A stretch of 64,000 bases of DNA, taken from NCBI GenBank assembly GCA_004212155.1, contig RXIG01000028.1, forward strand, positions 32,812 through 96,811, given 5' to 3'. Position numbers and translations under genes: made by a program. Source of the stretch: an archaeon (GTDB lineage: Archaea; Methanobacteriota_B; Thermococci; Methanofastidiosales; NM3). Shown one piece after another: positions 1 through 64,000 of this stretch (the first letter of the stretch is position 1; each line of letters opens with the position of its first letter). Below the pieces are notes generated by a model. The model was not told the DNA's origin, did not search any database, and worked only from the letters and a program-made list of their open reading frames with translations.

Positions 1-818
1 TCCATCGACTCCCTAAGGATGGCGAGGCTTGCGGCTTCTCGACCTTCCTGGTGCGCTTCCCTGGCCCTGTACAGCCGTACCTTCAGTTGAGCAAGCAGCG
101 ATTCAGCGTCTCCAGTATCGATTCCCTCGGAACGTGCCTCGTCTATGATATCGTGTGCCGCCTGCAGGCGTTCTGGCACCGTGTTGAGAAAGTGATGCAG
201 CCGTTCAGGAAGGAGACTATCCCTCACACGGTCCTCGAGCATGTCGTGGGCCGTGTCAAGTGAGCGCTCACAAACATTGAGCATTTGTTGTGCTATAAAT
301 GGCCGTTGAGCCTTCAAATGGATGAGTGATGCCTTAAAGGACGACCGTGCTACACGTACGTGGGCATCTATCAGGGGAGCCTCGATACCCTGTTCCTCGA
401 GCCTTTCCAGCGCGCTCGTCAGCATGCTGAGATGGTGTGAAACGCGTTCGTACCTGTCTTTGATGGCATCGACTGCTGCTGGAGGAAGCTGCATGTCAAG
501 CGATGTCATGCATCCTTTGAGCATCTTCATCGCCTCCTTCGTCTTGGCGATTGCCGCCTCAACGTCGCCGGCAGCATGTGCCTCCTTGGCCCCTTCGATA
601 AGCAATTCGATGTCTTCGCAGCGTTGTTCACTATCTTGATCGTGTTCGTGCGTATCAATGTAGGCGGTCAATCGCTGGTGTGCGCGTTCTGCTATCTGTA
701 TATATCGTTCTATTGGGGGTGGCTGCTGTTCTTCCGTCTCCGCCCCATAGGATATGGCCGGTATCGCAGCAACGATCATAAGCGCCACCGCAATGGAACC
801 CCATGCTGTAGATTTCAT
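1..818 (-). CDS. Secreted helical/coiled-coil protein, truncated by the left window edge (C-terminus missing)
   Basis: Reverse strand from CAT at 816-818 reads MKSTAWGSIAVALMIVAAIPAISYGAETEEQQPPPIERYIQIAERAHQRLTAYIDTHEHDQ..., open to position 1; signal peptide plus Ala/Glu/Leu-rich helices. Absent from ORF track because no stop lies in the window. Confidence 0.7.
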   Translation of the reverse strand, partial: MKSTAWGSIAVALMIVAAIPAISYGAETEEQQPPPIERYIQIAERAHQRLTAYIDTHEHDQDSEQRCEDIELLIEGAKEAHAAGDVEAAIAKTKEAMKMLKGCMTSLDMQLPPAAVDAIKDRYERVSHHLSMLTSALERLEEQGIEAPLIDAHVRVARSSFKASLIHLKAQRPFIAQQMLNVCERSLDTAHDMLEDRVRDSLLPERLHHFLNTVPERLQAAHDIIDEARSEGIDTGDAESLLAQLKVRLYRAREAHQEGREAASLAILRESM

Positions 819-882
819 GTTGTCACCGATTAAATTACGGCCCGGCGACACTTAAGGAACTCGATTGGAACACCCGTTCCAG

Positions 883-1812
883 CTACAATTCCTGCATGAC
901 GCCTGCATAGATGAACGGAAGAATGAGCGTAGCATCACCTTCGATGGTCACGTATGAGGCATCCTCCCTGACCTTGCCCCATGAGACCGCCTCCCTGACG
1001 CGTGCGCCAGAGAGCGAACCGTCCCATTCTGGTGCCGTTGTGACATATACGGCGTAGTCGAGGCCGCCCCTGAACTGATTCCACCATATCGTGTGGTGCT
1101 TCGATATGCCGCCGCCTATCATGAGCGCACCTGTCTTTTCCGCCTCGAAAACGATGTCTGAGAGCAGCTTCTCGTCCTTGAGCACATCGATAGTGAGGTC
1201 GTGGTCCTGCGCAAAGAAGAATATCTGGCTTCCCACAGACCCGTCAGTGATGCCGGGGATGATGACAGGTATCCTGTTGCGTGCTGCCCAGTAGATGATG
1301 CTGTTCTCGTCATCGAGCCGGTCACCGATCTCCCATATGAGTTCGTATGTCGAGAGGCGGCGCGTGCCGGCCTCATAGATCTCCTCGAGGATCGACATGA
1401 GCTTTGATTCCAGTATCTCCCCATAGCATTCGTTGGGTATGAAGATGTTGCCCAGCCTGTTGACGCCCTCCTGGTGGAGCTTCCTGTCATCGGCCTCCCA
1501 GGAGCCGTGGTAGTAGTCCCTCCATATTCGTGCGAGGTCATGGTCGAGGGTGCCACAGGTGGTGATCACGGCGTCGAACTGTTTGTTTTTCACCATGTCC
1601 CGTATGATGCCGCGCGTGCCTGTAGCGATGATGCATGCTGGAAACGAGAGGAAGTTCGTGCATTTCTCCTCGAACATCTTCCTCAGTATGGTCACACCCA
1701 TGGAGAACTTCTGTGCAGTGAATCCCCCGCTCTCAAACATCTGTTCGGACAAGTTCGCAAACGATGTGGCGGGCGTGATAGAGATGTCTTTTACTGGTTT
1801 ATCAAGGTTCAT
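883..1812 (-). CDS. dys: Deoxyhypusine synthase
   Basis: TGTRGIIRDMVKN, CGTLDHDLAR and active-site-like GGGISKHHTIWWNQFRGGLDYAVYVTTAPEWDGSLSGA; start taken as MNLDKPVKD (ORF extends to 1869). Confidence 0.93.
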   Translation of the reverse strand: MNLDKPVKDISITPATSFANLSEQMFESGGFTAQKFSMGVTILRKMFEEKCTNFLSFPACIIATGTRGIIRDMVKNKQFDAVITTCGTLDHDLARIWRDYYHGSWEADDRKLHQEGVNRLGNIFIPNECYGEILESKLMSILEEIYEAGTRRLSTYELIWEIGDRLDDENSIIYWAARNRIPVIIPGITDGSVGSQIFFFAQDHDLTIDVLKDEKLLSDIVFEAEKTGALMIGGGISKHHTIWWNQFRGGLDYAVYVTTAPEWDGSLSGARVREAVSWGKVREDASYVTIEGDATLILPFIYAGVMQEL

Positions 1813-1921
1813 GGAATCACCCCTTGGTGCTCCTATTATATTTATCTTATAAACATAGTGGTAGGCCACTTTACTGCCACTCTCTCACAATCGTTATATT
1901 CGCCCTTATCCACGCTCTTTC

Positions 1922-2080
1922 ATGGACGTGGACCACTGTCCGTTTTGCGGCGGGCTGTTGCTTGGCGGTTATTCCTCTTTGCACGACCGGCTCGTTTTAT
2001 CTGTACGGTGCCCATACTGCGGGCATGCTGAGAGATATGTCGTTGCCACGCAGCGGTTCTCGCTCCTTGTCAACGATTGA
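1922..2080 (+). CDS. 52-aa zinc-ribbon (CPxCG x2) small protein
   Basis: Translation MDVDHCPFCGGLLLGGYSSLHDRLVLSVRCPYCGHAERYVVATQRFSLLVND*; two CPxCG knuckles; below the size limit of the ORF track. Confidence 0.7.
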   Translation: MDVDHCPFCGGLLLGGYSSLHDRLVLSVRCPYCGHAERYVVATQRFSLLVND

Positions 2081-2768
2081 AATAGATCTGGTCCCAGTCC
2101 TCGATGCGACGTTTTCGTGATAGATAGTCCCTTCTTGTAAACAACTTCACTAGGAAAAACCCGGCCACGAATCCGCCGATGTGTGCAAAATACGCCACAC
2201 CGCCGCTTGCCTGGGTCGCCAGGGAGCCTATGCCTGAAAAGAATTGGAGCAGTATCCAGAACCCCAAGACGATGACCGCCGGGATCCTGATGATGAGGAA
2301 AAGCGCCCATGTCACCACGTTTGCCCTCGGGAAGTTGACGACATATGCACCCAGTATGCCGGCGATGGCGCCGGATGCGCCAAGCATTGGGATCGTCGAG
2401 GACGTGTCTATGAATATTTGTGTATAGCTTGCCACGACGCCGCAGATGAGATAGAACAGCAGGAATCGCTTGTGCCCCATCGAATCCTCGACGTTGTTCC
2501 CGAATATGTAGAGGTAGAGCATGTTGCCCCCAAAGTGCAGGACCCCATGGTGCATGAACTGCGATGTGATCAACGTGTAGAGGCGGTCGCCGTTCCACAC
2601 AAATCTCGGAACAACGGCCCAGTCGTAGTAGAACTGCGAGAGCTGGTACTGACCCCCCGTGTACTCGATGAGGTTGAGAAGGAGGAACACCAATGCATTA
2701 GCGCCTATAAGCGCATAGGTGACATATGGTGTCTCGTACGTTGGATTCTCATCATAGAGCGGGAGCAT
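2070..2768 (-). CDS. Rhomboid family intramembrane serine protease
   Basis: Multi-TM; GASGAIAGILGAYVVNFPRA (catalytic Ser) and FAHIGGFVAGFFL (catalytic His). Confidence 0.92.
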   Translation of the reverse strand: MLPLYDENPTYETPYVTYALIGANALVFLLLNLIEYTGGQYQLSQFYYDWAVVPRFVWNGDRLYTLITSQFMHHGVLHFGGNMLYLYIFGNNVEDSMGHKRFLLFYLICGVVASYTQIFIDTSSTIPMLGASGAIAGILGAYVVNFPRANVVTWALFLIIRIPAVIVLGFWILLQFFSGIGSLATQASGGVAYFAHIGGFVAGFFLVKLFTRRDYLSRKRRIEDWDQIYFNR

Positions 2769-2813
2769 TATACAACGTAGGAGAGAGATACTATAAAGTC
2801 TTTACTCTATGGA

Positions 2814-3566
2814 TCAGCACTGCACAGTGGCGAAAATACGCTCTATGAGCGCGACGGCAGAATACCCTGCGATAAGCGATGTTGCCTTGTTGGGCGACGG
2901 AGCATTATCAAACTCCATCGTGATTGTCCCTGTTTCACCCATTACCCTTACAGTGTGTATGTTGTGTGATACCAAGGGGTCTGCTATGATGCGCACGCGC
3001 ACCTTCTCGTCACCTGCCATCACAGCGAGCGTGACGGCGACGTTGATGTTGCGGGGAAATCGTTCTATTGCTTCTGCCGGCGTGCCTTCGAAGATGACCG
3101 TGGCCTCATCAGCCTCCACGCCAAGCGACTGGGGCGGTTTTCTTGTCTCAAGGACCACCATCTCGAGCTTGCCCACCCGCGCGGACGATATGGCATCGAG
3201 TCCTCCTATGGCGCCAGACGGGATGTAGATGTGTACGCCGGAAGCGCTCGCGTCCTCAATGAGGCATTTCCTGAACTCAGCGTCGGCCAGCCCGCCGACG
3301 CTCATGACCATGAGGTCCTTCCCTGCCCTGACGACATCGCGCGCGTGCTGCTGCACGGCCTTGGGAGAGGCAGCCTCCACTATGAGCGGCGCATCGGATG
3401 ACAACAATTCCTCAAAGGAGGTGCAAGGTCTGGCACCGACACCCCGGGCGAAATCACGGGCTCGTTCCTGGTCCAGGTCATATACGGCGTCGATCTCGAT
3501 CGATGTGCCTTTTTCTGCGATAATGGTGGCGATATTGCCACATCCGATAAGGGCGATACGTGCCAT
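2814..3566 (-). CDS. nadX: Aspartate dehydrogenase
   Basis: MARIALIGCGNIATIIAEKG Rossmann motif; YIPSGAIGGLDAISSARVGKLEMVVLETRKPPQSL is typical of archaeal L-aspartate dehydrogenase. Start could also be 3572. Confidence 0.85.
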   Translation of the reverse strand: MARIALIGCGNIATIIAEKGTSIEIDAVYDLDQERARDFARGVGARPCTSFEELLSSDAPLIVEAASPKAVQQHARDVVRAGKDLMVMSVGGLADAEFRKCLIEDASASGVHIYIPSGAIGGLDAISSARVGKLEMVVLETRKPPQSLGVEADEATVIFEGTPAEAIERFPRNINVAVTLAVMAGDEKVRVRIIADPLVSHNIHTVRVMGETGTITMEFDNAPSPNKATSLIAGYSAVALIERIFATVQC

Positions 3567-3746
3567 TTGCATCACTTCTGTGTAGTATGGCTTGCAGGGG
3601 CTTATATATACTTTCTCTTTGAGAATATCAGGCCTATGTGGATGCTGCGCCTTCTTTACCAAAAACCTTTTAAACAACTCTCATATAGAGAAGTAAGTCA
3701 TTTTTACCGATTTCATATTTGGGTAAAATATGTATAAGGTGATATT

Positions 3747-3851
3747 TTGGGTAAGAAACCGAGGAAATGGAAGAAAAAAGGAAAAATGAGGTGGAAACAC
3801 CTCAAAAAGAGAATGAGAAGAAAAAAGCGTAAAGCTAAGATGAGAAAATAA
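3747..3851 (+). CDS. rpl41e: 50S ribosomal protein L41e
   Basis: TTG-initiated (M)GKKPRKWKKKGKMRWKHLKKRMRRKKRKAKMRK*, matching the archaeal L41e pattern PRKWKKKGKMRWKWIKKR; GGTGAT SD at 3738-3743, 3 nt before the TTG. Confidence 0.8.
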   Translation: MGKKPRKWKKKGKMRWKHLKKRMRRKKRKAKMRK

Positions 3852-4004
3852 ATCGTCATCCTTTCTCTTTCATCGTGGATGCATCGGTGCATTCACCTCA
3901 TCTCTTTTATTCTCTCATCATGTTCATCATCACTTCTTTTATACTTCAACGTACGATGAAGTTAAACACTACGATTTAAATATTAGGAATGCTTACATAG
4001 TACC

Positions 4005-6131
4005 ATGAGAAACGTGATCTTTGCGTTCATGCTGCTGTGTTCGTTGCTATTGGCAGGATGCATATCCTCCGATACACCTTCCGGCGATGTGGGGCCGCTT
4101 GAGATCTCAGCCAGGGAAGACCCGGGATTCTCATCGTATGAGCCTGTCGATGTGTCATATGATCCCGACACCGAGCCATACGACTTCGACCCCGTAAATG
4201 CTGATATCTTTTCCTTGTCCCCCGAGCAGGCGTCATTTCTTCAAGCCAACGGATTCGTCTGCCTACCGTCCTCCTCGGATGTGCTGTTCCACGAATATTA
4301 CCAGTCCTTGGCGCGCCGGGACATCCCCATCTTTGTGACGACTGATTCGGTCCTGCATTCGTATCATATCCTGTTCGATTACTCCTTGCGTCTGATGGAG
4401 CAAGACGTGTTTTACGACGATATCATCACGCTTACCGCAGATATGCAGGACACCATGCTGTCGTTCCATGACCAAAGCGAGGGACCGACAAAGGATGCGG
4501 CCCGTTTGGCGCTTGGATTCTTTACCGTGGCACTGCAGCAACTGGATCCCTCATCAGACATCCCTGACGCTGTCAGGGACGACGTCAACGCAGAGCTCGC
4601 GCTAATAGACGCTGCCGATGGCATTGCATACTCACCTCTTTTCGGCTATCGTGAGGACTACTCGCAGTATGTGCCACGTGGCCACTACACCCGAACGGAG
4701 CACCTTGGCGATTATTTCAGGGCGATGATGTGGTATGGGCGCATGCCCATGCGTTTGAAGGACGCTACCGAGACACGTGCCGCCATACTCACCGTGCTTG
4801 CCATGGAGCAGCTCTCGAAGGGCGAGGGAAGCGCCTATGCCGTCTGGGATGCGATATACCAGACCACTTCGTTTTACGTTGGGCAGGCAGACGATCCCAC
4901 GCTCTACGATTATGCGCCACTCATAGAGGATGTATATGGCGACACGGTGGAGCTGGACGCGCTCAACGACGAAGCAGTGCTTTCATCCTTCAGGGAGCTT
5001 GCAGCAACACAGCTTCCCGACCCGCGCATCAACTCAAGTGTCCTGACCGATAAACAGGACCTTACCGATGATACGAAGGGTCTCCGATACATGGGGCAGC
5101 GTTTCATCATCGATTCGTACGTTTTCTCCGAGCTTGTCTACGACAACGTGACGGCATACACTGGCGACGGTGATCCCATGCCCTTCACGGCCGTGCCAAG
5201 CGCTGCAGGCTACATACGCGGCTTTCCGCGCGGCCTGGACGCAATGAGCGTGTTCGGGAACGAACAGGCGACCACGATCCTTGCAGACGAGGGCGACACC
5301 GACTATCTGAATTATGACACACAGTGGGAAAAGTTGCGTGAGGAGGTCGATGCCTATACGATAGACGACTGGACAGCAACGCTCTACAATGCCTGGCTGT
5401 ACTGCCTTGAGGCATACTCATCCCCGAACGGCGAGGGATATCCCTCGTTCATGCAAAGCGACGCATGGGAGAAAAAGGAGCTCTACACCGCACTAGGCTC
5501 ATGGACCCAACTTCGTCACGATACCATCCTCTACGCCAAGCAGTCCTATACGTTCGAGGCGACGTCGGCACCCGTCGTTTCACGGCAGGGATACGTCGAA
5601 CCCAACATCGACGTATACGCACGACTTCTCTCGCTGACACGCATGACCCAGGAAGGACTGCGCGAGCGCGGACTACTTCTCGACGAGTTCGACCACAAGT
5701 TCGATGCGTTCGATACTCTTCTCGAGGAGTTGATCGATATATCGAAAAAGGAACTGGAGGGCATGCCGCTAAGCGAGCAAGAGCGTCTCTTTATCGACAA
5801 CTTCGGCGACCATCTCGAGCATGTGTCGACCTTTTCAGAATCGATTGGCCAGAAGGTGTCAACGGAGGCTGACGACTCGGTCGCGCTCGTAGCAGATGTG
5901 CATACGGACGTCAACACGCAACGAGTCCTCGAGGAGGGCGTAGGATATCCGTTCTCACTTCTCGTTGTCGTGGAAGTAGAGGGAACGACCTACATCACAC
6001 AGGGTCCCATGTTTTCATATTACGAGTTCAAGCATCCGCTCTCGGATCGCCTCACTGACGAGAAGTGGCAGTCGATGCTGAGCTCACATGATACACCGGA
6101 ACTTCCCGCGTGGGCGGATTTCATCCGTTGA
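4005..6131 (+). CDS. DUF3160 domain lipoprotein
   Basis: Signal peptide with lipobox LLLAGC; DUF3160-type ANGFVCLPSSSDVLFHEYYQSLARRDIPIFVTTDSVLHSYHILFDYSLR and SAPVVSRQGYVEPNIDVYARLLSLT. Confidence 0.82.
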   Translation: MRNVIFAFMLLCSLLLAGCISSDTPSGDVGPLEISAREDPGFSSYEPVDVSYDPDTEPYDFDPVNADIFSLSPEQASFLQANGFVCLPSSSDVLFHEYYQSLARRDIPIFVTTDSVLHSYHILFDYSLRLMEQDVFYDDIITLTADMQDTMLSFHDQSEGPTKDAARLALGFFTVALQQLDPSSDIPDAVRDDVNAELALIDAADGIAYSPLFGYREDYSQYVPRGHYTRTEHLGDYFRAMMWYGRMPMRLKDATETRAAILTVLAMEQLSKGEGSAYAVWDAIYQTTSFYVGQADDPTLYDYAPLIEDVYGDTVELDALNDEAVLSSFRELAATQLPDPRINSSVLTDKQDLTDDTKGLRYMGQRFIIDSYVFSELVYDNVTAYTGDGDPMPFTAVPSAAGYIRGFPRGLDAMSVFGNEQATTILADEGDTDYLNYDTQWEKLREEVDAYTIDDWTATLYNAWLYCLEAYSSPNGEGYPSFMQSDAWEKKELYTALGSWTQLRHDTILYAKQSYTFEATSAPVVSRQGYVEPNIDVYARLLSLTRMTQEGLRERGLLLDEFDHKFDAFDTLLEELIDISKKELEGMPLSEQERLFIDNFGDHLEHVSTFSESIGQKVSTEADDSVALVADVHTDVNTQRVLEEGVGYPFSLLVVVEVEGTTYITQGPMFSYYEFKHPLSDRLTDEKWQSMLSSHDTPELPAWADFIR

Positions 6132-8742
6132 TCTCTATGATGAACTGTGGATGCTCGATGAGCTCCACCTTCTTCCCTTTTTGTTCAAAGGCCCGTTCCA
6201 CTTTCGAGATGTACTCCTTTTTGAGGGTGTATCCCTTCTCCTCGATGGCGCCTTCCTCGATGAGCCTCGCAGCGACCTTCGGGTCCTCGAGAAGTATTGC
6301 GACCTTTTTCGTATCCTTTCCGAACGTGGGCCCTATGAGCGCGAAGTTGGGCGTTGCCGAGATGATGACCTCCTCCACGTCGGGCTGGCCTGAAGAGATG
6401 GTGACCTCGCCGATGTTCATCGCACCCTCGATATCGTTTTTGAGCTCCCCTAGGTCCTCGTCGGTATAGATGACGACGGAGTCAAGCTCCTTGTTGAGGG
6501 GCAGTCCCGCATTGGACTTCCAACGACGTATCTCGCTCACGATGTCCTTGGCGAGCCTTCCCTTGCGAAGCGCTTCCTCGTCGTGTTCGGAGTGTGGCCA
6601 TTCGCTCGTGTGGATGCTTCCATCGCCGATGAGCTGGGAGTAGACCTCCTCCGTGACATGGGCGAGTATCGGGGCTATGAGCTTGAGCGCTGATGCGTAG
6701 AGGCCTTTCACGAAGGCAGAGGGCAGCGTATCGTTGTAGAAGCGATACTTTATCATCTCAAGGTAGTTGTCGGCAAAGACGTGCCATATGAATCGTTCCG
6801 CCTCCTTGAGCGCCACTGAGAACTGGTACTTGTTGACCGCATCCTCGACCTTTTCTATTGTAAGTGCGAGCTCGCTTGCGATCCAGCGGTCGATCATGGT
6901 CACCTCGCCTTTGGCGTCGGCGTTCTCCAGGAATCGGCCGATATTGTAGATCTTGTTGATGAATCGTTGGGAATGCGTGATCTCCTTCCATGAGAATGCG
7001 CTATCCTCCCCCAGTCCGCGTGATGCGGAGAAGTAGCGCATCGGGTCCGAACCGTATTCCTCGAGGATCTCAAGCGGGTCTATCGTGTTGCCCCAGGAAG
7101 CATGCATCGACCTGCCATCGGGGGCAAGGATGTGACCGTCTATGAAGATGTCCCCCCACGGCTCATCGCCTGTGAGGAGCACGGTACGAAGCAGCGAGTA
7201 GAACGCCCACGTCCTGATGATGTCGTGGGCCTGGGTGCGTACCGTCATGGGGTAGAGTTTCTCGAACATAGCATCGTCACGGCACCAGAATGAATTGTAA
7301 AGGGCTGATATGGATGAGTCCATCCAGGTGTCAAACACCTCTTTTGAACCAACGAGCTTTCCGCCGCACTCTGGACAGTACGCGACCGGAGGGTCGTCGT
7401 TGAGCGGATCAACGTAACACTGGTCGATGGTCGCTGGCACGATCTTGTTGCATTCCTGGCATTCCCATACAGGTATGGGTGTGGCGAAGTAGCGCTGTCG
7501 CGAGATCACCCAGTCCCAGGAAAGAGAATCGATCCACTGGTCGAGACGGACCTTCATCCATGCTGGGTACCAGTTGAGGCGTGCCGCAGCTTCCTTGATC
7601 TTCTTTTTGTATGGCATGACCTTGACGAACCACTGGTCCTTGACGAGGAACTCGACGGGCGTGTGGCATCTCCAGCATGTGCCGACACTTTGCGGAAGTG
7701 TCTCACGCTTGACGAGGAGGTCCTTGTCCTGCAGGTCCTGCACGATCTTGGCCCTGGCCTCTATCGTCTTCATGCCCTCGTACAGGGCACACATCTCCGT
7801 CATCTTGCCTTCCTCGTCGATGGCCTTCTCGAAGTCCAGGTCGTGCTTGTATATCATCTCGAGGTCGTCCTTGTCGCCGATGGAACAGATCATCACGATG
7901 CCGGTGCCGTAATCGGTCTTGACGCCCTCATCGGAGATGACGCGCACCTTGCGCTTGAATATGGGGGTCGTGAGGGTCTTTCCAACAAGTGATGCATAGC
8001 GCGGGTCCTTTGGATTGACAGCGACGACCTGGCATGTGGGGAGCAGTTCGGGGCGGGTCGTTGCCACGATGACGTAGTGCCCCTTGTGGTCTTGTTTGAT
8101 CTCCTTGGTCTCATCGATGTTGTTTCCCTCGACATGGAACTTGACAAAGTTGAGCATGGTGTCCCTGTCGGCATATTCGATCTCGGCATCTCCGAGCGCT
8201 GTCACGCAGCGGGTGCACCAGTTGACGGGGTGCATGCCCTTGTAGACCATGTCCTTTTCCAGCATCTTGAGAAACGAGATCTGTGTGATGCGTCGGTAGT
8301 ACTCGGCATCGGTCTGGTAGTATATCGAAGGGTCGAACGAGCACCCCAGCTCCTTGAACTGCGTTATCATCGTTGCGATGTTCTTGTTCGCGAACTCGCT
8401 GCACAGCGCGTTGAACTCCGAACGGGGTATGTTTTGCGGCGAGACCTTGTACTTCTTCTCAACGTTGACCTCGATGGGCATGCCGTTGACGTCAAAGCAC
8501 AGTGGCAAAAACACGTTGTATCCCATGAGCCGCCTATATCGGCCTATCATGTCGATATGCGTGTAATGGGTCGCATGTCCGATGTGAAGCCCTCCTGATG
8601 CGTAACGGGGAGGATTGTCTATAGAGAAGATCGGGCGATCGGACGTGTTGTCGAATCGAAAGGTCTTATCGTTCTCCCATTTGTCCTGCCACTTCTTTTC
8701 CACTGATTTGAGGTCATACGTTTTTGGCATCATGGCGATCAC
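6121..8742 (-). CDS. valS: Valyl-tRNA synthetase (archaeal type)
   Basis: SGGLHIGHATHYTHIDMIGRYRRLMGYNV (HIGH), CWRCHTPVEF, DTWMDSSISALYNSFW, anticodon-binding and C-terminal domains. KMSKS region is divergent (GRSMHASWGN). Confidence 0.87.
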   Translation of the reverse strand: MIAMMPKTYDLKSVEKKWQDKWENDKTFRFDNTSDRPIFSIDNPPRYASGGLHIGHATHYTHIDMIGRYRRLMGYNVFLPLCFDVNGMPIEVNVEKKYKVSPQNIPRSEFNALCSEFANKNIATMITQFKELGCSFDPSIYYQTDAEYYRRITQISFLKMLEKDMVYKGMHPVNWCTRCVTALGDAEIEYADRDTMLNFVKFHVEGNNIDETKEIKQDHKGHYVIVATTRPELLPTCQVVAVNPKDPRYASLVGKTLTTPIFKRKVRVISDEGVKTDYGTGIVMICSIGDKDDLEMIYKHDLDFEKAIDEEGKMTEMCALYEGMKTIEARAKIVQDLQDKDLLVKRETLPQSVGTCWRCHTPVEFLVKDQWFVKVMPYKKKIKEAAARLNWYPAWMKVRLDQWIDSLSWDWVISRQRYFATPIPVWECQECNKIVPATIDQCYVDPLNDDPPVAYCPECGGKLVGSKEVFDTWMDSSISALYNSFWCRDDAMFEKLYPMTVRTQAHDIIRTWAFYSLLRTVLLTGDEPWGDIFIDGHILAPDGRSMHASWGNTIDPLEILEEYGSDPMRYFSASRGLGEDSAFSWKEITHSQRFINKIYNIGRFLENADAKGEVTMIDRWIASELALTIEKVEDAVNKYQFSVALKEAERFIWHVFADNYLEMIKYRFYNDTLPSAFVKGLYASALKLIAPILAHVTEEVYSQLIGDGSIHTSEWPHSEHDEEALRKGRLAKDIVSEIRRWKSNAGLPLNKELDSVVIYTDEDLGELKNDIEGAMNIGEVTISSGQPDVEEVIISATPNFALIGPTFGKDTKKVAILLEDPKVAARLIEEGAIEEKGYTLKKEYISKVERAFEQKGKKVELIEHPQFIIEING

Positions 8743-8745
8743 GTT

Positions 8746-9531
8746 CTACAAGCTTGTGGTGATAGCGTCACCTTCGATTATTAGTTTTTTGCCTTCATCT
8801 GCTACTATGGTACGTATTCCCGTACGTTCTTCTATGGCGCATCGTTCCTCCTCGACACCCTGAAGATGGAACTTCATCCCGATATGCGTGAGTACGAGCA
8901 CCTCCGGCTTGACCTCGAGCGCGACCTTGACGGCATCAGTAGTCGTAAGATGATACGGGATGCGATGTTTTGCCGGCCGTGTGACGCACATGATGAGCAC
9001 GCGTGCGTCGCTGTGCCATTTCACGAGATCGGGGAAGAACTGCGTGTCCGATGAGTACGATACTATCCCTTGCGAAGTGGTGAATCTGAATCCTATCGTC
9101 GTGGGATCCGAGTGGATCGTTGGCGTAGCGCGTATGCTGACGTTCCCGACCGTTGTCTCATCACCTGCGGAAAGTGTCTCTATACGCTCAACGAAACGCT
9201 CATTGAAGTTGAATGGTGTCGAGCCACCGTCGGTACCACTGATAGCGCTCTCTGAACCGATCAACACGCCTCTTCGCTGTGTCGCTCCGTTCGTCATGGC
9301 CTCGATGAGGATGCTGCTGTCGTTCGTATGATCTATGTGGCAATGAGAGAGCAGTATGGCATCTAGCTCCCGCGGGTCCTCCTCCTGTTCCCATGACTTG
9401 AGGAGTGCGCCAGGTCCCGGATCCACGTGCATTTTCACATCATCCTTGAGAATGAATCCGCCCGTGCCTCTTTTTTGTGTAATGGTCATGAAACGGCCAC
9501 CGCCGCTTCCAAGAAATGTGAGCTCTACCAT
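8746..9531 (-). CDS. MBL-fold metallohydrolase (RNase Z-like fold)
   Basis: MVELTFLGSGGGRF...LLSHCHIDHTND (HxHxDH), VSYSSDTQFF, LVLTHIGMKF. Confidence 0.82.
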   Translation of the reverse strand: MVELTFLGSGGGRFMTITQKRGTGGFILKDDVKMHVDPGPGALLKSWEQEEDPRELDAILLSHCHIDHTNDSSILIEAMTNGATQRRGVLIGSESAISGTDGGSTPFNFNERFVERIETLSAGDETTVGNVSIRATPTIHSDPTTIGFRFTTSQGIVSYSSDTQFFPDLVKWHSDARVLIMCVTRPAKHRIPYHLTTTDAVKVALEVKPEVLVLTHIGMKFHLQGVEEERCAIEERTGIRTIVADEGKKLIIEGDAITTSL

Positions 9532-9757
9532 TCTAACCACGATACCCTACATCAAAATAAGGGTGTTTATAAGGCTTTTGTAGAATCGGGTTTTGAGAAT
9601 AGCGTCAGTAGCATCTGTCAATGGCGCCCAAGGGCGTTAATCCCAAGCGGTTCTCCGGTGACAGGGACTGTGAAATGTTTTATGCACAAACAGGGTTGGC
9701 AATTATTCCCAAACAGAAAATTTTAAAAAGACTTAGGGAAAGTCTTTTCCCACGCAG

Positions 9758-9832
9758 GGGCCCGTGGCTTAGCTTGGTTAGAGCGTCCGGCTGATAACCG
9801 GGAGGTCTCGAGTTCAAATCTCGGCGGGCCCA
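9758..9832 (+). tRNA. tRNA-Ile (GAU)
   Basis: GGGCCCG/CGGGCCC acceptor, anticodon loop CTGATAA, T-loop TTCAAAT; 75 nt. Confidence 0.95.
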
Positions 9833-9840
9833 CTTCGTGT

Positions 9841-11598
9841 TTATGTTTCCTCTTTCGAGTTGTTTGCTTCCCGTTTTTTCTGCATGCAGACTATCCCGGT
9901 GTTCTTCTCTCCATCGACATATACTTTGAATCCTTTGGGGTATGTTATCAGCTTTATGAGGTCAGAATTGAATCTGTTCGGCTGTTCATCAAAAAACTCC
10001 CGGTTGAGCTTTCCTCCCTTTTCCATGAAGACAGGGATGTAGAGCGTCTTGAGCGACATGAGGTCGCCAAAGAAGTGAGTGCCAAACGACAGTTCGGGGT
10101 CTGTGCCGCATGTTGACACCTCTACGATGACCGTAGCGTTCGATATCTCGCTGTACGTTACTGGAACACCCAGTTCTGGAGTGGATGTTCCCCAGCGTCC
10201 CGGGCCGACCAGTATGTATCGTTCGTTCTGGAGGATTTCGTTGACCTTGCCTATCTCGCGAGCTATGGCATACGACGTCTGTGCGTTGAAGTTCTCCGGG
10301 GGGACATAGACGATGTGTGGAATGTTGTAACGGAATCCGTTGCCTAGCACGTTCTTGCTCCTGATGATGATGTCGTCCTTAGGCAATCGCGGTATCCTTA
10401 CCTTGCGGTACTCGGGGCGACTGCCAAGGGGCCTGGCCTGGACGAGGTAGAACGTGCCGTTGAGATTGTCATCGAAGTCCATGGCGAACTCGATGTCGAT
10501 GGCGATGCCAAAGAGGCGTTCAAGGCTTGAGAGTATCTCGTCGATAACGGGGATGAACGGGTAGTACTTGCTAGTGGAAAGGATCCGTTCGAACGTCGGC
10601 ACGATCTTCTCGTCAGTGCCTATATGCGGCTGTGTCGGCACGAAGTATTGATTTTCCTTGAGGGTCGAGCAGGTGATGTAGAGATTCTTTGCACTCTTTT
10701 TTACCTCGTCCAGGTCGAGTGTCTGGAATTCGCCCGTCGCAAGGTCGAGCACATCTATCTTGGTCTGGGAGTATCGGACGATCTCATTGACGATCGAACC
10801 TTCTGGACGAAGCTTGGGGTTTGAAAGTGAGAAGACGCGAGCGTAGTTGCGTCCGACGGCACGGGTGCCAAGGCCGGCGACGAGCCTGCCGATGCCGTCC
10901 TCCATCTTGACGCGTTTGCTCCATGGATAGTAGTTTTTCGAGAACGCGACGCCAGCAATGAGGGGGAAGTAGAGATCGTCGCTGTGCTTGCGCCCCACAA
11001 CATTTTGCACGACGATGCACATCTTCTCTTTTTGCCATGGGATCTTATGTTTTTTTCTGTATTCCTTGGCATTCTCGTTGAACGTGGATGCGTAAACGCT
11101 TTTGACGGCATCTTCGATCGATTTGATACGGTATTCGAGCGTGCCGCTGTTAGGAATGAATATGGACTCGTAGATGCCTGCGAACGAGTACTTGAGACTG
11201 TCCTCGAGTAGTGACGACGACCGGATGATGAGCGGTCCATTTTCCTTCTCGAGAATGTCATAGAGCACTGTCTGGAGATCCTCTGGCATGTTCGCCTCAA
11301 GGAACTTCTGATTCATCTCCTTGACGCTCAGGATCCTTCTGCATTTGTCATTGACGATGTCGCTGAGGTAGTTCATGTCGATGAACGAATCATAGAACTC
11401 CGAAGTGATAATGTACGAACGTGGGAAATGTACATATGATGCATACGATCCTTTTATCGTGGCCTCTTGGTAAGCCTTCATAGAGAATATTATTCCTTTT
11501 GCTTTGCCACCAACATGGCCGTTGCCGTATATGGTGACATCATCGGGAAGTTCGTCGGGATCTACGCGATATGTCACAAACGCAGGGTCTTGGGTCAT
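9841..11598 (-). CDS. PEP/pyruvate-binding (PPDK N-terminal) domain protein with novel-looking C-terminal domain
   Basis: GNGHVGGKAKGIIF, GPLIIRSSSLLEDSLKYSFAGIYES; no phosphohistidine or PEP-utilising catalytic domain; C-terminus LVGPGRWGTSTPELGVPVTYSEISNATVIVEV. Confidence 0.8.
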   Translation of the reverse strand: MTQDPAFVTYRVDPDELPDDVTIYGNGHVGGKAKGIIFSMKAYQEATIKGSYASYVHFPRSYIITSEFYDSFIDMNYLSDIVNDKCRRILSVKEMNQKFLEANMPEDLQTVLYDILEKENGPLIIRSSSLLEDSLKYSFAGIYESIFIPNSGTLEYRIKSIEDAVKSVYASTFNENAKEYRKKHKIPWQKEKMCIVVQNVVGRKHSDDLYFPLIAGVAFSKNYYPWSKRVKMEDGIGRLVAGLGTRAVGRNYARVFSLSNPKLRPEGSIVNEIVRYSQTKIDVLDLATGEFQTLDLDEVKKSAKNLYITCSTLKENQYFVPTQPHIGTDEKIVPTFERILSTSKYYPFIPVIDEILSSLERLFGIAIDIEFAMDFDDNLNGTFYLVQARPLGSRPEYRKVRIPRLPKDDIIIRSKNVLGNGFRYNIPHIVYVPPENFNAQTSYAIAREIGKVNEILQNERYILVGPGRWGTSTPELGVPVTYSEISNATVIVEVSTCGTDPELSFGTHFFGDLMSLKTLYIPVFMEKGGKLNREFFDEQPNRFNSDLIKLITYPKGFKVYVDGEKNTGIVCMQKKREANNSKEET

Positions 11599-11799
11599 TG
11601 AGAATCCTTTGTGGCGATAGTATTAATATATTTTGCATTTTTGGAACAAAGCGTCATCGATTCAAAAGATACCATCCTGTGAAGAAAGCGATATTGCGGC
11701 GCCCATCGCGGTGTGACGCTAGGTCGAACGGCCCCCTTGGCTACAAAACATTTTTTAAGCGATGTCCGCTGTATCTAGATACTCACTCAACTTTGTTGT

Positions 11800-11877
11800 G
11801 GGACCGTGGGGTAGCTTGGTCCATCCTTTGGGGTTCGGGGCCTCAAGTCTCGCGTTCAAATCGCGACGGTCCCACCA
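11800..11877 (+). tRNA. tRNA-Pro (CGG), 3' CCA encoded
   Basis: GGGACCG/CGGTCCC acceptor; anticodon stem-loop TGGGG-TTCGGGG-CCTCA; T-arm TCGCG-TTCAAAT-CGCGA; CCA at 11875-11877. Confidence 0.9.
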
Positions 11878-11887
11878 GCTTCGTTTC

Positions 11888-12658
11888 TCATCTGAAGATG
11901 GTGATGCAGTACGTCTCGCCGCTGATATCCAGTATATGCGTTTGCGCATCAAGCGTGAGGACCGTTCCATCCTTGGTCGTGAGCTTTATCGGATGAGCTG
12001 CATATCCTTTCGAGGTCGCCTCCTTGATGCTCTTATAGAGCATGGCCTTGTCCTCTGGAGGCATGAGCGATGCGGGGGTAATTCTCTCGAGCTCTTCCCT
12101 CACGTACTGGAGGAGGTTGCAAAACGCATCATTGAGGAACAAGAAACGTTCTGGAAGCGCATCGGCTGAAACGTGACAGATCATGATCGGTTCGACCGCG
12201 TTGTTAAAAAGGTCTGTGTAGCGCTTTTGCTCCTGCATGAGCCACTCGCTCTGCTTTAGGTTATAGAACTCCGATAACCTATTTGCTATCTCTATGAGGA
12301 GGTTTCGCTCCTCGAGGAGGAAGGGCCCGTCGTCAGCCTCGGGGCGTTTGGCGAGATAGTGAACCTCGACACACCCTATCGGTTCGCCCTGGTAGAAGAT
12401 CTTCTCCTTCTGGCTCCATCTTCCCTCCCTGAAACGGGGAGATGTCACTGATGTCGGCCCTATGGTGATCCTGGAGCAGCATATCTCGGAATATTGCCAT
12501 CCAGGGGGAATGATCTCCGCTATCTTGCTGAGTTGTTGCTCGAAAGGGATGTTTTTCTTGGTCATGACCTTTGATATCTTGTAGAGTGTATTGAGCTCCT
12601 TTACCCGCTCCCTCAGTTTTTTCGTGATATCGTTGGTCTCATCCGTTTTTTCTGACAT
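11888..12658 (-). CDS. PAS (possibly GAF-PAS) sensor-domain protein without a kinase domain
   Basis: KRYTDLFNNAVEPIMICH...FLFLNDAFCNLLQYVREEL...SIKEATSKGYAAHPIKLTTKDGTVLTLDAQTHIL is PAS-like; N-terminal coiled coil plus sensor region. Confidence 0.7.
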   Translation of the reverse strand: MSEKTDETNDITKKLRERVKELNTLYKISKVMTKKNIPFEQQLSKIAEIIPPGWQYSEICCSRITIGPTSVTSPRFREGRWSQKEKIFYQGEPIGCVEVHYLAKRPEADDGPFLLEERNLLIEIANRLSEFYNLKQSEWLMQEQKRYTDLFNNAVEPIMICHVSADALPERFLFLNDAFCNLLQYVREELERITPASLMPPEDKAMLYKSIKEATSKGYAAHPIKLTTKDGTVLTLDAQTHILDISGETYCITIFR

Positions 12659-12820
12659 GTTCGACCACATTCTATGGATGCTATCTCCTATGGACCATAA
12701 CGTCCCGCTTGCTACCCCACTACATCCATGGATTATATAAATGATGGGATGGTTCGGAGGCAGATATACGGGTATATGCATCCTGGCCGCACCATAAAAA
12801 CATTTGCGTATGAATCCGCT

Positions 12821-13228
12821 TCATTCCTCTTTCGCCCCCATCTCTCCCCTGCGCTGCTCATACACCGATTTGCAGTAGTTGTAGAATGCGCAGTCCTTGC
12901 ATATCAGCTCGAGTACGGAGGGCGTCACAACCTCGTCTATGACCGAGTAGATCTCTGTCGTTGAATAGGTCCGTTCGCACATGAGCCCTGTTGCTCGCAA
13001 CACCTTCGCATCGAGCAGTTTCGTGAAGAGGAGCTTGGGGCACGTTTCACGGTGCGGGCAGTGCGTGCAGATGTCGTCTTCCCCGCAGATGAGGCGTATG
13101 CGTACGTTGTCATCGTCGATCTTTTTCTTGATCTCCTTGAACGCCTCTACGAAGTGATGGCTGTATCCTAGTCCGTAGAACGTACAGATGCACAATAAGT
13201 GGTGTGGCCTCAGATTGATCGTTTCCAT
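12821..13228 (-). CDS. DUF1284 family Cys-rich protein
   Basis: METINLRPHHLLCICTFYGLGYS; clustered Cys CTHCPHRETCPK and CKDCAFYNYCKSVY. Confidence 0.75.
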   Translation of the reverse strand: METINLRPHHLLCICTFYGLGYSHHFVEAFKEIKKKIDDDNVRIRLICGEDDICTHCPHRETCPKLLFTKLLDAKVLRATGLMCERTYSTTEIYSVIDEVVTPSVLELICKDCAFYNYCKSVYEQRRGEMGAKEE

Positions 13229-13389
13229 GGGGCACCATTCCCTGAGAATTGGCATTTCTACCTCAAGACCAAACAATATAAATATTCTTGAGGAAGCGTG
13301 AATCTATTCCTTTTATGGGGTTGTGCTCAAGGATATTTGATATAAAGATTTTTAAATAGTCGGCCATCAAGTGACTACAAGGTGAGAAC

Positions 13390-13803
13390 ATGTCGGGATA
13401 TGATTACGAGAAACTCCTCGATGACGCACGGGACTCGCTCCCCCAGAACCTCTTCGAGGGAAGCAGATTTGAGATGCCTAAGATTAAGGCGTTTGTCGTG
13501 GGAAATAAGACGATAATCAAGAACTTCAGAGAGATCGTCAATACCTTGCGCAGGGATGAGAATCACATCATGAAGTTCCTCTTGGGTGAGATGGCAACAT
13601 CTGGTAACATCGAGGGCTCACAAGCCGTCTTCCAGGGTAAGTTCACCCAGTCGTTCATACAGGACAAGCTTCAAAAGTACGCTGACAACTTTGTTCTATG
13701 CATGGAATGCAAGAAACCGGACACGACGATAGTGAAGGAAGGGAGGATCTACTTCCTGCGCTGCGAGGCATGTGGCGCAAAGCATCCTCTCAGGAACTAC
13801 TAG
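13390..13803 (+). CDS. eif2b: Translation initiation factor aIF2 subunit beta
   Basis: MSGYDYEKLLDDARDSLPQ...NFREIVNTLRRDENHIMKFLLGEMATSGNIEG; Zn ribbon CMECKKPDT...CEACGAKHPLRNY; SD GGTGAG. Confidence 0.95.
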   Translation: MSGYDYEKLLDDARDSLPQNLFEGSRFEMPKIKAFVVGNKTIIKNFREIVNTLRRDENHIMKFLLGEMATSGNIEGSQAVFQGKFTQSFIQDKLQKYADNFVLCMECKKPDTTIVKEGRIYFLRCEACGAKHPLRNY

Positions 13804-13810
13804 TGGTGTG

Positions 13811-14107
13811 ATGAACGTTTACGTGAAGGTCCATAAGGCATGCAACGACGTGCTCGTTGCCATGTGCGATACGGACGTGCTCGGCAAGGAATTTCGAGAG
13901 GGGGAGCTCCATATCACCCCTTCTCCCTCTTTCTACAAGGGAAAGCTCATACCGATAGAGGAGTGTGAACGCTATTTTGCCGCCGCATCCATACTCAATC
14001 TTGTCGGAACGAACGTAGTGGAACGCGCCATATCAGCAGGATATATCGATCGGGAGCATGTGCTTACCATTGGCGGGACCGTGCATGCACAGATGGTGGT
14101 CGTCTAG
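13811..14107 (+). CDS. DUF424 family protein
   Basis: MNVYVKVHKACNDVLVAMCDTDVLGKEFREGELHITPSPSFYKGK...ASILNLVGTNVVERAISAGYID; follows aIF2-beta. Confidence 0.82.
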   Translation: MNVYVKVHKACNDVLVAMCDTDVLGKEFREGELHITPSPSFYKGKLIPIEECERYFAAASILNLVGTNVVERAISAGYIDREHVLTIGGTVHAQMVVV

Positions 14108-14109
14108 CG

Positions 14110-15186
14110 ATGTTTTGCTACAAGTGCGGAAAGGAAGCGCGGCTTGTCGACGGATTGTGCAGGGAGTGCTACGTGAAGGAGCACTCGCTCATAACGCTTG
14201 AGACGCACTATCCTGTAGTCATATGCAAGTATTGCGACACGTACCTCTACGATGTGTGGCGCCAGTTCTCATATATAGAGGACATCATCGACACGATCCT
14301 GGACAAGGCGGCGGGAAAGCGGCGCATACGTGCGGTCGACGATTTCGGTCCCCCCTCCTACGACCCGCTCCAGGTTCGCTACAAGGTAATCCCCGAAAAA
14401 GAAACATTTGTCGTCGAATGCGAGGTCTATGGCCGTGACGATCCCTTTAGCGATGTTGCGATCACCGAGGACCATGTATTTGTCGTGGAGCCGAAGTACA
14501 CAGTATGCCCCCGGTGCTCGAAGAAGTATGGCGGCTACTACGAGGCGATATTCCAGGTTCGCAGGGAGGGCAGGCCCCTAACTGCCGATGAGGCGCAGTA
14601 CTTCATCGACGAGGTCTCCTCGCTGTCCGATGCCGAGCTCGAAAAGAACGAGATGGCGTTCATAGCAAAGGTCCAGACGCGAAAGGAGGGTGTAGACTTC
14701 CAGATGGGATCGCTCAAGTTCACAAAGAAACTTGCCCGGACCCTCCTGTCGCGCTACGGCGGCTCGATAGGGGAATCGCACCGGCTCGTGGGGTTTGACA
14801 GGCAAGAGGGCAAGGAGCGACATCGCACCACGATCGTCTATCGGCTCTCCAAGTTCGAACCTGGGCAGTACGTGTTTTACAAGGGCTCGCTGTGGAAGGT
14901 GGCAAATGCAGTGGACAAGCTTTCACTGGAAACCTTCGATGACGCGGCCACAATCGACTTCAAGAAGGTCGAGAAGGAGGCCAGTGAGGGACAGCTGGAG
15001 ATAGTAGGGTCAGAATTCTTACGTAAGGGCCTCATAGCATCGTTCAATGACGGTGCCGAGGTGCTCGCTCTCGACACGTATGAAACGTACGAGCTCGAGG
15101 CAGCCAGCGTGCCCAAGGGGCTTACCCAGGGCGACCAGGTGCTCTTTCTCATCAAGGACAGCAGATGTCACGTCGTCAACCCGTAG
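14110..15186 (+). CDS. nmd3: NMD3-family protein (archaeal homologue of 60S export factor)
   Basis: Zn-binding CYKCGKEARLVDGLCRECY, CKYCDTYLYDVWR, CPRCSKKYGGYYEAIFQVRREGR. Confidence 0.9.
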   Translation: MFCYKCGKEARLVDGLCRECYVKEHSLITLETHYPVVICKYCDTYLYDVWRQFSYIEDIIDTILDKAAGKRRIRAVDDFGPPSYDPLQVRYKVIPEKETFVVECEVYGRDDPFSDVAITEDHVFVVEPKYTVCPRCSKKYGGYYEAIFQVRREGRPLTADEAQYFIDEVSSLSDAELEKNEMAFIAKVQTRKEGVDFQMGSLKFTKKLARTLLSRYGGSIGESHRLVGFDRQEGKERHRTTIVYRLSKFEPGQYVFYKGSLWKVANAVDKLSLETFDDAATIDFKKVEKEASEGQLEIVGSEFLRKGLIASFNDGAEVLALDTYETYELEAASVPKGLTQGDQVLFLIKDSRCHVVNP

Positions 15187-16535
15187 GTTATTCGCACGTG
15201 CAGGACACCGTCTTTCCATAACGGTGTTGCATTGACGGGTACGAGCTGCGAGTCAATCAAATACCGCACAAACGTCACTTCCTTCGCTGGAAGGCGCATC
15301 TTCCCCTTTATGACGTTGTTTGGGATACGAAACTCTGCGTAGAGCTCCCCCCCATACGATGTGATGTCACATACCGTACGTTGGCTGATGTGCTTTGTCT
15401 CGTAGCGCTTGAGCGAGACACCGGCGACAAGCTCGGATGGAGGTGCCTCGAACGGCAGCATGGCGTACAATTTCCCGATCGTTGCCTCATCGACGCCGGA
15501 GAGGTACGCAACCTCGTCGAACTTGCCGTCCCAGAACTGGTCTATCCCCGAACGATAGATGGCATCAGCCGTAACGGCGTCGACCGTCTGCGAGGCGCGC
15601 GCCACGAAAAAGGCTCTGTCGATCATGGAATCAATACGCTGGTCCTTAGGAGTGACGTTCTTTTTCGTGTAGTTGTCGATGAGCTGGGCAACTTCTTTCC
15701 GTGATACCTTGTTCTCGAGGCAGGAGATGGCAAGATTGGTAAGCACATGCTGGTAACCGGCACGCCTCAATGGGTAATGGAGCATCTCCTCGTCCTTGTA
15801 GGGTCGCCCCATTGCGATCTCCTCCGCGGCAGCCACATTGATGTTGGCGATCTTGAGAAGCTTTGAGACCGAGTATGTGTTGACCACATGGAGCAGCGTG
15901 TCCATGTCGCGCTTCAGTGGGATGTTGCCCTCCTTGAGCTCGCGTTCTATTACATCTTGGGATTCCTTGGGAAGCAGGTGCCTGACCGGGGCGGTAAGCC
16001 GCCCTGTCTCCAGGATGGCGCGCCGGATATAGCGTCCGGAGACGGTCTCGTTGTCTATTTTGTACGTAGGGGTGATGTGGTATCCCATGCGCTTCTTGTG
16101 AGTGATGGCATGAAGCTCGTTGGCGGCCACCCATCGTATGAGATTCCTATCCTCCCACGATCGCGGAATGCCCATGAGCATGCCCCGTTCGGCAAACCAT
16201 CGAGAGACCTCCATGATCCGATCATGCGTCATCTTCGAGGCGGCGGCATCGACGATGTCGGTCATGCCGTCACGCGCCATCATGTCTATTCGTATGGGGA
16301 CGGTGTATGAGAGCGGAAGGCGGTAATGGAGCCCGCGAACGGGGATCGCCTCCACCCCGAGCGCCTCGCAAATCTCCCGTCTGGCCTCAAACGTCAAAAA
16401 TGGTGGCGTATGGTGCGCCGTATAATCCTCGTTGATGTAGGCAAAGACATCGCCTACCTTCTTTCCCTCCTTGATGAGGTGTATGTGTCCTTTGTGCACC
16501 GGATCGAAATCGACGCCCATTCCCACTTTATGCAT
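15168..16535 (-). CDS. HIGH-superfamily nucleotidyltransferase (TmcAL-like)
   Basis: MHKVGMGVDFDPVHKGHIHLIKEGKKVGD nucleotidyltransferase motif; C-terminal helical domain. Start set at MHKVG. Confidence 0.72.
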   Translation of the reverse strand: MHKVGMGVDFDPVHKGHIHLIKEGKKVGDVFAYINEDYTAHHTPPFLTFEARREICEALGVEAIPVRGLHYRLPLSYTVPIRIDMMARDGMTDIVDAAASKMTHDRIMEVSRWFAERGMLMGIPRSWEDRNLIRWVAANELHAITHKKRMGYHITPTYKIDNETVSGRYIRRAILETGRLTAPVRHLLPKESQDVIERELKEGNIPLKRDMDTLLHVVNTYSVSKLLKIANINVAAAEEIAMGRPYKDEEMLHYPLRRAGYQHVLTNLAISCLENKVSRKEVAQLIDNYTKKNVTPKDQRIDSMIDRAFFVARASQTVDAVTADAIYRSGIDQFWDGKFDEVAYLSGVDEATIGKLYAMLPFEAPPSELVAGVSLKRYETKHISQRTVCDITSYGGELYAEFRIPNNVIKGKMRLPAKEVTFVRYLIDSQLVPVNATPLWKDGVLHVRITYGLTT

Positions 16536-16780
16536 GTTCCATGGGTTGAGCGCAATATATTTATATAACTTGTGCAAGACGTTGGCATGCTGGATGACAG
16601 CCGTGTACCGTATGGGTCCTCCGTTGAGCATGCTTTGCGCAAACGATGAGACGGTAGCCAACCCCGGTACAGGACAGCCCGCCATGAGAGTTATCCGATG
16701 GAGAGAGGATTCCCCGAACGATGAATCTTGGATGTTAGTGTGTCGGGCGACATTACTTTCTTTGCCTTTTAGGTGATGCC

Positions 16781-17074
16781 ATGTATTCCAAGGCCATCTC
16801 AGAGACCTGCGACGGTGTGCTTATCGACGTGATGGTAATTCCGAACTCGAAGGAATCGGGGATGGAATGGGACCCGTGGCGCTCCCGCATTCGCGTGAAG
16901 GTGCGCGCAAGACCGACCAAAGGGAAGGCAAACGAGGAAGTTGTCGGAGTTTTTTCGAGTGTAGGGCCTTCTCGTATTATTCGCGGCCATCTCTCCCGTG
17001 AGAAGACCGTGCTCATCGAGGCATCACCGGATGAGATCAAGTCATTTCTTGCATCACATCTCCAAAAATCGTGA
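16781..17074 (+). CDS. DUF167 (YggU) family protein
   Basis: VMVIPNSKESGMEWDPWRSRIRVKVRARPTKGKANEEVVGVF. Confidence 0.85.
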   Translation: MYSKAISETCDGVLIDVMVIPNSKESGMEWDPWRSRIRVKVRARPTKGKANEEVVGVFSSVGPSRIIRGHLSREKTVLIEASPDEIKSFLASHLQKS

Positions 17075-17300
17075 TATCGGGAGCCATGCGCGAGAGAAGA
17101 GGGATCAGAAAGAGCATGCATAACCGTGCTTCTAGTAGAAGTGCTTTGCCTAGTTAGGATTGCGTGATGCAAGGCTTTCAGGCAGTCACAAACATAAAAT
17201 GATTGAAGTTATATTATTTTTATACCAAAAAGTTAATAAATGGTTTAAAGGATAATATGGTTTGTTACGCATAATAACACGTTCATTTATAAAAAATACT

Positions 17301-17391
17301 GTCGTAGGACCCCACCATCATCCAACTCATCCTTAATTAATTACCATTATTGGATCCGAAGGATCGCCTAGGTAGAGCTAGTTCTTACGAC
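17301..17391 (+). ncRNA. Candidate structured 5' leader upstream of dnaG
   Basis: GTCGTAGGA (17301-17309) pairs with TCTTACGAC (17383-17391); internal hairpin GATCC-GAA-GGATC (17353-17365); TATA-like TTTATAAAA just upstream. Confidence 0.3.
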
Positions 17392-18867
17392 GTATTGCTG
17401 GAGGTGTTCATTATTAAATCTAATAAGAATTCAGATATAAAATCCAATTCTACTCAAGAAAAGGAAAAGAAAACGGATGTCACACTTAAAAATGAGATAG
17501 GCACCACAAAGTACATCGTACAGGCCACCATAGGTGCATCGGGCATTGTAGAACGCCCTGACGTAGTCGGTGCCATATTCGGCCAGACCGAGGGTCTGCT
17601 TGGCGACGACCTTGACCTGCGGGAACTCCAAAAGACCGGCAGGGTGGGTCGCATACGCGTGAGCATAGCCTCGAAGGGCGGAAAATCCTACGGTACCATC
17701 TCCATACCATCATCGCTTGACAAGATCGAGACTGCCGTGCTTGCGGCGTCGCTTGAGACCATCGACAGGGTAGGCCCCTGCGAGGCCAAGATCGCCGTCA
17801 CGAAAATCGAGGACGTACGGTCGTCCAAGCGTGCGTATGTCGTCGATCGTGCCAAGGAGATCCTCAAGGAGATGATGGACATCGAGGTGCCAGAGACGCA
17901 GGAGCTCACCGAGGAGGTCAAACAGGCCGTGCGGGTGAAACAGATTACCAAGTACGGTCCCGAAAGCCTTCCGGCAGGTCCGAACATAGACGATTCTGAC
18001 GCGATCATCATCTGCGAGGGTCGTGCTGATGTGCTCAATCTATTGAAGTATGGCATCAAGAACGCCATCGCTGTTGAGGGGACATCGATCCCCAAGTCCA
18101 TCGCCAAGCTTTCCAAGGAAAAGACCGTGACCGCGTTCATCGACGGTGACCGTGGCGGCGAGCTGATACTCCGCGAGCTCATGGAGGTCGGCGAGATAGA
18201 CTATCTCGCTCGCGCTCCGCCAGGCAAGGAAGTAGAGGATCTCACCCGAAAGGAAGTCTTCAAGGCGCTGCGAAACAAGGTTACCGCCGAACAGGCGCTC
18301 AACGAGCTGTTCGAGCGCACCGAGATTCCCAGTTCGCTGGTCAAGGAGGAACCCGTAGAGGAATCCCCACAACGACATGCGACCGCCAAGAATCTTCCGC
18401 CGCACCCTAAACCTCAGCCACCACCCGTTCCCACGTCACAGGAATCCTCGAAAGGGAGTAGCAAGAAGGACAAGGAAAAGCCTAAGGAACGCCCTAGGGA
18501 CAAGGAAAAGCCTAAGGAAAAGCCCCAATCCCCCAAGGAATCGCGCGAGCCAGAGGAGCTCGAGCAGTTCAAGGAGGTCATTGACAAGCTTCCCGGCACC
18601 CTTGATGCGTATATCCTCGACAAGGACCGCAACGTCAAGCTGAAGGTCTCGGTACGGGACCTCGTCGATGCGATGCGCTACACCGAGGATGTGGATGCAG
18701 TCGTGTTTGACGGAGTCATCACACAGAGGCTTGTCGATATAGCCGCGGAACGCTCCGTTCGCTATCTTGTTGGCGTGAAGGCTGGAAACATTACGAAGAA
18801 GCCGCTCAATCTGAAGGTGCTCTCGTTCAAGGACGTCATCTCAGACTGGCAATCATCAAACGAGTAG
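17350..18867 (+). CDS. dnaG: DNA primase DnaG (archaeal, exosome-associated type); N-terminal start uncertain
   Basis: KYIVQATIGASGIVERPDVVGAIFGQTEGLLGDDLDLRELQKTGRVGRI, TOPRIM DAIIICEGRADVLNLL and FIDGDRGGELI. The real start is probably near 17404-17413. Confidence 0.93.
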   Translation: MDPKDRLGRASSYDVLLEVFIIKSNKNSDIKSNSTQEKEKKTDVTLKNEIGTTKYIVQATIGASGIVERPDVVGAIFGQTEGLLGDDLDLRELQKTGRVGRIRVSIASKGGKSYGTISIPSSLDKIETAVLAASLETIDRVGPCEAKIAVTKIEDVRSSKRAYVVDRAKEILKEMMDIEVPETQELTEEVKQAVRVKQITKYGPESLPAGPNIDDSDAIIICEGRADVLNLLKYGIKNAIAVEGTSIPKSIAKLSKEKTVTAFIDGDRGGELILRELMEVGEIDYLARAPPGKEVEDLTRKEVFKALRNKVTAEQALNELFERTEIPSSLVKEEPVEESPQRHATAKNLPPHPKPQPPPVPTSQESSKGSSKKDKEKPKERPRDKEKPKEKPQSPKESREPEELEQFKEVIDKLPGTLDAYILDKDRNVKLKVSVRDLVDAMRYTEDVDAVVFDGVITQRLVDIAAERSVRYLVGVKAGNITKKPLNLKVLSFKDVISDWQSSNE

Positions 18868-18901
18868 GCCACCCGGCCACTCCCTCTTTTTTTATCAACG
18901 A

Positions 18902-19411
18902 TCAGTAGTCAACACCCGCACGCGCAGGTATCCCTTCCGCATAGGGGTGCGACACCATAACGAACTTCGTGGCATAGTGGCACCGTTCGAGTATCCGCTC
19001 AGGTCCCGGCCTCCCCGTCATGATCAGTTCTGTATCCTCTTTTTTCCCATCGATGAGAGACAGCACATCGTCAACGCCGATGAGTCCGATTCCAACGGCA
19101 TTGAGGATCTCGTCTGCAACGACCATGTCTGCATGCCGCGATGCCTTCCTGCACATGTCCAATCCCCAGGATGCAAGCTCGTATTCCTCCTCGACCGGTT
19201 CCCTGTCAAATATGAATCCAAGCGTCCCCGTGCAATGATACGTGAATCCGGTGAATCGCTTAAGCATCATTATCTCGGATGAAGTGCCGTCCTTGAGGAA
19301 TTGTATGAACGATACGCTGTTTTCATTCCCGAGGGACCGCAGGGATAATCCCACTGCCCTGCTCGTCTTGCCGACACCTTTTCCAAAGTACGCGTGCACC
19401 AATCCGTTCAT
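18902..19411 (-). CDS. cobA: Cob(I)yrinic acid a,c-diamide adenosyltransferase
   Basis: MNGLVHAYFGKGVGKTSRAVGLSLR P-loop; VVADEILNAVGIGL; LIMTGRPGPERILE. Confidence 0.9.
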   Translation of the reverse strand: MNGLVHAYFGKGVGKTSRAVGLSLRSLGNENSVSFIQFLKDGTSSEIMMLKRFTGFTYHCTGTLGFIFDREPVEEEYELASWGLDMCRKASRHADMVVADEILNAVGIGLIGVDDVLSLIDGKKEDTELIMTGRPGPERILERCHYATKFVMVSHPYAEGIPARAGVDY

Positions 19412-19715
19412 GAAGTATGGTGGAGGGCGTACTTTTTAATATATGTGCCAAGTGGACTTGTTCTCAAAAAAGATGGTCACGTGGACGTTGAGTTCCAATA
19501 GGGCGGCCATGGGGTGTGCATGATATGCGCACACAATATGAATTATGTTCAATGAGCATAATTGGAACATGCGGAACAGTATGTACATGTGCGATGGGAT
19601 TCTACTATTGCCCCATGCCCATTCCTTGATAATTTCGTGCTTAGAACTACTCGTTTTACGCAAAGACAAAGACTCCAAAAAGTTTATATAACAACTTATA
19701 ATAGCGATACTACCT

Positions 19716-19836
19716 GCCGGGGTGGCTTAGGCTGGTTATAGCGCTCGACTCATAAGTTAGTTGGCATTTGGATTCATGCGCTGATGTCTCGAGCTGAGAA
19801 ATCGAGAGGCCGCGGGTTCAAGTCCCGCCCCCGGCA
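19716..19836 (+). tRNA. Elongator-type tRNA-Met (CAU) with 46-nt intron (about 19755-19800)
   Basis: Acceptor GCCGGGG/CCCCGGC; anticodon stem CTCGA/TCGAG interrupted after position 37; T-arm GCGGG-TTCAAGT-CCCGC; mature length 75 nt. Confidence 0.9.
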
Positions 19837-19853
19837 CCTTTCTTGGTGGGACC

Positions 19854-20576
19854 ATGGCATATCATGGCGGATACGAGCGGTCGGCCCCCTATTACGATGT
19901 CTTTGACAGCAAACCTAATATTGCGTTTTTCTTGTCACGTGTCTGTCCCGGGTCCATCGTTGCCGATGTCGGCGCAGGCACCGGGCGCATCACGCTGCCC
20001 CTCGCGTCCCTCGCATCGCATGTCTATGCCATCGAACCATCCCCCGCCATGAGCGCCATACTTGAACGAAACGTAGCCCAGTGCGACAATGTGACCGTCA
20101 TCGCGTCTGATGCACAGTCGTTTTCCCTTCCAAAACAGTGTGATGTCACGGTGCTATCCGGGGTCTATGACCATTTTCTGAACGACGATGAGCGCAAGGC
20201 TTCGTTGAGCGCGATCTACGAGTGCCTCAAGCCAGGAGGGATCCTTTTGATGGATGCGTATATCGGCAGCGACGCGTCATCACCACAACGATTGGTCGAT
20301 GAATGTCACGACGGGCCGATGACATACCTGCGATACATTGGGCGCAGCGCAGATGACGGGGTCGTGAACGTATCGCTCAGGTATGAGGCTTATCGAGACG
20401 GAATGCTCGTTTCCAGCGTCTCTGAGCGGTCTCCCGTCTCGGTCTCAACACCTGAGGGAGTAAGAAAAATGCTCGGACACACGGGGTTTTGCATTGAGCA
20501 CATATGGTGCGACTATGCAGGCACGCCCTTCGAAGATGGTTCGGACACACTCGTCGTGAAAGCACGGCGCCGCTAG
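19854..20576 (+). CDS. Class I SAM-dependent methyltransferase
   Basis: SIVADVGAGTGRITLPLASLASHVYAIEPSPAM (motif I); CLKPGGILLMDAY. Confidence 0.85.
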   Translation: MAYHGGYERSAPYYDVFDSKPNIAFFLSRVCPGSIVADVGAGTGRITLPLASLASHVYAIEPSPAMSAILERNVAQCDNVTVIASDAQSFSLPKQCDVTVLSGVYDHFLNDDERKASLSAIYECLKPGGILLMDAYIGSDASSPQRLVDECHDGPMTYLRYIGRSADDGVVNVSLRYEAYRDGMLVSSVSERSPVSVSTPEGVRKMLGHTGFCIEHIWCDYAGTPFEDGSDTLVVKARRR

Positions 20577-21337
20577 CTCACGTCGTCATGGTAATGGAGC
20601 GTATGCCATGGCTTTGCAGGGGTCATTACATTAATGTCGATGTCGGGGACGAGATGGCCAAGTTCACGTGCGCACTGTTCCACGCCAGGCATCTCAGTCT
20701 CACGGTGACCCGCATCGATGAGCGTAATGCCCAGATCTATGCCTTTGAGCGCCGCATGGTGCTTGAGGTCGCCTGAGAGGATGGTCGTGATGCCCTGCCT
20801 GGCGCATGCCTCTATGACATCCTCGTGGAATCCCGAACCTGGCAGTGCGGCCACCCTGTCTAGCTTACTTGCGTTTCCAACGATACGTATATCGGTGGTG
20901 TGCAACTGCAACTCCAGGAAGCTAACAAACTCATCGATGGTCTCATACTCCACCTTGCCCGTACGCATTTGTGGGGTAGACATCTCGTCCTCATCGAGAC
21001 CGATGCGCTGTGCTAGCGCCCATGAGACGCCCCGGGGTGCGAAATCTAGCGATGTATGCGCGGCGTAGAATGTTTGATCCCGTTTGAGGAGAAGCGCCAC
21101 CTTGTCCTTTATGTCAAGCTCGATGCGCCTTAAGGGGCTGAAAATGAGTGGGTGGTGGCTCACGATGAAGTCGCATTTTACAGATTGTATGGCATCGATC
21201 GTGGGGTCGAGCATGACCGTGACGTCTGACACATCGTCCTTGCCATCGATGAGCACGCCGCAGTTGTCCCACGATTCCATGCAAAAGGGTGGTGCGATCG
21301 CTTCCATAGCAGATATGACATCAGCCTTGTCGACCAT
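20573..21337 (-). CDS. Nif3-like dinuclear metal center protein
   Basis: MESWDNCGVLIDG, DFIVSHHPLIFSPLRRI, AAHTSLDFAPRGVSWAL, LSGDLKHHAALKGIDLGITLIDAGHRETE. Confidence 0.9.
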   Translation of the reverse strand: MVDKADVISAMEAIAPPFCMESWDNCGVLIDGKDDVSDVTVMLDPTIDAIQSVKCDFIVSHHPLIFSPLRRIELDIKDKVALLLKRDQTFYAAHTSLDFAPRGVSWALAQRIGLDEDEMSTPQMRTGKVEYETIDEFVSFLELQLHTTDIRIVGNASKLDRVAALPGSGFHEDVIEACARQGITTILSGDLKHHAALKGIDLGITLIDAGHRETEMPGVEQCARELGHLVPDIDINVMTPAKPWHTLHYHDDVS

Positions 21338-21338
21338 T

Positions 21339-23081
21339 TCATGCCACCTTCTTCACGGCAACGACGCGCAGCTTGAACTTGAGCGTCTTACCGGCCATTG
21401 GGTGGTTCGTGTCCACAATGAACGCGTCGTCGGTGATCTCGATGATCGTGCCATTGCCAAATCTGTCGTCCACCTCGTAGTCGTCGGGATCGAACGATAC
21501 GACGATCGTTTCCTCACCCACATGCGCAGTAGCAGCCTCGCCACGGATGGGCACCATTGTGCCATCCTCTGTCACACGTTCTATTGTGAATGCATCCTCC
21601 GACTCGTCGATGATCTTGGTCTGGAGGTTCTCGTATGTGAAGACCTCGCCAACCTCCTTGAGGGACGTCACCTCGATGGAGACCGTGCTACCCGATACTG
21701 AGACGATGGTGCCCTGGCCAAAGGGAAGCTCGACCTGGTTTCCCTCGTAGGGCTCGCCCTGGTAACTGCTCATGAACTCCTCTGTCGTCATGGTGAAATC
21801 TTTTTCGAGCGTCTCTATGATGGGATACTCGCCCACCAAAAACGTCACCTCGTTGACCTTGTCCTCGTCCCACTCGCCGTAACCTTCCTCCGGCGGCACG
21901 GTGATCGTCTTCTCATCGCCGATGCCCATGCCTTTGAGCGCCTCGTTGACTCCCGTTATCATTGTCTGGGTGTTTTGCAGCGTGGTACCCGGCTTGATCG
22001 TCAGTGCGACGGATTTGTGGGCGTTTGAGTTATCAAGAGGCATGTCGGGCGTGACTTCCTCGACGTCAACGAACGTGGAGTCGAACACCTCGCCGTCCTC
22101 GTAATATCCAATGTAGCGCATCTTCACGAAATCGCCTGCCTCGGCGGTCCACTCATCGGCGTCAATGACGCCTTTCTCAATGGACTCTACCCTGACCTTG
22201 TAATTGTAATGGTCGAGTTCCACTTGCATCTCATCTTCAGATACCTCGGTGACATGCACAGGCACCCATGTATTGAACTTGTTGATGAAAAACGTCACGT
22301 CGGTCTCGCCCTCGTAGCGAACGTGGATCTTCTCGTCTGTCTTCTCGGTAACTGTCGCCTTGCCGTATTCGAGATAGAGCTCACCGCCGACCTCACACAC
22401 TACTTCATAGGTGACATTCGTATCGTCGAATTCGATCACTTCGATGGTCATGCTCTCGGTCTCATACTCCGCCCCTACCTCGGGTTCGCCGAATTCGTTC
22501 TCAAAGGCGGAAAGCGACACCGTTCCGAATCTGTCTATCTCCGTGTCGCGTGACAGGCTAAATGTTCGTTCTTCCCCATGGAGTATGCTCTCATTCTCGC
22601 CCAAAATCAATTCTGCGGGAATCGAGATCTCAGTTGTCTTGCCCTTTTTAAGACCTACGAGCATGGCATCATTCCAATAGAGCGGCAACATCACGCCCTG
22701 CACGTTCTTGTACCCGCCTATGGTGAGCCTCTGCGGATTCTTGAGTCTGTTGTCATCGAGCGGCGTATCCACGGTGACGCTGTCCGGATTAGGAACGATC
22801 GTGTGCTGTATCACCTGTCCTGTATCGTAATAGCATATGAAGTTGAATCGTACCTCATCACCCCGCTCAACGGTCGATCTCGCCTCTGTGGATGACCGAT
22901 AGAGCAGTACGCCGGAGACGATGACAATTACAATGAGGGCGAGCGTTATGCCCGTCTTTAGCTGGTTCCGATATTTATACGTTAGCTTGTTCTTGCTGTG
23001 CTTTCGGATATGCTTCTCGCTCTTTCGTTTCTTGAGTTTAGAAGTTTTTCGTGGCGGAGGGGTATACTTCTTTGAGACCAT
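21339..23081 (-). CDS. Membrane-anchored multidomain FKBP-type peptidyl-prolyl isomerase
   Basis: Basic N-terminus, TM GITLALIVIVIVSGVLLY, then FKBP-like VRFNFICYYDTGQVIQ and VKMRYIGYYEDGEVFDST...GMGIGDEKTITVPPEEGYGE; C-terminal NHPMAGKTLKFKLRVVAV as in SlyD/FKBP. Confidence 0.82.
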   Translation of the reverse strand: MVSKKYTPPPRKTSKLKKRKSEKHIRKHSKNKLTYKYRNQLKTGITLALIVIVIVSGVLLYRSSTEARSTVERGDEVRFNFICYYDTGQVIQHTIVPNPDSVTVDTPLDDNRLKNPQRLTIGGYKNVQGVMLPLYWNDAMLVGLKKGKTTEISIPAELILGENESILHGEERTFSLSRDTEIDRFGTVSLSAFENEFGEPEVGAEYETESMTIEVIEFDDTNVTYEVVCEVGGELYLEYGKATVTEKTDEKIHVRYEGETDVTFFINKFNTWVPVHVTEVSEDEMQVELDHYNYKVRVESIEKGVIDADEWTAEAGDFVKMRYIGYYEDGEVFDSTFVDVEEVTPDMPLDNSNAHKSVALTIKPGTTLQNTQTMITGVNEALKGMGIGDEKTITVPPEEGYGEWDEDKVNEVTFLVGEYPIIETLEKDFTMTTEEFMSSYQGEPYEGNQVELPFGQGTIVSVSGSTVSIEVTSLKEVGEVFTYENLQTKIIDESEDAFTIERVTEDGTMVPIRGEAATAHVGEETIVVSFDPDDYEVDDRFGNGTIIEITDDAFIVDTNHPMAGKTLKFKLRVVAVKKVA

Positions 23082-23518
23082 CGGTTCACCGACAAAACGG
23101 TACAATGGAATCATATAAATATTATGGTGGTAAGCTGCTGTGGCTTTGCATGCAAAGCCCTATATCTTCAAGTGCATTCGCACGCTGTGCTAAACGGCAG
23201 GCGTGCAGGATACAATATTGTCCCATTTATCCCCTCGCACGCGCATCAGGAAATGCGTTTCCCACTATGGACAGCCGCATTAAAATCGGTCACTACGCAG
23301 AACCATCATTCGTATTCTATACGCATTATGCAACGAACTAAGATGGAGACCCATAAATGGAATATGCAGGGGGATGAGTATAACAATTGAGATAGAAAAA
23401 GATTTATTTATATTCGTCTATGGGGACTTTATCTCCGATATCGACTTTATGTGCAAAACCCGCCGCTGCAAAAAGCTTTTTTAATATGACTAGGAATCTA
23501 TTCGTAGGTGTAGGCCTC

Positions 23519-24664
23519 ATGAAACGATTCGTTCTCATAACACTGTTCCTCCTGGCTTCGCTTCCAGCGCTCACAAGTGCCACCGAGGCTGAGTTTGCCC
23601 TCGACGTGACCATCGAGGAGGTGACACCCGCCAAGGTATATGTGGGCGACACGGTCAACGTCACGCTCAACATAGCCAATGTTTCAGAATCTGACGGCGA
23701 GAAGTTGTGGGATGCCACCATCTTCATCGACGAGTCCATACTCGATGAGACGGTTCGTGAATCGATTACCATCAACGATCCCGATGGCGCGCCCATAGAA
23801 TATGGTGGTACCCAGCATCCAGGTGACGAGTTATGGCCTGGCGAGACCACGTCGGCCGAGCTCTCGTTCACGCTCGATGACGATGCGCCCGGGGGAACGT
23901 ATTACATCCCCTTTGTCATCACGGGAAAACGGGGTCCGTGCCCCCAGGGCTGCCATCCGTGGAGGGAAGAGGTGGTGACGCTGTCCTTGAACGTCATCCA
24001 CGGGCTTCCTGCGCTGAGCCTGTCGGTATCATCTGACAATGTCGCCGCCGAGGGCGAGACGCTCAACGTTGACTTCTCAGTGCGCAATCTCGGTTCCGCG
24101 CCCGCATACAATGTCAAGGCTGAGGTAAAAAGCGATTACTCGTCGCTTGTGAGCCAGGTCAACATACCTGGCGATGTTGATACGCTCGAGCCCAACGATG
24201 CCCTCGAAGGGAGCGTTGCCATATTCACGTCTTCACTAGGCGAGGGCGAGTACGAATTGCGTCTTGATGTCAGCTTCGAGGACACGAAAGGGACACAATA
24301 TGTCAAACAGAAGACATTTTCCCTCTCCATACTCCCGTCACAGCAGGCCAGCTTTGAACAGCAGGGCGATGATGCATACGATGAGGGAGTCGCACTTCTC
24401 GAGGCCGATGACTTCAAGGGGGCGATCATGCTCTTTTCTCAGGCCAAACAGCTCTATGTGCTTTCAGAAAATGATGACAAGGCGGCACAGTGCGAACAAA
24501 AAGTCGATGACGCATATCAACAGCTTGAGACGGCACTAACGCCCGAGCCTGTCGAGGAGAATGAGAACTATCTGCTCCTCATTGGCCTGTTCACAGGTGC
24601 GGCCGCAGCATTCCTTGGGTTGACGGCAGGCATGATACGGCGCAGAAGGTCTGCTAATAGGTGA
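23519..24664 (+). CDS. Secreted CARDB/Ig-like repeat protein with C-terminal TM anchor
   Basis: Signal peptide MKRFVLITLFLLASLPALTSA; beta-rich domains (PAKVYVGDTVNVTLNIANVSES, VRNLGSAPAYNVKAEV); C-terminal YLLLIGLFTGAAAAFLGLTAGMIRRRRS. Confidence 0.75.
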   Translation: MKRFVLITLFLLASLPALTSATEAEFALDVTIEEVTPAKVYVGDTVNVTLNIANVSESDGEKLWDATIFIDESILDETVRESITINDPDGAPIEYGGTQHPGDELWPGETTSAELSFTLDDDAPGGTYYIPFVITGKRGPCPQGCHPWREEVVTLSLNVIHGLPALSLSVSSDNVAAEGETLNVDFSVRNLGSAPAYNVKAEVKSDYSSLVSQVNIPGDVDTLEPNDALEGSVAIFTSSLGEGEYELRLDVSFEDTKGTQYVKQKTFSLSILPSQQASFEQQGDDAYDEGVALLEADDFKGAIMLFSQAKQLYVLSENDDKAAQCEQKVDDAYQQLETALTPEPVEENENYLLLIGLFTGAAAAFLGLTAGMIRRRRSANR

Positions 24665-25301
24665 GGGCGGCTTGGGCCGCTTTTCTCTTCTTGTATGCGA
24701 CGTAGCCCATCATGATGCCTATCGACACGATCGCGGCAACGATGACGATACCAGCTATGATCTCAGTCGATGGGAGCGTGTAGGCGGTCTCTGACATCTC
24801 AGCCGCGTTGACAAGGATGTCGCCCCCTTCCTCAGGTGGAGGTGCCTTGAACACGTCCGGGTAGACCGTGACCTTTTTGGAGAAGAGCGCCAGGAGCGCG
24901 CCGGACAACGTGGCACCTATCAGCGATGATATGCCTATGAGCTTTGCAGATAAAGGGGAACGGACCGTGCTTGCAACAACGTTCTTTGCAGCCTCATCTG
25001 ATGGTGGGACGATAAGTATCGCCTGTTTTGAAGGCCCGTAATACTTGATCTCCCTGAACTTCTTCGAGAGCTCTGTGTCAACGACCTTTATGAGCCCTGC
25101 CTCTCTGAGGCGTTCTATGTGGAAAAGCACCGTGGAAAGCCCCATATCAAGTTCGTTTGCAATGTCTGTCGTGCTCTTCTTTCCCTCGAATATGCACTCG
25201 AGCACCTGGCGTCCTTTGTCGTTAGCTATCTCCATGGCAACGATCTTTGCCCTCTCATCCTTCATGGAGACGACGTGAAATAGCTCACTGAAGTCGTTCA
25301 T
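24654..25301 (-). CDS. Membrane-anchored ArsR-like winged-helix transcriptional regulator
   Basis: DKGRQVLECIFEGKKSTTDIANELDMGLSTVLFHIERLREAGLIKVV wHTH; TM segments LIGISSLIGATLSGALLALF and IIAGIVIVAAIVSIGIMMGYVAY. Confidence 0.8.
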   Translation of the reverse strand: MNDFSELFHVVSMKDERAKIVAMEIANDKGRQVLECIFEGKKSTTDIANELDMGLSTVLFHIERLREAGLIKVVDTELSKKFREIKYYGPSKQAILIVPPSDEAAKNVVASTVRSPLSAKLIGISSLIGATLSGALLALFSKKVTVYPDVFKAPPPEEGGDILVNAAEMSETAYTLPSTEIIAGIVIVAAIVSIGIMMGYVAYKKRKAAQAALTY

Positions 25302-25361
25302 ACACCTACTATGATCGTTCGAGAATAAAAACTATTTCATATGCTTCAATGAGTGTTGAAG

Positions 25362-26399
25362 CTAACACACCCGGGGTACGGGATCACTTTCAGGCATGTC
25401 GAACAGTCTCAGGGCGCCAATTTCCGTCTCAAGCAGCACCTTTTCATCATCGGTCACTCGCCCTATCGCGGCCGCATCGGTGCCATGCCTCGTTGCACGT
25501 ATCGCCCTTAGCACGCGTTCGGCCCTTTCGGCCATGACCGCCAAGACGACCTTCCCCTCGTTTGCAACCTCGAACGGATTGATACCCAATATCTCCGAGG
25601 CTGCGCGTACGGATGGCCTTATGGGGATGTTGTGTTCGCGTATGACCATGCCGCACCCAGCCTTTGACGCCATTTCGTTGAGGGCTCCCGCAATACCTCC
25701 ACGCGTGGGATCCTTCATCGCAGTGACACCCCCCGCTTCGAGGGCTGCGCGCACGACGTCCCATACCGGCGCAACATCGGAACTAAGGTCACCGGATATC
25801 GAGAGCTCGTCCCGCTCCGAGAGTATCGACACCCCGTGGTCACCCATGGTGCCCGATGCGATGATGACATCGCCCGGCTCGAGCCCGCTGTCTGTGATGA
25901 AGCTTGAAGGGTAATCCCTCGCTGCACGCACGATCTTGATATTTTCGTCAAGACCCTTCCATCGCCTTCCCACACCCGTCGTCGTTGCATAGAGCCCAAT
26001 AGGGTCTTCGACCACCTTCGTGTCTCCTGCCACGATCTGGGCTTCGACCTCGTCACACGATGCCTTCATCGCCCTAAGTATCCTTACAAGGGCATCTCTC
26101 TGGAACCCAGCCTGGATGATGAGCGAGGACGTGAGGAGCAAGGGGCGGGCGCCCATGACGCTCACGTCGTTGATGGTGCCACACGCGGCGAGCGTGCCCA
26201 TGTTGCCTCCCCTGAAGAAGAGGGGCTTGACGGTATGGCCGTCGGTGGTGATGATATAGTTGTCAAACGACGCACCATCATCGAGCTGGGCGAGTCCGAT
26301 GTCCCCCACGGTCGAGGGACCAAACGTTGAAAGGACCACTTCGCTGATGAACTCGTTCATCTTCCTACCGCCTGCACCATCTCGAAGGTCTACTTTCAT
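25362..26399 (-). CDS. hypE: Hydrogenase maturation protein HypE
   Basis: GGRKMNEFISEVV, DGASFDNYIITTDGHTVKPLFF, CGTINDVSVMGA, DPTRGGIAGALNEM and C-terminal PRVC. Confidence 0.95.
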   Translation of the reverse strand: MKVDLRDGAGGRKMNEFISEVVLSTFGPSTVGDIGLAQLDDGASFDNYIITTDGHTVKPLFFRGGNMGTLAACGTINDVSVMGARPLLLTSSLIIQAGFQRDALVRILRAMKASCDEVEAQIVAGDTKVVEDPIGLYATTTGVGRRWKGLDENIKIVRAARDYPSSFITDSGLEPGDVIIASGTMGDHGVSILSERDELSISGDLSSDVAPVWDVVRAALEAGGVTAMKDPTRGGIAGALNEMASKAGCGMVIREHNIPIRPSVRAASEILGINPFEVANEGKVVLAVMAERAERVLRAIRATRHGTDAAAIGRVTDDEKVLLETEIGALRLFDMPESDPVPRVC

Positions 26400-26459
26400 G
26401 CCTCCAACTCTAGAAGCATGTTTTTAAAGATTCGCCTTGATGCAACTTCTGGTGTGCAG

Positions 26460-26834
26460 ATGCATGAGATTTCAGTCGCACAGACGATCGTCAACGAGAT
26501 ACTCGCAGAGGCTGAGCGCCAATCGGCAGCAAAGGTGACCCGCGTGGTCCTTGAACTTGGAAAGCTCACGATGCTCAACTTCGATCAGGTGTCGTTTTGG
26601 GTCTCGGCCTTCCTCGAGGGAACGGTGGGAGAGGACGCCGAGATATCCATCACCCCGGTCGACGGCAGCGTCGAGTGTCGGGAATGCAAGGCCATCTCCG
26701 ATGTTTTGGTAGAGGATGATCCAACGCTCCATTACTCGGTACCGCAGTTCACATGCGAACGGTGCGGTTCGCACAATACGTTTATATGCAAGGGTCGGGA
26801 GATGGTGATCAAGACCATCCGTATAGAAAGGTGA
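26460..26834 (+). CDS. hypA: Hydrogenase maturation nickel metallochaperone HypA
   Basis: MHEISVAQTIVNEILAEAERQ; CREC...CERC zinc site. Confidence 0.94.
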   Translation: MHEISVAQTIVNEILAEAERQSAAKVTRVVLELGKLTMLNFDQVSFWVSAFLEGTVGEDAEISITPVDGSVECRECKAISDVLVEDDPTLHYSVPQFTCERCGSHNTFICKGREMVIKTIRIER

Positions 26835-26838
26835 TATC

Positions 26839-27495
26839 ATGCATAAGGTGTCGGACGTCAAGGTCGAACAGGACATCATGAGGATCAACAGGAAGATCGC
26901 GTCAGAGAACAGGTCGTTTTTTGAGAAGAACGGCATCACAGTCTTCAATATCATGGGCGCCATCGGCTCGGGCAAGACATGTCTTATCGAGCATGCCATC
27001 GAGGAGCTCAAAGACTCATATTCCATCGCCGTCATCGCCGGCGACGTCATTGCACAGTACGATAGTGATAGATTCGCATCTCACGGCGTGAAGGTGCTAC
27101 CCGTATCGACCGGGAAGGAGTGTCACCTTGACGCTCACTTCGTCGAACATGCGCTTGAGCATACGGACGTGAAGGACATCGACATACTGTTTATCGAGAA
27201 CGTGGGAAATCTCATCTGCCCCTCTGACTTCGATCTGGGGGAAGATGCGCGCGTCGTCATCGTGTCCGTGTCCGAAGGCGATGACATCGTGCTCAAACAC
27301 CCCGTGATATTCAAGCTCTCGGACCTCACGGTCGTCAATAAGGTCGACATTGCCGAGCACGTCGGCGCTTCAGCAGAGAAGATGGTGGCCGATGCCATTA
27401 CCTGCGGATGCACCCGCGCAATCCCAACGAGCTGTCGCAAGGGGGAAGGCCTTGAGGAATGGGTATCGTTCATACGCGAAACCCTCAGGACGTGA
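26839..27495 (+). CDS. hypB: Hydrogenase maturation GTPase HypB
   Basis: FNIMGAIGSGKTCLIEHAI P-loop; AGDVIAQYDSDRF; FIENVGNLICPSDFDLGE; VVNKVDIAEH; SD GGTGAT. Confidence 0.95.
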   Translation: MHKVSDVKVEQDIMRINRKIASENRSFFEKNGITVFNIMGAIGSGKTCLIEHAIEELKDSYSIAVIAGDVIAQYDSDRFASHGVKVLPVSTGKECHLDAHFVEHALEHTDVKDIDILFIENVGNLICPSDFDLGEDARVVIVSVSEGDDIVLKHPVIFKLSDLTVVNKVDIAEHVGASAEKMVADAITCGCTRAIPTSCRKGEGLEEWVSFIRETLRT

Positions 27496-27498
27496 TCG

Positions 27499-27789
27499 TC
27501 ACCTGTCCTGACCGGTGTCTACCTCTTCGATGATTTTCTTACCAGCAGCGACCTTGTCGATGGAGTGTATCGTGCCTCCAAGGCCCTCTATCAGTTTTTC
27601 TATCTCAGAGTAGTTGATGTTTTCCCCAACGATCGATATCTTGACGGTCTCTGTCTTCTGGTCTATCTCCATGAGCGAAACATTGACGCCCACGACGTTC
27701 TCCAGATTCGAGAGCGTTTCCGTGAATTCGGGAAGAATAGGTTTGTGGGGTTTCAAAACATCGAGAACCAACAGTTTTATGTTAGACAA
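27499..27789 (-). CDS. DUF211 family protein
   Basis: (TTG start) LSNIKLLVLDVLKPHKPILPEFTETLSNLENVVGVNVSLMEIDQKTETVKISIVGENINYSEIEKLIEGLGGTIHSIDKV; GGAGG SD before the TTG. Confidence 0.83.
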   Translation of the reverse strand: MSNIKLLVLDVLKPHKPILPEFTETLSNLENVVGVNVSLMEIDQKTETVKISIVGENINYSEIEKLIEGLGGTIHSIDKVAAGKKIIEEVDTGQDR

Positions 27790-27990
27790 TGCAGTTCCTC
27801 CTGATGCGCTATAGTTTCGTTTTTTAGGCATGCTTAAAAACATTTCGTGCTTTTGGAGGCTACAAGCAGCGCCGTTACATGACAAGAAGCGTTTTGTGTC
27901 ATGATAGTGCGTGGCGTGATAGGACATATGCGCGAATCCATGTTGTATTTAACCATTTTTTTGCTTATTAATTATGATTTTATTTTTAAA

Positions 27991-28010
27991 TTTTACGAAA
28001 GTTATTTAAG
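27991..28010 (+). promoter_or_regulatory. BRE/TATA-like promoter of gar1-tfb
   Basis: TTTTACGAAAGTTATTTAAG; shares the 13-mer TTTTACGAAAGTT with the ATPase operon promoter at 31364. Confidence 0.5.
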
Positions 28011-28036
28011 TAAGTCTATACATACTTTATAAGCTT

Positions 28037-28261
28037 ATGGTTTCACGATTGGGAGAAGTTGTAAACATTTCTGGTACTACCGTTATTGTACAGGGTAACA
28101 AGATCGGTCCCCGTGCTGTCGGAAAAATCGTCATAGACAAGAAGATGAACGAAGTGGGTCGCGTGGTCGACGTGTTCGGTCCCGTTGACGCCCCCTACGC
28201 TAAGATTGTGCTCTTTTCAAAGGAAACACCTTTTCGTGATTCAGCAGTGTATTTGAGGTGA
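28037..28261 (+). CDS. gar1: H/ACA RNP component Gar1-like protein
   Basis: MVSRLGEVVNISGTTVIVQGNKIGPRAVGKIVIDKKMNEVGRVVDVFGPVDAPYAKIV. Confidence 0.85.
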   Translation: MVSRLGEVVNISGTTVIVQGNKIGPRAVGKIVIDKKMNEVGRVVDVFGPVDAPYAKIVLFSKETPFRDSAVYLR

Positions 28262-28267
28262 GCGCGT

Positions 28268-29194
28268 ATGGCTGAAGAAAAGACAAAATCCGAGCAAGTA
28301 TGTCCCGAGTGCGGGAGCACGAAAATCGTACGGGACTTCGACAGGGGGGAGCTGATATGTGTGACCTGCGGATTGGTCATCAAGGACAAGATGTACGACC
28401 GTGGTCCCGAATGGCGTGCGTTTGATAGCGAACAAAGGGACAAGCGGGGCCGTGTAGGGGCCCCCATGACATATACCATCCATGACAAGGGTCTTTCCAC
28501 CATCATTGATTGGAGGAACAAGGATGTGCATGGAAGGGACATATCCCCCACGAGCAGGGCGCAGATCTACCGCCTGCGCAAATGGCAGCGACGTATCAGG
28601 GTCTCTGACGCGGCTGAGCGCAACTTGGCATTTGCTATGGCAGAGCTCGATAGGCTCTCATCACACCTTTCCCTGCCACGCAGCATCCGCGAAGCGGCCG
28701 CAATGATATATCGCCGTGCCGTCGAGGAGAACCTCATTCGGGGACGGTCTATCGAGTCTGTCACCGCTGCCTGCCTCTATGCAGCATGTCGTCAGCGCGG
28801 CGTTCCGCGAACTCTCGAGGAGATCGCCGAACATGCCCGTGTCGACAAAAAGGAGATAGGACGCAGCTATCGATTCATCGTCAAGGAACTAAACATACGC
28901 ATCAATCCCACCAATCCAATCGATTACATACCCCGTTTCGCATCGGAACTTGGCCTTTCAAGCACCGTTCAACAGCGCGCCATCGAGATTCTCGAACAAG
29001 CCATCCACATGGGCCTGACGTCGGGAAGGGGGCCCATGGGCGTTGCTGCGGCAGCTTTATATATCGCCTCAATAGAGAAAGGTGAGCGCCGTACACAACG
29101 TGACGTGTCCGAGGTAGCGAAGGTGACCGAGGTCACCGTGCGTAACAGGTACAAGGAACTACAGGAAAAGCTTGATATCTCGATTGACGTGTGA
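28268..29194 (+). CDS. tfb: Transcription initiation factor B (TFB)
   Basis: Zn ribbon [27 protein letters not shown]; cyclin repeats [31 protein letters not shown] and [16 protein letters not shown]. Confidence 0.97.
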
Positions 29195-29215
29195 TGGCGC
29201 CACGGAGCTGTATGA

Positions 29216-30346
29216 ATGGAGTACCGCAACATCGAGATCGGCGCACTCGTCCTGTTTGTCATACTGCTCTACTTCTCGTACAAGACCATCATGCCCATCT
29301 TCGATGCGATGGTGATCGCGGTCGTGCTCGCCTACATGATCCGACCCATTGCCGAACATCTGCAGAAATGGATACCGTACAGGAGCCTGGCCGTATTCCT
29401 CTCCATGTTCATTCTGATCGTCCCGCTTCTATTTATCGGGCTTTACGTTGTCAACGAGATCGTCTCGACATTCAAATCCTCAGACCTTGCCATCATTGTG
29501 AGAAACTCGTTTTCAAACATCGATGCTATCGTGGACAGCATGACCCGCGACGTCTTCGGATTCTTCAACCTGGAACTTGAGAGCCTCCAGCAGCAGACTA
29601 TCGATGCCATATCCAACGAGGTTTCCGAACTGAGCGGGAAATTTTACAATTACGTGTTCTCGCTTGCGGGATCGATACCGCTCATCCTGTTCAAGATCCT
29701 CCTTGCCGCCGTATTTGCGTTCTATTTCATTCGCGACGGTTCTGATCTTAAGGCACATCTCGTCGGCATCGCACCCAGTGACCACAAGGAACGTTTCGAG
29801 CAGTTGCTGCGCGGCAGCGACATCATGTTCCAGGCAGTGGTCATCGGATATCTCCTCAAGGCCATCTTCACCGGCATCATCGCCGTCGTAATTTTTTACC
29901 TGTTCGGGTTGCCGCACCCGATACTCCTGGGCATCACTACGGGCGTCCTCGACTTCATACCCGTCATCGGGCCCTGGGTCGTCGAACTGCTCCTCTTCAT
30001 CTGGTTTATATACCAGGGGCAGTATGCGTTCGCGTTCTCGCTGCTGCTCGCAACGTACTTTTTCGTATCGTTCATACCGGAGATGTACATACGTCCCCGC
30101 CTTTCGGGCGATGCGGCTGGCATGCACCCCCTCATAATACTTGTTGGCGTGATCGGCGGCCTCTTTGCGTTTGGTGCCATCGGCATCATCATTGGCCCCA
30201 TGTTCCTGGGATTGGTCGTGGTCGTCGTGAGGGTGTATCTGTATAAGCAACCTTACGAGAAAATATATTTTGGGTACAAGGATACCTTTTTAAATATATT
30301 CAGAAGAAGGGGAGCCCGTGAAGGTGACAAGAAACAGGGTCCTTAA
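29216..30346 (+). CDS. AI-2E family transporter (PerM-like)
   Basis: About 8 TM; IRPIAEHLQKWIPYRSLAVFLSMF...LDFIPVIGPWVV...YIRPRLSGDAAGMHPLIILVGVIGGLFAFGAIGIIIGPMFLGL. Confidence 0.88.
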   Translation: MEYRNIEIGALVLFVILLYFSYKTIMPIFDAMVIAVVLAYMIRPIAEHLQKWIPYRSLAVFLSMFILIVPLLFIGLYVVNEIVSTFKSSDLAIIVRNSFSNIDAIVDSMTRDVFGFFNLELESLQQQTIDAISNEVSELSGKFYNYVFSLAGSIPLILFKILLAAVFAFYFIRDGSDLKAHLVGIAPSDHKERFEQLLRGSDIMFQAVVIGYLLKAIFTGIIAVVIFYLFGLPHPILLGITTGVLDFIPVIGPWVVELLLFIWFIYQGQYAFAFSLLLATYFFVSFIPEMYIRPRLSGDAAGMHPLIILVGVIGGLFAFGAIGIIIGPMFLGLVVVVVRVYLYKQPYEKIYFGYKDTFLNIFRRRGAREGDKKQGP

Positions 30347-31358
30347 GACTGTTGCCACATTTTCTGTGGGCCTTATCATACTCCTCGTGCTCATACGCCA
30401 AGTGGGGTTTGAGGAGGCTTATTCAGCACTGCAGAAGGCAGACCTAACCTTCGTCTTCTTTGGAATGCTTGCTTCTCTTTTCTCATTGTTCTTGGCAGGC
30501 ATACGCTGGCGTGTCATCCTCAACGACAAATATACGTCAGTAGATATGAAACCCCTTTATCTGTCGCTCCTGTCTGGTGCGTTCTTCAACAACATTACCC
30601 CAGCCGGGAAAGGGGGCGGTGAACCGCTGCGTGCGTATCTGCTCTCTAAGTTCACAGGACTAGATGGCGGAAAGGTCTTCGCGACCGTCATATCAGACAG
30701 GATATTCGACACGCTTCCCTACGTGCTCCTGGGCTACTTTGGCATCATCGAGATCGCCTATTTCTGGAACGTTCCCCGTGCCGTCGTCGTCACACTCAGT
30801 GTCGCCCTTGTCTTCCTGACAGCAATCCTTGCCATAGTGCTCTACCTGCTCTTCAACATCGAGCATGGCAAGAAACTTGTCATGCGCATTCTCGACTTCA
30901 TCGGCCGTTTCATGCCTGACAAGGTCCAAAAGTACGAGGAAAAGCTCGAGGACACGCTCGAGCTGTTCAACAACACGATACGTGAGATAGCACACAATCG
31001 CAAGAAGGTCATCTACGCCACGACGCTCTCCCTTTCCATATGGGCGTTTTGGATACTGCGCACCTACCTGGTCCTCCTCGCATTCGATACAACCGTGTCG
31101 TTTACCGTCCTTGCCGTCGTCGCCGTCGTCGCGTCGTTCATGGGGATGGTGCCGTTCTCGCCGGGTGGATTTGGCACGACCGAGGGCGCGATGATTCTAC
31201 TTTTTTCCGGCTTTGGCATTGAACCATCTATTGCTGTGGGCGCCACATTGGTGGACAGAGTACTCTCATACTGGCTCCCAATCGTACTTGGCGGATTGAC
31301 GCTTGGCGTATCCCACAGGGTCATAAGTCGCAACAAGAATACTGCGGTCAAGATGTAA
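30318..31358 (+). CDS. Flippase-like / lysylphosphatidylglycerol synthase TM-region protein (UPF0104)
   Basis: FFNNITPAGKGGGEPLRAYLLSKFTG; FSPGGFGTTEGAMILLFSGFGIEPSIAVGATLVDRVLSYWLPIVLGG. Confidence 0.87.
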   Translation: MKVTRNRVLKTVATFSVGLIILLVLIRQVGFEEAYSALQKADLTFVFFGMLASLFSLFLAGIRWRVILNDKYTSVDMKPLYLSLLSGAFFNNITPAGKGGGEPLRAYLLSKFTGLDGGKVFATVISDRIFDTLPYVLLGYFGIIEIAYFWNVPRAVVVTLSVALVFLTAILAIVLYLLFNIEHGKKLVMRILDFIGRFMPDKVQKYEEKLEDTLELFNNTIREIAHNRKKVIYATTLSLSIWAFWILRTYLVLLAFDTTVSFTVLAVVAVVASFMGMVPFSPGGFGTTEGAMILLFSGFGIEPSIAVGATLVDRVLSYWLPIVLGGLTLGVSHRVISRNKNTAVKM

Positions 31359-31363
31359 TGATT

Positions 31364-31386
31364 TTTTACGAAAGTTTTATATTTTA
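31364..31386 (+). promoter_or_regulatory. BRE/TATA promoter of the A-type ATPase operon
   Basis: TTTTACGAAAGTTTTATATTTTA; the TATA overlaps the first ATG of the ORF call (31386), which favours the downstream start at 31428. Confidence 0.55.
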
Positions 31387-31427
31387 TGAACACAAGTGGC
31401 GACAACGACTTTCTGGGGAGCATCTTC

Positions 31428-31736
31428 ATGAAAGAGTCACTTTTGGAAATTAAGAACGCAGAGGAAAAGGCTGCAAACATTGTCACAAGCGCTAACGAAG
31501 ACATGAAGCGCATGATCGAAGATGCCAAGAAAAAGAAGGAACAAATATACAATAACACTATCACTCAAACACAAAATGAGATAGAGAAATTAAAGAAGCA
31601 ATATCGTGATGAAGGCACAAAAGAGGCAAAGAAGATAGCTTCACAGGGGGAAAGAGAGCTCGAGATGATCAACAAGAAAGCCAAGGAGAACTTCTCCAAG
31701 GCAGTTGATGCCGCGATGCAGAGAGTGGTAGAATGA
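31428..31736 (+). CDS. atpH: A-type ATP synthase subunit H
   Basis: Short coiled coil MKESLLEIKNAEEKAANIVTSANEDMKRMIEDAKKK directly before subunit I. Confidence 0.82.
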   Translation: MKESLLEIKNAEEKAANIVTSANEDMKRMIEDAKKKKEQIYNNTITQTQNEIEKLKKQYRDEGTKEAKKIASQGERELEMINKKAKENFSKAVDAAMQRVVE

Positions 31737-33688
31737 TATCTCCTGCAACGATGAAAAAGATCGAGATGCTCCTCCTAAAGGAAGACAAAGATGAAATTGT
31801 CGATGACCTTTATGATCTTGAATGTGTCGAACTTGTCGAATGCGAGGTGTGTGGCAAGTTCCCTGTTCCCCCTTCTACACGAGAAAGCATCTCGCGCTCC
31901 ATCCAGATCGACAGGATCCTGAACTTTCTTGACCACTACGCTCCCGAAGAAAAGCTATCCCTTCTGGAGAGCCTCAAGGGTAAGCGCATAGAGAAGAAGG
32001 AAGTTGGCATCATATCCGCCGAAGAGCTCATACTCCAGGCCGACGACCTCATCTCCAGTATCGATCCTAAGATCAAGCAGATAGAGTCGGAGATGGGGGA
32101 GATCGATGAGGAGATCGAGACATTGCACGATCACATTACATTTCTCAATACCATACGCGACCTTGACATTGACCTTGAACTGCTCAGGTCGACGCCAAAG
32201 ACGCTTCGCGTCGTCGGACGATTGCATGAACAGGACCCCAATACCATCGCGAACGACGTGTGCGAGGCGACCGATGGGTACTGCATGGTCGACTTCTGGA
32301 AGAATCTCGTTTTTATCAGCACCTTCAGAGAGAGGGAGCGAAGCATCGACCTTCTCTTTTCCAATCATGGCATCAAACGCATCGAGGTGCCCCTCATCGA
32401 CGGCAACCCGGCAGAGGTGCTTCCCAGACTCAAGGAAAAGGTCTCTTTCCTCAAGAGCACATACGATGAGCATGTCCAGACGATCAAGGAGCTCAACACG
32501 AAGTGGGAGCATCAGCTCCGTACGGTCAAGGAGCTTCTCGATATAGAGGCCGAGAAGTCCAATGCGTTCAGAAAGCTCGCCTCCACAGAAAACGTCATTG
32601 CGCTCGAAGGTCTCTATCCCAAAAAGAACGAGAAGAAGCTCCTTGAACGCCTGATGGAAAACGATCGAATTGTCGTGCACCTCAAGGAGCCGGAAGGAGA
32701 ACCGAGCATTAAGCTCGACAACAGGGGATTTTTCAAACCATTCGAGACGCTCACAGAGCTCTATGGCCTACCAAAATACAACGAGATCGATCCCACGCTG
32801 TTTTTTGCCCTGTTCTTTACCCTCTTTTTTGGGATCATGATGACCGACTTCGTCTACGGCGTCCTCATCACGATCGTGGGCCTGTTCCTTGCCAGGACAG
32901 TCAAGGAGGGGAGCATCCATGATGTGGCGTCTGTCCTGTTCTACTGCGGCATCGCCACGGCGGCATGCGGGCTTGCGTTTGGCAGCTACTTTGGGGACCT
33001 CTTCTCCGGAGGATATGTGGCGTTTGACATACCTAAGCTCATCGACCCGCTCTATGGGGCGATGGATGTTCTCATCTTCTCACTTGCGATAGGGTTGCTT
33101 CATCTCGTGATCTCAAACATCGTGGGATTCGTCCAGCGTGCACGAAACGGAAGAGTGCACGAGGCGTTCGTTGAGAACTTCACATGGCTACTCATGATGG
33201 GAGGCATCATCATCGCCTCGATGGGCATGCTCATGGGGATGTCGATGAGCGTCATCCAGGTTGCGGCAGGCGTACCAATCGCGTTTTCCATAGCGATCAT
33301 CATCGTCAACGGCGTGCGCAACGGACTTGCTGGCATCATCACGGCATTCATGGACATTCCTGGTTTCATGGGCAACTGGTTGTCGTATGCGCGACTGCTC
33401 GCCCTGGCGCTTTCGACCGCCGGTATAGCGATGGTCATGAATCTTTTCGCATCCATGATGTGGGGGCTCAACATACTTGGTATACAGGTTGGCATCATCT
33501 TTGCCGTGCTGATGTTTATCGGCGGGCATATATTCAATTTGGCAATTAACGGACTCGGTGCGTTCGTGCACTCGCTACGATTGCACTATGTCGAGTTCTT
33601 TACATACTTCTACAATGCAGAAGGCAAGAAGTTTGAACCATTACGTATAGAAAGGACATATACTAAATACATGAAAAGGGGTGAATGA
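31733..33688 (+). CDS. atpI: A-type ATP synthase subunit I
   Basis: N-terminal coiled coil; TM domain FALFFTLFFGIMMTDFVYGVLITIVG...NWLSYARLLALALSTAGIAMVMN; GLGAFVHSLRLHYVEFFTYFYNAEGKKFEPL. Confidence 0.95.
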   Translation: MISPATMKKIEMLLLKEDKDEIVDDLYDLECVELVECEVCGKFPVPPSTRESISRSIQIDRILNFLDHYAPEEKLSLLESLKGKRIEKKEVGIISAEELILQADDLISSIDPKIKQIESEMGEIDEEIETLHDHITFLNTIRDLDIDLELLRSTPKTLRVVGRLHEQDPNTIANDVCEATDGYCMVDFWKNLVFISTFRERERSIDLLFSNHGIKRIEVPLIDGNPAEVLPRLKEKVSFLKSTYDEHVQTIKELNTKWEHQLRTVKELLDIEAEKSNAFRKLASTENVIALEGLYPKKNEKKLLERLMENDRIVVHLKEPEGEPSIKLDNRGFFKPFETLTELYGLPKYNEIDPTLFFALFFTLFFGIMMTDFVYGVLITIVGLFLARTVKEGSIHDVASVLFYCGIATAACGLAFGSYFGDLFSGGYVAFDIPKLIDPLYGAMDVLIFSLAIGLLHLVISNIVGFVQRARNGRVHEAFVENFTWLLMMGGIIIASMGMLMGMSMSVIQVAAGVPIAFSIAIIIVNGVRNGLAGIITAFMDIPGFMGNWLSYARLLALALSTAGIAMVMNLFASMMWGLNILGIQVGIIFAVLMFIGGHIFNLAINGLGAFVHSLRLHYVEFFTYFYNAEGKKFEPLRIERTYTKYMKRGE

Positions 33689-34159
<471 letters not shown>

Positions 34160-34172
34160 GGGTGGCATCACC

Positions 34173-34820
34173 ATGGGTACTGAAGGCAGCGCAACGATTG
34201 ACACAGGGTCGCTATCAAAGCGTGGAACAGAGAAGATAGTGGAAAAGATACTATCTGATGCACGAAGCGAGGCACAAGATATCAGGACATACGCTGAGAC
34301 GCAGGTGCAGGACATACTAAACACCGCAATGAAAGAAGCGAACACGCAGCGGGACGCCATGTTGAAGAAGGGCCGCCAGGAGGCTGAGACTGAGAAAAGC
34401 CGCATCCTATCACAGGCGCGACTTGACATGCGAAAGAAGATCCTCGGGGCAAAGGAGCAGCAGATCCAGAAGGTCATCGAGGAAACCAAGCGCACACTCT
34501 CGGACGCAAAGAAGGTTCCACAGTTCGACAAGGTGATGGAACGGCTCACCATCGAGTCGTGCGTTGCACTCAACGGTGGCGACCTCAAGGTGTCCACCGA
34601 CAAGGAGGGAATGCAGTCCATTGCGGGAAGCAAGGAACAGATTGAACAGAAGATACAGGAGGATACAGGAAGGGAGACGACGCTTACTATCAGTGATGAC
34701 GGCGTCAGAGGGGTCGTGGTCGAGTCCCCGTCCGGCGTGGTCGTCGACAACGCGCTCCTGACGCGTCTTGAACGCAGGAAGCGTGAGATCCGCAAGGAGC
34801 TCGCCTCGATCCTGTTCTAA
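34173..34820 (+). CDS. atpE: A-type ATP synthase subunit E
   Basis: Peripheral stalk coiled coil; GVVVESPSGVVVDNALLTRLERRKREIRKELASILF; operon position. Confidence 0.92.
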   Translation: MGTEGSATIDTGSLSKRGTEKIVEKILSDARSEAQDIRTYAETQVQDILNTAMKEANTQRDAMLKKGRQEAETEKSRILSQARLDMRKKILGAKEQQIQKVIEETKRTLSDAKKVPQFDKVMERLTIESCVALNGGDLKVSTDKEGMQSIAGSKEQIEQKIQEDTGRETTLTISDDGVRGVVVESPSGVVVDNALLTRLERRKREIRKELASILF

Positions 34821-34829
34821 GGTGAGATC

Positions 34830-35933
34830 ATGAACCAGTTCTACCTCTTCATGGTGCCAATATCGATCCTGGCCCTTGTCATCGCAGCGAAGATCGCCTC
34901 CATCGTCTTGGATTATGCACCGTTCTCATATCCGAACGCACGTATCATGGCCAAGCAGGGCAAGCTACTGTCCAAGACGAAGTTCGAGGAGCTTGCGGAG
35001 GCACACTCGCTTGACGAGATCGTATCCATGCTGAAAGAGACAGAATACACGGACTATCTTTCAGAATACGTTGGCGAGGACTACACGATATCGAAGATAG
35101 AGCGGGCGCTCAACACCCATCTCGCATCCATCTACGACCAGATATACTCGATATCGCCAAACAAGGTCAAGCCCGTCTTCGAGGTGCTCTTGAAACGATG
35201 GGACATCGAGAACATCATCCGTACCCTGCGCTGCATCAGGGCGAACAAGGACCCTCGTGAATATCTCATCAAGATAGGCACGTTCACCGATGCTCAGCGT
35301 GAGCAGCTGGCCAAGGCACAGTCCGCCGAAGAGGTGGCCATGTCTGTGACCACCGAGTTCGAACATCTTCTCGGGTCGATGCAGGATGAGGAACTGGTAA
35401 AGATCGAGAATGAACTGCTGTTTGATTATTATTCATCATTATGGGAGTATCTGGAGAATACGCGCGACAAGAATCTCAAGTTGCTCAAGACGTTCTTCGG
35501 GCTCCAGATCGATATTATCAATATCATGGCGGCACTGCGCATCAACGTGATGGAAGAGCGTGAGGAGGTAGCTCAGGACTTCCTTCCCGTGACGTATATG
35601 GTCTCACACGAGTCGCTCAAGAGCATCGCCACCGCGGACGACATCAGTATGGTGGTAAGCGTGCTCGATAAGACTCCGTATGCTGACCTGTTCAACGACC
35701 TTGTGCCCAAGTACGAGGAACACCGCAACATATCGGTGTTCGAGCAGGCGCTCAACGATCTGCTCATATCGCATGGAAAGGAGATATCAACGCTCAATCC
35801 CCTTGGGATCGGGCCGTCAATCGGGTATCTGGCGCAGAAACAGGCAGAGATACGCAAGCTCAAGACGATCATCATCGGATCGTATGAACGTATCGATCCT
35901 GAGCGAATCAAGGAAATGGTGGGTGTTTCATAA
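34830..35933 (+). CDS. atpC: A-type ATP synthase subunit C
   Basis: YPNARIMAKQGKLLSKTKFEELAEA; RWDIENIIRTLRCI; GPSIGYLAQKQAEIRKLKTIIIG. Confidence 0.93.
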   Translation: MNQFYLFMVPISILALVIAAKIASIVLDYAPFSYPNARIMAKQGKLLSKTKFEELAEAHSLDEIVSMLKETEYTDYLSEYVGEDYTISKIERALNTHLASIYDQIYSISPNKVKPVFEVLLKRWDIENIIRTLRCIRANKDPREYLIKIGTFTDAQREQLAKAQSAEEVAMSVTTEFEHLLGSMQDEELVKIENELLFDYYSSLWEYLENTRDKNLKLLKTFFGLQIDIINIMAALRINVMEEREEVAQDFLPVTYMVSHESLKSIATADDISMVVSVLDKTPYADLFNDLVPKYEEHRNISVFEQALNDLLISHGKEISTLNPLGIGPSIGYLAQKQAEIRKLKTIIIGSYERIDPERIKEMVGVS

Positions 35934-36244
35934 TGCGCATAGCAGTGATCGGGGACGATGACACGTTCACGGGATTTGGCATAATAGGCATCAAGGACCT
36001 TTATGCGGTACCGGCGGAACGCACCGCGGTAGAAGACGTGTTCAAGACAGTGCTCAAGGATAGCAACATAGGTATCATAGTTATATCCCATTCCTACGCC
36101 GATCTTATTCGGGATCATATCAAACGGGTCAACATCAACAAGAAGATCATTCCCATCATCGTTGAGGTACCGGATAAGGGCGCTACAGTAGAATTCGATC
36201 CGTTCGAGGAACTGATAAAGAAGGCAGTTGGTGTCAATATATGA
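35933..36244 (+). CDS. atpF: A-type ATP synthase subunit F
   Basis: [26 protein letters not shown]...[15 protein letters not shown]...[11 protein letters not shown]. Confidence 0.93.
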
Positions 36245-36254
36245 GGGTGATGGC

Positions 36255-38015
36255 GTGATAGAAGGAAAGATTGTGAAGATCTCCGGCCCCGTCGTTGTGG
36301 CAGAGGGCATGAAGGGAGCTAAGATGTATGAAGTGGTCAAGGTCGGTGATACCCAGCTCATTGGTGAGATTATCGGGCTCGAGGAAGACCTGGCCACGAT
36401 GCAGGTGTATGAGGAGACCGCGGGCCTCAAGATAGGCGAGAAGGTGATTGCCACCGGCAGACCGCTTTCCGTCAAGCTTGGCCCGGGCCTCATCAAGAAT
36501 ATTTACGATGGTGTACAGCGACCGTTGCGCGTCATGAAGGACGAGCAGGGCAGCTTCATCCTGCGGGGAGTGAGTGTCAAGGAGCTCCCTGAAAAATCAT
36601 GGGAGTTCGTCCCTCGCGTCAAGGCGGGTGCGGCGGTGGAGCCGGGCATGGTGCTTGGGACGGTCAAGGAATCAGAGGTCGTCGAGCATCGCATACTCGT
36701 CCCCCCCAACGTATCGGGCGAGCTCAAGGACATCGTTTCGAAGGGCACATACGACATAGAGGACGACATCGCCACCGTCAAGACGGCCGACGGCGACGTG
36801 GGGCTCAAGATGTACCATGCGTGGCCCGTCCGGGAGCCGCGCCCCTATGTGAAAAAACACCCCTCGACGATACCGCTCATCACGGGCCAGCGCGTGCTTG
36901 ACACGTTCTTTCCCATCGCCAAGGGAGGAACGGCAGGCATACCCGGCGGCTTCGGTACCGGAAAGACCGTCACCCAGCACCAGCTTGCAAAGTGGGCCGA
37001 TGCAGAGATCGTCGTCTATGTGGGCTGCGGTGAACGTGGCAACGAGATGACGCAGGTGCTCAAGGAGTTCCCCGAGCTCCTTGACCCCCGCACCGGAAAG
37101 CCCATCACCGAACGGACGGTGCTCATCGCCAACACGTCGAACATGCCCGTGGCGGCCCGCGAGGCGTCGATCTACACCGGCGTCACCATCGCCGAATACT
37201 TCCGCGACATGGGCTACAACGTGGCGCTGATGGCCGACTCGACATCGCGATGGGCAGAGGCCCTCAGGGAGATCTCGGGCCGTCTCGAGGAGATGCCCGG
37301 CGAGGCGGGATTCCCCGCGTACCTCGCATCGAAGCTCTCGGGGTTCTATGAGCGAAGCGGGCGTGTCGACACGCTGGCCAATGATACGGGGTCGCTTTCC
37401 ATCATCGGGGCCGTGTCGCCACCGGGCGGCGACTTCAGCGAACCGGTCACGCAAAACACGCTGCGGGTCGTCAAGGTCTTCTGGGCGCTTGACAAGAAGC
37501 TCAAGGACCAGCGTCACTTCCCGTCGATCAACTGGTTGACGTCCTACTCTCTTTATCTTGACGAGATCGAGGACTGGTGGAAGGACAACGTCTCTGAGAA
37601 ATGGAAGATGCGCAGGGACGAGGCCATGAGCATCCTCCAGGAAGAGAACGAACTTCAGGAGATCGTGCAGCTCATCGGTCCCGATGCGTTGCCCGAGCGC
37701 CAGCGCGTCACGCTCCTGTGTGCGCAGATGATCCGCGAGGACTTCCTGCAGCAAAACGCGTTCCACGATGTGGACTCGTTCTGTTCGGAGAACAAGCAGG
37801 TGGCAATGCTCAAGTCGATACTCGACTTCTACGACACCGCCCTCAAGCTCATCGATGCGGGCGTGAGCGTGGCAGAGATACGCGAGATGCCCACCGTGCA
37901 AAAGATCGGCCGTCTCAAGTACGTGAGCGAGAAGGAGCTTGAATCGTACATCAAGGGCCTCACCGACGAGATGTATGACGAATACGACAGGCTTGCTAGG
38001 AGTTATGCGGGGTGA
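36255..38015 (+). CDS. atpA: A-type ATP synthase catalytic subunit A
   Basis: GTG start; [25 protein letters not shown] (P-loop GGFGTGKT), [65 protein letters not shown]. Confidence 0.98.
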
Positions 38016-38019
38016 TGAG

Positions 38020-39408
38020 ATGAGTGACGTTCAAAAGGAATACAGTTCTATACGCGAGGTTTCAGGTCCTATCATTATCGTTGATGGCGTCGAGGGCGTC
38101 GGATATTCCGAGGTGGTCGAAGTTACGCTGCCCGATGGCACGAAACGCCGAGGACAGGTGCTCGAGGTCGACCGTGACGTGGCGGTCATCCAGGTCTTTG
38201 AGGGCACGAGCGGCACGACCACCGAGGGCACAAGCGTCAGATTCACAGGGCATACGCTCAAGCTCCCCGTGAGCGAGGACATGCTTGGACGCGTGTTCAA
38301 CGGTATGGGGGAGCCCATAGACGACGGTCCGGACATCATCCCGGACAAGGAGATGGACATCAACGGTCTCCCTATCAATCCGTCGGCACGCGAGTATCCG
38401 CGTGAGTTCATACAGACGGGCCTTTCGGCAATCGATGGGATGAACACGCTCGTCAGGGGGCAAAAGCTTCCTATCTTCTCCGGGTCAGGCCTTCCTCACA
38501 ACGAGATCGCCGCACAGATCACGCGCCAGACCAAGGTGCTCACCGGCGAGGAGTTCGGCATCGTCTTCGTGGCCATGGGCATCACGTACGGCGAGGCGAA
38601 CTTCTTCACGGAGAACTTCAGGAAGTCGGGTGCGCTGGAAAAGGTCGTCATGTTCCTCAATCTGGCCGACGACCCTGCCATCGAGCGGATCATCACGCCG
38701 CGTGTCGCCCTTACGGCGGCAGAGTACCTCGCCTTCGAGAAGGACATGCACCTTCTGGTCATCCTTACCGACATGACCAACTACTGCGAGGCCCTCAGGG
38801 AGATCTCGGCAGCACGGGAGGAGGTGCCGGGCCGACGCGGATATCCCGGTTACATGTACACCGACCTCGCATCGATCTACGAACGAGCGGGCAGGATCGA
38901 GGACAGGGAGGGGTCGATCACCCAGATGCCCATCCTTACCATGCCCGACGACGACATGAACCATCCGATACCCGACCTTTCAGGCTATATCACGGAAGGA
39001 CAGATCATCGTTTCACGCGAGCTCAACAGGAAAAACATCTACCCACCCATTGATGTGTCACCGTCGCTTTCCCGTCTTATGAAGGACGGTATCGGAGAGG
39101 GCCTCACACGCGAGGATCACGACGGTCTCCAAAACCAGCTCTTCGGGGCGTATGCCAAGGGCAAGGAGATGCGCGACCTCGTGGCCGTGGTGGGAGAGGA
39201 TGCCCTGTCCGACCTCGATAAACAGTACCTCCACTTCGCAGAGGAGTTCGAGAGCAACTTCATCAGGCAGAAGCGCGACGAGGACCGCTCGATCGAGGAG
39301 ACGCTCGACCTTGGTTGGAAGATGCTAGGCATGCTCCCCGAGGAGGAGCTCAAACGTATCGACCAGAAGTATATCGAAAAGTACTACCCAAAGGAACAAA
39401 GTGAGTAA
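38020..39408 (+). CDS. atpB: A-type ATP synthase subunit B
   Basis: [72 protein letters not shown] exactly 3 nt upstream of ATG. Confidence 0.98.
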
Positions 39409-39410
39409 GC

Positions 39411-40058
39411 ATGGCCGTGGAGCAAATTAAGCCGACCAGGATGGCGCTGCTGCAGTTAAAGCGCCGCATCTCTTTGGCGGAGAAGGGATATGAACTGCTC
39501 AAGAAGAAACGAGACTCCCTCGTCATGCAGTTCTTTGACCTTGTCGCCGACAGGAAACGGCTTCGCAAGCAGGCGCATTCCAGGCTTCAGGAGGCATATG
39601 GGGCGCTCATAGAGGCACAGATGTATATTGGCAAACGTGAGCTGGAAAACATCTCGCTTGCCGTTCCGCCCACCTCCGAGTTCGACATCCGCACCTACAA
39701 TATCATGGGTGTCGTCGTACCCCTCATCAAGCTCCGTGGCAAGATCAAGCGACCCTATATGAAGCGCGGATACTCGCTCATCAACACGTCTTCGAAGGTC
39801 GATGAGGTCGTCGACAAGTTCCAGACCGCCCTGCGTGCGATCATCGACCTTGCAGAGGTCGAGGAACAGGTGCGTCTTGTTGCAGAGGAGCTAGAAAGCA
39901 CCAAGCGCCGCGTGAACGCCCTCGAATACGTGCTGCTTCCGCAACTCAGGGAGAAGTATCAGTGGGTCGAGCTCATGCTCGAGGAACGCGAACGTGAGGA
40001 CTTCTTCAGGCTCAAGCGCATGAAGGGCGTGCTCAAGGGTGAACAGCGTCAGCGATAA
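39411..40058 (+). CDS. atpD: A-type ATP synthase subunit D
   Basis: IKPTRMALLQLKRRISLAEKGYELLKKKRDSLV; TKRRVNALEYVLLPQL. Confidence 0.96.
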   Translation: MAVEQIKPTRMALLQLKRRISLAEKGYELLKKKRDSLVMQFFDLVADRKRLRKQAHSRLQEAYGALIEAQMYIGKRELENISLAVPPTSEFDIRTYNIMGVVVPLIKLRGKIKRPYMKRGYSLINTSSKVDEVVDKFQTALRAIIDLAEVEEQVRLVAEELESTKRRVNALEYVLLPQLREKYQWVELMLEEREREDFFRLKRMKGVLKGEQRQR

Positions 40059-40329
40059 GGAGGTCAGGAGGGCACTCTTTTGGGTGTATTCCCATATGGT
40101 CGCCTACTCAGCGGTCCTCATCGGCGTTTTCACACTCTTTAAAATCGTGTTCGAATGGCCCGTGCCCGTTCTGGGCGTGCTGATCTTTCTCACATTGCTT
40201 TTCGTACATCTCTATGCGATGTATATGCTTTCGACGCCCATACGGCAGGTAGGGCTGGCACGGTGGTTTTACTATGTGGCGGTCGTATACCTTGCCTTTC
40301 TCTTTGCCTCACTTGCCCTCGCCCTGTAG
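40039..40329 (+). CDS. Small three-TM membrane protein following atpD
   Basis: MNSVSDKEVRRALFWVYSHMVAYSAVLIGVFTLFKIVFEWPVPVLGVLIFLTLLFVHLYAMYMLSTPIRQVGLARWFYYVAVVYLAFLFASLALAL; overlaps the atpD 3' end. Confidence 0.65.
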   Translation: MNSVSDKEVRRALFWVYSHMVAYSAVLIGVFTLFKIVFEWPVPVLGVLIFLTLLFVHLYAMYMLSTPIRQVGLARWFYYVAVVYLAFLFASLALAL

Positions 40330-40659
40330 TTCGACGATGGCCTGTGCGATGTCCCCCTTTGTCTTCTCGAGCGCCTCACGGGCGCGTTCCATCGGGACGT
40401 TCGTCTGAGCCATGACGAGTTCTACGTCGTCATCGGGTATCTCCACTTCCTCCTTCTTCTTCGTGTAGGTACCCACGACCTGGAATGTGCTTTGTCCCTG
40501 TATCTTGGTTTCAGTGACCTCGGGATTCTCGAAGACGAGCGTTTCATCCGGCGTCTCTATGGTGACCTTGATCGCTTTGATCTCATTTTGTTTCATGCCC
40601 ATCTGTTTCATGAGCTTTTGCATCTTGCGTGGATTCATACCAGGCATCATGTGATTCAC
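40309..40659 (-). CDS. nac: Nascent polypeptide-associated complex protein
   Basis: MMPGMNPRKMQKLMKQMGMKQNEIKAIKVTIETPDETLVFENPEVTETKIQGQSTFQVVG; C-terminal UBA-like domain. Confidence 0.95.
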   Translation of the reverse strand: MNHMMPGMNPRKMQKLMKQMGMKQNEIKAIKVTIETPDETLVFENPEVTETKIQGQSTFQVVGTYTKKKEEVEIPDDDVELVMAQTNVPMERAREALEKTKGDIAQAIVELQGEGK

Positions 40660-40724
40660 CTTTTTCCCACTTCAGGAAGGGGTTATATTTATGTATTATG
40701 CTGCTTGTCGCTTTCGAAGGCGGC

Positions 40725-41576
40725 CTAATACTTGTGCAACACGCCCTTTTTCTTGGCCTTGCCCTCCATACGCATGTAGAATTGGTAGCCAAGGGGGATG
40801 GCGATGAATATGTATGCAAGCAGGATGGCAATGCTTTCTGACTGCACCAGCAGCGACTCGCCCCGTATCACCAAATTCCGCGATGCGATGACCGCTTGTG
40901 TCATCGGCAATGCCCGCGATACTGCCTGGAGTGCCTCTGGAAGGACGGCAAGAGGGTAGGCCATCGGTACGATGAGCGAGAAGAGACCATCGACGAAGTG
41001 GAGCAGCGTGTGGGATTCCTTGTAGACGAGTACCATGCCAGCAAGTATCAGGCCGAAACCAAACATTGCAAAGAAGAGCATGATGATGACAAGTATCATC
41101 TCGGGAAACCTTGTCCATACGAACTGTATGTTGAGCACGAGCACGCCGAGGAGGAGCAGCCCGACGATGTAGAATGACGCCCAAATCGACGAGGCCATCA
41201 GCTTTCCCATGAAGAAGATGAACTTGCTGACAGGGCATGCGTATATCGACTCGAACGTTCCCCGGTACGACTCGAGCCTGATGGCAAACGACATCAGCCA
41301 CAGCATTGTGAAGCTGATCGTCGTCACGATCGTGCCGACGATGACGAAGGTGGGCATGTGCGAGATGCCTGTCAACGATTCGAGTGTCTGGGAGTCGGCG
41401 CCGCCGAGAAGCGCGCGTCCGAAGATGAGAAACGGTGCCACCCATACGAGCGGGCCAAAGAATCGTGAGACGATGCGAAGCGGATAGCGGAAGTTCGATA
41501 TGAGAAGCTCATGCTTTGCTATGGACAAGAGTGCGGTGAACGCCTCGACCCGTGTCGTTTGCCTAATGGGTTGCAA
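40725..41576 (-). CDS. ABC-2 type transporter permease (TTG start)
   Basis: (TTG)QPIRQTTRVEAFTALLSIAKHELLISNFRYPLRIVSRFFGPLVWVAPFLIFGRAL; six TM; GGAGGGGAGA SD before the TTG; overlaps the upstream permease by 14 nt. Confidence 0.8.
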   Translation of the reverse strand: MQPIRQTTRVEAFTALLSIAKHELLISNFRYPLRIVSRFFGPLVWVAPFLIFGRALLGGADSQTLESLTGISHMPTFVIVGTIVTTISFTMLWLMSFAIRLESYRGTFESIYACPVSKFIFFMGKLMASSIWASFYIVGLLLLGVLVLNIQFVWTRFPEMILVIIMLFFAMFGFGLILAGMVLVYKESHTLLHFVDGLFSLIVPMAYPLAVLPEALQAVSRALPMTQAVIASRNLVIRGESLLVQSESIAILLAYIFIAIPLGYQFYMRMEGKAKKKGVLHKY

Positions 41577-42414
41577 TCTCTCCCCTCCTTCGTGCCCTTC
41601 GTTCTGCATAGGTGAACACGATGCTTCCAACGACAAGGAAGGCAGTGTCAAACACCACCAGTATGGCGGCATTGTGCGCAAGCGATGCGGTGTCGATAAT
41701 GCCGACATATCCCCTGATGGCCGATAGCGCATAGGTGAGCGGTACGAACAAGGCCACGATGGCAATGGGCGCGGGCATGGCGGCAAGCGGGTAGGAGACG
41801 GGGCTCACCATGCGCAGCGTTGTGTTGATGAGGTTCGTGAAGTCCTCCATCTCCTTGAAGAGCAGCACGATGCCTGTGAACAAAAATCCCATCCCATAGA
41901 GTGAGAAGAGGAGGAGGGCGGTGACGAGCACGATGATTGCCATCTCCGGCTTCACGAGGTTGACGGGCAGGATGATGGTCGAGAAGAGCAGCTGCATGAA
42001 CGCGATATAGATGGAAAAGAGGCCGTCAAAGAGGGCGATGCCAAAAAAGATCGTATATTTGGAGACAGGGGCTACCCATATCGATTCGAGGGTGCCCATC
42101 ATCTGTTCACGTCTGATGGCGTTGCCGATGCCCCATATGGCCGTAGATACGAAGATGAAGACGGCTGAGCCGATGATGATGAAGGCGAGGTAATCATTCG
42201 TTCCCGCATACTCTGCGAACGCCTCGCTCGTGGTGCCTCCGACAAGCGCCATCCCCTGGAAGTAGAGTGTGAGTATCGAAAGGAACGGCATCAACAGCAT
42301 GAAGAGCACGCGCGAGGGATAGCGCCTCCACATCTTGTACTCCTTTTTGATGACGGAGCGCGTGACCGACAGTTCCCGTGCCAATCGTGCCGTACCTGTC
42401 AACATGTTCATCAC
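41563..42414 (-). CDS. ABC-2 type transporter permease
   Basis: Six TM; LLMPFLSILTLYFQGMALVGG...IGNAIRREQMMGTLESIWVAPVSKYTIFFG. Confidence 0.85.
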   Translation of the reverse strand: MMNMLTGTARLARELSVTRSVIKKEYKMWRRYPSRVLFMLLMPFLSILTLYFQGMALVGGTTSEAFAEYAGTNDYLAFIIIGSAVFIFVSTAIWGIGNAIRREQMMGTLESIWVAPVSKYTIFFGIALFDGLFSIYIAFMQLLFSTIILPVNLVKPEMAIIVLVTALLLFSLYGMGFLFTGIVLLFKEMEDFTNLINTTLRMVSPVSYPLAAMPAPIAIVALFVPLTYALSAIRGYVGIIDTASLAHNAAILVVFDTAFLVVGSIVFTYAERRARRRGEIATH

Positions 42415-43421
42415 TCCAGGACGCTTCCCGTCAATTTGATGAAGACATCCTCGAGCGTAGGTGTTGAGGAGGAAAATGAATGGATCTGTACCCGTTCATC
42501 CGTGATGATGCCGATGACGTCTTGCATGCATGCGCTCGCGGAATCGGTAAAGATCTTGAGCACGACATCGTTGTCGTGCGAGAAGCGCTCCACTGACGAC
42601 ACTTCCTCGAATTGAGATATTTTCTTGAGCATGTCCTCGGTGGTGTGGGACACCGAGAGCGTAAGGATGTCTTTTTCATCGATCGAGCGCTTTAGGTTCT
42701 TGGGCGTGTCAAGTGCTGCTATCCTGCCTTCGTTGATGAATGCTATCCTGTCGCAAAGCTGGTCTGCCTCCTCCATATAGTGGGTGGTAAGCAGGATCGT
42801 CTTCTTCTTCGATCTGTTGATCTCCTTTTTGATCATCTCGCGGAACTGTCCAGAAAACGACGGGTCGAGCCCGATTGTCGGCTCATCGAGGAATAGTATT
42901 GGCGGATCGTTGAGGAGCGCCCGGGCAAGTGCGACCTTTTGCTTATTGCCGGAGGAGAGATTCTCCACGAGGTCGTCGGACTGTTCCCCGAGGTCAAGCA
43001 GCGTCAAGAGGTCTTCAACCCGATCCGTGATATCGGCCCTGGGGAGGAGGTAGAGCGATGCGAAGTACGTAAGGTTCTCCCGGGGCGTAAGCTTCCAGTA
43101 GAGTTGCCGTTCGCTTGAGAGCGTGAGCCCGATGCTCATACGCACCTCGAAGGGATTTTTCAGTATGTCCCATCCGTTGACATGGGCCGTTCCCCTGTCG
43201 GGGAGGAGGAGTGTGGAGAGGATCTTGATGAAGCTCGTCTTGCCAGCGCCGTTGGGGCCAAGGAGCCCGAAGAGCTCATGTTCCCCGATCTCAAGGTCTA
43301 TATCATCCACTGCCGTGATGGTGCGCCGGTCCTTCTTGCGCAAAGCATTGAGAAGTCCACCTCTATGATCGAACGTCTTTGTCAGGTGGGTTGTGCCGAT
43401 GGCCACGTCATTTGAATGCAC
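42411..43421 (-). CDS. ABC transporter ATP-binding protein
   Basis: LLGPNGAGKTSFIKIL (Walker A), LSSGNKQKVALARALLNDPPILFLDEPTIGLDP (signature/Walker B). Confidence 0.95.
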   Translation of the reverse strand: MHSNDVAIGTTHLTKTFDHRGGLLNALRKKDRRTITAVDDIDLEIGEHELFGLLGPNGAGKTSFIKILSTLLLPDRGTAHVNGWDILKNPFEVRMSIGLTLSSERQLYWKLTPRENLTYFASLYLLPRADITDRVEDLLTLLDLGEQSDDLVENLSSGNKQKVALARALLNDPPILFLDEPTIGLDPSFSGQFREMIKKEINRSKKKTILLTTHYMEEADQLCDRIAFINEGRIAALDTPKNLKRSIDEKDILTLSVSHTTEDMLKKISQFEEVSSVERFSHDNDVVLKIFTDSASACMQDVIGIITDERVQIHSFSSSTPTLEDVFIKLTGSVLE

Positions 43422-43491
43422 ATTTCCACAAAGCTAGGAGCGTATATAAGCTTTTTTATATAACATATATGAATATATTTTTATATTTTTA

Positions 43492-43647
43492 TTATATTAC
43501 TTCCTCTCCTGCGACCTTTTTCATATACTGCACGAGCAGGCATTCAAAGTCCCACTCCCTGCTGCGCTGATGGTAACGGTGGCCGCGGTAGAACATGCAT
43601 TCGCCTTTCTTGCACTCATCCTTTATCAATGGACAAAAGTCTCCCAT
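43492..43647 (-). CDS. 51-aa Cys-rich small protein
   Basis: MGDFCPLIKDECKKGECMFYRGHRYHQRSREWDFECLLVQYMKKVAGEEVI*; CPx5Cx3C plus distal Cys suggests metal or Fe-S binding; not in the ORF track. Confidence 0.6.
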   Translation of the reverse strand: MGDFCPLIKDECKKGECMFYRGHRYHQRSREWDFECLLVQYMKKVAGEEVI

Positions 43648-43770
43648 GATATCACACATGACGGTATGAACGCAGTCTTATAATTGTTGCCCCGTTCTTC
43701 ATTTTCGCACCAATGGGGGCATGAAAAGAGATTTATAATATATGCGTGCTAATACGTACAAGGTGATCCG

Positions 43771-44346
43771 ATCACTGATAACAAGCTCTCCAAATACCAT
43801 AAGAAGAGGAACTTCTCCCAAACGAAGGAACCAGAGGGCTCCACCAAATCCTCTGATAAATGGATCTTTGTCGTGCAAAAGCATGATGCACGCAACCTCC
43901 ACTATGACATCCGGCTCTCGATAGGCGGCACGCTTAAGTCGTGGGCCGTTCCCAAGGGACCTTCCCGCGACCCGTCGGTCAAGCGCCTGGCAATCCCCAC
44001 CGAGGACCATCCTATCGACTATGCCTCGTTCGAAGGCACGATACCCGAGGGAGAGTATGGCGCGGGCACTGTCATCATATGGGACAAGGGCACCTTCGAG
44101 AATGCAAGCGAGGACGATGATGGGAACGAAGTACCTCTTGACAAGGCCTATGAAAAAGGCCACCTCGTTGTCAATCTCGAAGGCGAGAAGCTAAAGGGCG
44201 GATTCGCTTTCATCAATACCGGGTCCCGTTGGCTCTTGGTCAAGGTCGATGATGCCCACGCGGTAAAGGACGATTCCCTTCTCGACGACGAGCCCGCCTC
44301 GGTCGTGAGCGGCAAGACGATCGGGGAACTGGAACGTGGTGAGTGA
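43771..44346 (+). CDS. LigD-type 3'-phosphoesterase (stand-alone PE protein)
   Basis: TDNKLSKYHKKRNFSQTKEPEGSTKSSDKWIFVVQKHDARNLHYDIRLSIGGTLKSWAVPKGPSRDPSVKRLAIPTEDHPIDYASFEGTIPEGEYGAGTVIIWDKGTFE. The reading frame runs upstream of the annotated GTG (43873) with no ATG/GTG/TTG; an AUC at 43771 follows a GGTGAT SD. Confidence 0.83.
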   Translation: MTDNKLSKYHKKRNFSQTKEPEGSTKSSDKWIFVVQKHDARNLHYDIRLSIGGTLKSWAVPKGPSRDPSVKRLAIPTEDHPIDYASFEGTIPEGEYGAGTVIIWDKGTFENASEDDDGNEVPLDKAYEKGHLVVNLEGEKLKGGFAFINTGSRWLLVKVDDAHAVKDDSLLDDEPASVVSGKTIGELERGE

Positions 44347-45350
44347 TGCATCCTGTCTTCGATGTGCTCAAGAAAGACGAACGCGACCAACTGCGGTCCC
44401 GGACGGACCAACGATTCGAGTCACCCATGCTTGCTACGCTTACCCATGATTTCTTCTCCGACAAAAACTGGATCTACGAGCGCAAGCTCGATGGGGAACG
44501 CTGCATCGCAAAAAACGATGGCTCGCCTGTCAAGCTCCTTTCACGCAATCACAAGGATATAACCGTAAGCTACCCGGAGGTGCGTGACGCCCTCTCACGA
44601 CAGGGGGCACCTTCTTTTTTGGTCGATGGGGAGATCGTGGCCTTTGAAGATGGCGTCTCAAGCTTTTCCGCTCTCCAGAGCCGTATGCACGTCAAGGATG
44701 AAGATGAGGCGCGACAAACGGGCATACGCGTGTTCTACTACATCTTCGACGTATTGTACGTCGATGGGTACGATGTCACGCAGATAGCGCTCAGGTCACG
44801 AAAATCCCTTCTTAGAAAGCTGTTCATGTATGAATCTCCCCTTCGGTACACACAGCATCGAAACGAGGATGGCATCGCATACTATCACGAGGCATGTGCA
44901 AAGGGGTGGGAAGGCATCATCGCAAAAGACGCCCGCAGTGCCTATGTCCAGACCCGTTCGAGGAAATGGCTCAAGTTCAAGTGCATACACCAGCAGGAGT
45001 TCGTCATCGGGGGATACACCGAACCCGGCGGCAAGCGCACGGGATTCGGTGCGCTGCTCTTAGGATATTACAACGAAGACGAGTTGCGATACGCCGGAAA
45101 GGTGGGAACGGGATTTGACGAGAAGCTGTTGGCAACGCTTGGCTCAACGCTTTTGTCACTTGAACGTTCGCGATCTCCCTTCTCCGACGAGGTCGATGAA
45201 CGTGGCGTGCACTGGGTCGAGCCAACGCTCGTGGCAGAGGTTGGGTTCACGGAATGGACCAGTCATGGAAAACTGCGCCATCCGCGATTCCTTGGATTGA
45301 GGAGGGACAAGCCCGCTCACGACGTCATTCGCGAAGAGGGGGGCACATGA
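44346..45350 (+). CDS. ATP-dependent DNA ligase (LigD-type LIG protein)
   Basis: ESPMLATLTHDFFSDKNWIYERKLDGERCIA (KxDGxR), FLVDGEIVAFEDG, KGWEGIIAKDARSAYVQTRSRKWLKFK; overlaps the PE stop. GTG at 44343 is an alternative start. Confidence 0.92.
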   Translation: MHPVFDVLKKDERDQLRSRTDQRFESPMLATLTHDFFSDKNWIYERKLDGERCIAKNDGSPVKLLSRNHKDITVSYPEVRDALSRQGAPSFLVDGEIVAFEDGVSSFSALQSRMHVKDEDEARQTGIRVFYYIFDVLYVDGYDVTQIALRSRKSLLRKLFMYESPLRYTQHRNEDGIAYYHEACAKGWEGIIAKDARSAYVQTRSRKWLKFKCIHQQEFVIGGYTEPGGKRTGFGALLLGYYNEDELRYAGKVGTGFDEKLLATLGSTLLSLERSRSPFSDEVDERGVHWVEPTLVAEVGFTEWTSHGKLRHPRFLGLRRDKPAHDVIREEGGT

Positions 45351-46276
45351 TGGGCACGATACGCATGGGACCGTACACTATCGAGACCTCGCATGAGGAC
45401 AAGGTGATTTACCCCGATATCGGTGCGACCAAGGGGGAGGTCATTGACTACTACCGTTCCATCGCGGACACGATGATACCACACATGCGCGAGCGGCCGC
45501 TCACAATGCACCGATTTCCTGAAGGCATCAAGGGCGAGGATTTCTACCAAAAGGAGGCGCCGGATCATTTCCCCGACTGGATAGACCGGGTCGAGATACC
45601 GAAGCGTGAAGGCGGCTCGAACATACAGGTCATATGCTCTAACGCAGCAACGCTTGTGTATGTGGCCAATCAAGGTTCCATCACCAACCACGTCTGGCTG
45701 AGCCGCATGGAAAGGCTTGAATATCCTGACAAGCTCGTATTTGACCTCGACCCGCCCTCGCGATCAGGGCAGCGGGCCGTGCGAGCGGCCGCACTGGCCC
45801 TCAGGGAGCTTCTCACATCCCTTGACATGTATCCTTTCGTCATGACAACGGGCTCCCGGGGCATGCACGTTGTCGTACCGCTGCGAAGGGAGCACGACTT
45901 TGATCATGTCAGGGAGTTCTCACTCCAGGTTGCCAAGGCAGTCGTCAACGACCATCCCGCGGAGTTTACCATCGAGCACAGAAAGGAAAAGCGCAAGGGC
46001 CGGCTCTTCCTCGATTACCTGCGCAATGCATACGCGCAGACATCCGTGGCCCCCTACTCGCTTCGCGCAAGAAAGGGCGCGCCCGTTGCCGCGCCCGTAC
46101 ACTGGTACGAGGTCGAGGATGGCAGCGTTGGCCCGCAAACGTTTTCCATCGACACGATCCTTGCACGCGTCGAGGAGGAAGGGGACCCATGGAATGGCTT
46201 CGGTCGTCATGCCCGTTCCATGAACAAAGCACGGAAAAAGGTCGCCTCAAAGCTCGACGAGACACGGGGTGAATGA
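45347..46276 (+). CDS. LigD-type DNA polymerase/primase (POL protein)
   Basis: KVIYPDIGATKGEVIDYYRSIADTMIPHMRERPLTMHRFPEGIKGEDFYQKEAPDHFPDWI; KLVFDLDPP; TTGSRGMHVVVPL; ATGA overlap with the ligase gene. Confidence 0.92.
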   Translation: MMGTIRMGPYTIETSHEDKVIYPDIGATKGEVIDYYRSIADTMIPHMRERPLTMHRFPEGIKGEDFYQKEAPDHFPDWIDRVEIPKREGGSNIQVICSNAATLVYVANQGSITNHVWLSRMERLEYPDKLVFDLDPPSRSGQRAVRAAALALRELLTSLDMYPFVMTTGSRGMHVVVPLRREHDFDHVREFSLQVAKAVVNDHPAEFTIEHRKEKRKGRLFLDYLRNAYAQTSVAPYSLRARKGAPVAAPVHWYEVEDGSVGPQTFSIDTILARVEEEGDPWNGFGRHARSMNKARKKVASKLDETRGE

Positions 46277-46279
46277 AGC

Positions 46280-46645
46280 ATGGCACACCAAGACCCCCCA
46301 TCCGGCGAACTGAGAGGAACGATCATCGAGGCGTTGTGCGGAGCGGCGCTTGGCATCGTTGCCCCTCGGGTCGTGATGCATGCGTATTCGCGCCTCATGC
46401 ACCATTTCTCGCATTGGGACGTTGTTTCCTTTTTCTCGCTGGACGCATGGGAATTGTCTGTAAACTACTTGTTCTTGCCAGTGCTTCTCGCAGCGACAGG
46501 TCTTGTTGCCGTATTCATGGCTCGCGGGGCAGGATTCGGAAGAACGTATCATGTTGCGTTTGTCGCGGCGTTTGTCATCACTGGATGGGAATTGCTCTAT
46601 GCGCTGTTTGTCGTGCTCAGCCTGTCGATAAAATATGCGCTGTAA
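46280..46645 (+). CDS. Small membrane protein downstream of LigD-type genes
   Basis: MAHQDPPSGELRGTIIEALCGAALGIVAPRVVM...LFLPVLLAATGLVAVFMARG...VAFVAAFVITGWELLYALFVVLSL; starts 4 nt after the POL stop. Confidence 0.6.
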   Translation: MAHQDPPSGELRGTIIEALCGAALGIVAPRVVMHAYSRLMHHFSHWDVVSFFSLDAWELSVNYLFLPVLLAATGLVAVFMARGAGFGRTYHVAFVAAFVITGWELLYALFVVLSLSIKYAL

Positions 46646-46652
46646 AAGATGG

Positions 46653-46764
46653 CGCCGAGGTAGGGATTTGAACCCTAGCTGTGCGAGGCACAATCAGATT
46701 TCCCGTCAGCTTTCCCGGTTAGATCTCGAGTCTGACGCGTTTGACCTGGCTCTGCCACCTCGGC
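46653..46764 (-). tRNA. tRNA-Ser (CGA), type II, with 25-nt intron (about 46700-46724)
   Basis: Acceptor GCCGAGG/CCTCGGC, anticodon loop CTCGAGA interrupted after position 37, anticodon stem TCAGA/TCTGA, long variable arm GTGC..GCAC, T-arm TAGGG-TTCAAAT-CCCTA. Confidence 0.88.
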
Positions 46765-46876
46765 CCAAACGATAGTTTTCCTCATGTTCTTTTAAACCTT
46801 TTGGAAGCACCGGCGCATGCCACGATCGAACATATATTCAGTTATATTTATTAGCGTATCATGCCGAGTGCACACC

Positions 46877-47650
46877 ATGAGCGATGATTATCTTATCAAT
46901 GTGTCAAACATAAAGAAGACATATGGCGATGTCGAAGCCTTGCGGGATGTTTCGATTAGCGTACGAAAGGGTGAGACATTCGGGCTCCTGGGCCCAAACG
47001 GAGCAGGGAAGACAACACTTGTCCGCATCCTCTGCGGAGTTCTCACCGCCACGGCTGGACAGGGCACCGTCGATGGCAACGACATATATCGTCAGCGCGA
47101 GGCCATCAAGCTGGTCACCGGCCTTCTCCCTGAAAATCCCGGAACGTACGAGGACCTCACCGCAAGCGAGTTTCTCGCGTTCGTCGGAGAGCTCTATGGA
47201 CTTGGAAAGGACAAGATTATCCAACGAACAGACGATCTGTTGCGCCTGTTCGACCTCGACCATCGAAAGAACGACCTTATCTCGGGGTTCTCTTCGGGCA
47301 TGAGGCAAAAGGTCATGCTGGCCTCAACGCTTATACACAATCCGCCTATAATATTCCTCGATGAGCCGACGTCCGCGCTCGACCCGACCGTGGCCCGCAC
47401 GGTCAAGGATATCATCCTCTCGCTCTCGAAGGAGGCGCACCGAACGATCGTCGTCTCAACGCATCAGCTCCCGCTCGCGCAGGAGGTCTGCGACAGGATC
47501 GCCATCCTCAATGAGGGAGAGATACTCGCCATCGGCTCACCCAAGGAGCTTATGGAACAATCGGGCACATCATCGCTTGAGGATGCGTTCTTCACGATAA
47601 CGGGCCTTGAGCGAAAGGATGTGGAGATACTTCTTGAATGGGGTATGTAG
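46877..47650 (+). CDS. ABC transporter ATP-binding protein
   Basis: LLGPNGAGKTTLVRILCG; FSSGMRQKVMLASTLIHNPPIIFLDEPTSALDP. Confidence 0.95.
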   Translation: MSDDYLINVSNIKKTYGDVEALRDVSISVRKGETFGLLGPNGAGKTTLVRILCGVLTATAGQGTVDGNDIYRQREAIKLVTGLLPENPGTYEDLTASEFLAFVGELYGLGKDKIIQRTDDLLRLFDLDHRKNDLISGFSSGMRQKVMLASTLIHNPPIIFLDEPTSALDPTVARTVKDIILSLSKEAHRTIVVSTHQLPLAQEVCDRIAILNEGEILAIGSPKELMEQSGTSSLEDAFFTITGLERKDVEILLEWGM

Positions 47651-49237
47651 ATGACCGGCTGGATAACGATTGGCAAGTACTCGATGCGCCTCAATCTGGG
47701 ACGGCTCTACCGGCAACGGCGCATCTTCGTCCCGATCCTTGCAGTGGTCTACCTTGCATTTGCCGCTGGATTCAAGGTATTCCTCGATACGAATCCTGAC
47801 AACGTCATCGTGGATTTTTTGTCCAACGAGGTGCTCTTTGCGACGCTGATGGACCTCTTGCTGCTCTACTTGTTCATCTACCTGGTGATCATCCATGTCT
47901 TTACAGGGATACGCAAACAGGACAAATCAAGTATTGAGTTGCTTCTTTCGACCCCCATAAGCTCACAGGACATCGTTCTCGGTGAGACGGTGGCAATGCT
48001 TCCCACATACCTCATCATCCTGCCGTTCGTCCTCATCCCGTTGGCACTCATAGGATACGTCAGTGCGGGCGTTGGCATTGTCGGCGTTTTGCTCATCATC
48101 CTCTCGCAACTGTTACTCTTCGTCGTTGCCATCGGCATTGGTGCCATCATCCTTGCACTCATCCAATCGAGCATCCAGCGCATGAAGGCGAGCAAGTACT
48201 TCAGACTCCTCGCTTCACTGCTCGGCGCAGGCATCTACATCTCGATATACTCACTGAACTCATGGCTCGATACGGCAAGCTCGATCACCCAAAATCCTGT
48301 CTTTTCATACCTTCCCACCTCGCTATCGAGCAACATCATCTACTCGCAGGTGCTTGGTGTGGGAGTATCGCCCTCACTGTTGGAAAGTTTTGCCTTGCTT
48401 CTACTGTGGATTGTTGTCATCTACCGTGTCGGTATCCGTTTCGCCGGACGGGCATACTCCCTTGAACGCGAACTCTCGCACGGACATGTGGAGATAAAAG
48501 GAGAGAACATCCTCCTCAGGGCGGTACGCCGCGTACTCCCAGGCTCTCAGCGTGAGAAGGTAATCACCCACTTCAAGCTTTTCTTCAGGGACTCGTACAA
48601 CTTCTCCACGAACATATACATCATGATCATAGCCTACTTCATCCCTGCGTTCATCGTTTGGAACTCGCAAAACGATGCCGAGGCGCTACTGCCGCTCTAC
48701 ACCATCGAGATGCTCATCATCCCCGTCTTCGTCTCCATCATGCTGCTTTCTATGTTCTACCTCTCTCGAGATGCTCTGTGGCTCTGGAAGAAGGCGCCAA
48801 ACGGTATCGACAATTTCATCAAGAGCAAGTGGATACAGACGTATATGCTCAGTTTCGTCTTCCTCCCTGTCCCCTTTGTCGCAGGGTTCATCGTTGGCAC
48901 CGACAAGGTACCTGTTTCCCTCATGTTCTCGACGATGGTGTGGCTGCTTCTTGTCAATGCGTTTGCCGTCTCCTATGGCATCTTCGTCAATACGATGAAT
49001 CCCTCGATGACCATCCGTGGCGGCAAGGCAACGATGAACTCGCTTGTCACCACGTTCTCGCTTCTCCTTATCATCATCGGTACGGCGCTCCTTCTTGCGT
49101 TCACCAACATCTTCCCTGAAGACTTTAATATATGGAGACACCTATTAGTAGGCATAGCGTTGGGAGGAGCACTCAATGTGTTGGGATTCTTCTTCCTCTC
49201 CCTAGCTCGTCAGAAGATCAAGACAATACTGGATTGA
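47651..49237 (+). CDS. ABC transporter permease (about 12 TM)
   Basis: Multi-TM ORF following the ATPase; GIRKQDKSSIELLLSTPISSQDIVLGETVAMLPTYLIILPF is typical of ABC-2 exporters. Confidence 0.82.
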   Translation: MTGWITIGKYSMRLNLGRLYRQRRIFVPILAVVYLAFAAGFKVFLDTNPDNVIVDFLSNEVLFATLMDLLLLYLFIYLVIIHVFTGIRKQDKSSIELLLSTPISSQDIVLGETVAMLPTYLIILPFVLIPLALIGYVSAGVGIVGVLLIILSQLLLFVVAIGIGAIILALIQSSIQRMKASKYFRLLASLLGAGIYISIYSLNSWLDTASSITQNPVFSYLPTSLSSNIIYSQVLGVGVSPSLLESFALLLLWIVVIYRVGIRFAGRAYSLERELSHGHVEIKGENILLRAVRRVLPGSQREKVITHFKLFFRDSYNFSTNIYIMIIAYFIPAFIVWNSQNDAEALLPLYTIEMLIIPVFVSIMLLSMFYLSRDALWLWKKAPNGIDNFIKSKWIQTYMLSFVFLPVPFVAGFIVGTDKVPVSLMFSTMVWLLLVNAFAVSYGIFVNTMNPSMTIRGGKATMNSLVTTFSLLLIIIGTALLLAFTNIFPEDFNIWRHLLVGIALGGALNVLGFFFLSLARQKIKTILD

Positions 49238-49941
49238 TGGCGATGGGTGTCGAACGTTGGTCGAAACAGAAAAAACCGCTTCGCATCATGCGGGTGGAGA
49301 TGGTGTCTATTGATGAGATATTGCCGCACGAACACATCATCGAGGAGGAGATAGAGTCGTTTTGCGCAAGCCTCGAACGCAAGGGTGTCTTCTTCAGACC
49401 AATACTGCTTGACAAAAAGACCCACGTGGTGCTCGATGGACATCACAGGGTAGAGGGCCTTCGCCGACTCGGCGCAAAGAGCATCCCGGCGGTCCTCATC
49501 GATTACGCCAACGACGATGAGATGGAAGTTCACACTTGGTATCCGATCGTGTGGGAGGACCGCGACAAGGTGGTCTCCGTCCTTGAGGGAGACGCCAAGG
49601 TCGAGCATATGGGGGAAAGCGAGGCCCTGACCACTGTGAACGACGGCTCGGCCACGTTTTGCACACTTCCTCCCCGTGATGGCGACGTCATTGTCATCAC
49701 GGGCGTGCACGAGACGCTGCTTGAGCGCCTCATGGAGGCGTTTTCCGTCGAATACTGTGATACGGCCGATATGGCCAACCAAATCGGGGACAAAGGTGTC
49801 TTGCTCTACCGCAGGGACCCGACAAAGGAAGAAGTGATACGTCATGCCAAGGAGGGCGACCTCTTGCCCCCAAAGACGACTCGCCACCACCTCCCCTACC
49901 GGTACCAGGATATCAGGGTGCCGCTTTCAAAACTTTTCTGA
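49237..49941 (+). CDS. ParB-like domain protein, likely SerK-type serine kinase
   Basis: VSIDEILPHEHIIEEEIESFCASLERKGVFFRPILLDKKTHVVLDGHHRVEGLRRLGAKSIPAVLIDY; C-terminal LLPPKTTRHHLPYRYQDIRVPLSKLF. Confidence 0.7.
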   Translation: MAMGVERWSKQKKPLRIMRVEMVSIDEILPHEHIIEEEIESFCASLERKGVFFRPILLDKKTHVVLDGHHRVEGLRRLGAKSIPAVLIDYANDDEMEVHTWYPIVWEDRDKVVSVLEGDAKVEHMGESEALTTVNDGSATFCTLPPRDGDVIVITGVHETLLERLMEAFSVEYCDTADMANQIGDKGVLLYRRDPTKEEVIRHAKEGDLLPPKTTRHHLPYRYQDIRVPLSKLF

Positions 49942-49953
49942 GGTGGAGCTTCC

Positions 49954-52164
49954 ATGCTCATATTGCGCATATTCGGAACGGTACAGGGCGTGGGATTCAG
50001 GCCATTCATATGGCGCCTTGCAACGTCTGAGCATCTCACGGGCTACGTGCTCAACAAGGGGGGGTACGTCGAGGTTGCCCTCGAGGGTGACACTTCACAC
50101 ATCGAGTCTTTCGTTTCGCGCTTGCCCAAAGAATTGCCCCCCAGGGCGCATATAGATTCGATCGAAAGGGATCGTGTCGAGGATGCGCAGTTTTCCGCGT
50201 TTACCATCCGACACTCGGAGTCTTCCCACTCCTCGCTCCCCTCCGGGATACCTCCCGACATCACCCTCTGTGACAAATGCCGTGATGAGCTTTTCACCAG
50301 CGGGGACCGCAGGCATCACTACCCCTTCATCAACTGTACTGACTGTGGTCCGCGATTTACCATCGTGTCCCGGGTGCCATACGACCGTGTGCACACCACT
50401 ATGCAGCAGTTCCCCATGTGCGAGCGCTGCCGCGAAGAGTACGAGTCGCCCAGGGACAGGAGATACCATGCTGAGCCCATCGCATGCCCCGTTTGTGGTC
50501 CGCACTATGCGCTCCTGTCGCGCGGTGGCAAGCAGCATGCAGGGCCCATCGCCGCCGTCGCGCGTCTTATCGACAACGGCGAGATCGTTGCCATCAAGGG
50601 ATACGGCGGATTCCATATCGCATGCGATGCAACGAGCGAGACGGTCCTGGCAAAATTGCGAACGCTCCTAGAAAGGCCCTACCAACCCTTTGCCCTTATG
50701 GCGCGCGACAGTCGTGTGCTTGATGGTGAACTCGAGGTAGACGCTGATGAACACGAGCATCTCACATCGCCTGCAGCCCCGATCGTCGTCCTGGAGCGCA
50801 CAGCCTCGTCGACACTGCCCCCATCCGTCGCCCCAGGCCTCTCGACGATCGGCGTCGTCCTCCCATACGCACCCATACACTACCTCCTTTTCTCCCACCT
50901 TTCAACACCGTTTGTCGTCATGACGTCTGCAAACTATCCTGGCAATCCGATGATCACGACGTTCGAGGATGCCCGTTCCCGACTTGGATGCATCGATCAT
51001 TTCCTCACGCACGACCTTACCATCATGAATCGCTGCGACGATTCCGTCGTCCGCAACAACAAGTTCATCAGGCGTTCTCGAGGGTTCGTGCCCTCGACTC
51101 TTCCCATCCCTTCCTCGCGCACGCTCCTTGCGCTCGGAGCAGAGCTCAACAACGTCGTGGCGCTTTCAAAGAACGGGCACTGCATGCTTTCACAGCATAT
51201 CGGCGACACCTCGAACTGGTCCGTGATGGAGGTCGGCATCGATGCCATCGAACGGATGTTCGAGCTCTTTGACCTCTCGTTTGATAGGATAGACCACATC
51301 ATCTGCGACATGCACCCGCACTACACGACATCGCGTGTCGCGCGGACGTGGTCTCGGGATGAGGACGTGCCGCTGATTGAGGTACAGCACCACAAGGCGC
51401 ACTGCTATGCACTCGTTGCCGAACACGGCATCGATGAGATGCTGTGCGTGAGCGCTGACGGCATGGGGTACGGCGAGGATGGAACGATATGGGGGGGCGA
51501 GCTCTTCTATACCGACGGAAGCTCAACCCATACCGAACGCCTCGCGCATCTGGAAAACGTCCCCCTCCCCGGCGGAGACCGGGCGACGTACCACCCTCTC
51601 CGCATGCTCATACCGTTCCTGGACGACGACGCGATGGTGCGGTATGCTCACCACTTCCCGAGGGGTATGGACGAGATAGGGGACATCCGCAAGACGATGC
51701 ACCGTTCGCCTGTCACATCATCGTGTGGCCGCATTCTCGACGCTGTCGCCGCGATGCTCGAGCTCTCGGTCAAGCGCACGTACGAGGGAGAGGGCCCCAT
51801 GCGCCTCGAGTCGCTGGCCATGAGGGGCTACGACCTCGGTGTTCCCATCGAGGTGGAGGGGGACACCATTCTGACCAGCCCGTTCATGCAACGGCTCCAC
51901 GACCTTATGGGTCGCGCTCGTCCGCAGGACATTGCCATGACGGCCCACGTATCGTTGGCTCGCGCCTTCGCCGATGCGTGTGCAGCGCATGACGACCTTC
52001 ACGTGCCGGTCGGTTTTACCGGCGGCGTCGCCATTAACAAGATCATGTCCGATATCCTTCGCATTGAGTGCGAACGCCGTGGCGTGCAGTTCTTCGAGCA
52101 TCGCAAGGTGCCACCAGGCGACGGCGGCATCAGCTACGGTCAGTCGTGCATGCGCGACCTCTGA
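49954..52164 (+). CDS. hypF: Hydrogenase maturation carbamoyltransferase HypF
   Basis: Acylphosphatase GTVQGVGFRPFIWRLA; Zn fingers CDKCRDELF...CTDCGPRFTI, CERCREEY...CPVCGPHY; YrdC domain; Kae1-like domain VQHHKAHCYALVAEHG, GMGYGEDGTIWGGELF. Confidence 0.97.
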   Translation: MLILRIFGTVQGVGFRPFIWRLATSEHLTGYVLNKGGYVEVALEGDTSHIESFVSRLPKELPPRAHIDSIERDRVEDAQFSAFTIRHSESSHSSLPSGIPPDITLCDKCRDELFTSGDRRHHYPFINCTDCGPRFTIVSRVPYDRVHTTMQQFPMCERCREEYESPRDRRYHAEPIACPVCGPHYALLSRGGKQHAGPIAAVARLIDNGEIVAIKGYGGFHIACDATSETVLAKLRTLLERPYQPFALMARDSRVLDGELEVDADEHEHLTSPAAPIVVLERTASSTLPPSVAPGLSTIGVVLPYAPIHYLLFSHLSTPFVVMTSANYPGNPMITTFEDARSRLGCIDHFLTHDLTIMNRCDDSVVRNNKFIRRSRGFVPSTLPIPSSRTLLALGAELNNVVALSKNGHCMLSQHIGDTSNWSVMEVGIDAIERMFELFDLSFDRIDHIICDMHPHYTTSRVARTWSRDEDVPLIEVQHHKAHCYALVAEHGIDEMLCVSADGMGYGEDGTIWGGELFYTDGSSTHTERLAHLENVPLPGGDRATYHPLRMLIPFLDDDAMVRYAHHFPRGMDEIGDIRKTMHRSPVTSSCGRILDAVAAMLELSVKRTYEGEGPMRLESLAMRGYDLGVPIEVEGDTILTSPFMQRLHDLMGRARPQDIAMTAHVSLARAFADACAAHDDLHVPVGFTGGVAINKIMSDILRIECERRGVQFFEHRKVPPGDGGISYGQSCMRDL

Positions 52165-52201
52165 CCGAACGATAAGATATTATATGGCCTGCACATCATC
52201 T

Positions 52202-52984
52202 ATGGACATGGACTTTGTTGCATCGTATCTGTCGCTTCAGGAAAAAAAGGACTCACAGCTTTGCGTGGGCATCGACCCGGCATATCCTGGGCTCAGGCCC
52301 CGACAGACGATCACGTCGCATGGCGATCCGCCGCGCGATATACTCGATTTTTCCTCAACGATCATCGATGAGACCGGCCCCTATGCAGCGTGTTTCAAGC
52401 CAAACCTCCAGTACATCCACCCTCTTGGCATCGAGGAACTCTCCGAGCTCAACGACCGCATTCACGAGCAAAACGCCCTTTCCATACTCGACGTGAAGCT
52501 CTCGGACATCGGGACGAGCAATGATGCATGCTGTTTCTGGGCGCACGAATGCGGCTTTGATGCGATCACCGCATCCCCTTTTCCGGGAAACATCGAGGCT
52601 CTATGGGCCTCATGCAGCGCGCGAGACCTTGGTCTCTTCCTCCTCTGCCTCATGTCTAATCCCGAGGCCGACATGTTCATGAAGGCGCGACTTGGCAAGG
52701 AATATGCCTATGAGCGCATCGCACGGGAGATAGAATCAAACGGCATCACGGGCGCCGTCATCGGCGCGACAATTAGCGAAGAGGATCGCATGAGGCTTGT
52801 CAATACCCTTACGTCCCGTCTCGTACTCGTTCCCGGCATAGGCGCACAGAAGGGTTCGTTTGGCGTGGTGGAATCGTTTGGCAGACGTTGTGTCGTCAAC
52901 GTTTCGCGCGATGTCATCTTTTCGGACGACCCCGCTGCACGTGCCCGCTCGTATCGGGACATGATCAGGGATATCGTTTCCTGA
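52202..52984 (+). CDS. pyrF: Orotidine 5'-phosphate decarboxylase
   Basis: LCVGIDPAYPGLRPR; AACFKPNLQYIHPLG; SILDVKLSDIGTSN; VLVPGIGAQKGSFG. Confidence 0.93.
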   Translation: MDMDFVASYLSLQEKKDSQLCVGIDPAYPGLRPRQTITSHGDPPRDILDFSSTIIDETGPYAACFKPNLQYIHPLGIEELSELNDRIHEQNALSILDVKLSDIGTSNDACCFWAHECGFDAITASPFPGNIEALWASCSARDLGLFLLCLMSNPEADMFMKARLGKEYAYERIAREIESNGITGAVIGATISEEDRMRLVNTLTSRLVLVPGIGAQKGSFGVVESFGRRCVVNVSRDVIFSDDPAARARSYRDMIRDIVS

Positions 52985-53855
52985 CGATGCCGCAAAGGCC
53001 CTCATAATCGAGTTCTGTGGAGGCGCAGAAGATGTCGAGCTCATCCTTGATCCGCGTGATATGGTCGATGTCATACATCCCGAGCGCCGTGCCCATCTGT
53101 ACGGCCGACGCTCCAGCGTAGAGGTATTCAACGACGTCCTCCCACGAGGCTATACCCCCAATGCCAATGATGGGTATGTCGATGGCACCGGCAAGGTCCC
53201 AGACGGCGCGCACGCCGATCGGCTTAATGGCCGGACCGGAAAGGCCTCCGCCTATGTTTGAGAGGATGGGATGTTTTTGGTAAATGTCTATTGCCATGGC
53301 CTTCACCGTGTTGATCGCACATATGGCATCGGCCCCCCCTTCCTGGGCAGCCAGACCAATCTTTGTGATGTCGGCGACGTTGGGTGTGAGCTTGGCAAGG
53401 ACCGGTACATTGGAGGCCTCCTTGGCCGCTCTGACGACACGCTCTACAAGGTTCGGGTCCTGTCCGATGGCAAGAAGTCCGCCCGCATGGGGGCAAGAGA
53501 GGTTGAGCTCGAGCGCACTGCAGTGGGGCGAGAGGCGTCGAGCCAGTTCGGCGAACTCCCCCTCGTCGTTGCCATAGATCGAGACGACGATGGGCATGGA
53601 CACCTCACTTCTTCCAAGCTCCTCGATGAACGCGTCGACGCCGGGATTTGGCAATCCCATTGCGTTGATGACACCGCTTGCCACGCCCGTGACGGTGGGA
53701 TTGTCGTAGCCCTTGTTTGGCACAAGGGATATCGATTTGGTCACGACGGCGCCGGCATGCGCAGCCTCGATGCGAGAGAAGAGCCCCGCTGATATGCCAA
53801 GCACTCCCGAACATACCATGAGGGGATTGTCCATCCGTATGCCTGCGACGTCCAT
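52965..53855 (-). CDS. pyrD: Dihydroorotate dehydrogenase
   Basis: MDVAGIRMDNPLMVCSGVLG; ALELNLSCPHAGGLLAIGQDPNLVERVVRAAKEASNVPVLAKLTPNV; IGIGGIASWEDVVEYLYAGASAVQMGTAL. Confidence 0.94.
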   Translation of the reverse strand: MDVAGIRMDNPLMVCSGVLGISAGLFSRIEAAHAGAVVTKSISLVPNKGYDNPTVTGVASGVINAMGLPNPGVDAFIEELGRSEVSMPIVVSIYGNDEGEFAELARRLSPHCSALELNLSCPHAGGLLAIGQDPNLVERVVRAAKEASNVPVLAKLTPNVADITKIGLAAQEGGADAICAINTVKAMAIDIYQKHPILSNIGGGLSGPAIKPIGVRAVWDLAGAIDIPIIGIGGIASWEDVVEYLYAGASAVQMGTALGMYDIDHITRIKDELDIFCASTELDYEGLCGIVRKRYP

Positions 53856-53862
53856 CGTTTTC

Positions 53863-54207
53863 CTACTCCTTGAGCCGCTCAATGTCATATGTCTTGAGCG
53901 GCACGTCCTTGAGCGCGCGACCGATCGAGGATTTCGCGATATTTTCAGCATGCTTTTCGTTTTCGGCGTTGAATACCTTCATAGTAAGGTAGACACCGAC
54001 AAGTCCCATCTTGCCCACAACGAACGCGCTGCTAAAGAGCCCCGAGCACATGGGACACTGCGACGCCCCGATGTCTATCTTCACATACTCGAGATTGACA
54101 CGCTTGAGCTTCTTGCCCACTTGGGATATGGCTATGTTCGCAGCGTCGTCGCGCGTCCCCACATTGCGCAACACAACGGGAACCTCCAATACAACGAGGT
54201 AGTTCAT
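53863..54207 (-). CDS. DUF555 (UPF0212) family protein
   Basis: MNYLVVLEVPVVLRNVGTRDDAANIAISQVGKKLKRVNLEYVKIDIGASQCPMC...SAFVVGKMGLVGVYLTMKVFNAEN. Confidence 0.75.
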   Translation of the reverse strand: MNYLVVLEVPVVLRNVGTRDDAANIAISQVGKKLKRVNLEYVKIDIGASQCPMCSGLFSSAFVVGKMGLVGVYLTMKVFNAENEKHAENIAKSSIGRALKDVPLKTYDIERLKE

Positions 54208-54212
54208 CGCAA

Positions 54213-54512
54213 TCACTCCGACTGTTCGAACGCGAACAGGTCTGAGGACGACACCTTGAACACGCCGAGGCGCGCACCCGCGTCAAGGAATCCGTGCAAG
54301 TAGTTAAGGCTTGCAAACGATGTCACATAATCGTCCTTTCCTCTATAGTAGTTCGCATCATTATAGTAGCGTTGTGCCATGTCCAAGTAATCGCGCGCCA
54401 CCAGCTCGAGGTGGCTCCCCTTCGGAACGATGACCTTCGCGTCGTCCAATGCCGCTTTCGCGACAGAAAAGTAACGGTCGAGTTTCTCATCACCAATCTT
54501 GTCATTTCTCAT
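54213..54512 (-). CDS. DUF357 family helical protein
   Basis: MRNDKIGDEKLDRYFSVAKAALDDAKVIVPKGSHLELVARDYLDMAQRYYNDANYYRGKDDYVTSFASLNYLHGFLDAGARLGVF. Confidence 0.72.
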   Translation of the reverse strand: MRNDKIGDEKLDRYFSVAKAALDDAKVIVPKGSHLELVARDYLDMAQRYYNDANYYRGKDDYVTSFASLNYLHGFLDAGARLGVFKVSSSDLFAFEQSE

Positions 54513-54516
54513 AGTC

Positions 54517-55263
54517 TCACCCGTATCGGAAGAGTTCGACGTATTCCTCCTCGGCGAAATGCATCTCCCCCGGCACCACGATGCAGTGGGGTGGGGGTCC
54601 GAAGAACGACGCATCAAGCGAGGAAAGCTCGCTCACTTCCCCATATACTATTTTCTCACTTTTCCAACCAATCCTGGAAGCCACGATGATCGTAGACACG
54701 ATTGTCTCTTCGTCTGCGGCACGCAGTAAGCGCATGCCGTCGACGGGGTTCATATATATGTCCCTATCTGCTTTTAAATCAAGAAATAAGAGCGTATGTA
54801 AGCCCCTTTTCTTATTTTGTACTATCGTCTCATAAAAGCTTTTTGGAAAGTAGTTTTTCTCAGGGTAGACGATGCTTGCCGACTTTCCAAATTTGTAGAG
54901 CATGAGGCCTGTCGAGCCGATCGCTGAATATATTGAGGATGCATGGCAGATGGCGAGCGGTATGCCATCCTCTCGTGCACGGGCCGCAAGCGATATATGT
55001 GTTGTCGCAACGAGCGGATCGCCCATCACAAGGAAGGCGACGGTACAGGTTCGTGCCCGCTCGAGTGGGAGTTCCCGTTCCTCCACGTCCTCTCGTGTCA
55101 GCACTGTGATAGGTTTACCGACGATACGTTCTATCTCGGCCATGTCAACACATGGAAGCGACGTGTAGAACTCTGCAAATACCTCATCCGACCCTGCAAC
55201 ATACGAGAGACCCTTGGCGGATATCTCCGTACCGTCCAGTCCTAGCCCTATGAGCGCAAGCAT
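54517..55263 (-). CDS. dphB: Diphthine synthase
   Basis: MLALIGLGLDGTEISAKGL; VAFLVMGDPLVATTHISLAARARE; ICHASSIYSAIGSTGLMLYKFGKSASIVY. Confidence 0.95.
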   Translation of the reverse strand: MLALIGLGLDGTEISAKGLSYVAGSDEVFAEFYTSLPCVDMAEIERIVGKPITVLTREDVEERELPLERARTCTVAFLVMGDPLVATTHISLAARAREDGIPLAICHASSIYSAIGSTGLMLYKFGKSASIVYPEKNYFPKSFYETIVQNKKRGLHTLLFLDLKADRDIYMNPVDGMRLLRAADEETIVSTIIVASRIGWKSEKIVYGEVSELSSLDASFFGPPPHCIVVPGEMHFAEEEYVELFRYG

Positions 55264-55406
55264 ACGGAGAGTAGGGGAGAAACCTTTTAAAAACTAACGA
55301 ATGGAAAAGCCGAAAAAAAACCATGCAGCGTTCCTCAAACGACACATTATCACGTGGGTCGTTATTTTGCTCGATTTAAAAAAATAATGAATAAAGGCGT
55401 GCGCCC

Positions 55407-56783
55407 CTATTCAAAACAGTATATCTTTCCTTGGTCGGTCCCTATGAGGATCTTGCCCTCATAAAATGAAGCACCACGCGCTATATCGTTGCCATCCAAC
55501 ACCTTCCTCCAGATCTCCTCTCCCGAAGCGATGTCTATGATCAACACGCGTAGGGGCTCATCAGTCTCGTATTGCGGAGGGCCAAACACCACTAGTTTGT
55601 CAGGCGTGGCTATCGGGAAGTTCCTAAGGACGTTGGAGCTAAAGTCCAGGGGCATGCTCCATATCTCGCGACCGTTGCTTTTGTCCAGGCATGTGATTAT
55701 CTGCCCTCTCATCTCATATATCGCTAAGAAAACATGTTCGTCTCCAACAGTGATGTTTTCTCCCCATCTGTCCACCTCGTGCTGCCATACGATCGTGTTT
55801 GAGGTCGTTGAGATGCAGAACGCATACGTTTCATAGTCGTCCATCCTCTGTCCCTGGGTGTATATCTTCCCATCAGAGACAGCAAGCTGCCTTCCGTTGA
55901 AGCCGGATACGTTGGGATTGCTATAAACGTAGCTGGTGGTCCCGGTGTCAATGTCGTAACCAATTATCTTATCGTTTTCATCCCAGAGAAGTGTCGTAAA
56001 GTACGCTACGCCATCTTCGATGGCGGGGGATGATGATATATGGTAATCTACCGTCTTATGCCAAAGTACCTCTCCGTTGTTGGCATCGAAAACGCATATG
56101 ACGTTGCGCTCCCCCCCCATTTCCCCCAGGGTGATGAGTATCCTGTCATCTCCACGATTCATTCCGTTTGCCATTAGCGAACCTATTCCCGAAAATAGTC
56201 CCGTTATATCCTCAGATGCCCATAGCATGCTGCCGTCATGGGCATCGTAGCAGATCAACGTCTTCTCATCGCCGTCTTTGAACACGTAGAGCTTCTCGTC
56301 ATAGAGTATCATGTCATAGTAACCCAAGAATGGCAATGTTGTTTTCCAGTAAAGCTCGCCAGACTCGACATCGAGGCATATTAGTGTGTGCTCAGTAGGC
56401 GAGGCTTCGATATAAAATGCCCTTCCATAATCGGTCAATATATAGTTCAGCGGTAATCCTATGTCCTGTGACCATACTTCCTGCGGATTTTCCGATATCT
56501 CGCAGTCATAGTATCTGGTGTTCCCAGAGTCTTGGTTCATGAACAACGTGGAACATTCGCTGCGTACATAGGCAGGCGTTGGAGGTGCCGTTGTGGGGGG
56601 TTGCGTTGGGGCTGCCGTTGTTGGGGCCGCCGTGGTCGGTGCGCTCGTCGTAGGCGCGGCCGTAGTGGGTGGGGCAGTGGTGGTCGCTTCACCCTCATCA
56701 TCACCTCCCGATATGCATCCGGAAAGTATTGTTGCTATAAGCATCAAAACTACTATCTTCGAAATATAGGTATTTTTCATCAC
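55407..56783 (-). CDS. PQQ-type beta-propeller repeat lipoprotein
   Basis: Lipobox TILSGC; Thr/Ala/Pro linker TTTAPPTTAAPTTSAPTTAAPTTAAPTQPPTTAPP; repeats such as LICLDVESGELYWKTTLPF, LICYDAHDGSMLWASED, ICVFDANNGEVLWHKTV. Confidence 0.85.
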   Translation of the reverse strand: MMKNTYISKIVVLMLIATILSGCISGGDDEGEATTTAPPTTAAPTTSAPTTAAPTTAAPTQPPTTAPPTPAYVRSECSTLFMNQDSGNTRYYDCEISENPQEVWSQDIGLPLNYILTDYGRAFYIEASPTEHTLICLDVESGELYWKTTLPFLGYYDMILYDEKLYVFKDGDEKTLICYDAHDGSMLWASEDITGLFSGIGSLMANGMNRGDDRILITLGEMGGERNVICVFDANNGEVLWHKTVDYHISSSPAIEDGVAYFTTLLWDENDKIIGYDIDTGTTSYVYSNPNVSGFNGRQLAVSDGKIYTQGQRMDDYETYAFCISTTSNTIVWQHEVDRWGENITVGDEHVFLAIYEMRGQIITCLDKSNGREIWSMPLDFSSNVLRNFPIATPDKLVVFGPPQYETDEPLRVLIIDIASGEEIWRKVLDGNDIARGASFYEGKILIGTDQGKIYCFE

Positions 56784-56785
56784 GA

Positions 56786-56950
56786 TTATTTTTCATACAT
56801 CTTTATTAAATTATTGAGAAGATGCACATATTCGTGTATCGTAACCTCTGATATCTTCTTCGTTGTCCACCTGCGATGAACAAAAAACTCTGAAAAATCG
56901 AGATAGCTACACCATGACGTTTTGCCCCCCCATTTGTGCATCTTTCTCAT
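56786..56950 (-). CDS. Possible 54-aa small protein upstream of the PQQ lipoprotein
   Basis: MRKMHKWGGKTSWCSYLDFSEFFVHRRWTTKKISEVTIHEYVHLLNNLIKMYEK*; stop lies 2 nt before the lipoprotein ATG; A/T-rich upstream. Confidence 0.4.
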   Translation of the reverse strand: MRKMHKWGGKTSWCSYLDFSEFFVHRRWTTKKISEVTIHEYVHLLNNLIKMYEK

Positions 56951-57043
56951 TATCGCTATAAAAAAACATAAATAATATCTTTTTATATAAATTAGTAATA
57001 TATATTATACAAATAGACAATAATAGTATACTAATAGGAAAAA

Positions 57044-57052
57044 TTTATATAT
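57044..57052 (+). promoter_or_regulatory. TATA box for the substrate-binding protein transcript
   Basis: GAAAAATTTATATAT; predicted start about 25 nt downstream coincides with the first leader hairpin. Confidence 0.5.
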
Positions 57053-57073
57053 CTGAACAGGGTAGTAGATTAT

Positions 57074-57194
57074 GGATCGACAGCGGCAGGTGAGAGAAAG
57101 CTCCCACCTCCTGTCGATTCAGAACGTACTTTAGAGGAATAGCCCCATGCTATCCGCTCTTTCAGGGGGGTCGTTCAATGATGAACGCTTCCTC
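57074..57194 (+). ncRNA. Candidate structured RNA leader / riboswitch-like element
   Basis: Hairpin GGATCGACAG (57074-57083)/CTGTCGATTC (57111-57120) with nested AGGTG/CACCT and GAG-AAAG-CTC; then GAGGAA (57134-57139)/TTCCTC (57189-57194) enclosing TAGC-CCCAT-GCTA and CGTTCA-ATGA-TGAACG; CCCC loop complementary to GGGGGG 57165-57170. Confidence 0.5.
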
Positions 57195-57235
57195 GTCTCA
57201 TAAAAAGGATATTTTCGTTTAAAAGGTGACAGAGC

Positions 57236-58441
57236 ATGAAAAAGAGATTTCAAGCCGTTTTTATCATCGTAGTGCTCTTTGGTATCCTGTGGTCAGGGTG
57301 CATAGGGGATGACGATGGATCGGAACCTACGGCACAACTCGTGTACATGTCAGGCTGTGGAAACATGCCGACAGCACTGAGCACGAATCAGATCGATGCC
57401 TACATCGCATGGCAACCGAATGCGGCCATCGCGGAGGTTGCTGATATAGGAAAGGTGATCACATATTCGCGCGACATGCCGCCTGAGGGCATGTGGCACA
57501 ATCACCCGTGTTGTGTCATTCATGCGCGGGAAGGGTTTATCGAGGACTACTACGACCTTGCAACATATCTCACCTCTCTCATGATCGTGGCAAGCGAGTA
57601 CGTGCAGGAGAATCCCGAAACGGCAGCTTACGACAGCGCTGAATGGATATTTGGGAACGGATCGCTCACCTTCGGTGACACGGAGGTCAGTTCGTATGAT
57701 GTGGAACTCGCATCCATTCCGACCATACAGTACACGACGGAACCGTCTGACGACTGGAAGGACGGGCTTGTGACCTTTGTCAGGTCGCTGGAAGACATCG
57801 AGATGGTGGATGGTGCCCTTAAAGGCTTGGATGAGCAAGCAATTCTGGATAAGCTGCTCCACAAAACGCTCTATGATGATGCCATAGCACTTCTCGAATC
57901 GGAGGCGTATCGGGACGCACAGGCACCATCCTCGATGCCCACTGTTAATCTTGGATACCTTGCTGCCGATGACCATGACGCCGCACTCTTTGTCGCTGCG
58001 TACGAATGGGAATACTTTCGGGACACATACGGCCTTTACTTGGAACCCATCAATCTCGGACCGCGCGGGACGTACTACCTCGTCGCGGGAGGGACGCGCG
58101 TGGCAAAGGTGAAAACGTTGGAGTTCAATGGTGGGTCTGCCCAGATGACGGCACTGAGCCAGGGCAGCGTTGATTTCGGTCTCGCTGGGGCTCCCCCCGC
58201 GATCCTCTTCATCGACAGCGAGGCCCCTGTAAAGATAATCTCTCCCCTCATGAAGGAGGGGTCTGGTGTCGTGGTCAAAACCGATGCCCCATATGACGAC
58301 TGGGACGGATTCGTGGAGTGGATCTATGAACAGCACGAGGCGGGAAAGACGGTAAAGATCGGCGTGCCGATGATCGGTGCTATACAGGATGTCATGATGA
58401 AGTTCGCCTTAAAGGAATCAGGGATTTCATACATCCTCTGA
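57236..58441 (+). CDS. Lipoprotein NMT1/THI5-type ABC substrate-binding protein with permuted lobe order
   Basis: Lipobox ILWSGC; C-lobe motifs first (GNMPTALSTNQIDAYIAWQPNAAIAEV...MWHNHPCCVIHAREGFIED), N-lobe motifs last (VNLGYLAADDHDAALFVAAYEWEYF...GSAQMTALSQGSVDFGLAGAPPAILFIDSEAPVKIISP...GAIQDVMMKFALKESGISYIL*). Confidence 0.8.
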   Translation: MKKRFQAVFIIVVLFGILWSGCIGDDDGSEPTAQLVYMSGCGNMPTALSTNQIDAYIAWQPNAAIAEVADIGKVITYSRDMPPEGMWHNHPCCVIHAREGFIEDYYDLATYLTSLMIVASEYVQENPETAAYDSAEWIFGNGSLTFGDTEVSSYDVELASIPTIQYTTEPSDDWKDGLVTFVRSLEDIEMVDGALKGLDEQAILDKLLHKTLYDDAIALLESEAYRDAQAPSSMPTVNLGYLAADDHDAALFVAAYEWEYFRDTYGLYLEPINLGPRGTYYLVAGGTRVAKVKTLEFNGGSAQMTALSQGSVDFGLAGAPPAILFIDSEAPVKIISPLMKEGSGVVVKTDAPYDDWDGFVEWIYEQHEAGKTVKIGVPMIGAIQDVMMKFALKESGISYIL

Positions 58442-58664
58442 TTTTCTTTTTTTCCCTGAATAACGAACACCGTAAGGAACAATTTCCAGTGCAACCATTT
58501 TGAAGTCTGTCCAGCTCACAAACTTATGAGCACTTAGACTGCGCCAATAATGGTGTACCTTTTTTCAGCTTCAACAGTAGGATTCCATAGTGTCCAGGCG
58601 CTACTGGTCATGCCGATGGATTTGAAAGAAAACAGGAAGAGAAAAAAAGAGAAAGGAAAAAAGC

Positions 58665-60791
58665 TCAGTCGAAGAACTTCTTCTCTCGTCGCATCTGTTC
58701 GCCGACCTTCTTGAGCGCCTCGTTGAAGTGTGCCTGTGTCACGATGTCGGCCTCGAGGCTCTCTCTGATGGCGTTCATACCCGCTTCCTTTACGAGGGCC
58801 GCAATGTCTGCACCGGTGTAGTCTTCGGTCTCTTCGGCGATCTTTGCTAGGTCGACGTCGTCTGCCAACGGCATCTCCTTGGTGTGCACCTTGAGTATCT
58901 CCTCTCGGCCCTCCTTTTCCGGCATGGGGATCTTGACTATCGAGTCGAACCTCCCTGGCCTCAGCAAGGCGCTGTCGAGTATGTCCGGTCTGTTCGTGGC
59001 GGCGATGACTATTACCTTGTCGAGCTTCTCGATGCCATCCATCTCGCTTAGGAGCTGGTTGACGATGCGTTCGGTCACCTTCGTGCCGACCTCCTCCCCC
59101 CGGGAGCCTGCAATGGCGTCGATCTCATCGAAGAAGATGATCGTCGGCGCGACCTGCCGTGCCCGCTTGAAGACCTTGCGGATGCCGCGTTCCGATTCGC
59201 CGACCCACTTCGAGATGAGCTCGGGGCCTCGAACGGCGATGAAGTTCGCATCAGATTCGTTTGCTACCGCCTTAGCGATAAGCGTCTTGCCCGTTCCGGG
59301 CGGACCGTAGAGCAACACGCCAGTGGATGGTTTGATGCCGACTCGCTTGTACGACTCGGGATACTTCAGTGGCCACTCGATGGTCTCTTTCATCTGCCGC
59401 TTGACCGACTCCAGCCCGCCGATGTCAGACCAGTGCACGTCAGGAACCTCAACGAGCGCCTCTCTCATGCCCGAGGGCTCCACCTCGTGATATGCGTCAA
59501 GGAAGTCCTGTTGTGTCACTATGAGCTCACTGAGGAGTTCTGAGGATATCTTCACGTCCTTGCCCGTGATCTCGGGCACATGCCTTCGAAGCGCCTTCAT
59601 GGCCGCTTCCTTGCAGAGCGCCTCGAGGTCTGCCCCCACATAGCCGTGCGTTATGCGCGCGAGGTCTTCCCTATTGAAGTCCTCGGCAAGGGGCATGCTG
59701 CGGGTATGTATCTCGAGGATCTCCTTGCGCCCCTTCTCGTCGGGCACGCCTATCTCTATCTCCCTGTCAAAGCGCCCAGGCCTCCTCAAGGCCGGGTCAA
59801 TGGCGTTTTCAATGTTTGTTGCGCCAATGACGACGACCTTGCCCCTGCCCTTCAGGCCGTCCATGAGCGTGAGAAGCTGTGAGACGACGCGGCGTTCCAC
59901 CTCGCCCTTGCTCTCTTCCCTCTTTGGCGCTATGGCATCGATCTCGTCGATGAAGACGATGGAAGGAGCGTTCTTTTCTGCCTCGACAAACACGTTCCTG
60001 AGATTCTGTTCCGACTCGCCATAATACTTTGACATGATCTCGGGACCGTTGATGACGCTGAAATTGGCGTTGATCTCGTTGGCAAGCGCCTTGGCAAGCA
60101 TCGTCTTGCCCGTTCCGGGCGGTCCGTAGAGCAGCACACCCTTGGGCGGCTGCACGCCGAGCTTGTCGAAGACCTCGGGATGCTTCATGGGTAGCTCTAC
60201 CATCTCGCGTATCTTGTGTATCTCCTCTTCCAGACCGCCGATGTCCTCGTAGGTAACGTCGGGGACCTTGGTAAGGTCTGAAACCTTGGTCGGTTTCTCC
60301 GATACGCGGATCTCGGTCGCAGGCGTGACGCGCACGCATCCGGCGGGATCGGTCTTTGTCACCATGAACGGTATCTGGTTAGTGTATATGTCAAGGACGA
60401 TGTAGCTCCCCTTTATGGCAGGCTTGTCCATGAGCTTTTGCTTGAAGTAGGTCGATATGTCACCCCGTATGCGCAATTCGTATTCCAGCGGTGCGAGCTC
60501 GAGCACACGGCAGTCCTGTGCGGTGACCTTTGATATCTTCACCTTGTCGCCAAGCGACGTTCCGGCGTTCTTCCTCAAAATGCCGTCCATGCGCACAATC
60601 TCGAGGCCCTCGTCCTCGGGTTTGCCCCTCCAGACGACGGCAACGGCCGTACGGCTTCCCTCTATCTGGATGAAGTCGCCCGTATTCAATCCTAATCTTT
60701 CCATCTCTCGTGAGGACAATCGTACGATCTGTCTACCCACGTCCATCTTCTCCGCATCTGCGACGGTATAATGCATCGCGTTCTCATTCAT
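58665..60791 (-). CDS. Cdc48/VCP-like AAA+ ATPase (VAT)
   Basis: N-domain plus two AAA modules, [17 protein letters not shown] and [30 protein letters not shown] and [13 protein letters not shown]. Confidence 0.97.
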
Positions 60792-60996
60792 GCGTTTCCA
60801 CCTCTTGTATCTCTCCAATTTTGATATGGTGTTTATCGTGTATCTTGTCAGTGCGGTGTTTTTTAACACGCGCAGGCATCATGTGTCTTGGCTGCATGTT
60901 CACTAACATAATGTTAGCTTCACTATATGTTAGTTTAATCTATTTAAAAATTTTTTGGTAGATCCTAGTGCCGTTTCAAGCACGACGGCGTCCGAG

Positions 60997-61791
60997 TTAG
61001 CGCTCCGTGCCGTTAAGCACGTCGAGTGACACATGGTAGCGTGCAAGAGAAGCATTGGCCTTCTTCTCGTAGTAGTCGCGCATCTTCTTTCGGGCGGGAC
61101 TGAAATCATGAAATGGTGCATTCACGCCGACCGAGTAGAGGAGCAACTGGGACGCGGGGGCAGGTGGCATCTTATGCCCATGAGGTTCGCGTAGCATTGC
61201 AACCACGTCATCTATGTGAATGGCGCCCTCTCTCACCTTGTAGAACGCCGATGCTATGCGACGACACATCTGCCACAGGAATCCTGGGCCGCGAAAGATG
61301 AGGCATGTGTCGCCATGTTCCATGCGAAACGTCATGGAAAGTGTGCGGTAAGGCGACTTCGATTCTCGCCTTCTGCAGAAAAGGGAGAAGTCGTGTGTGT
61401 CAGAGAAGATGGTGCACAGCTCGTTCAAAAGCGGGATGGGATAGTCTTCGATGCCCAGGTGATAGTGGTATTCCTTGATATAGGGGGGATGGTATGGCAT
61501 CGTGGTGTATCCTGTTATCCAGATATCTTCCAGATACTTCGTCATCCGTTGCAACTCATTGTGCTTGAAGAGTGAACCTGTATGGCCGCCTATGAAAAGA
61601 ATGTTCTCGCGTGCGCTCACGCCCTTGTCGGTGCGCGAGGCGAATCGAAAAAGAGAGGGCACCTCATCCATCGGGAGAAACGATGTTTTCCAGAAAGCCC
61701 GGAGTAGTTCCCCTTCGATCGTTGGATGGTGCGGCTGGCGCTGGGACCCGTGATAGGGATGCCCATCGTATGCCACCCTGAGCGCGAGCAT
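60997..61791 (-). CDS. truA: tRNA pseudouridine synthase A
   Basis: LRVAYDGHPYHGSQRQPHHPTIEGELLRAF; RFASRTDKGVSA (catalytic Asp); GPGFLWQMCRRIASAFYKV. Confidence 0.9.
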   Translation of the reverse strand: MLALRVAYDGHPYHGSQRQPHHPTIEGELLRAFWKTSFLPMDEVPSLFRFASRTDKGVSARENILFIGGHTGSLFKHNELQRMTKYLEDIWITGYTTMPYHPPYIKEYHYHLGIEDYPIPLLNELCTIFSDTHDFSLFCRRRESKSPYRTLSMTFRMEHGDTCLIFRGPGFLWQMCRRIASAFYKVREGAIHIDDVVAMLREPHGHKMPPAPASQLLLYSVGVNAPFHDFSPARKKMRDYYEKKANASLARYHVSLDVLNGTER

Positions 61792-61833
61792 GAGAAAAGT
61801 ATAAGGAAAAAATAGAAAAAGATTGCGCAAGGA

Positions 61834-62343
61834 CTACTTCTTGTTCGCCTCGAGGTATTTTAGCCCCTCTTCCGTGATATGGAGCGTGAAGTTAGGGTAT
61901 ACTCCCTCCACCTTCTTGGCCAGTCCACAGTACTCAAGCTCGTCGGCAAGCATGTGTGCCTCGTCCTCGGCCATGTTCAGTTCGCGAAGCAGCTTCGTTT
62001 CGGGGACATAGTACGGATTTCCGTTCTTGTACTCGTTTTTGAGTATCTCCAACACCTTGAGCTTCTCTGGTCCGTGAAGCTTGCATTCCTTGAGTATTTC
62101 TACCTTCCCTTCCTTGAGTGCGTCGATGCCCTTGTGTCGTATCTTCAACAAGAAGGTTGGTGCGAATCCCTCCTCCTTGTATACATAGCCGTTCATCTCG
62201 AGATTTTCGGCATAGGGCCTTAGTTCCTCGACCGACATGCTAAGTCGGGAGCGCAGTTCGCTGGACGGTACGAAGTATGGGGGGTCCTTGTCGTAGTGCT
62301 CTTTCAAAATTTCCAATATCTTCATGTAGATATCTTCAGCCAT
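61834..62343 (-). CDS. Tandem winged-helix domain protein, uncharacterised
   Basis: Two similar units: ILEILKEHYDKDPPYFVPSSELRSRLSMSVEELRPYAENLEMNGYV and VLEILKNEYKNGNPYYVPETKLLRELNMAEDEAHMLADELEYCGLA. Confidence 0.68.
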   Translation of the reverse strand: MAEDIYMKILEILKEHYDKDPPYFVPSSELRSRLSMSVEELRPYAENLEMNGYVYKEEGFAPTFLLKIRHKGIDALKEGKVEILKECKLHGPEKLKVLEILKNEYKNGNPYYVPETKLLRELNMAEDEAHMLADELEYCGLAKKVEGVYPNFTLHITEEGLKYLEANKK

Positions 62344-62558
62344 ATGTTTCCACCATGTGAATAATGGTAGTGAATATTATTAAACCTTATGCATTATTTG
62401 GTCTTTTTTTGCAATAAATGGATTATATTGTCTTATTTCAAGCATCATACAACAACAATACAATTATGGTGTTGTCATATGCGGGGATATACCATGATCA
62501 AACGCACCTTATAGTGCTTCAAAAAAAGTGAGGGAAGAAAAAAGGGATAGAAGGAGGC

Positions 62559-63746
62559 TTATATGGCCCCCTCGTCGACAAGCTCTCGTATCTGCTCGTC
62601 CGTATAACCAGCGATCTTTTTTATGGTCTCGCGGTTGTGATGTCCCAGATGTGGCGCGGACATGTATATGTCGGTGTTCATCGATGAGAACTTGATAGGG
62701 TTGTTGACGAGTTTGATGGAGCCCAGCTTGTCGTGGGGCAGTTCCACCACCATGTTCCTGTGCGCTGTGTTGGGGTCGCTTACCACCTTGTCGACGGTGT
62801 TGACGGGTCCGCACGGCACGCCAAGCTTGCCGATCGTGTCGACAGCATCATCGGTGGTCTTGTCCGTTGTCCACCTCTCGATCCGCTCCTTGAGTATGTC
62901 ATGGTGTTGTGAGCGCGCCTCGTTCGAGGTGAATCGTTCATCGCCGAGGAGCTCATCCATTCCGAGTCCCTTGCAGAAACGTTCCCAGAGGGAGTCGTTG
63001 CCCACGGCGATGACCATCCAACCATCCTTTGTCTTGAAGACGTCAAATGGCGCAAGCGACGGGTGGCGCGAACCGATGCGCTCGGGTACCTCGCCTGTGG
63101 CGAAGTAGCGTGCGACGGCGTTTTCAAGCACTGACATAATGCAGTCTGTCATGGCGATGTCGATCTTTTGTCCTTCACCGGTCGTCTCGCGTGCACGAAG
63201 CGCGGAGAGGATGCCTATGCCAGTGAACAAACCCGATATGATGTCACCTATCGAACTTCCTACGCGCGTAGGGGGCTTGTCAGGGTAACCGGTGATGCTC
63301 ATCAGTCCTCCGAATGCCTGGGCGATGATGTCATAGCCCGGGCGCCCCGGATAGACGGTATCGTGTCCGAATCCACAAATCGATGCATAGACGATCTTGG
63401 GATTCACCTTCTTCAGGTCCTCATAGCCCACGCCGAGCTTTTCCATCGTACCAGGCCTGAAGTTCTCGGTCACGACATCGGCGTTTTTCACCATGTCCAG
63501 GAAGAGCTGTTTGCCTTTTGGATGTTTCATGTTAATGGTAATCGAGTTCTTGTCCCTGTTGATGGAGTGGAAGTACGCTGATTCCCCATCAATGAACGGA
63601 CCAAATTCCCGTGTATCGTCGCCTTTACCAGGGCGTTCGATCTTGATGACCTCGGCCCCCATGTCTGCAAGCACCATCGTGCAATACGGCATTGCCAGCA
63701 CGTGTCCAAAGTCCAATATCCTTATACCTTCAAGCGGTCGTTCCAC
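62559..63746 (-). CDS. CoA transferase family III (CaiB/BaiF)
   Basis: LEGIRILDFGHVLAMPYCTMVLADMGAEVIKIERPGKGDDTREFGP; KHPKGKQLFLDMVKNADVVTENFRPGTMEKLGVGYEDL. Confidence 0.94.
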   Translation of the reverse strand: MERPLEGIRILDFGHVLAMPYCTMVLADMGAEVIKIERPGKGDDTREFGPFIDGESAYFHSINRDKNSITINMKHPKGKQLFLDMVKNADVVTENFRPGTMEKLGVGYEDLKKVNPKIVYASICGFGHDTVYPGRPGYDIIAQAFGGLMSITGYPDKPPTRVGSSIGDIISGLFTGIGILSALRARETTGEGQKIDIAMTDCIMSVLENAVARYFATGEVPERIGSRHPSLAPFDVFKTKDGWMVIAVGNDSLWERFCKGLGMDELLGDERFTSNEARSQHHDILKERIERWTTDKTTDDAVDTIGKLGVPCGPVNTVDKVVSDPNTAHRNMVVELPHDKLGSIKLVNNPIKFSSMNTDIYMSAPHLGHHNRETIKKIAGYTDEQIRELVDEGAI

Positions 63747-64000
63747 ATTAATTCCTCCAACCGTTTTCTCAAGAGATACCCTTCATGGAGTCTCCTTGCC
63801 ACCTGCCTTTGGCACCATGAGGGAACGTTGGTTATCGTTATCTCTATGTGTACTACCTGTATTTTGGAAATATTTAAAGGTTTGTTCGTTGTTTAATTAC
63901 ATATTATTCTTTTATTTTTTATAATAATGAATTTTATATAATATAATTAAAAATTATATGAAACTAATTCAAAATAGAAGAAATATAATAAATTTAGTAC

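Follow-up and report, generated by a model that had tools for sequence, protein, structure and literature searches.

The sequence ahead of a substrate-binding-protein gene in the window (the whole 64-kb stretch of DNA that was analysed) is read here, with somewhat better than even confidence, as a lineage-specific, G+C-rich structured 5' untranslated region (5' UTR) of the mRNA of that gene. The predicted 5' UTR is about 160 nt long (57072-57235, + strand), its start being derived from a tRNA-calibrated spacing, and its G+C content is 0.48-0.53 across 57060-57209 versus 0.10-0.17 in the spacer immediately upstream. We infer that this leader is transcribed and that it may have an effect on stability or translation: its hairpins would most likely shield the 5' end, adjust how well ribosomes can reach the mRNA, or both, with no ligand being sensed. 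Nothing found points to a riboswitch function. A constitutive role is considered most likely, because folding revealed no arrangement hiding the Shine-Dalgarno (SD) sequence that was common to the window's own genome (G000, a Methanofastidiosia-like archaeon) and its sister species (G001), which provides the one comparison leader.

An archaeal BRE/TATA promoter element (GGAAAAATTTATATA, 57037-57051, + strand) is predicted ahead of the leader, with the TATA element TTTATATA (57044-57051) lying behind the purine-rich GGAAAAA. Elsewhere in this genome a near-identical box precedes a tRNA-Arg, whose mature 5' end lies 32 nt further downstream. By this spacing the leader would begin near 57072-57076, where the base of hairpin 1 lies. 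Hence, the claim of an earlier sequence-only reading that a TATA box sets transcription to begin at the base of a long hairpin is supported, the start being a predicted one. Similar A-rich plus TTTATA elements precede the orthologues of G001, G002 and G004 as well as both paralogues. Judged by these comparisons of sequence, the promoter prediction is sound, and the leader would most likely be transcribed from 57072-57076, with one hairpin at its 5' end and two more after it. In Thermococcus onnurineus, which belongs to the same class, 5' UTRs have a median length of 12 nt, and 84.6% of them span 0-50 nt (PMC5316973); thus a leader of 160 nt would be unusual.

All of the helices listed in the earlier reading, together with the G6 tract, the SD sequence and the AUG, are indeed present in the DNA. 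Hairpin 1 (57074-57120, + strand) has a 10-bp outer stem (57074-57083/57111-57120), which encloses a 5-bp AGGTG/CACCT stem and a GAG-AAAG-CTC tip. The candidate junction helix would pair GAGGAA (57134-57139) with TTCCTC (57189-57194). The sequences of two further hairpins, one with a 4-bp TAGC/GCTA stem and one with a 6-bp CGTTCA/TGAACG stem, are found in hairpin 2 (GGA.TAGC/GCTATCC, 57136-57155, + strand) and hairpin 3 (G tract, CGTTCA-ATGA-TGAACG and TTCCTC, 57165-57194, + strand), respectively. The minimum-energy fold and the consensus fold each pair the G tract within hairpin 3, and a pair check of G000 against G001 indicated that the candidate pseudoknot pairs could form in both species with one single change. 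The SD sequence AGGTGA of the downstream gene (57224-57229, + strand) is identical in the sister species, and the gene starts with the ATG at 57236.

The folding energy of the leader was -47.2 kcal/mol with a z of -3.5 to -3.6, and dinucleotide shuffles as good as the leader numbered 0/200 and 3/1000. The folding check that had been suggested thus found the leader to be more stable than shuffled sequence. As z <= -3.4 was reached by 12 of 1704 sampled stretches of the 64-kb window, the leader belongs to roughly the top 1% of the window, yet it is not unique; the leader of the sister species gave a z of -2.2. For the window sequence, the GAGGAA/TTCCTC helix had a probability of about 2% in the computed ensemble, and the fold containing it lies just 1.1 kcal/mol above the minimum.

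Covariation rests on two sequences separated by about 22 substitutions. A three-hairpin consensus fold of G000 and G001 contained 4 double changes, 5 single changes and 0 broken pairs. When the same substitutions were randomly placed on the window sequence, the consensus energy was matched in 11/1000 trials and the double changes in 14/1000, while column shuffles matched them in 0/1000 and 10/1000, respectively. On the sense strand the consensus-fold z was -5.4 and -5.8 (two runs, 30 shuffles each), and the leader ranked first of 352 windows in a 7.2-kb G000/G001 alignment by this measure. The own fold of G001 lost 3 of its 35 pairs in the window sequence versus 6.25 expected (P 0.047) and gained 4 double changes (P 0.0006), whereas the window's own minimum-energy fold lost 8 of 41 pairs in G001 versus 8.1 expected, which is the chance level. 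It should be further pointed out that two of the consensus double changes sit in the A/G run 57134-57139; under an equally plausible gapped alignment both disappear and the consensus energy becomes less favourable (-35.0 instead of -38.9 kcal/mol). The support for hairpin 2 is alignment-dependent. The proposed covariation check therefore had a divided outcome, with P of about 0.01 for the consensus fold and chance-level behaviour for the fold of the window itself. A fold shared across the two species is suggested by modest evidence, short of proof.

The hand-drawn fold of the earlier reading is for the most part lost in G001. The inner 5-bp stem and the GAG/CTC tip of hairpin 1 are kept in G001 with one double change, whereas neither the outer 10-bp stem (2 of 10 pairs broken, 0 double changes) nor the junction helix (2 of 6 pairs broken in register) is kept; a one-base shift would let 5 pairs of the latter form at a cost of 5.6 kcal/mol. 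The 4-bp and 6-bp hairpins, including the 16-nt core of hairpin 3, are invariant in G001, and such invariance is neutral as to pairing. A caution follows from this comparison, as a convincing hand-drawn fold of a single sequence lost several pairs in the sole relative and a different fold scored better.

The first inverted repeat may alternatively be viewed as a repressor operator in the DNA, located where transcription starts. It is long and lies directly at +1, a usual place of archaeal repressor operators. However, G001 differs at 5 of the 20 bases of the outer arms, with no change restoring symmetry, and the sense strand gives the stronger fold signal, the antisense strand reaching a consensus-fold z of -2.6 to -3.8. 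An operator is therefore regarded as highly improbable.

The identity of the leader between G000 and G001 is about 0.78-0.86, compared with 0.83 at fourfold sites and similar values in neighbouring spacers, and hence the sequence shows no sign of being constrained. This agreement argues for another explanation, in which the leader was inserted recently and drifts neutrally, and its folding derives from base composition plus one chance inverted repeat. Neutral drift would also account for the chance-rate breakage of the window's own fold in G001, for the 12 of 1704 stretches that fold as well, and for the absence of the leader before the other promoter-bearing orthologues and paralogues. It agrees poorly with the top consensus-fold score among the 352 aligned windows and with a consensus fold free of broken pairs; moreover, low G+C would be the expected result of drift in an AT-rich spacer, but the leader holds about 50% G+C. 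A neutral insertion is thus a possible but doubtful explanation, and the structured 5' UTR is kept as the preferred one.

The distribution of the leader was followed in the order (21 genomes, the window's own included) and in relatives, which are metagenome-assembled genomes labelled Methanomicrobia or Methanofastidiosia. Strong relatives of the protein encoded downstream were found in 5 of the 21 genomes of the order, two of which have a second copy. Among the genomes searched, G001 alone matched the leader at the DNA level (84% identity). At the orthologues in G002 and G004 and at two paralogues a similar promoter is followed by a leader that is short, whereas in G003 the orthologue lies inside an operon behind an ABC ATPase gene. 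A covariance model of the leader, run against 25 genomes, detected the window and G001 only and no second copy in the own genome. The invariant 16-nt hairpin CGTTCAATGATGAACG, searched with <=2 mismatches, occurs as one exact copy each in G000 and G001, with looser matches elsewhere, and phage records gave no match. On the best reading of these sequences, the leader would have arisen in the common ancestor of the two sister species, where it came to lie between the ribosome-binding site and the ancestral promoter, or would have been lost elsewhere.

The leader of the window gave no family match in Rfam 15 at the gathering score and chance matches only up to E <= 10, while the G001 leader gave no match up to E 10. 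The earlier statement that no known riboswitch consensus could be recognised is in agreement with this result; the riboswitch which that reading implied found no support. Control of the transporter protein by a riboswitch or another ligand-sensing leader would suit the position ahead of a solute-binding-protein gene and the multi-stem fold, and in the window sequence the small energy gap to the junction conformer would suit it as well. However, besides the lack of an Rfam family, the covariance model found no copy before other genes of the own genome and, among 24 relatives, G001 only; the leader is missing at promoter-bearing orthologues and paralogues; the junction helix is costly in G001; and no consistent effect on the SD sequence was seen. 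Furthermore, the letters of the leader drift nearly neutrally, whereas known riboswitch aptamers usually carry strongly conserved letters. We therefore consider a riboswitch very unlikely, and it is equally hard to credit that the leader is a new ligand- or protein-responsive RNA switch of one archaeal genus controlling a permuted sulfonate-type binding protein. Two other candidates, a C/D or H/ACA guide RNA and a k-turn leader, were set aside on inspection by eye alone. One C-box-like AUGAUGA is located at 57178-57184 with no D box seen downstream, and Rfam showed no guide-RNA match on the leader. No k-turn was recognised by this inspection.

Folding indicated that the SD sequence is partly paired in G000 and G001 alike, but its partners differ and no switch is common to the two. 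The window sequence allows a long-range pairing immediately ahead of the AUG; in G001 the partner is gone. Sequestration of the SD sequence by GCUCU/AGAGC was discarded as impossible in G001, and the anti-SD-like CACCUCC of hairpin 1 was discarded as not kept there.

The leader also contains two upstream ORFs on the + strand, namely ORF 1 (20 codons, 57072-57134), which is open in G001, and ORF 2 (18 codons, 57147-57203), which follows a GAGG motif. Translation of the transporter gene might be regulated by a leaderless 20-codon ORF and then a second short one. In line with this, the ATG at 57072 coincides with the predicted transcription start, ORF 1 has its start and stop codons in both species with no indels, and GAGG stands ahead of the ORF 2 ATG in both. 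Nevertheless, ORF 1 has a dN of 0.157 and a dS of 0.300, giving a dN/dS of about 0.5 versus 0.085 in the downstream gene, and its substitutions (2/5/4 by codon position) are not concentrated at third positions, so that it appears to be under little amino-acid constraint, none of it clear. A 20-codon frame is often open by chance, and ORF 2 is frame-shifted in G001, where its frame is lost. Control by upstream ORFs is thus improbable, and the structured 5' UTR is again preferred.

Compared with known systems, the leader resembles in outline long structured 5' UTRs of methanogens such as the mtaA/mtaC leaders, which stabilise transcripts in the cold; both are long leaders of archaeal mRNAs with predicted stem-loops (PMC5378194). 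The effect is experimental there, whereas the present leader is predicted and limited to two species. L7Ae/k-turn leaders are likewise structured archaeal 5' UTRs and can control translation (PMC5539422); here, by contrast, no k-turn was recognised by eye and the downstream gene is not l7ae. Like the riboswitch families of Rfam, the leader would be a structured RNA ahead of a metabolite or transport gene, but it has neither a family match nor a conserved sequence core. If the leader acts, one transporter gene would recently have come under post-transcriptional control in methanogen-related archaea, a group that is known here from metagenome-assembled genomes only.

The downstream gene (57236-58441, + strand) encodes, according to profile matches, a circularly permuted, lipoprotein-like substrate-binding protein of the NMT1/SsuA family. 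The end of the NMT1_2 profile matches near the protein start, and early SsuA profile positions match near the protein end. In this natural permutation the second half of the NMT1/SsuA fold stands first and its first half last. Alignment of the family f1 orthologues and paralogues demonstrated that the permutation is common to them, and the relatives of family f4 have both parts in a single ORF, arranged in the usual order; at the level of sequence the permutation is thus genuine. The profiles and the neighbours in related genomes suggest a sulfonate-type ligand, as a lead only. Adjoining the G002 orthologue, a 638-aa protein (L031:4502-6418) combines F420-dehydrogenase (FrhB) and sulfite-reductase domains, a pair as in F420-dependent sulfite reductase. 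The operon of the G004 relative (L033:74-4274) comprises the binding protein, a permease, an ATPase and a methanogenesis marker 2-like protein, with an HTH regulator on the opposite strand.

Several other features of the window were observed. A 21-codon ORF at 3788-3850 (+ strand), MRWKHLKKRMRRKKRKAKMRK, resembles by eye the tiny ribosomal protein eL41 and is without a Pfam match. A tRNA-Pro at 11800-11877 (+ strand) was called by ARAGORN and scored below the Rfam gathering score. Rfam tRNA matches of 121 and 112 bases at 19716-19836 (+ strand) and 46653-46764 (- strand), which are absent from the ARAGORN output, are probably intron-containing tRNAs.

Follow-up and report, generated by a model that had tools for sequence, protein, structure and literature searches.

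A probable circular permutation in an archaeal substrate-binding lipoprotein of the SsuA/NMT1_2 type

Can the two lobes of a substrate-binding protein (SBP) stand in exchanged order within one working chain? This question is raised by an intact open reading frame with an ATG start, at positions 57236-58441 on the forward strand of the window (the whole stretch of 64,000 nucleotides from a methanogenic archaeon that was analyzed), which encodes a protein of 401 amino acids. The initial annotation had read it as a C-lobe followed by an N-lobe. Taken as a whole, the data are best explained by a working lipoprotein of the SsuA/NMT1_2 type that has undergone natural circular permutation, a reading to which we assign a probability of about 0.85. 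This form is referred to below as type A, and another permuted form found in relatives as type B.

Order of the segments and position of the cut

All features given here lie on the forward strand. The chain opens with a lipoprotein signal peptide (57236-57301) ending in the lipobox W-S-G-C at amino acids 19-22, of which G21-C22 is invariant in the alignment of all six type-A proteins. By signal peptide and lipobox the protein is predicted to be exported and lipid-anchored. The stretch that follows (57332-57931) corresponds to canonical residues 160-328, approximately, and carries the second part of lobe 2, from the strand QLVYMSG onward through AL..QIDAYIAWQP and with an HPCC motif (57503-57514), and then the C-terminal part of lobe 1. 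A new linker between the former C- and N-termini, placed by the type-A and rotated alignments within the approximate limits 57899-57940 (about amino acids 222-235), leads into the N-terminal part of lobe 1 (57941-58279; VNLGYLA..DHDAALFVA...GSAQMTALSQGSVDFGLAGAPPA...GSGVVV; canonical residues 29-125, approximately). The remainder (58280-58438) leads across to lobe 2 and forms the first helix of that lobe (GKTVKIGVPMIGAIQDVMMKFALKESGISYIL), with the new C-terminus at about canonical residue 165.

This layout rests on profile matches and on alignments. PF13379 (NMT1_2) recognizes the protein with 76.2 bits (cut-off 24.7) in two stretches of swapped order, profile positions 162-249 (amino acids 42-136) preceding positions 7-148, which match the later part. 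The initial annotation had proposed to align the halves separately, and when this was done each passed the cut-off by itself, with 43 bits for positions 162-250 and 36.9 bits for positions 7-148, in reversed order, while a collinear match to the whole profile failed for this protein and for type B alike. The best NCBIfam match, SsuA_fam (TIGR01728), reaches 67.4 bits and is below the cut-off of 163.5 bits, which is not decisive because rotation splits the score. The canonical references were homologues of 330-331 amino acids from the sister family f3. In local alignments amino acids 26-217 of the window protein correspond to residues 160-328 of the reference from genome G011 and amino acids 289-397 to residues 66-163 of that from G007, while amino acids 237-399 of a paralogue in the same genome correspond to canonical residues 32-163, and the second part of one more type-A protein (G018b) extends over residues 28-165. 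Shuffle Z scores of such half-by-half alignments were about 14-24. When rotated, the window protein spans the canonical homologue of 331 amino acids from end to end, with a gapless join and no segment lost, and in an alignment of all forms rotated types A and B follow the entire canonical chain.

The swapped profile order, the rotated alignment and the six collinear relatives described below show that the exchanged lobe order is a real permutation, as was initially supposed. Both canonical segments are present in one intact frame, and simple truncation was also rightly dismissed. The cut itself is not at the lobe hinge, where it had been placed, but some 40-45 residues further on, inside lobe 2. 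In type A the chain is opened after the first lobe-2 helix (GSIQDV..LKESG) and before the next strand (QLVYMSG), which means that each terminus carries a part of lobe 2 and lobe 1 is re-joined via the new linker.

Structure models suggest how such a chain may fold. The AF2 model of the window protein, made from an alignment of the six type-A sequences only, has a pLDDT of 76.5 and a pTM of 0.77, and that of type B, made from eleven alignment rows including canonical fragments, 85.4 and 0.82. Foldseek depends on chain order. Against the PDB it ranked Bacillus subtilis OpuAC first for the window model (E 2.4e-3 over 367 columns; SsuA at rank 42, E 0.93), and all five best matches of the type-B model were OpuAC (E 1e-8 to 4e-7; SsuA at rank 15, E 4.9e-5). 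The modelling that the initial annotation had called for thus gives OpuAC as the order-dependent top match and a poor superposition on it (TM 0.26-0.40, rmsd 13-14 A). TM-scores were generally low, 0.26-0.51, beside confident lobes in the AF2 models, so the ranking speaks for the order of elements, not for accurate superposition or lobe orientation. The window protein is predicted to adopt the usual two-lobed SBP fold.

Upstream of the gene there is a putative TATA-like promoter element (AAAAATTTATATATC, 57039-57053), and similar elements precede the other type-A genes. The whole leader of about 170 bases folds better than shuffled sequences (z -3.1), but it is poorly conserved in the closest relative (G017). 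It contains a strong hairpin (57073-57121), which may be incidental. A search of the leader for riboswitches with Rfam gave zero matches.

Permuted and canonical relatives

Whole-genome searches covered the phylum (115 genomes) and were supplemented by one pattern-based contig scan. The same C-lobe-then-N-lobe order, whose occurrence elsewhere in archaea the initial annotation had wished to see checked, was found in a class-wide search in six collinear genes of four genomes: two in the window's own genome, one in G017, two in G018 and one in G015. These relatives are 53-96% identical to the window protein, that of G017 being the closest at 96%, and the second copy in the own genome is 55% identical and collinear over amino acids 4-400. 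The pattern-based scan, which reaches close relatives only, detected only three type-A loci, and no permuted forms were found in viral contigs. Between the window gene and its G017 counterpart dN/dS is 0.085 overall and practically equal in each half (0.080 and 0.082), which indicates that the gene is maintained.

In the sister family f4 (G019 and G020) an SBP of 319 amino acids is permuted at another cut point. This type-B protein starts at the crossing from lobe 1 to lobe 2 (SIDDLNGKTIAIPG) and ends in GSALVVS, which puts its cut at the lobe hinge. Its genes (L037:6719-7678 and L039:6378-7337) are the first of an SBP-permease-ATPase-marker-2-like operon. By local alignment its amino acids 30-219 correspond to residues 136-326 of the G011 protein and amino acids 232-318 to residues 35-124. 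PF13379 matches it in two stretches, the better one, profile positions 122-241, lying near the N-terminus (amino acids 31-147). Its SsuA_fam score of 149.4 bits is below the cut-off of 163.5 bits, while the canonical f3 relative scores 195.4 bits, above it. Between G019 and G020 dN/dS of type B is 0.084. Among 165 plasmid records matching the type-B protein none covers more than 80% of it, and in the matches listed the coverage runs from about amino acids 7-34 to 175-229, that is, canonical lobe 2 and the end of lobe 1, as would be expected of ordinary SBPs without the type-B order.

The family f3 keeps the canonical order, and a canonical homologue is also present in G016, which belongs to the same family as the window (f1). 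There, a distant canonical-order SBP is accompanied by a permease (L036:990-1988). A flavodoxin-like gene flanks the permuted paralogue in f1 and the canonical SBP and permease of G016 alike. Relatives of the same class (family f5, L120-L124) appear to be fusions of a helix-turn-helix-like domain, at the N-terminus, with an NMT1-like binding domain that carries a YPCC motif, and are perhaps ligand-sensing regulators.

Could the permutation be only apparent, or of mixed parentage? The own genome is available as a draft of 28 contigs, which is the reason for considering an error of assembly or binning, or a tandem duplication that was collapsed and so mimics permutation. However, six genes from four genomes, on separate contigs, share the identical order, and three of these genomes stem from three different projects. 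The reading frames are intact at a dN/dS of 0.085, and the flanks of 400 bases hold no SBP remnants. We therefore regard such an artefact as extremely improbable, and the six collinear relatives together with strong purifying selection exclude truncation, frameshift and assembly error. A chimera of a C-lobe fragment from one SBP with an N-lobe fragment from a different one is somewhat less far-fetched but still quite unlikely. Trees of the whole SBP, its halves, the permease and the ATPase did not separate the deep branching order among A, B and the canonical form, which in the case of the half trees would be compatible with a chimera. Against a chimera, the nearest non-permuted relatives of both halves are the same f3 canonical family, and the two fragments neither overlap nor leave a gap when they are put together as a single complete SBP.

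Duplication, fusion and trimming is a textbook route to circular permutation. For the permuted lipoprotein favored here, an SBP gene would most likely have been duplicated and fused in frame, and its outer parts trimmed; the lipoprotein signal peptide stands ahead of the new start. No convincing remnants of the missing halves were found in the 400-base flanks of the window gene. The chain now starts in lobe 2, runs to the end of lobe 1 and through the new linker to the start of lobe 1, and has the first lobe-2 helix as its last element, and the same two-lobed clamp is predicted to form. Either there were two permutation events, or a single duplicated precursor underwent two different trimmings. 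A single permuted clade of A and B is neither established nor rejected (AU p 0.23).

Genomic context, importer and substrate

Neither permease nor ATPase lies beside the SBP gene in the window, and the single counterparts of this gene in G017 (L035) and G018 (L032) lack them as neighbors as well. The genes next to it in the window and in G017 encode a lipoprotein with a PQQ-type beta-propeller and an ATPase of the CDC48 type. The permuted paralogue and type B, in contrast to the window copy, are encoded with both importer components, so the initial remark that these are missing from the neighborhood applies to the window gene and not to its permuted paralogue. After the paralogue, G018 and G015 have a helix-turn-helix (HTH) gene on the opposite strand and then genes for a permease, an ATPase and methanogenesis marker 2. 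The paralogue's cluster in the own genome leaves contig C9 inside the permease and resumes on C14 (L031:9370-9825 and the end of L127). At their ends the two contigs share exactly 119 bases, and the permease frame is continuous across the join. The type-B gene is directly upstream of permease, ATPase and the marker-2-like gene, while in f3 the canonical SBP gene sits between the HTH gene and the permease.

The HTH regulators possess a PrpR_N-like C-terminal part (L033:8564-9088, L034:1299-1820, L038:5804-6328). They are located between SBP and permease in f1 and upstream of the SBP in f3, which implies that the SBP gene switched sides of the regulator. Methanogenesis marker 2 (TIGR03267) is linked to the transporter in f1 and in f4 (L033:10870-11844, L037:9138-10079), the latter being without McrA.

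No second SsuC-like permease close to that of the paralogue was found in the own genome. Because the only SsuBC/SaoPA-type importer found there adjoins the paralogue, the window SBP probably shares it. Anchored in the membrane by its lipid, the protein would capture a small solute outside the membrane and hand it to this SsuBC/SaoPA-type ABC importer. What it carries is probably a small anion, either a sulfonate or one with a thiol group, for instance coenzyme M (CoM); this is a tentative guess, made because the f3 canonical relative passes the SsuA cut-off and because ssuA and ssuC of M. acetivorans have been named subunits of a CoM-specific ABC transporter (PMC12068725). The own genome encodes the CoM synthase MMP16, so import of CoM is not required. 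McrA and MMP16 are both present in three of five f1 genomes, including the window's own, and f4 has neither. Most f3 genomes have McrA and no MMP16 above the cut-off, and these genomes might therefore need external CoM.

Two departures from this picture have to be weighed, each of which we consider unlikely without being negligible. The window copy, standing like its counterparts in G017 and G018 without adjoining permease or ATPase, could have ceased to be a transporter subunit and become an orphan extracytoplasmic sensor, a scavenger or a ligand chaperone, but no receptor or kinase was recognized beside it, and it has kept intact the residues that it shares with the operon paralogue, HPCC and the lobe motifs among them. 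As for the solute, in NCBIfam the permease and ATPase beside the paralogue match SaoP (177 bits) and SaoA (254 bits) best, and the Cys-Cys motif is invariant, which would suit a metal- or organometal-related compound bound in the manner of SaoX. All of these scores are, however, below the SAO equivalog cut-offs, and it is the SsuA cut-off that the canonical relative passes.

Comparison with known systems

As far as we have searched, permutation within the SsuA/NMT1 family, permutation of such a protein in archaea, and two cut points in one order are new; no report of a permuted SBP in this family or in archaea was found in the open-access literature. We think it fairly likely that an SsuA-type SBP was permuted in two ways, by a cut at the hinge and by one in lobe 2, within one archaeal order (apparently Methanofastidiosales), and that ABC operons of similar make-up have kept both forms, a sister family having stayed canonical. 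A canonical form together with two permuted ones in a single order is rare, and lets one ask how a venus-flytrap protein tolerates relocated ends, whether the shift of the anchor from lobe 1 to lobe 2 alters docking to the permease, and which intermediate the permutation passed through. Profile tools split permuted SBPs into two partial matches, and therefore others may be annotated as fragments.

SBPs of the SsuA/TauA/NMT1_2 group (PF13379, TIGR01728) are the sequence family of both window halves, but have the canonical chain order, and the permuted proteins are not collinear with the whole profile. The SAO transporter (Sec-assisted organometallic; SaoX, SaoP, SaoA) is the system to which the permease and ATPase beside the paralogue come closest in NCBIfam, but at scores under the equivalog cut-offs, and no other SAO genes were recognized among the neighboring ORFs seen. 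Natural permutation of SBPs is known from OpuAC relative to ProX. With CPSARST, circular permutation has been reported among glycine betaine-binding proteins, and between these and the proteins that bind molybdate (PMC2395249). OpuAC of B. subtilis (PDB 2B4L/2B4M/5NXX), a type-II SBP of the permuted group and the top Foldseek match of both models, belongs to another sequence family than the window protein, which is SsuA/NMT1_2 with SsuA and TauA as relatives. Its order is most like that of type B, whereas the type-A termini are located within lobe 2, and the superposition is weak. TpMglB-2 (Tp0684) of Treponema pallidum is likewise a naturally permuted lipoprotein SBP, which binds glucose and changes conformation or closes (PMC4990184). 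It differs from the window protein in being bacterial, of type Ic and cluster Bc (type I/cluster B fold) and in having a sugar as ligand, and its permutation shifts three strands of the N lobe.
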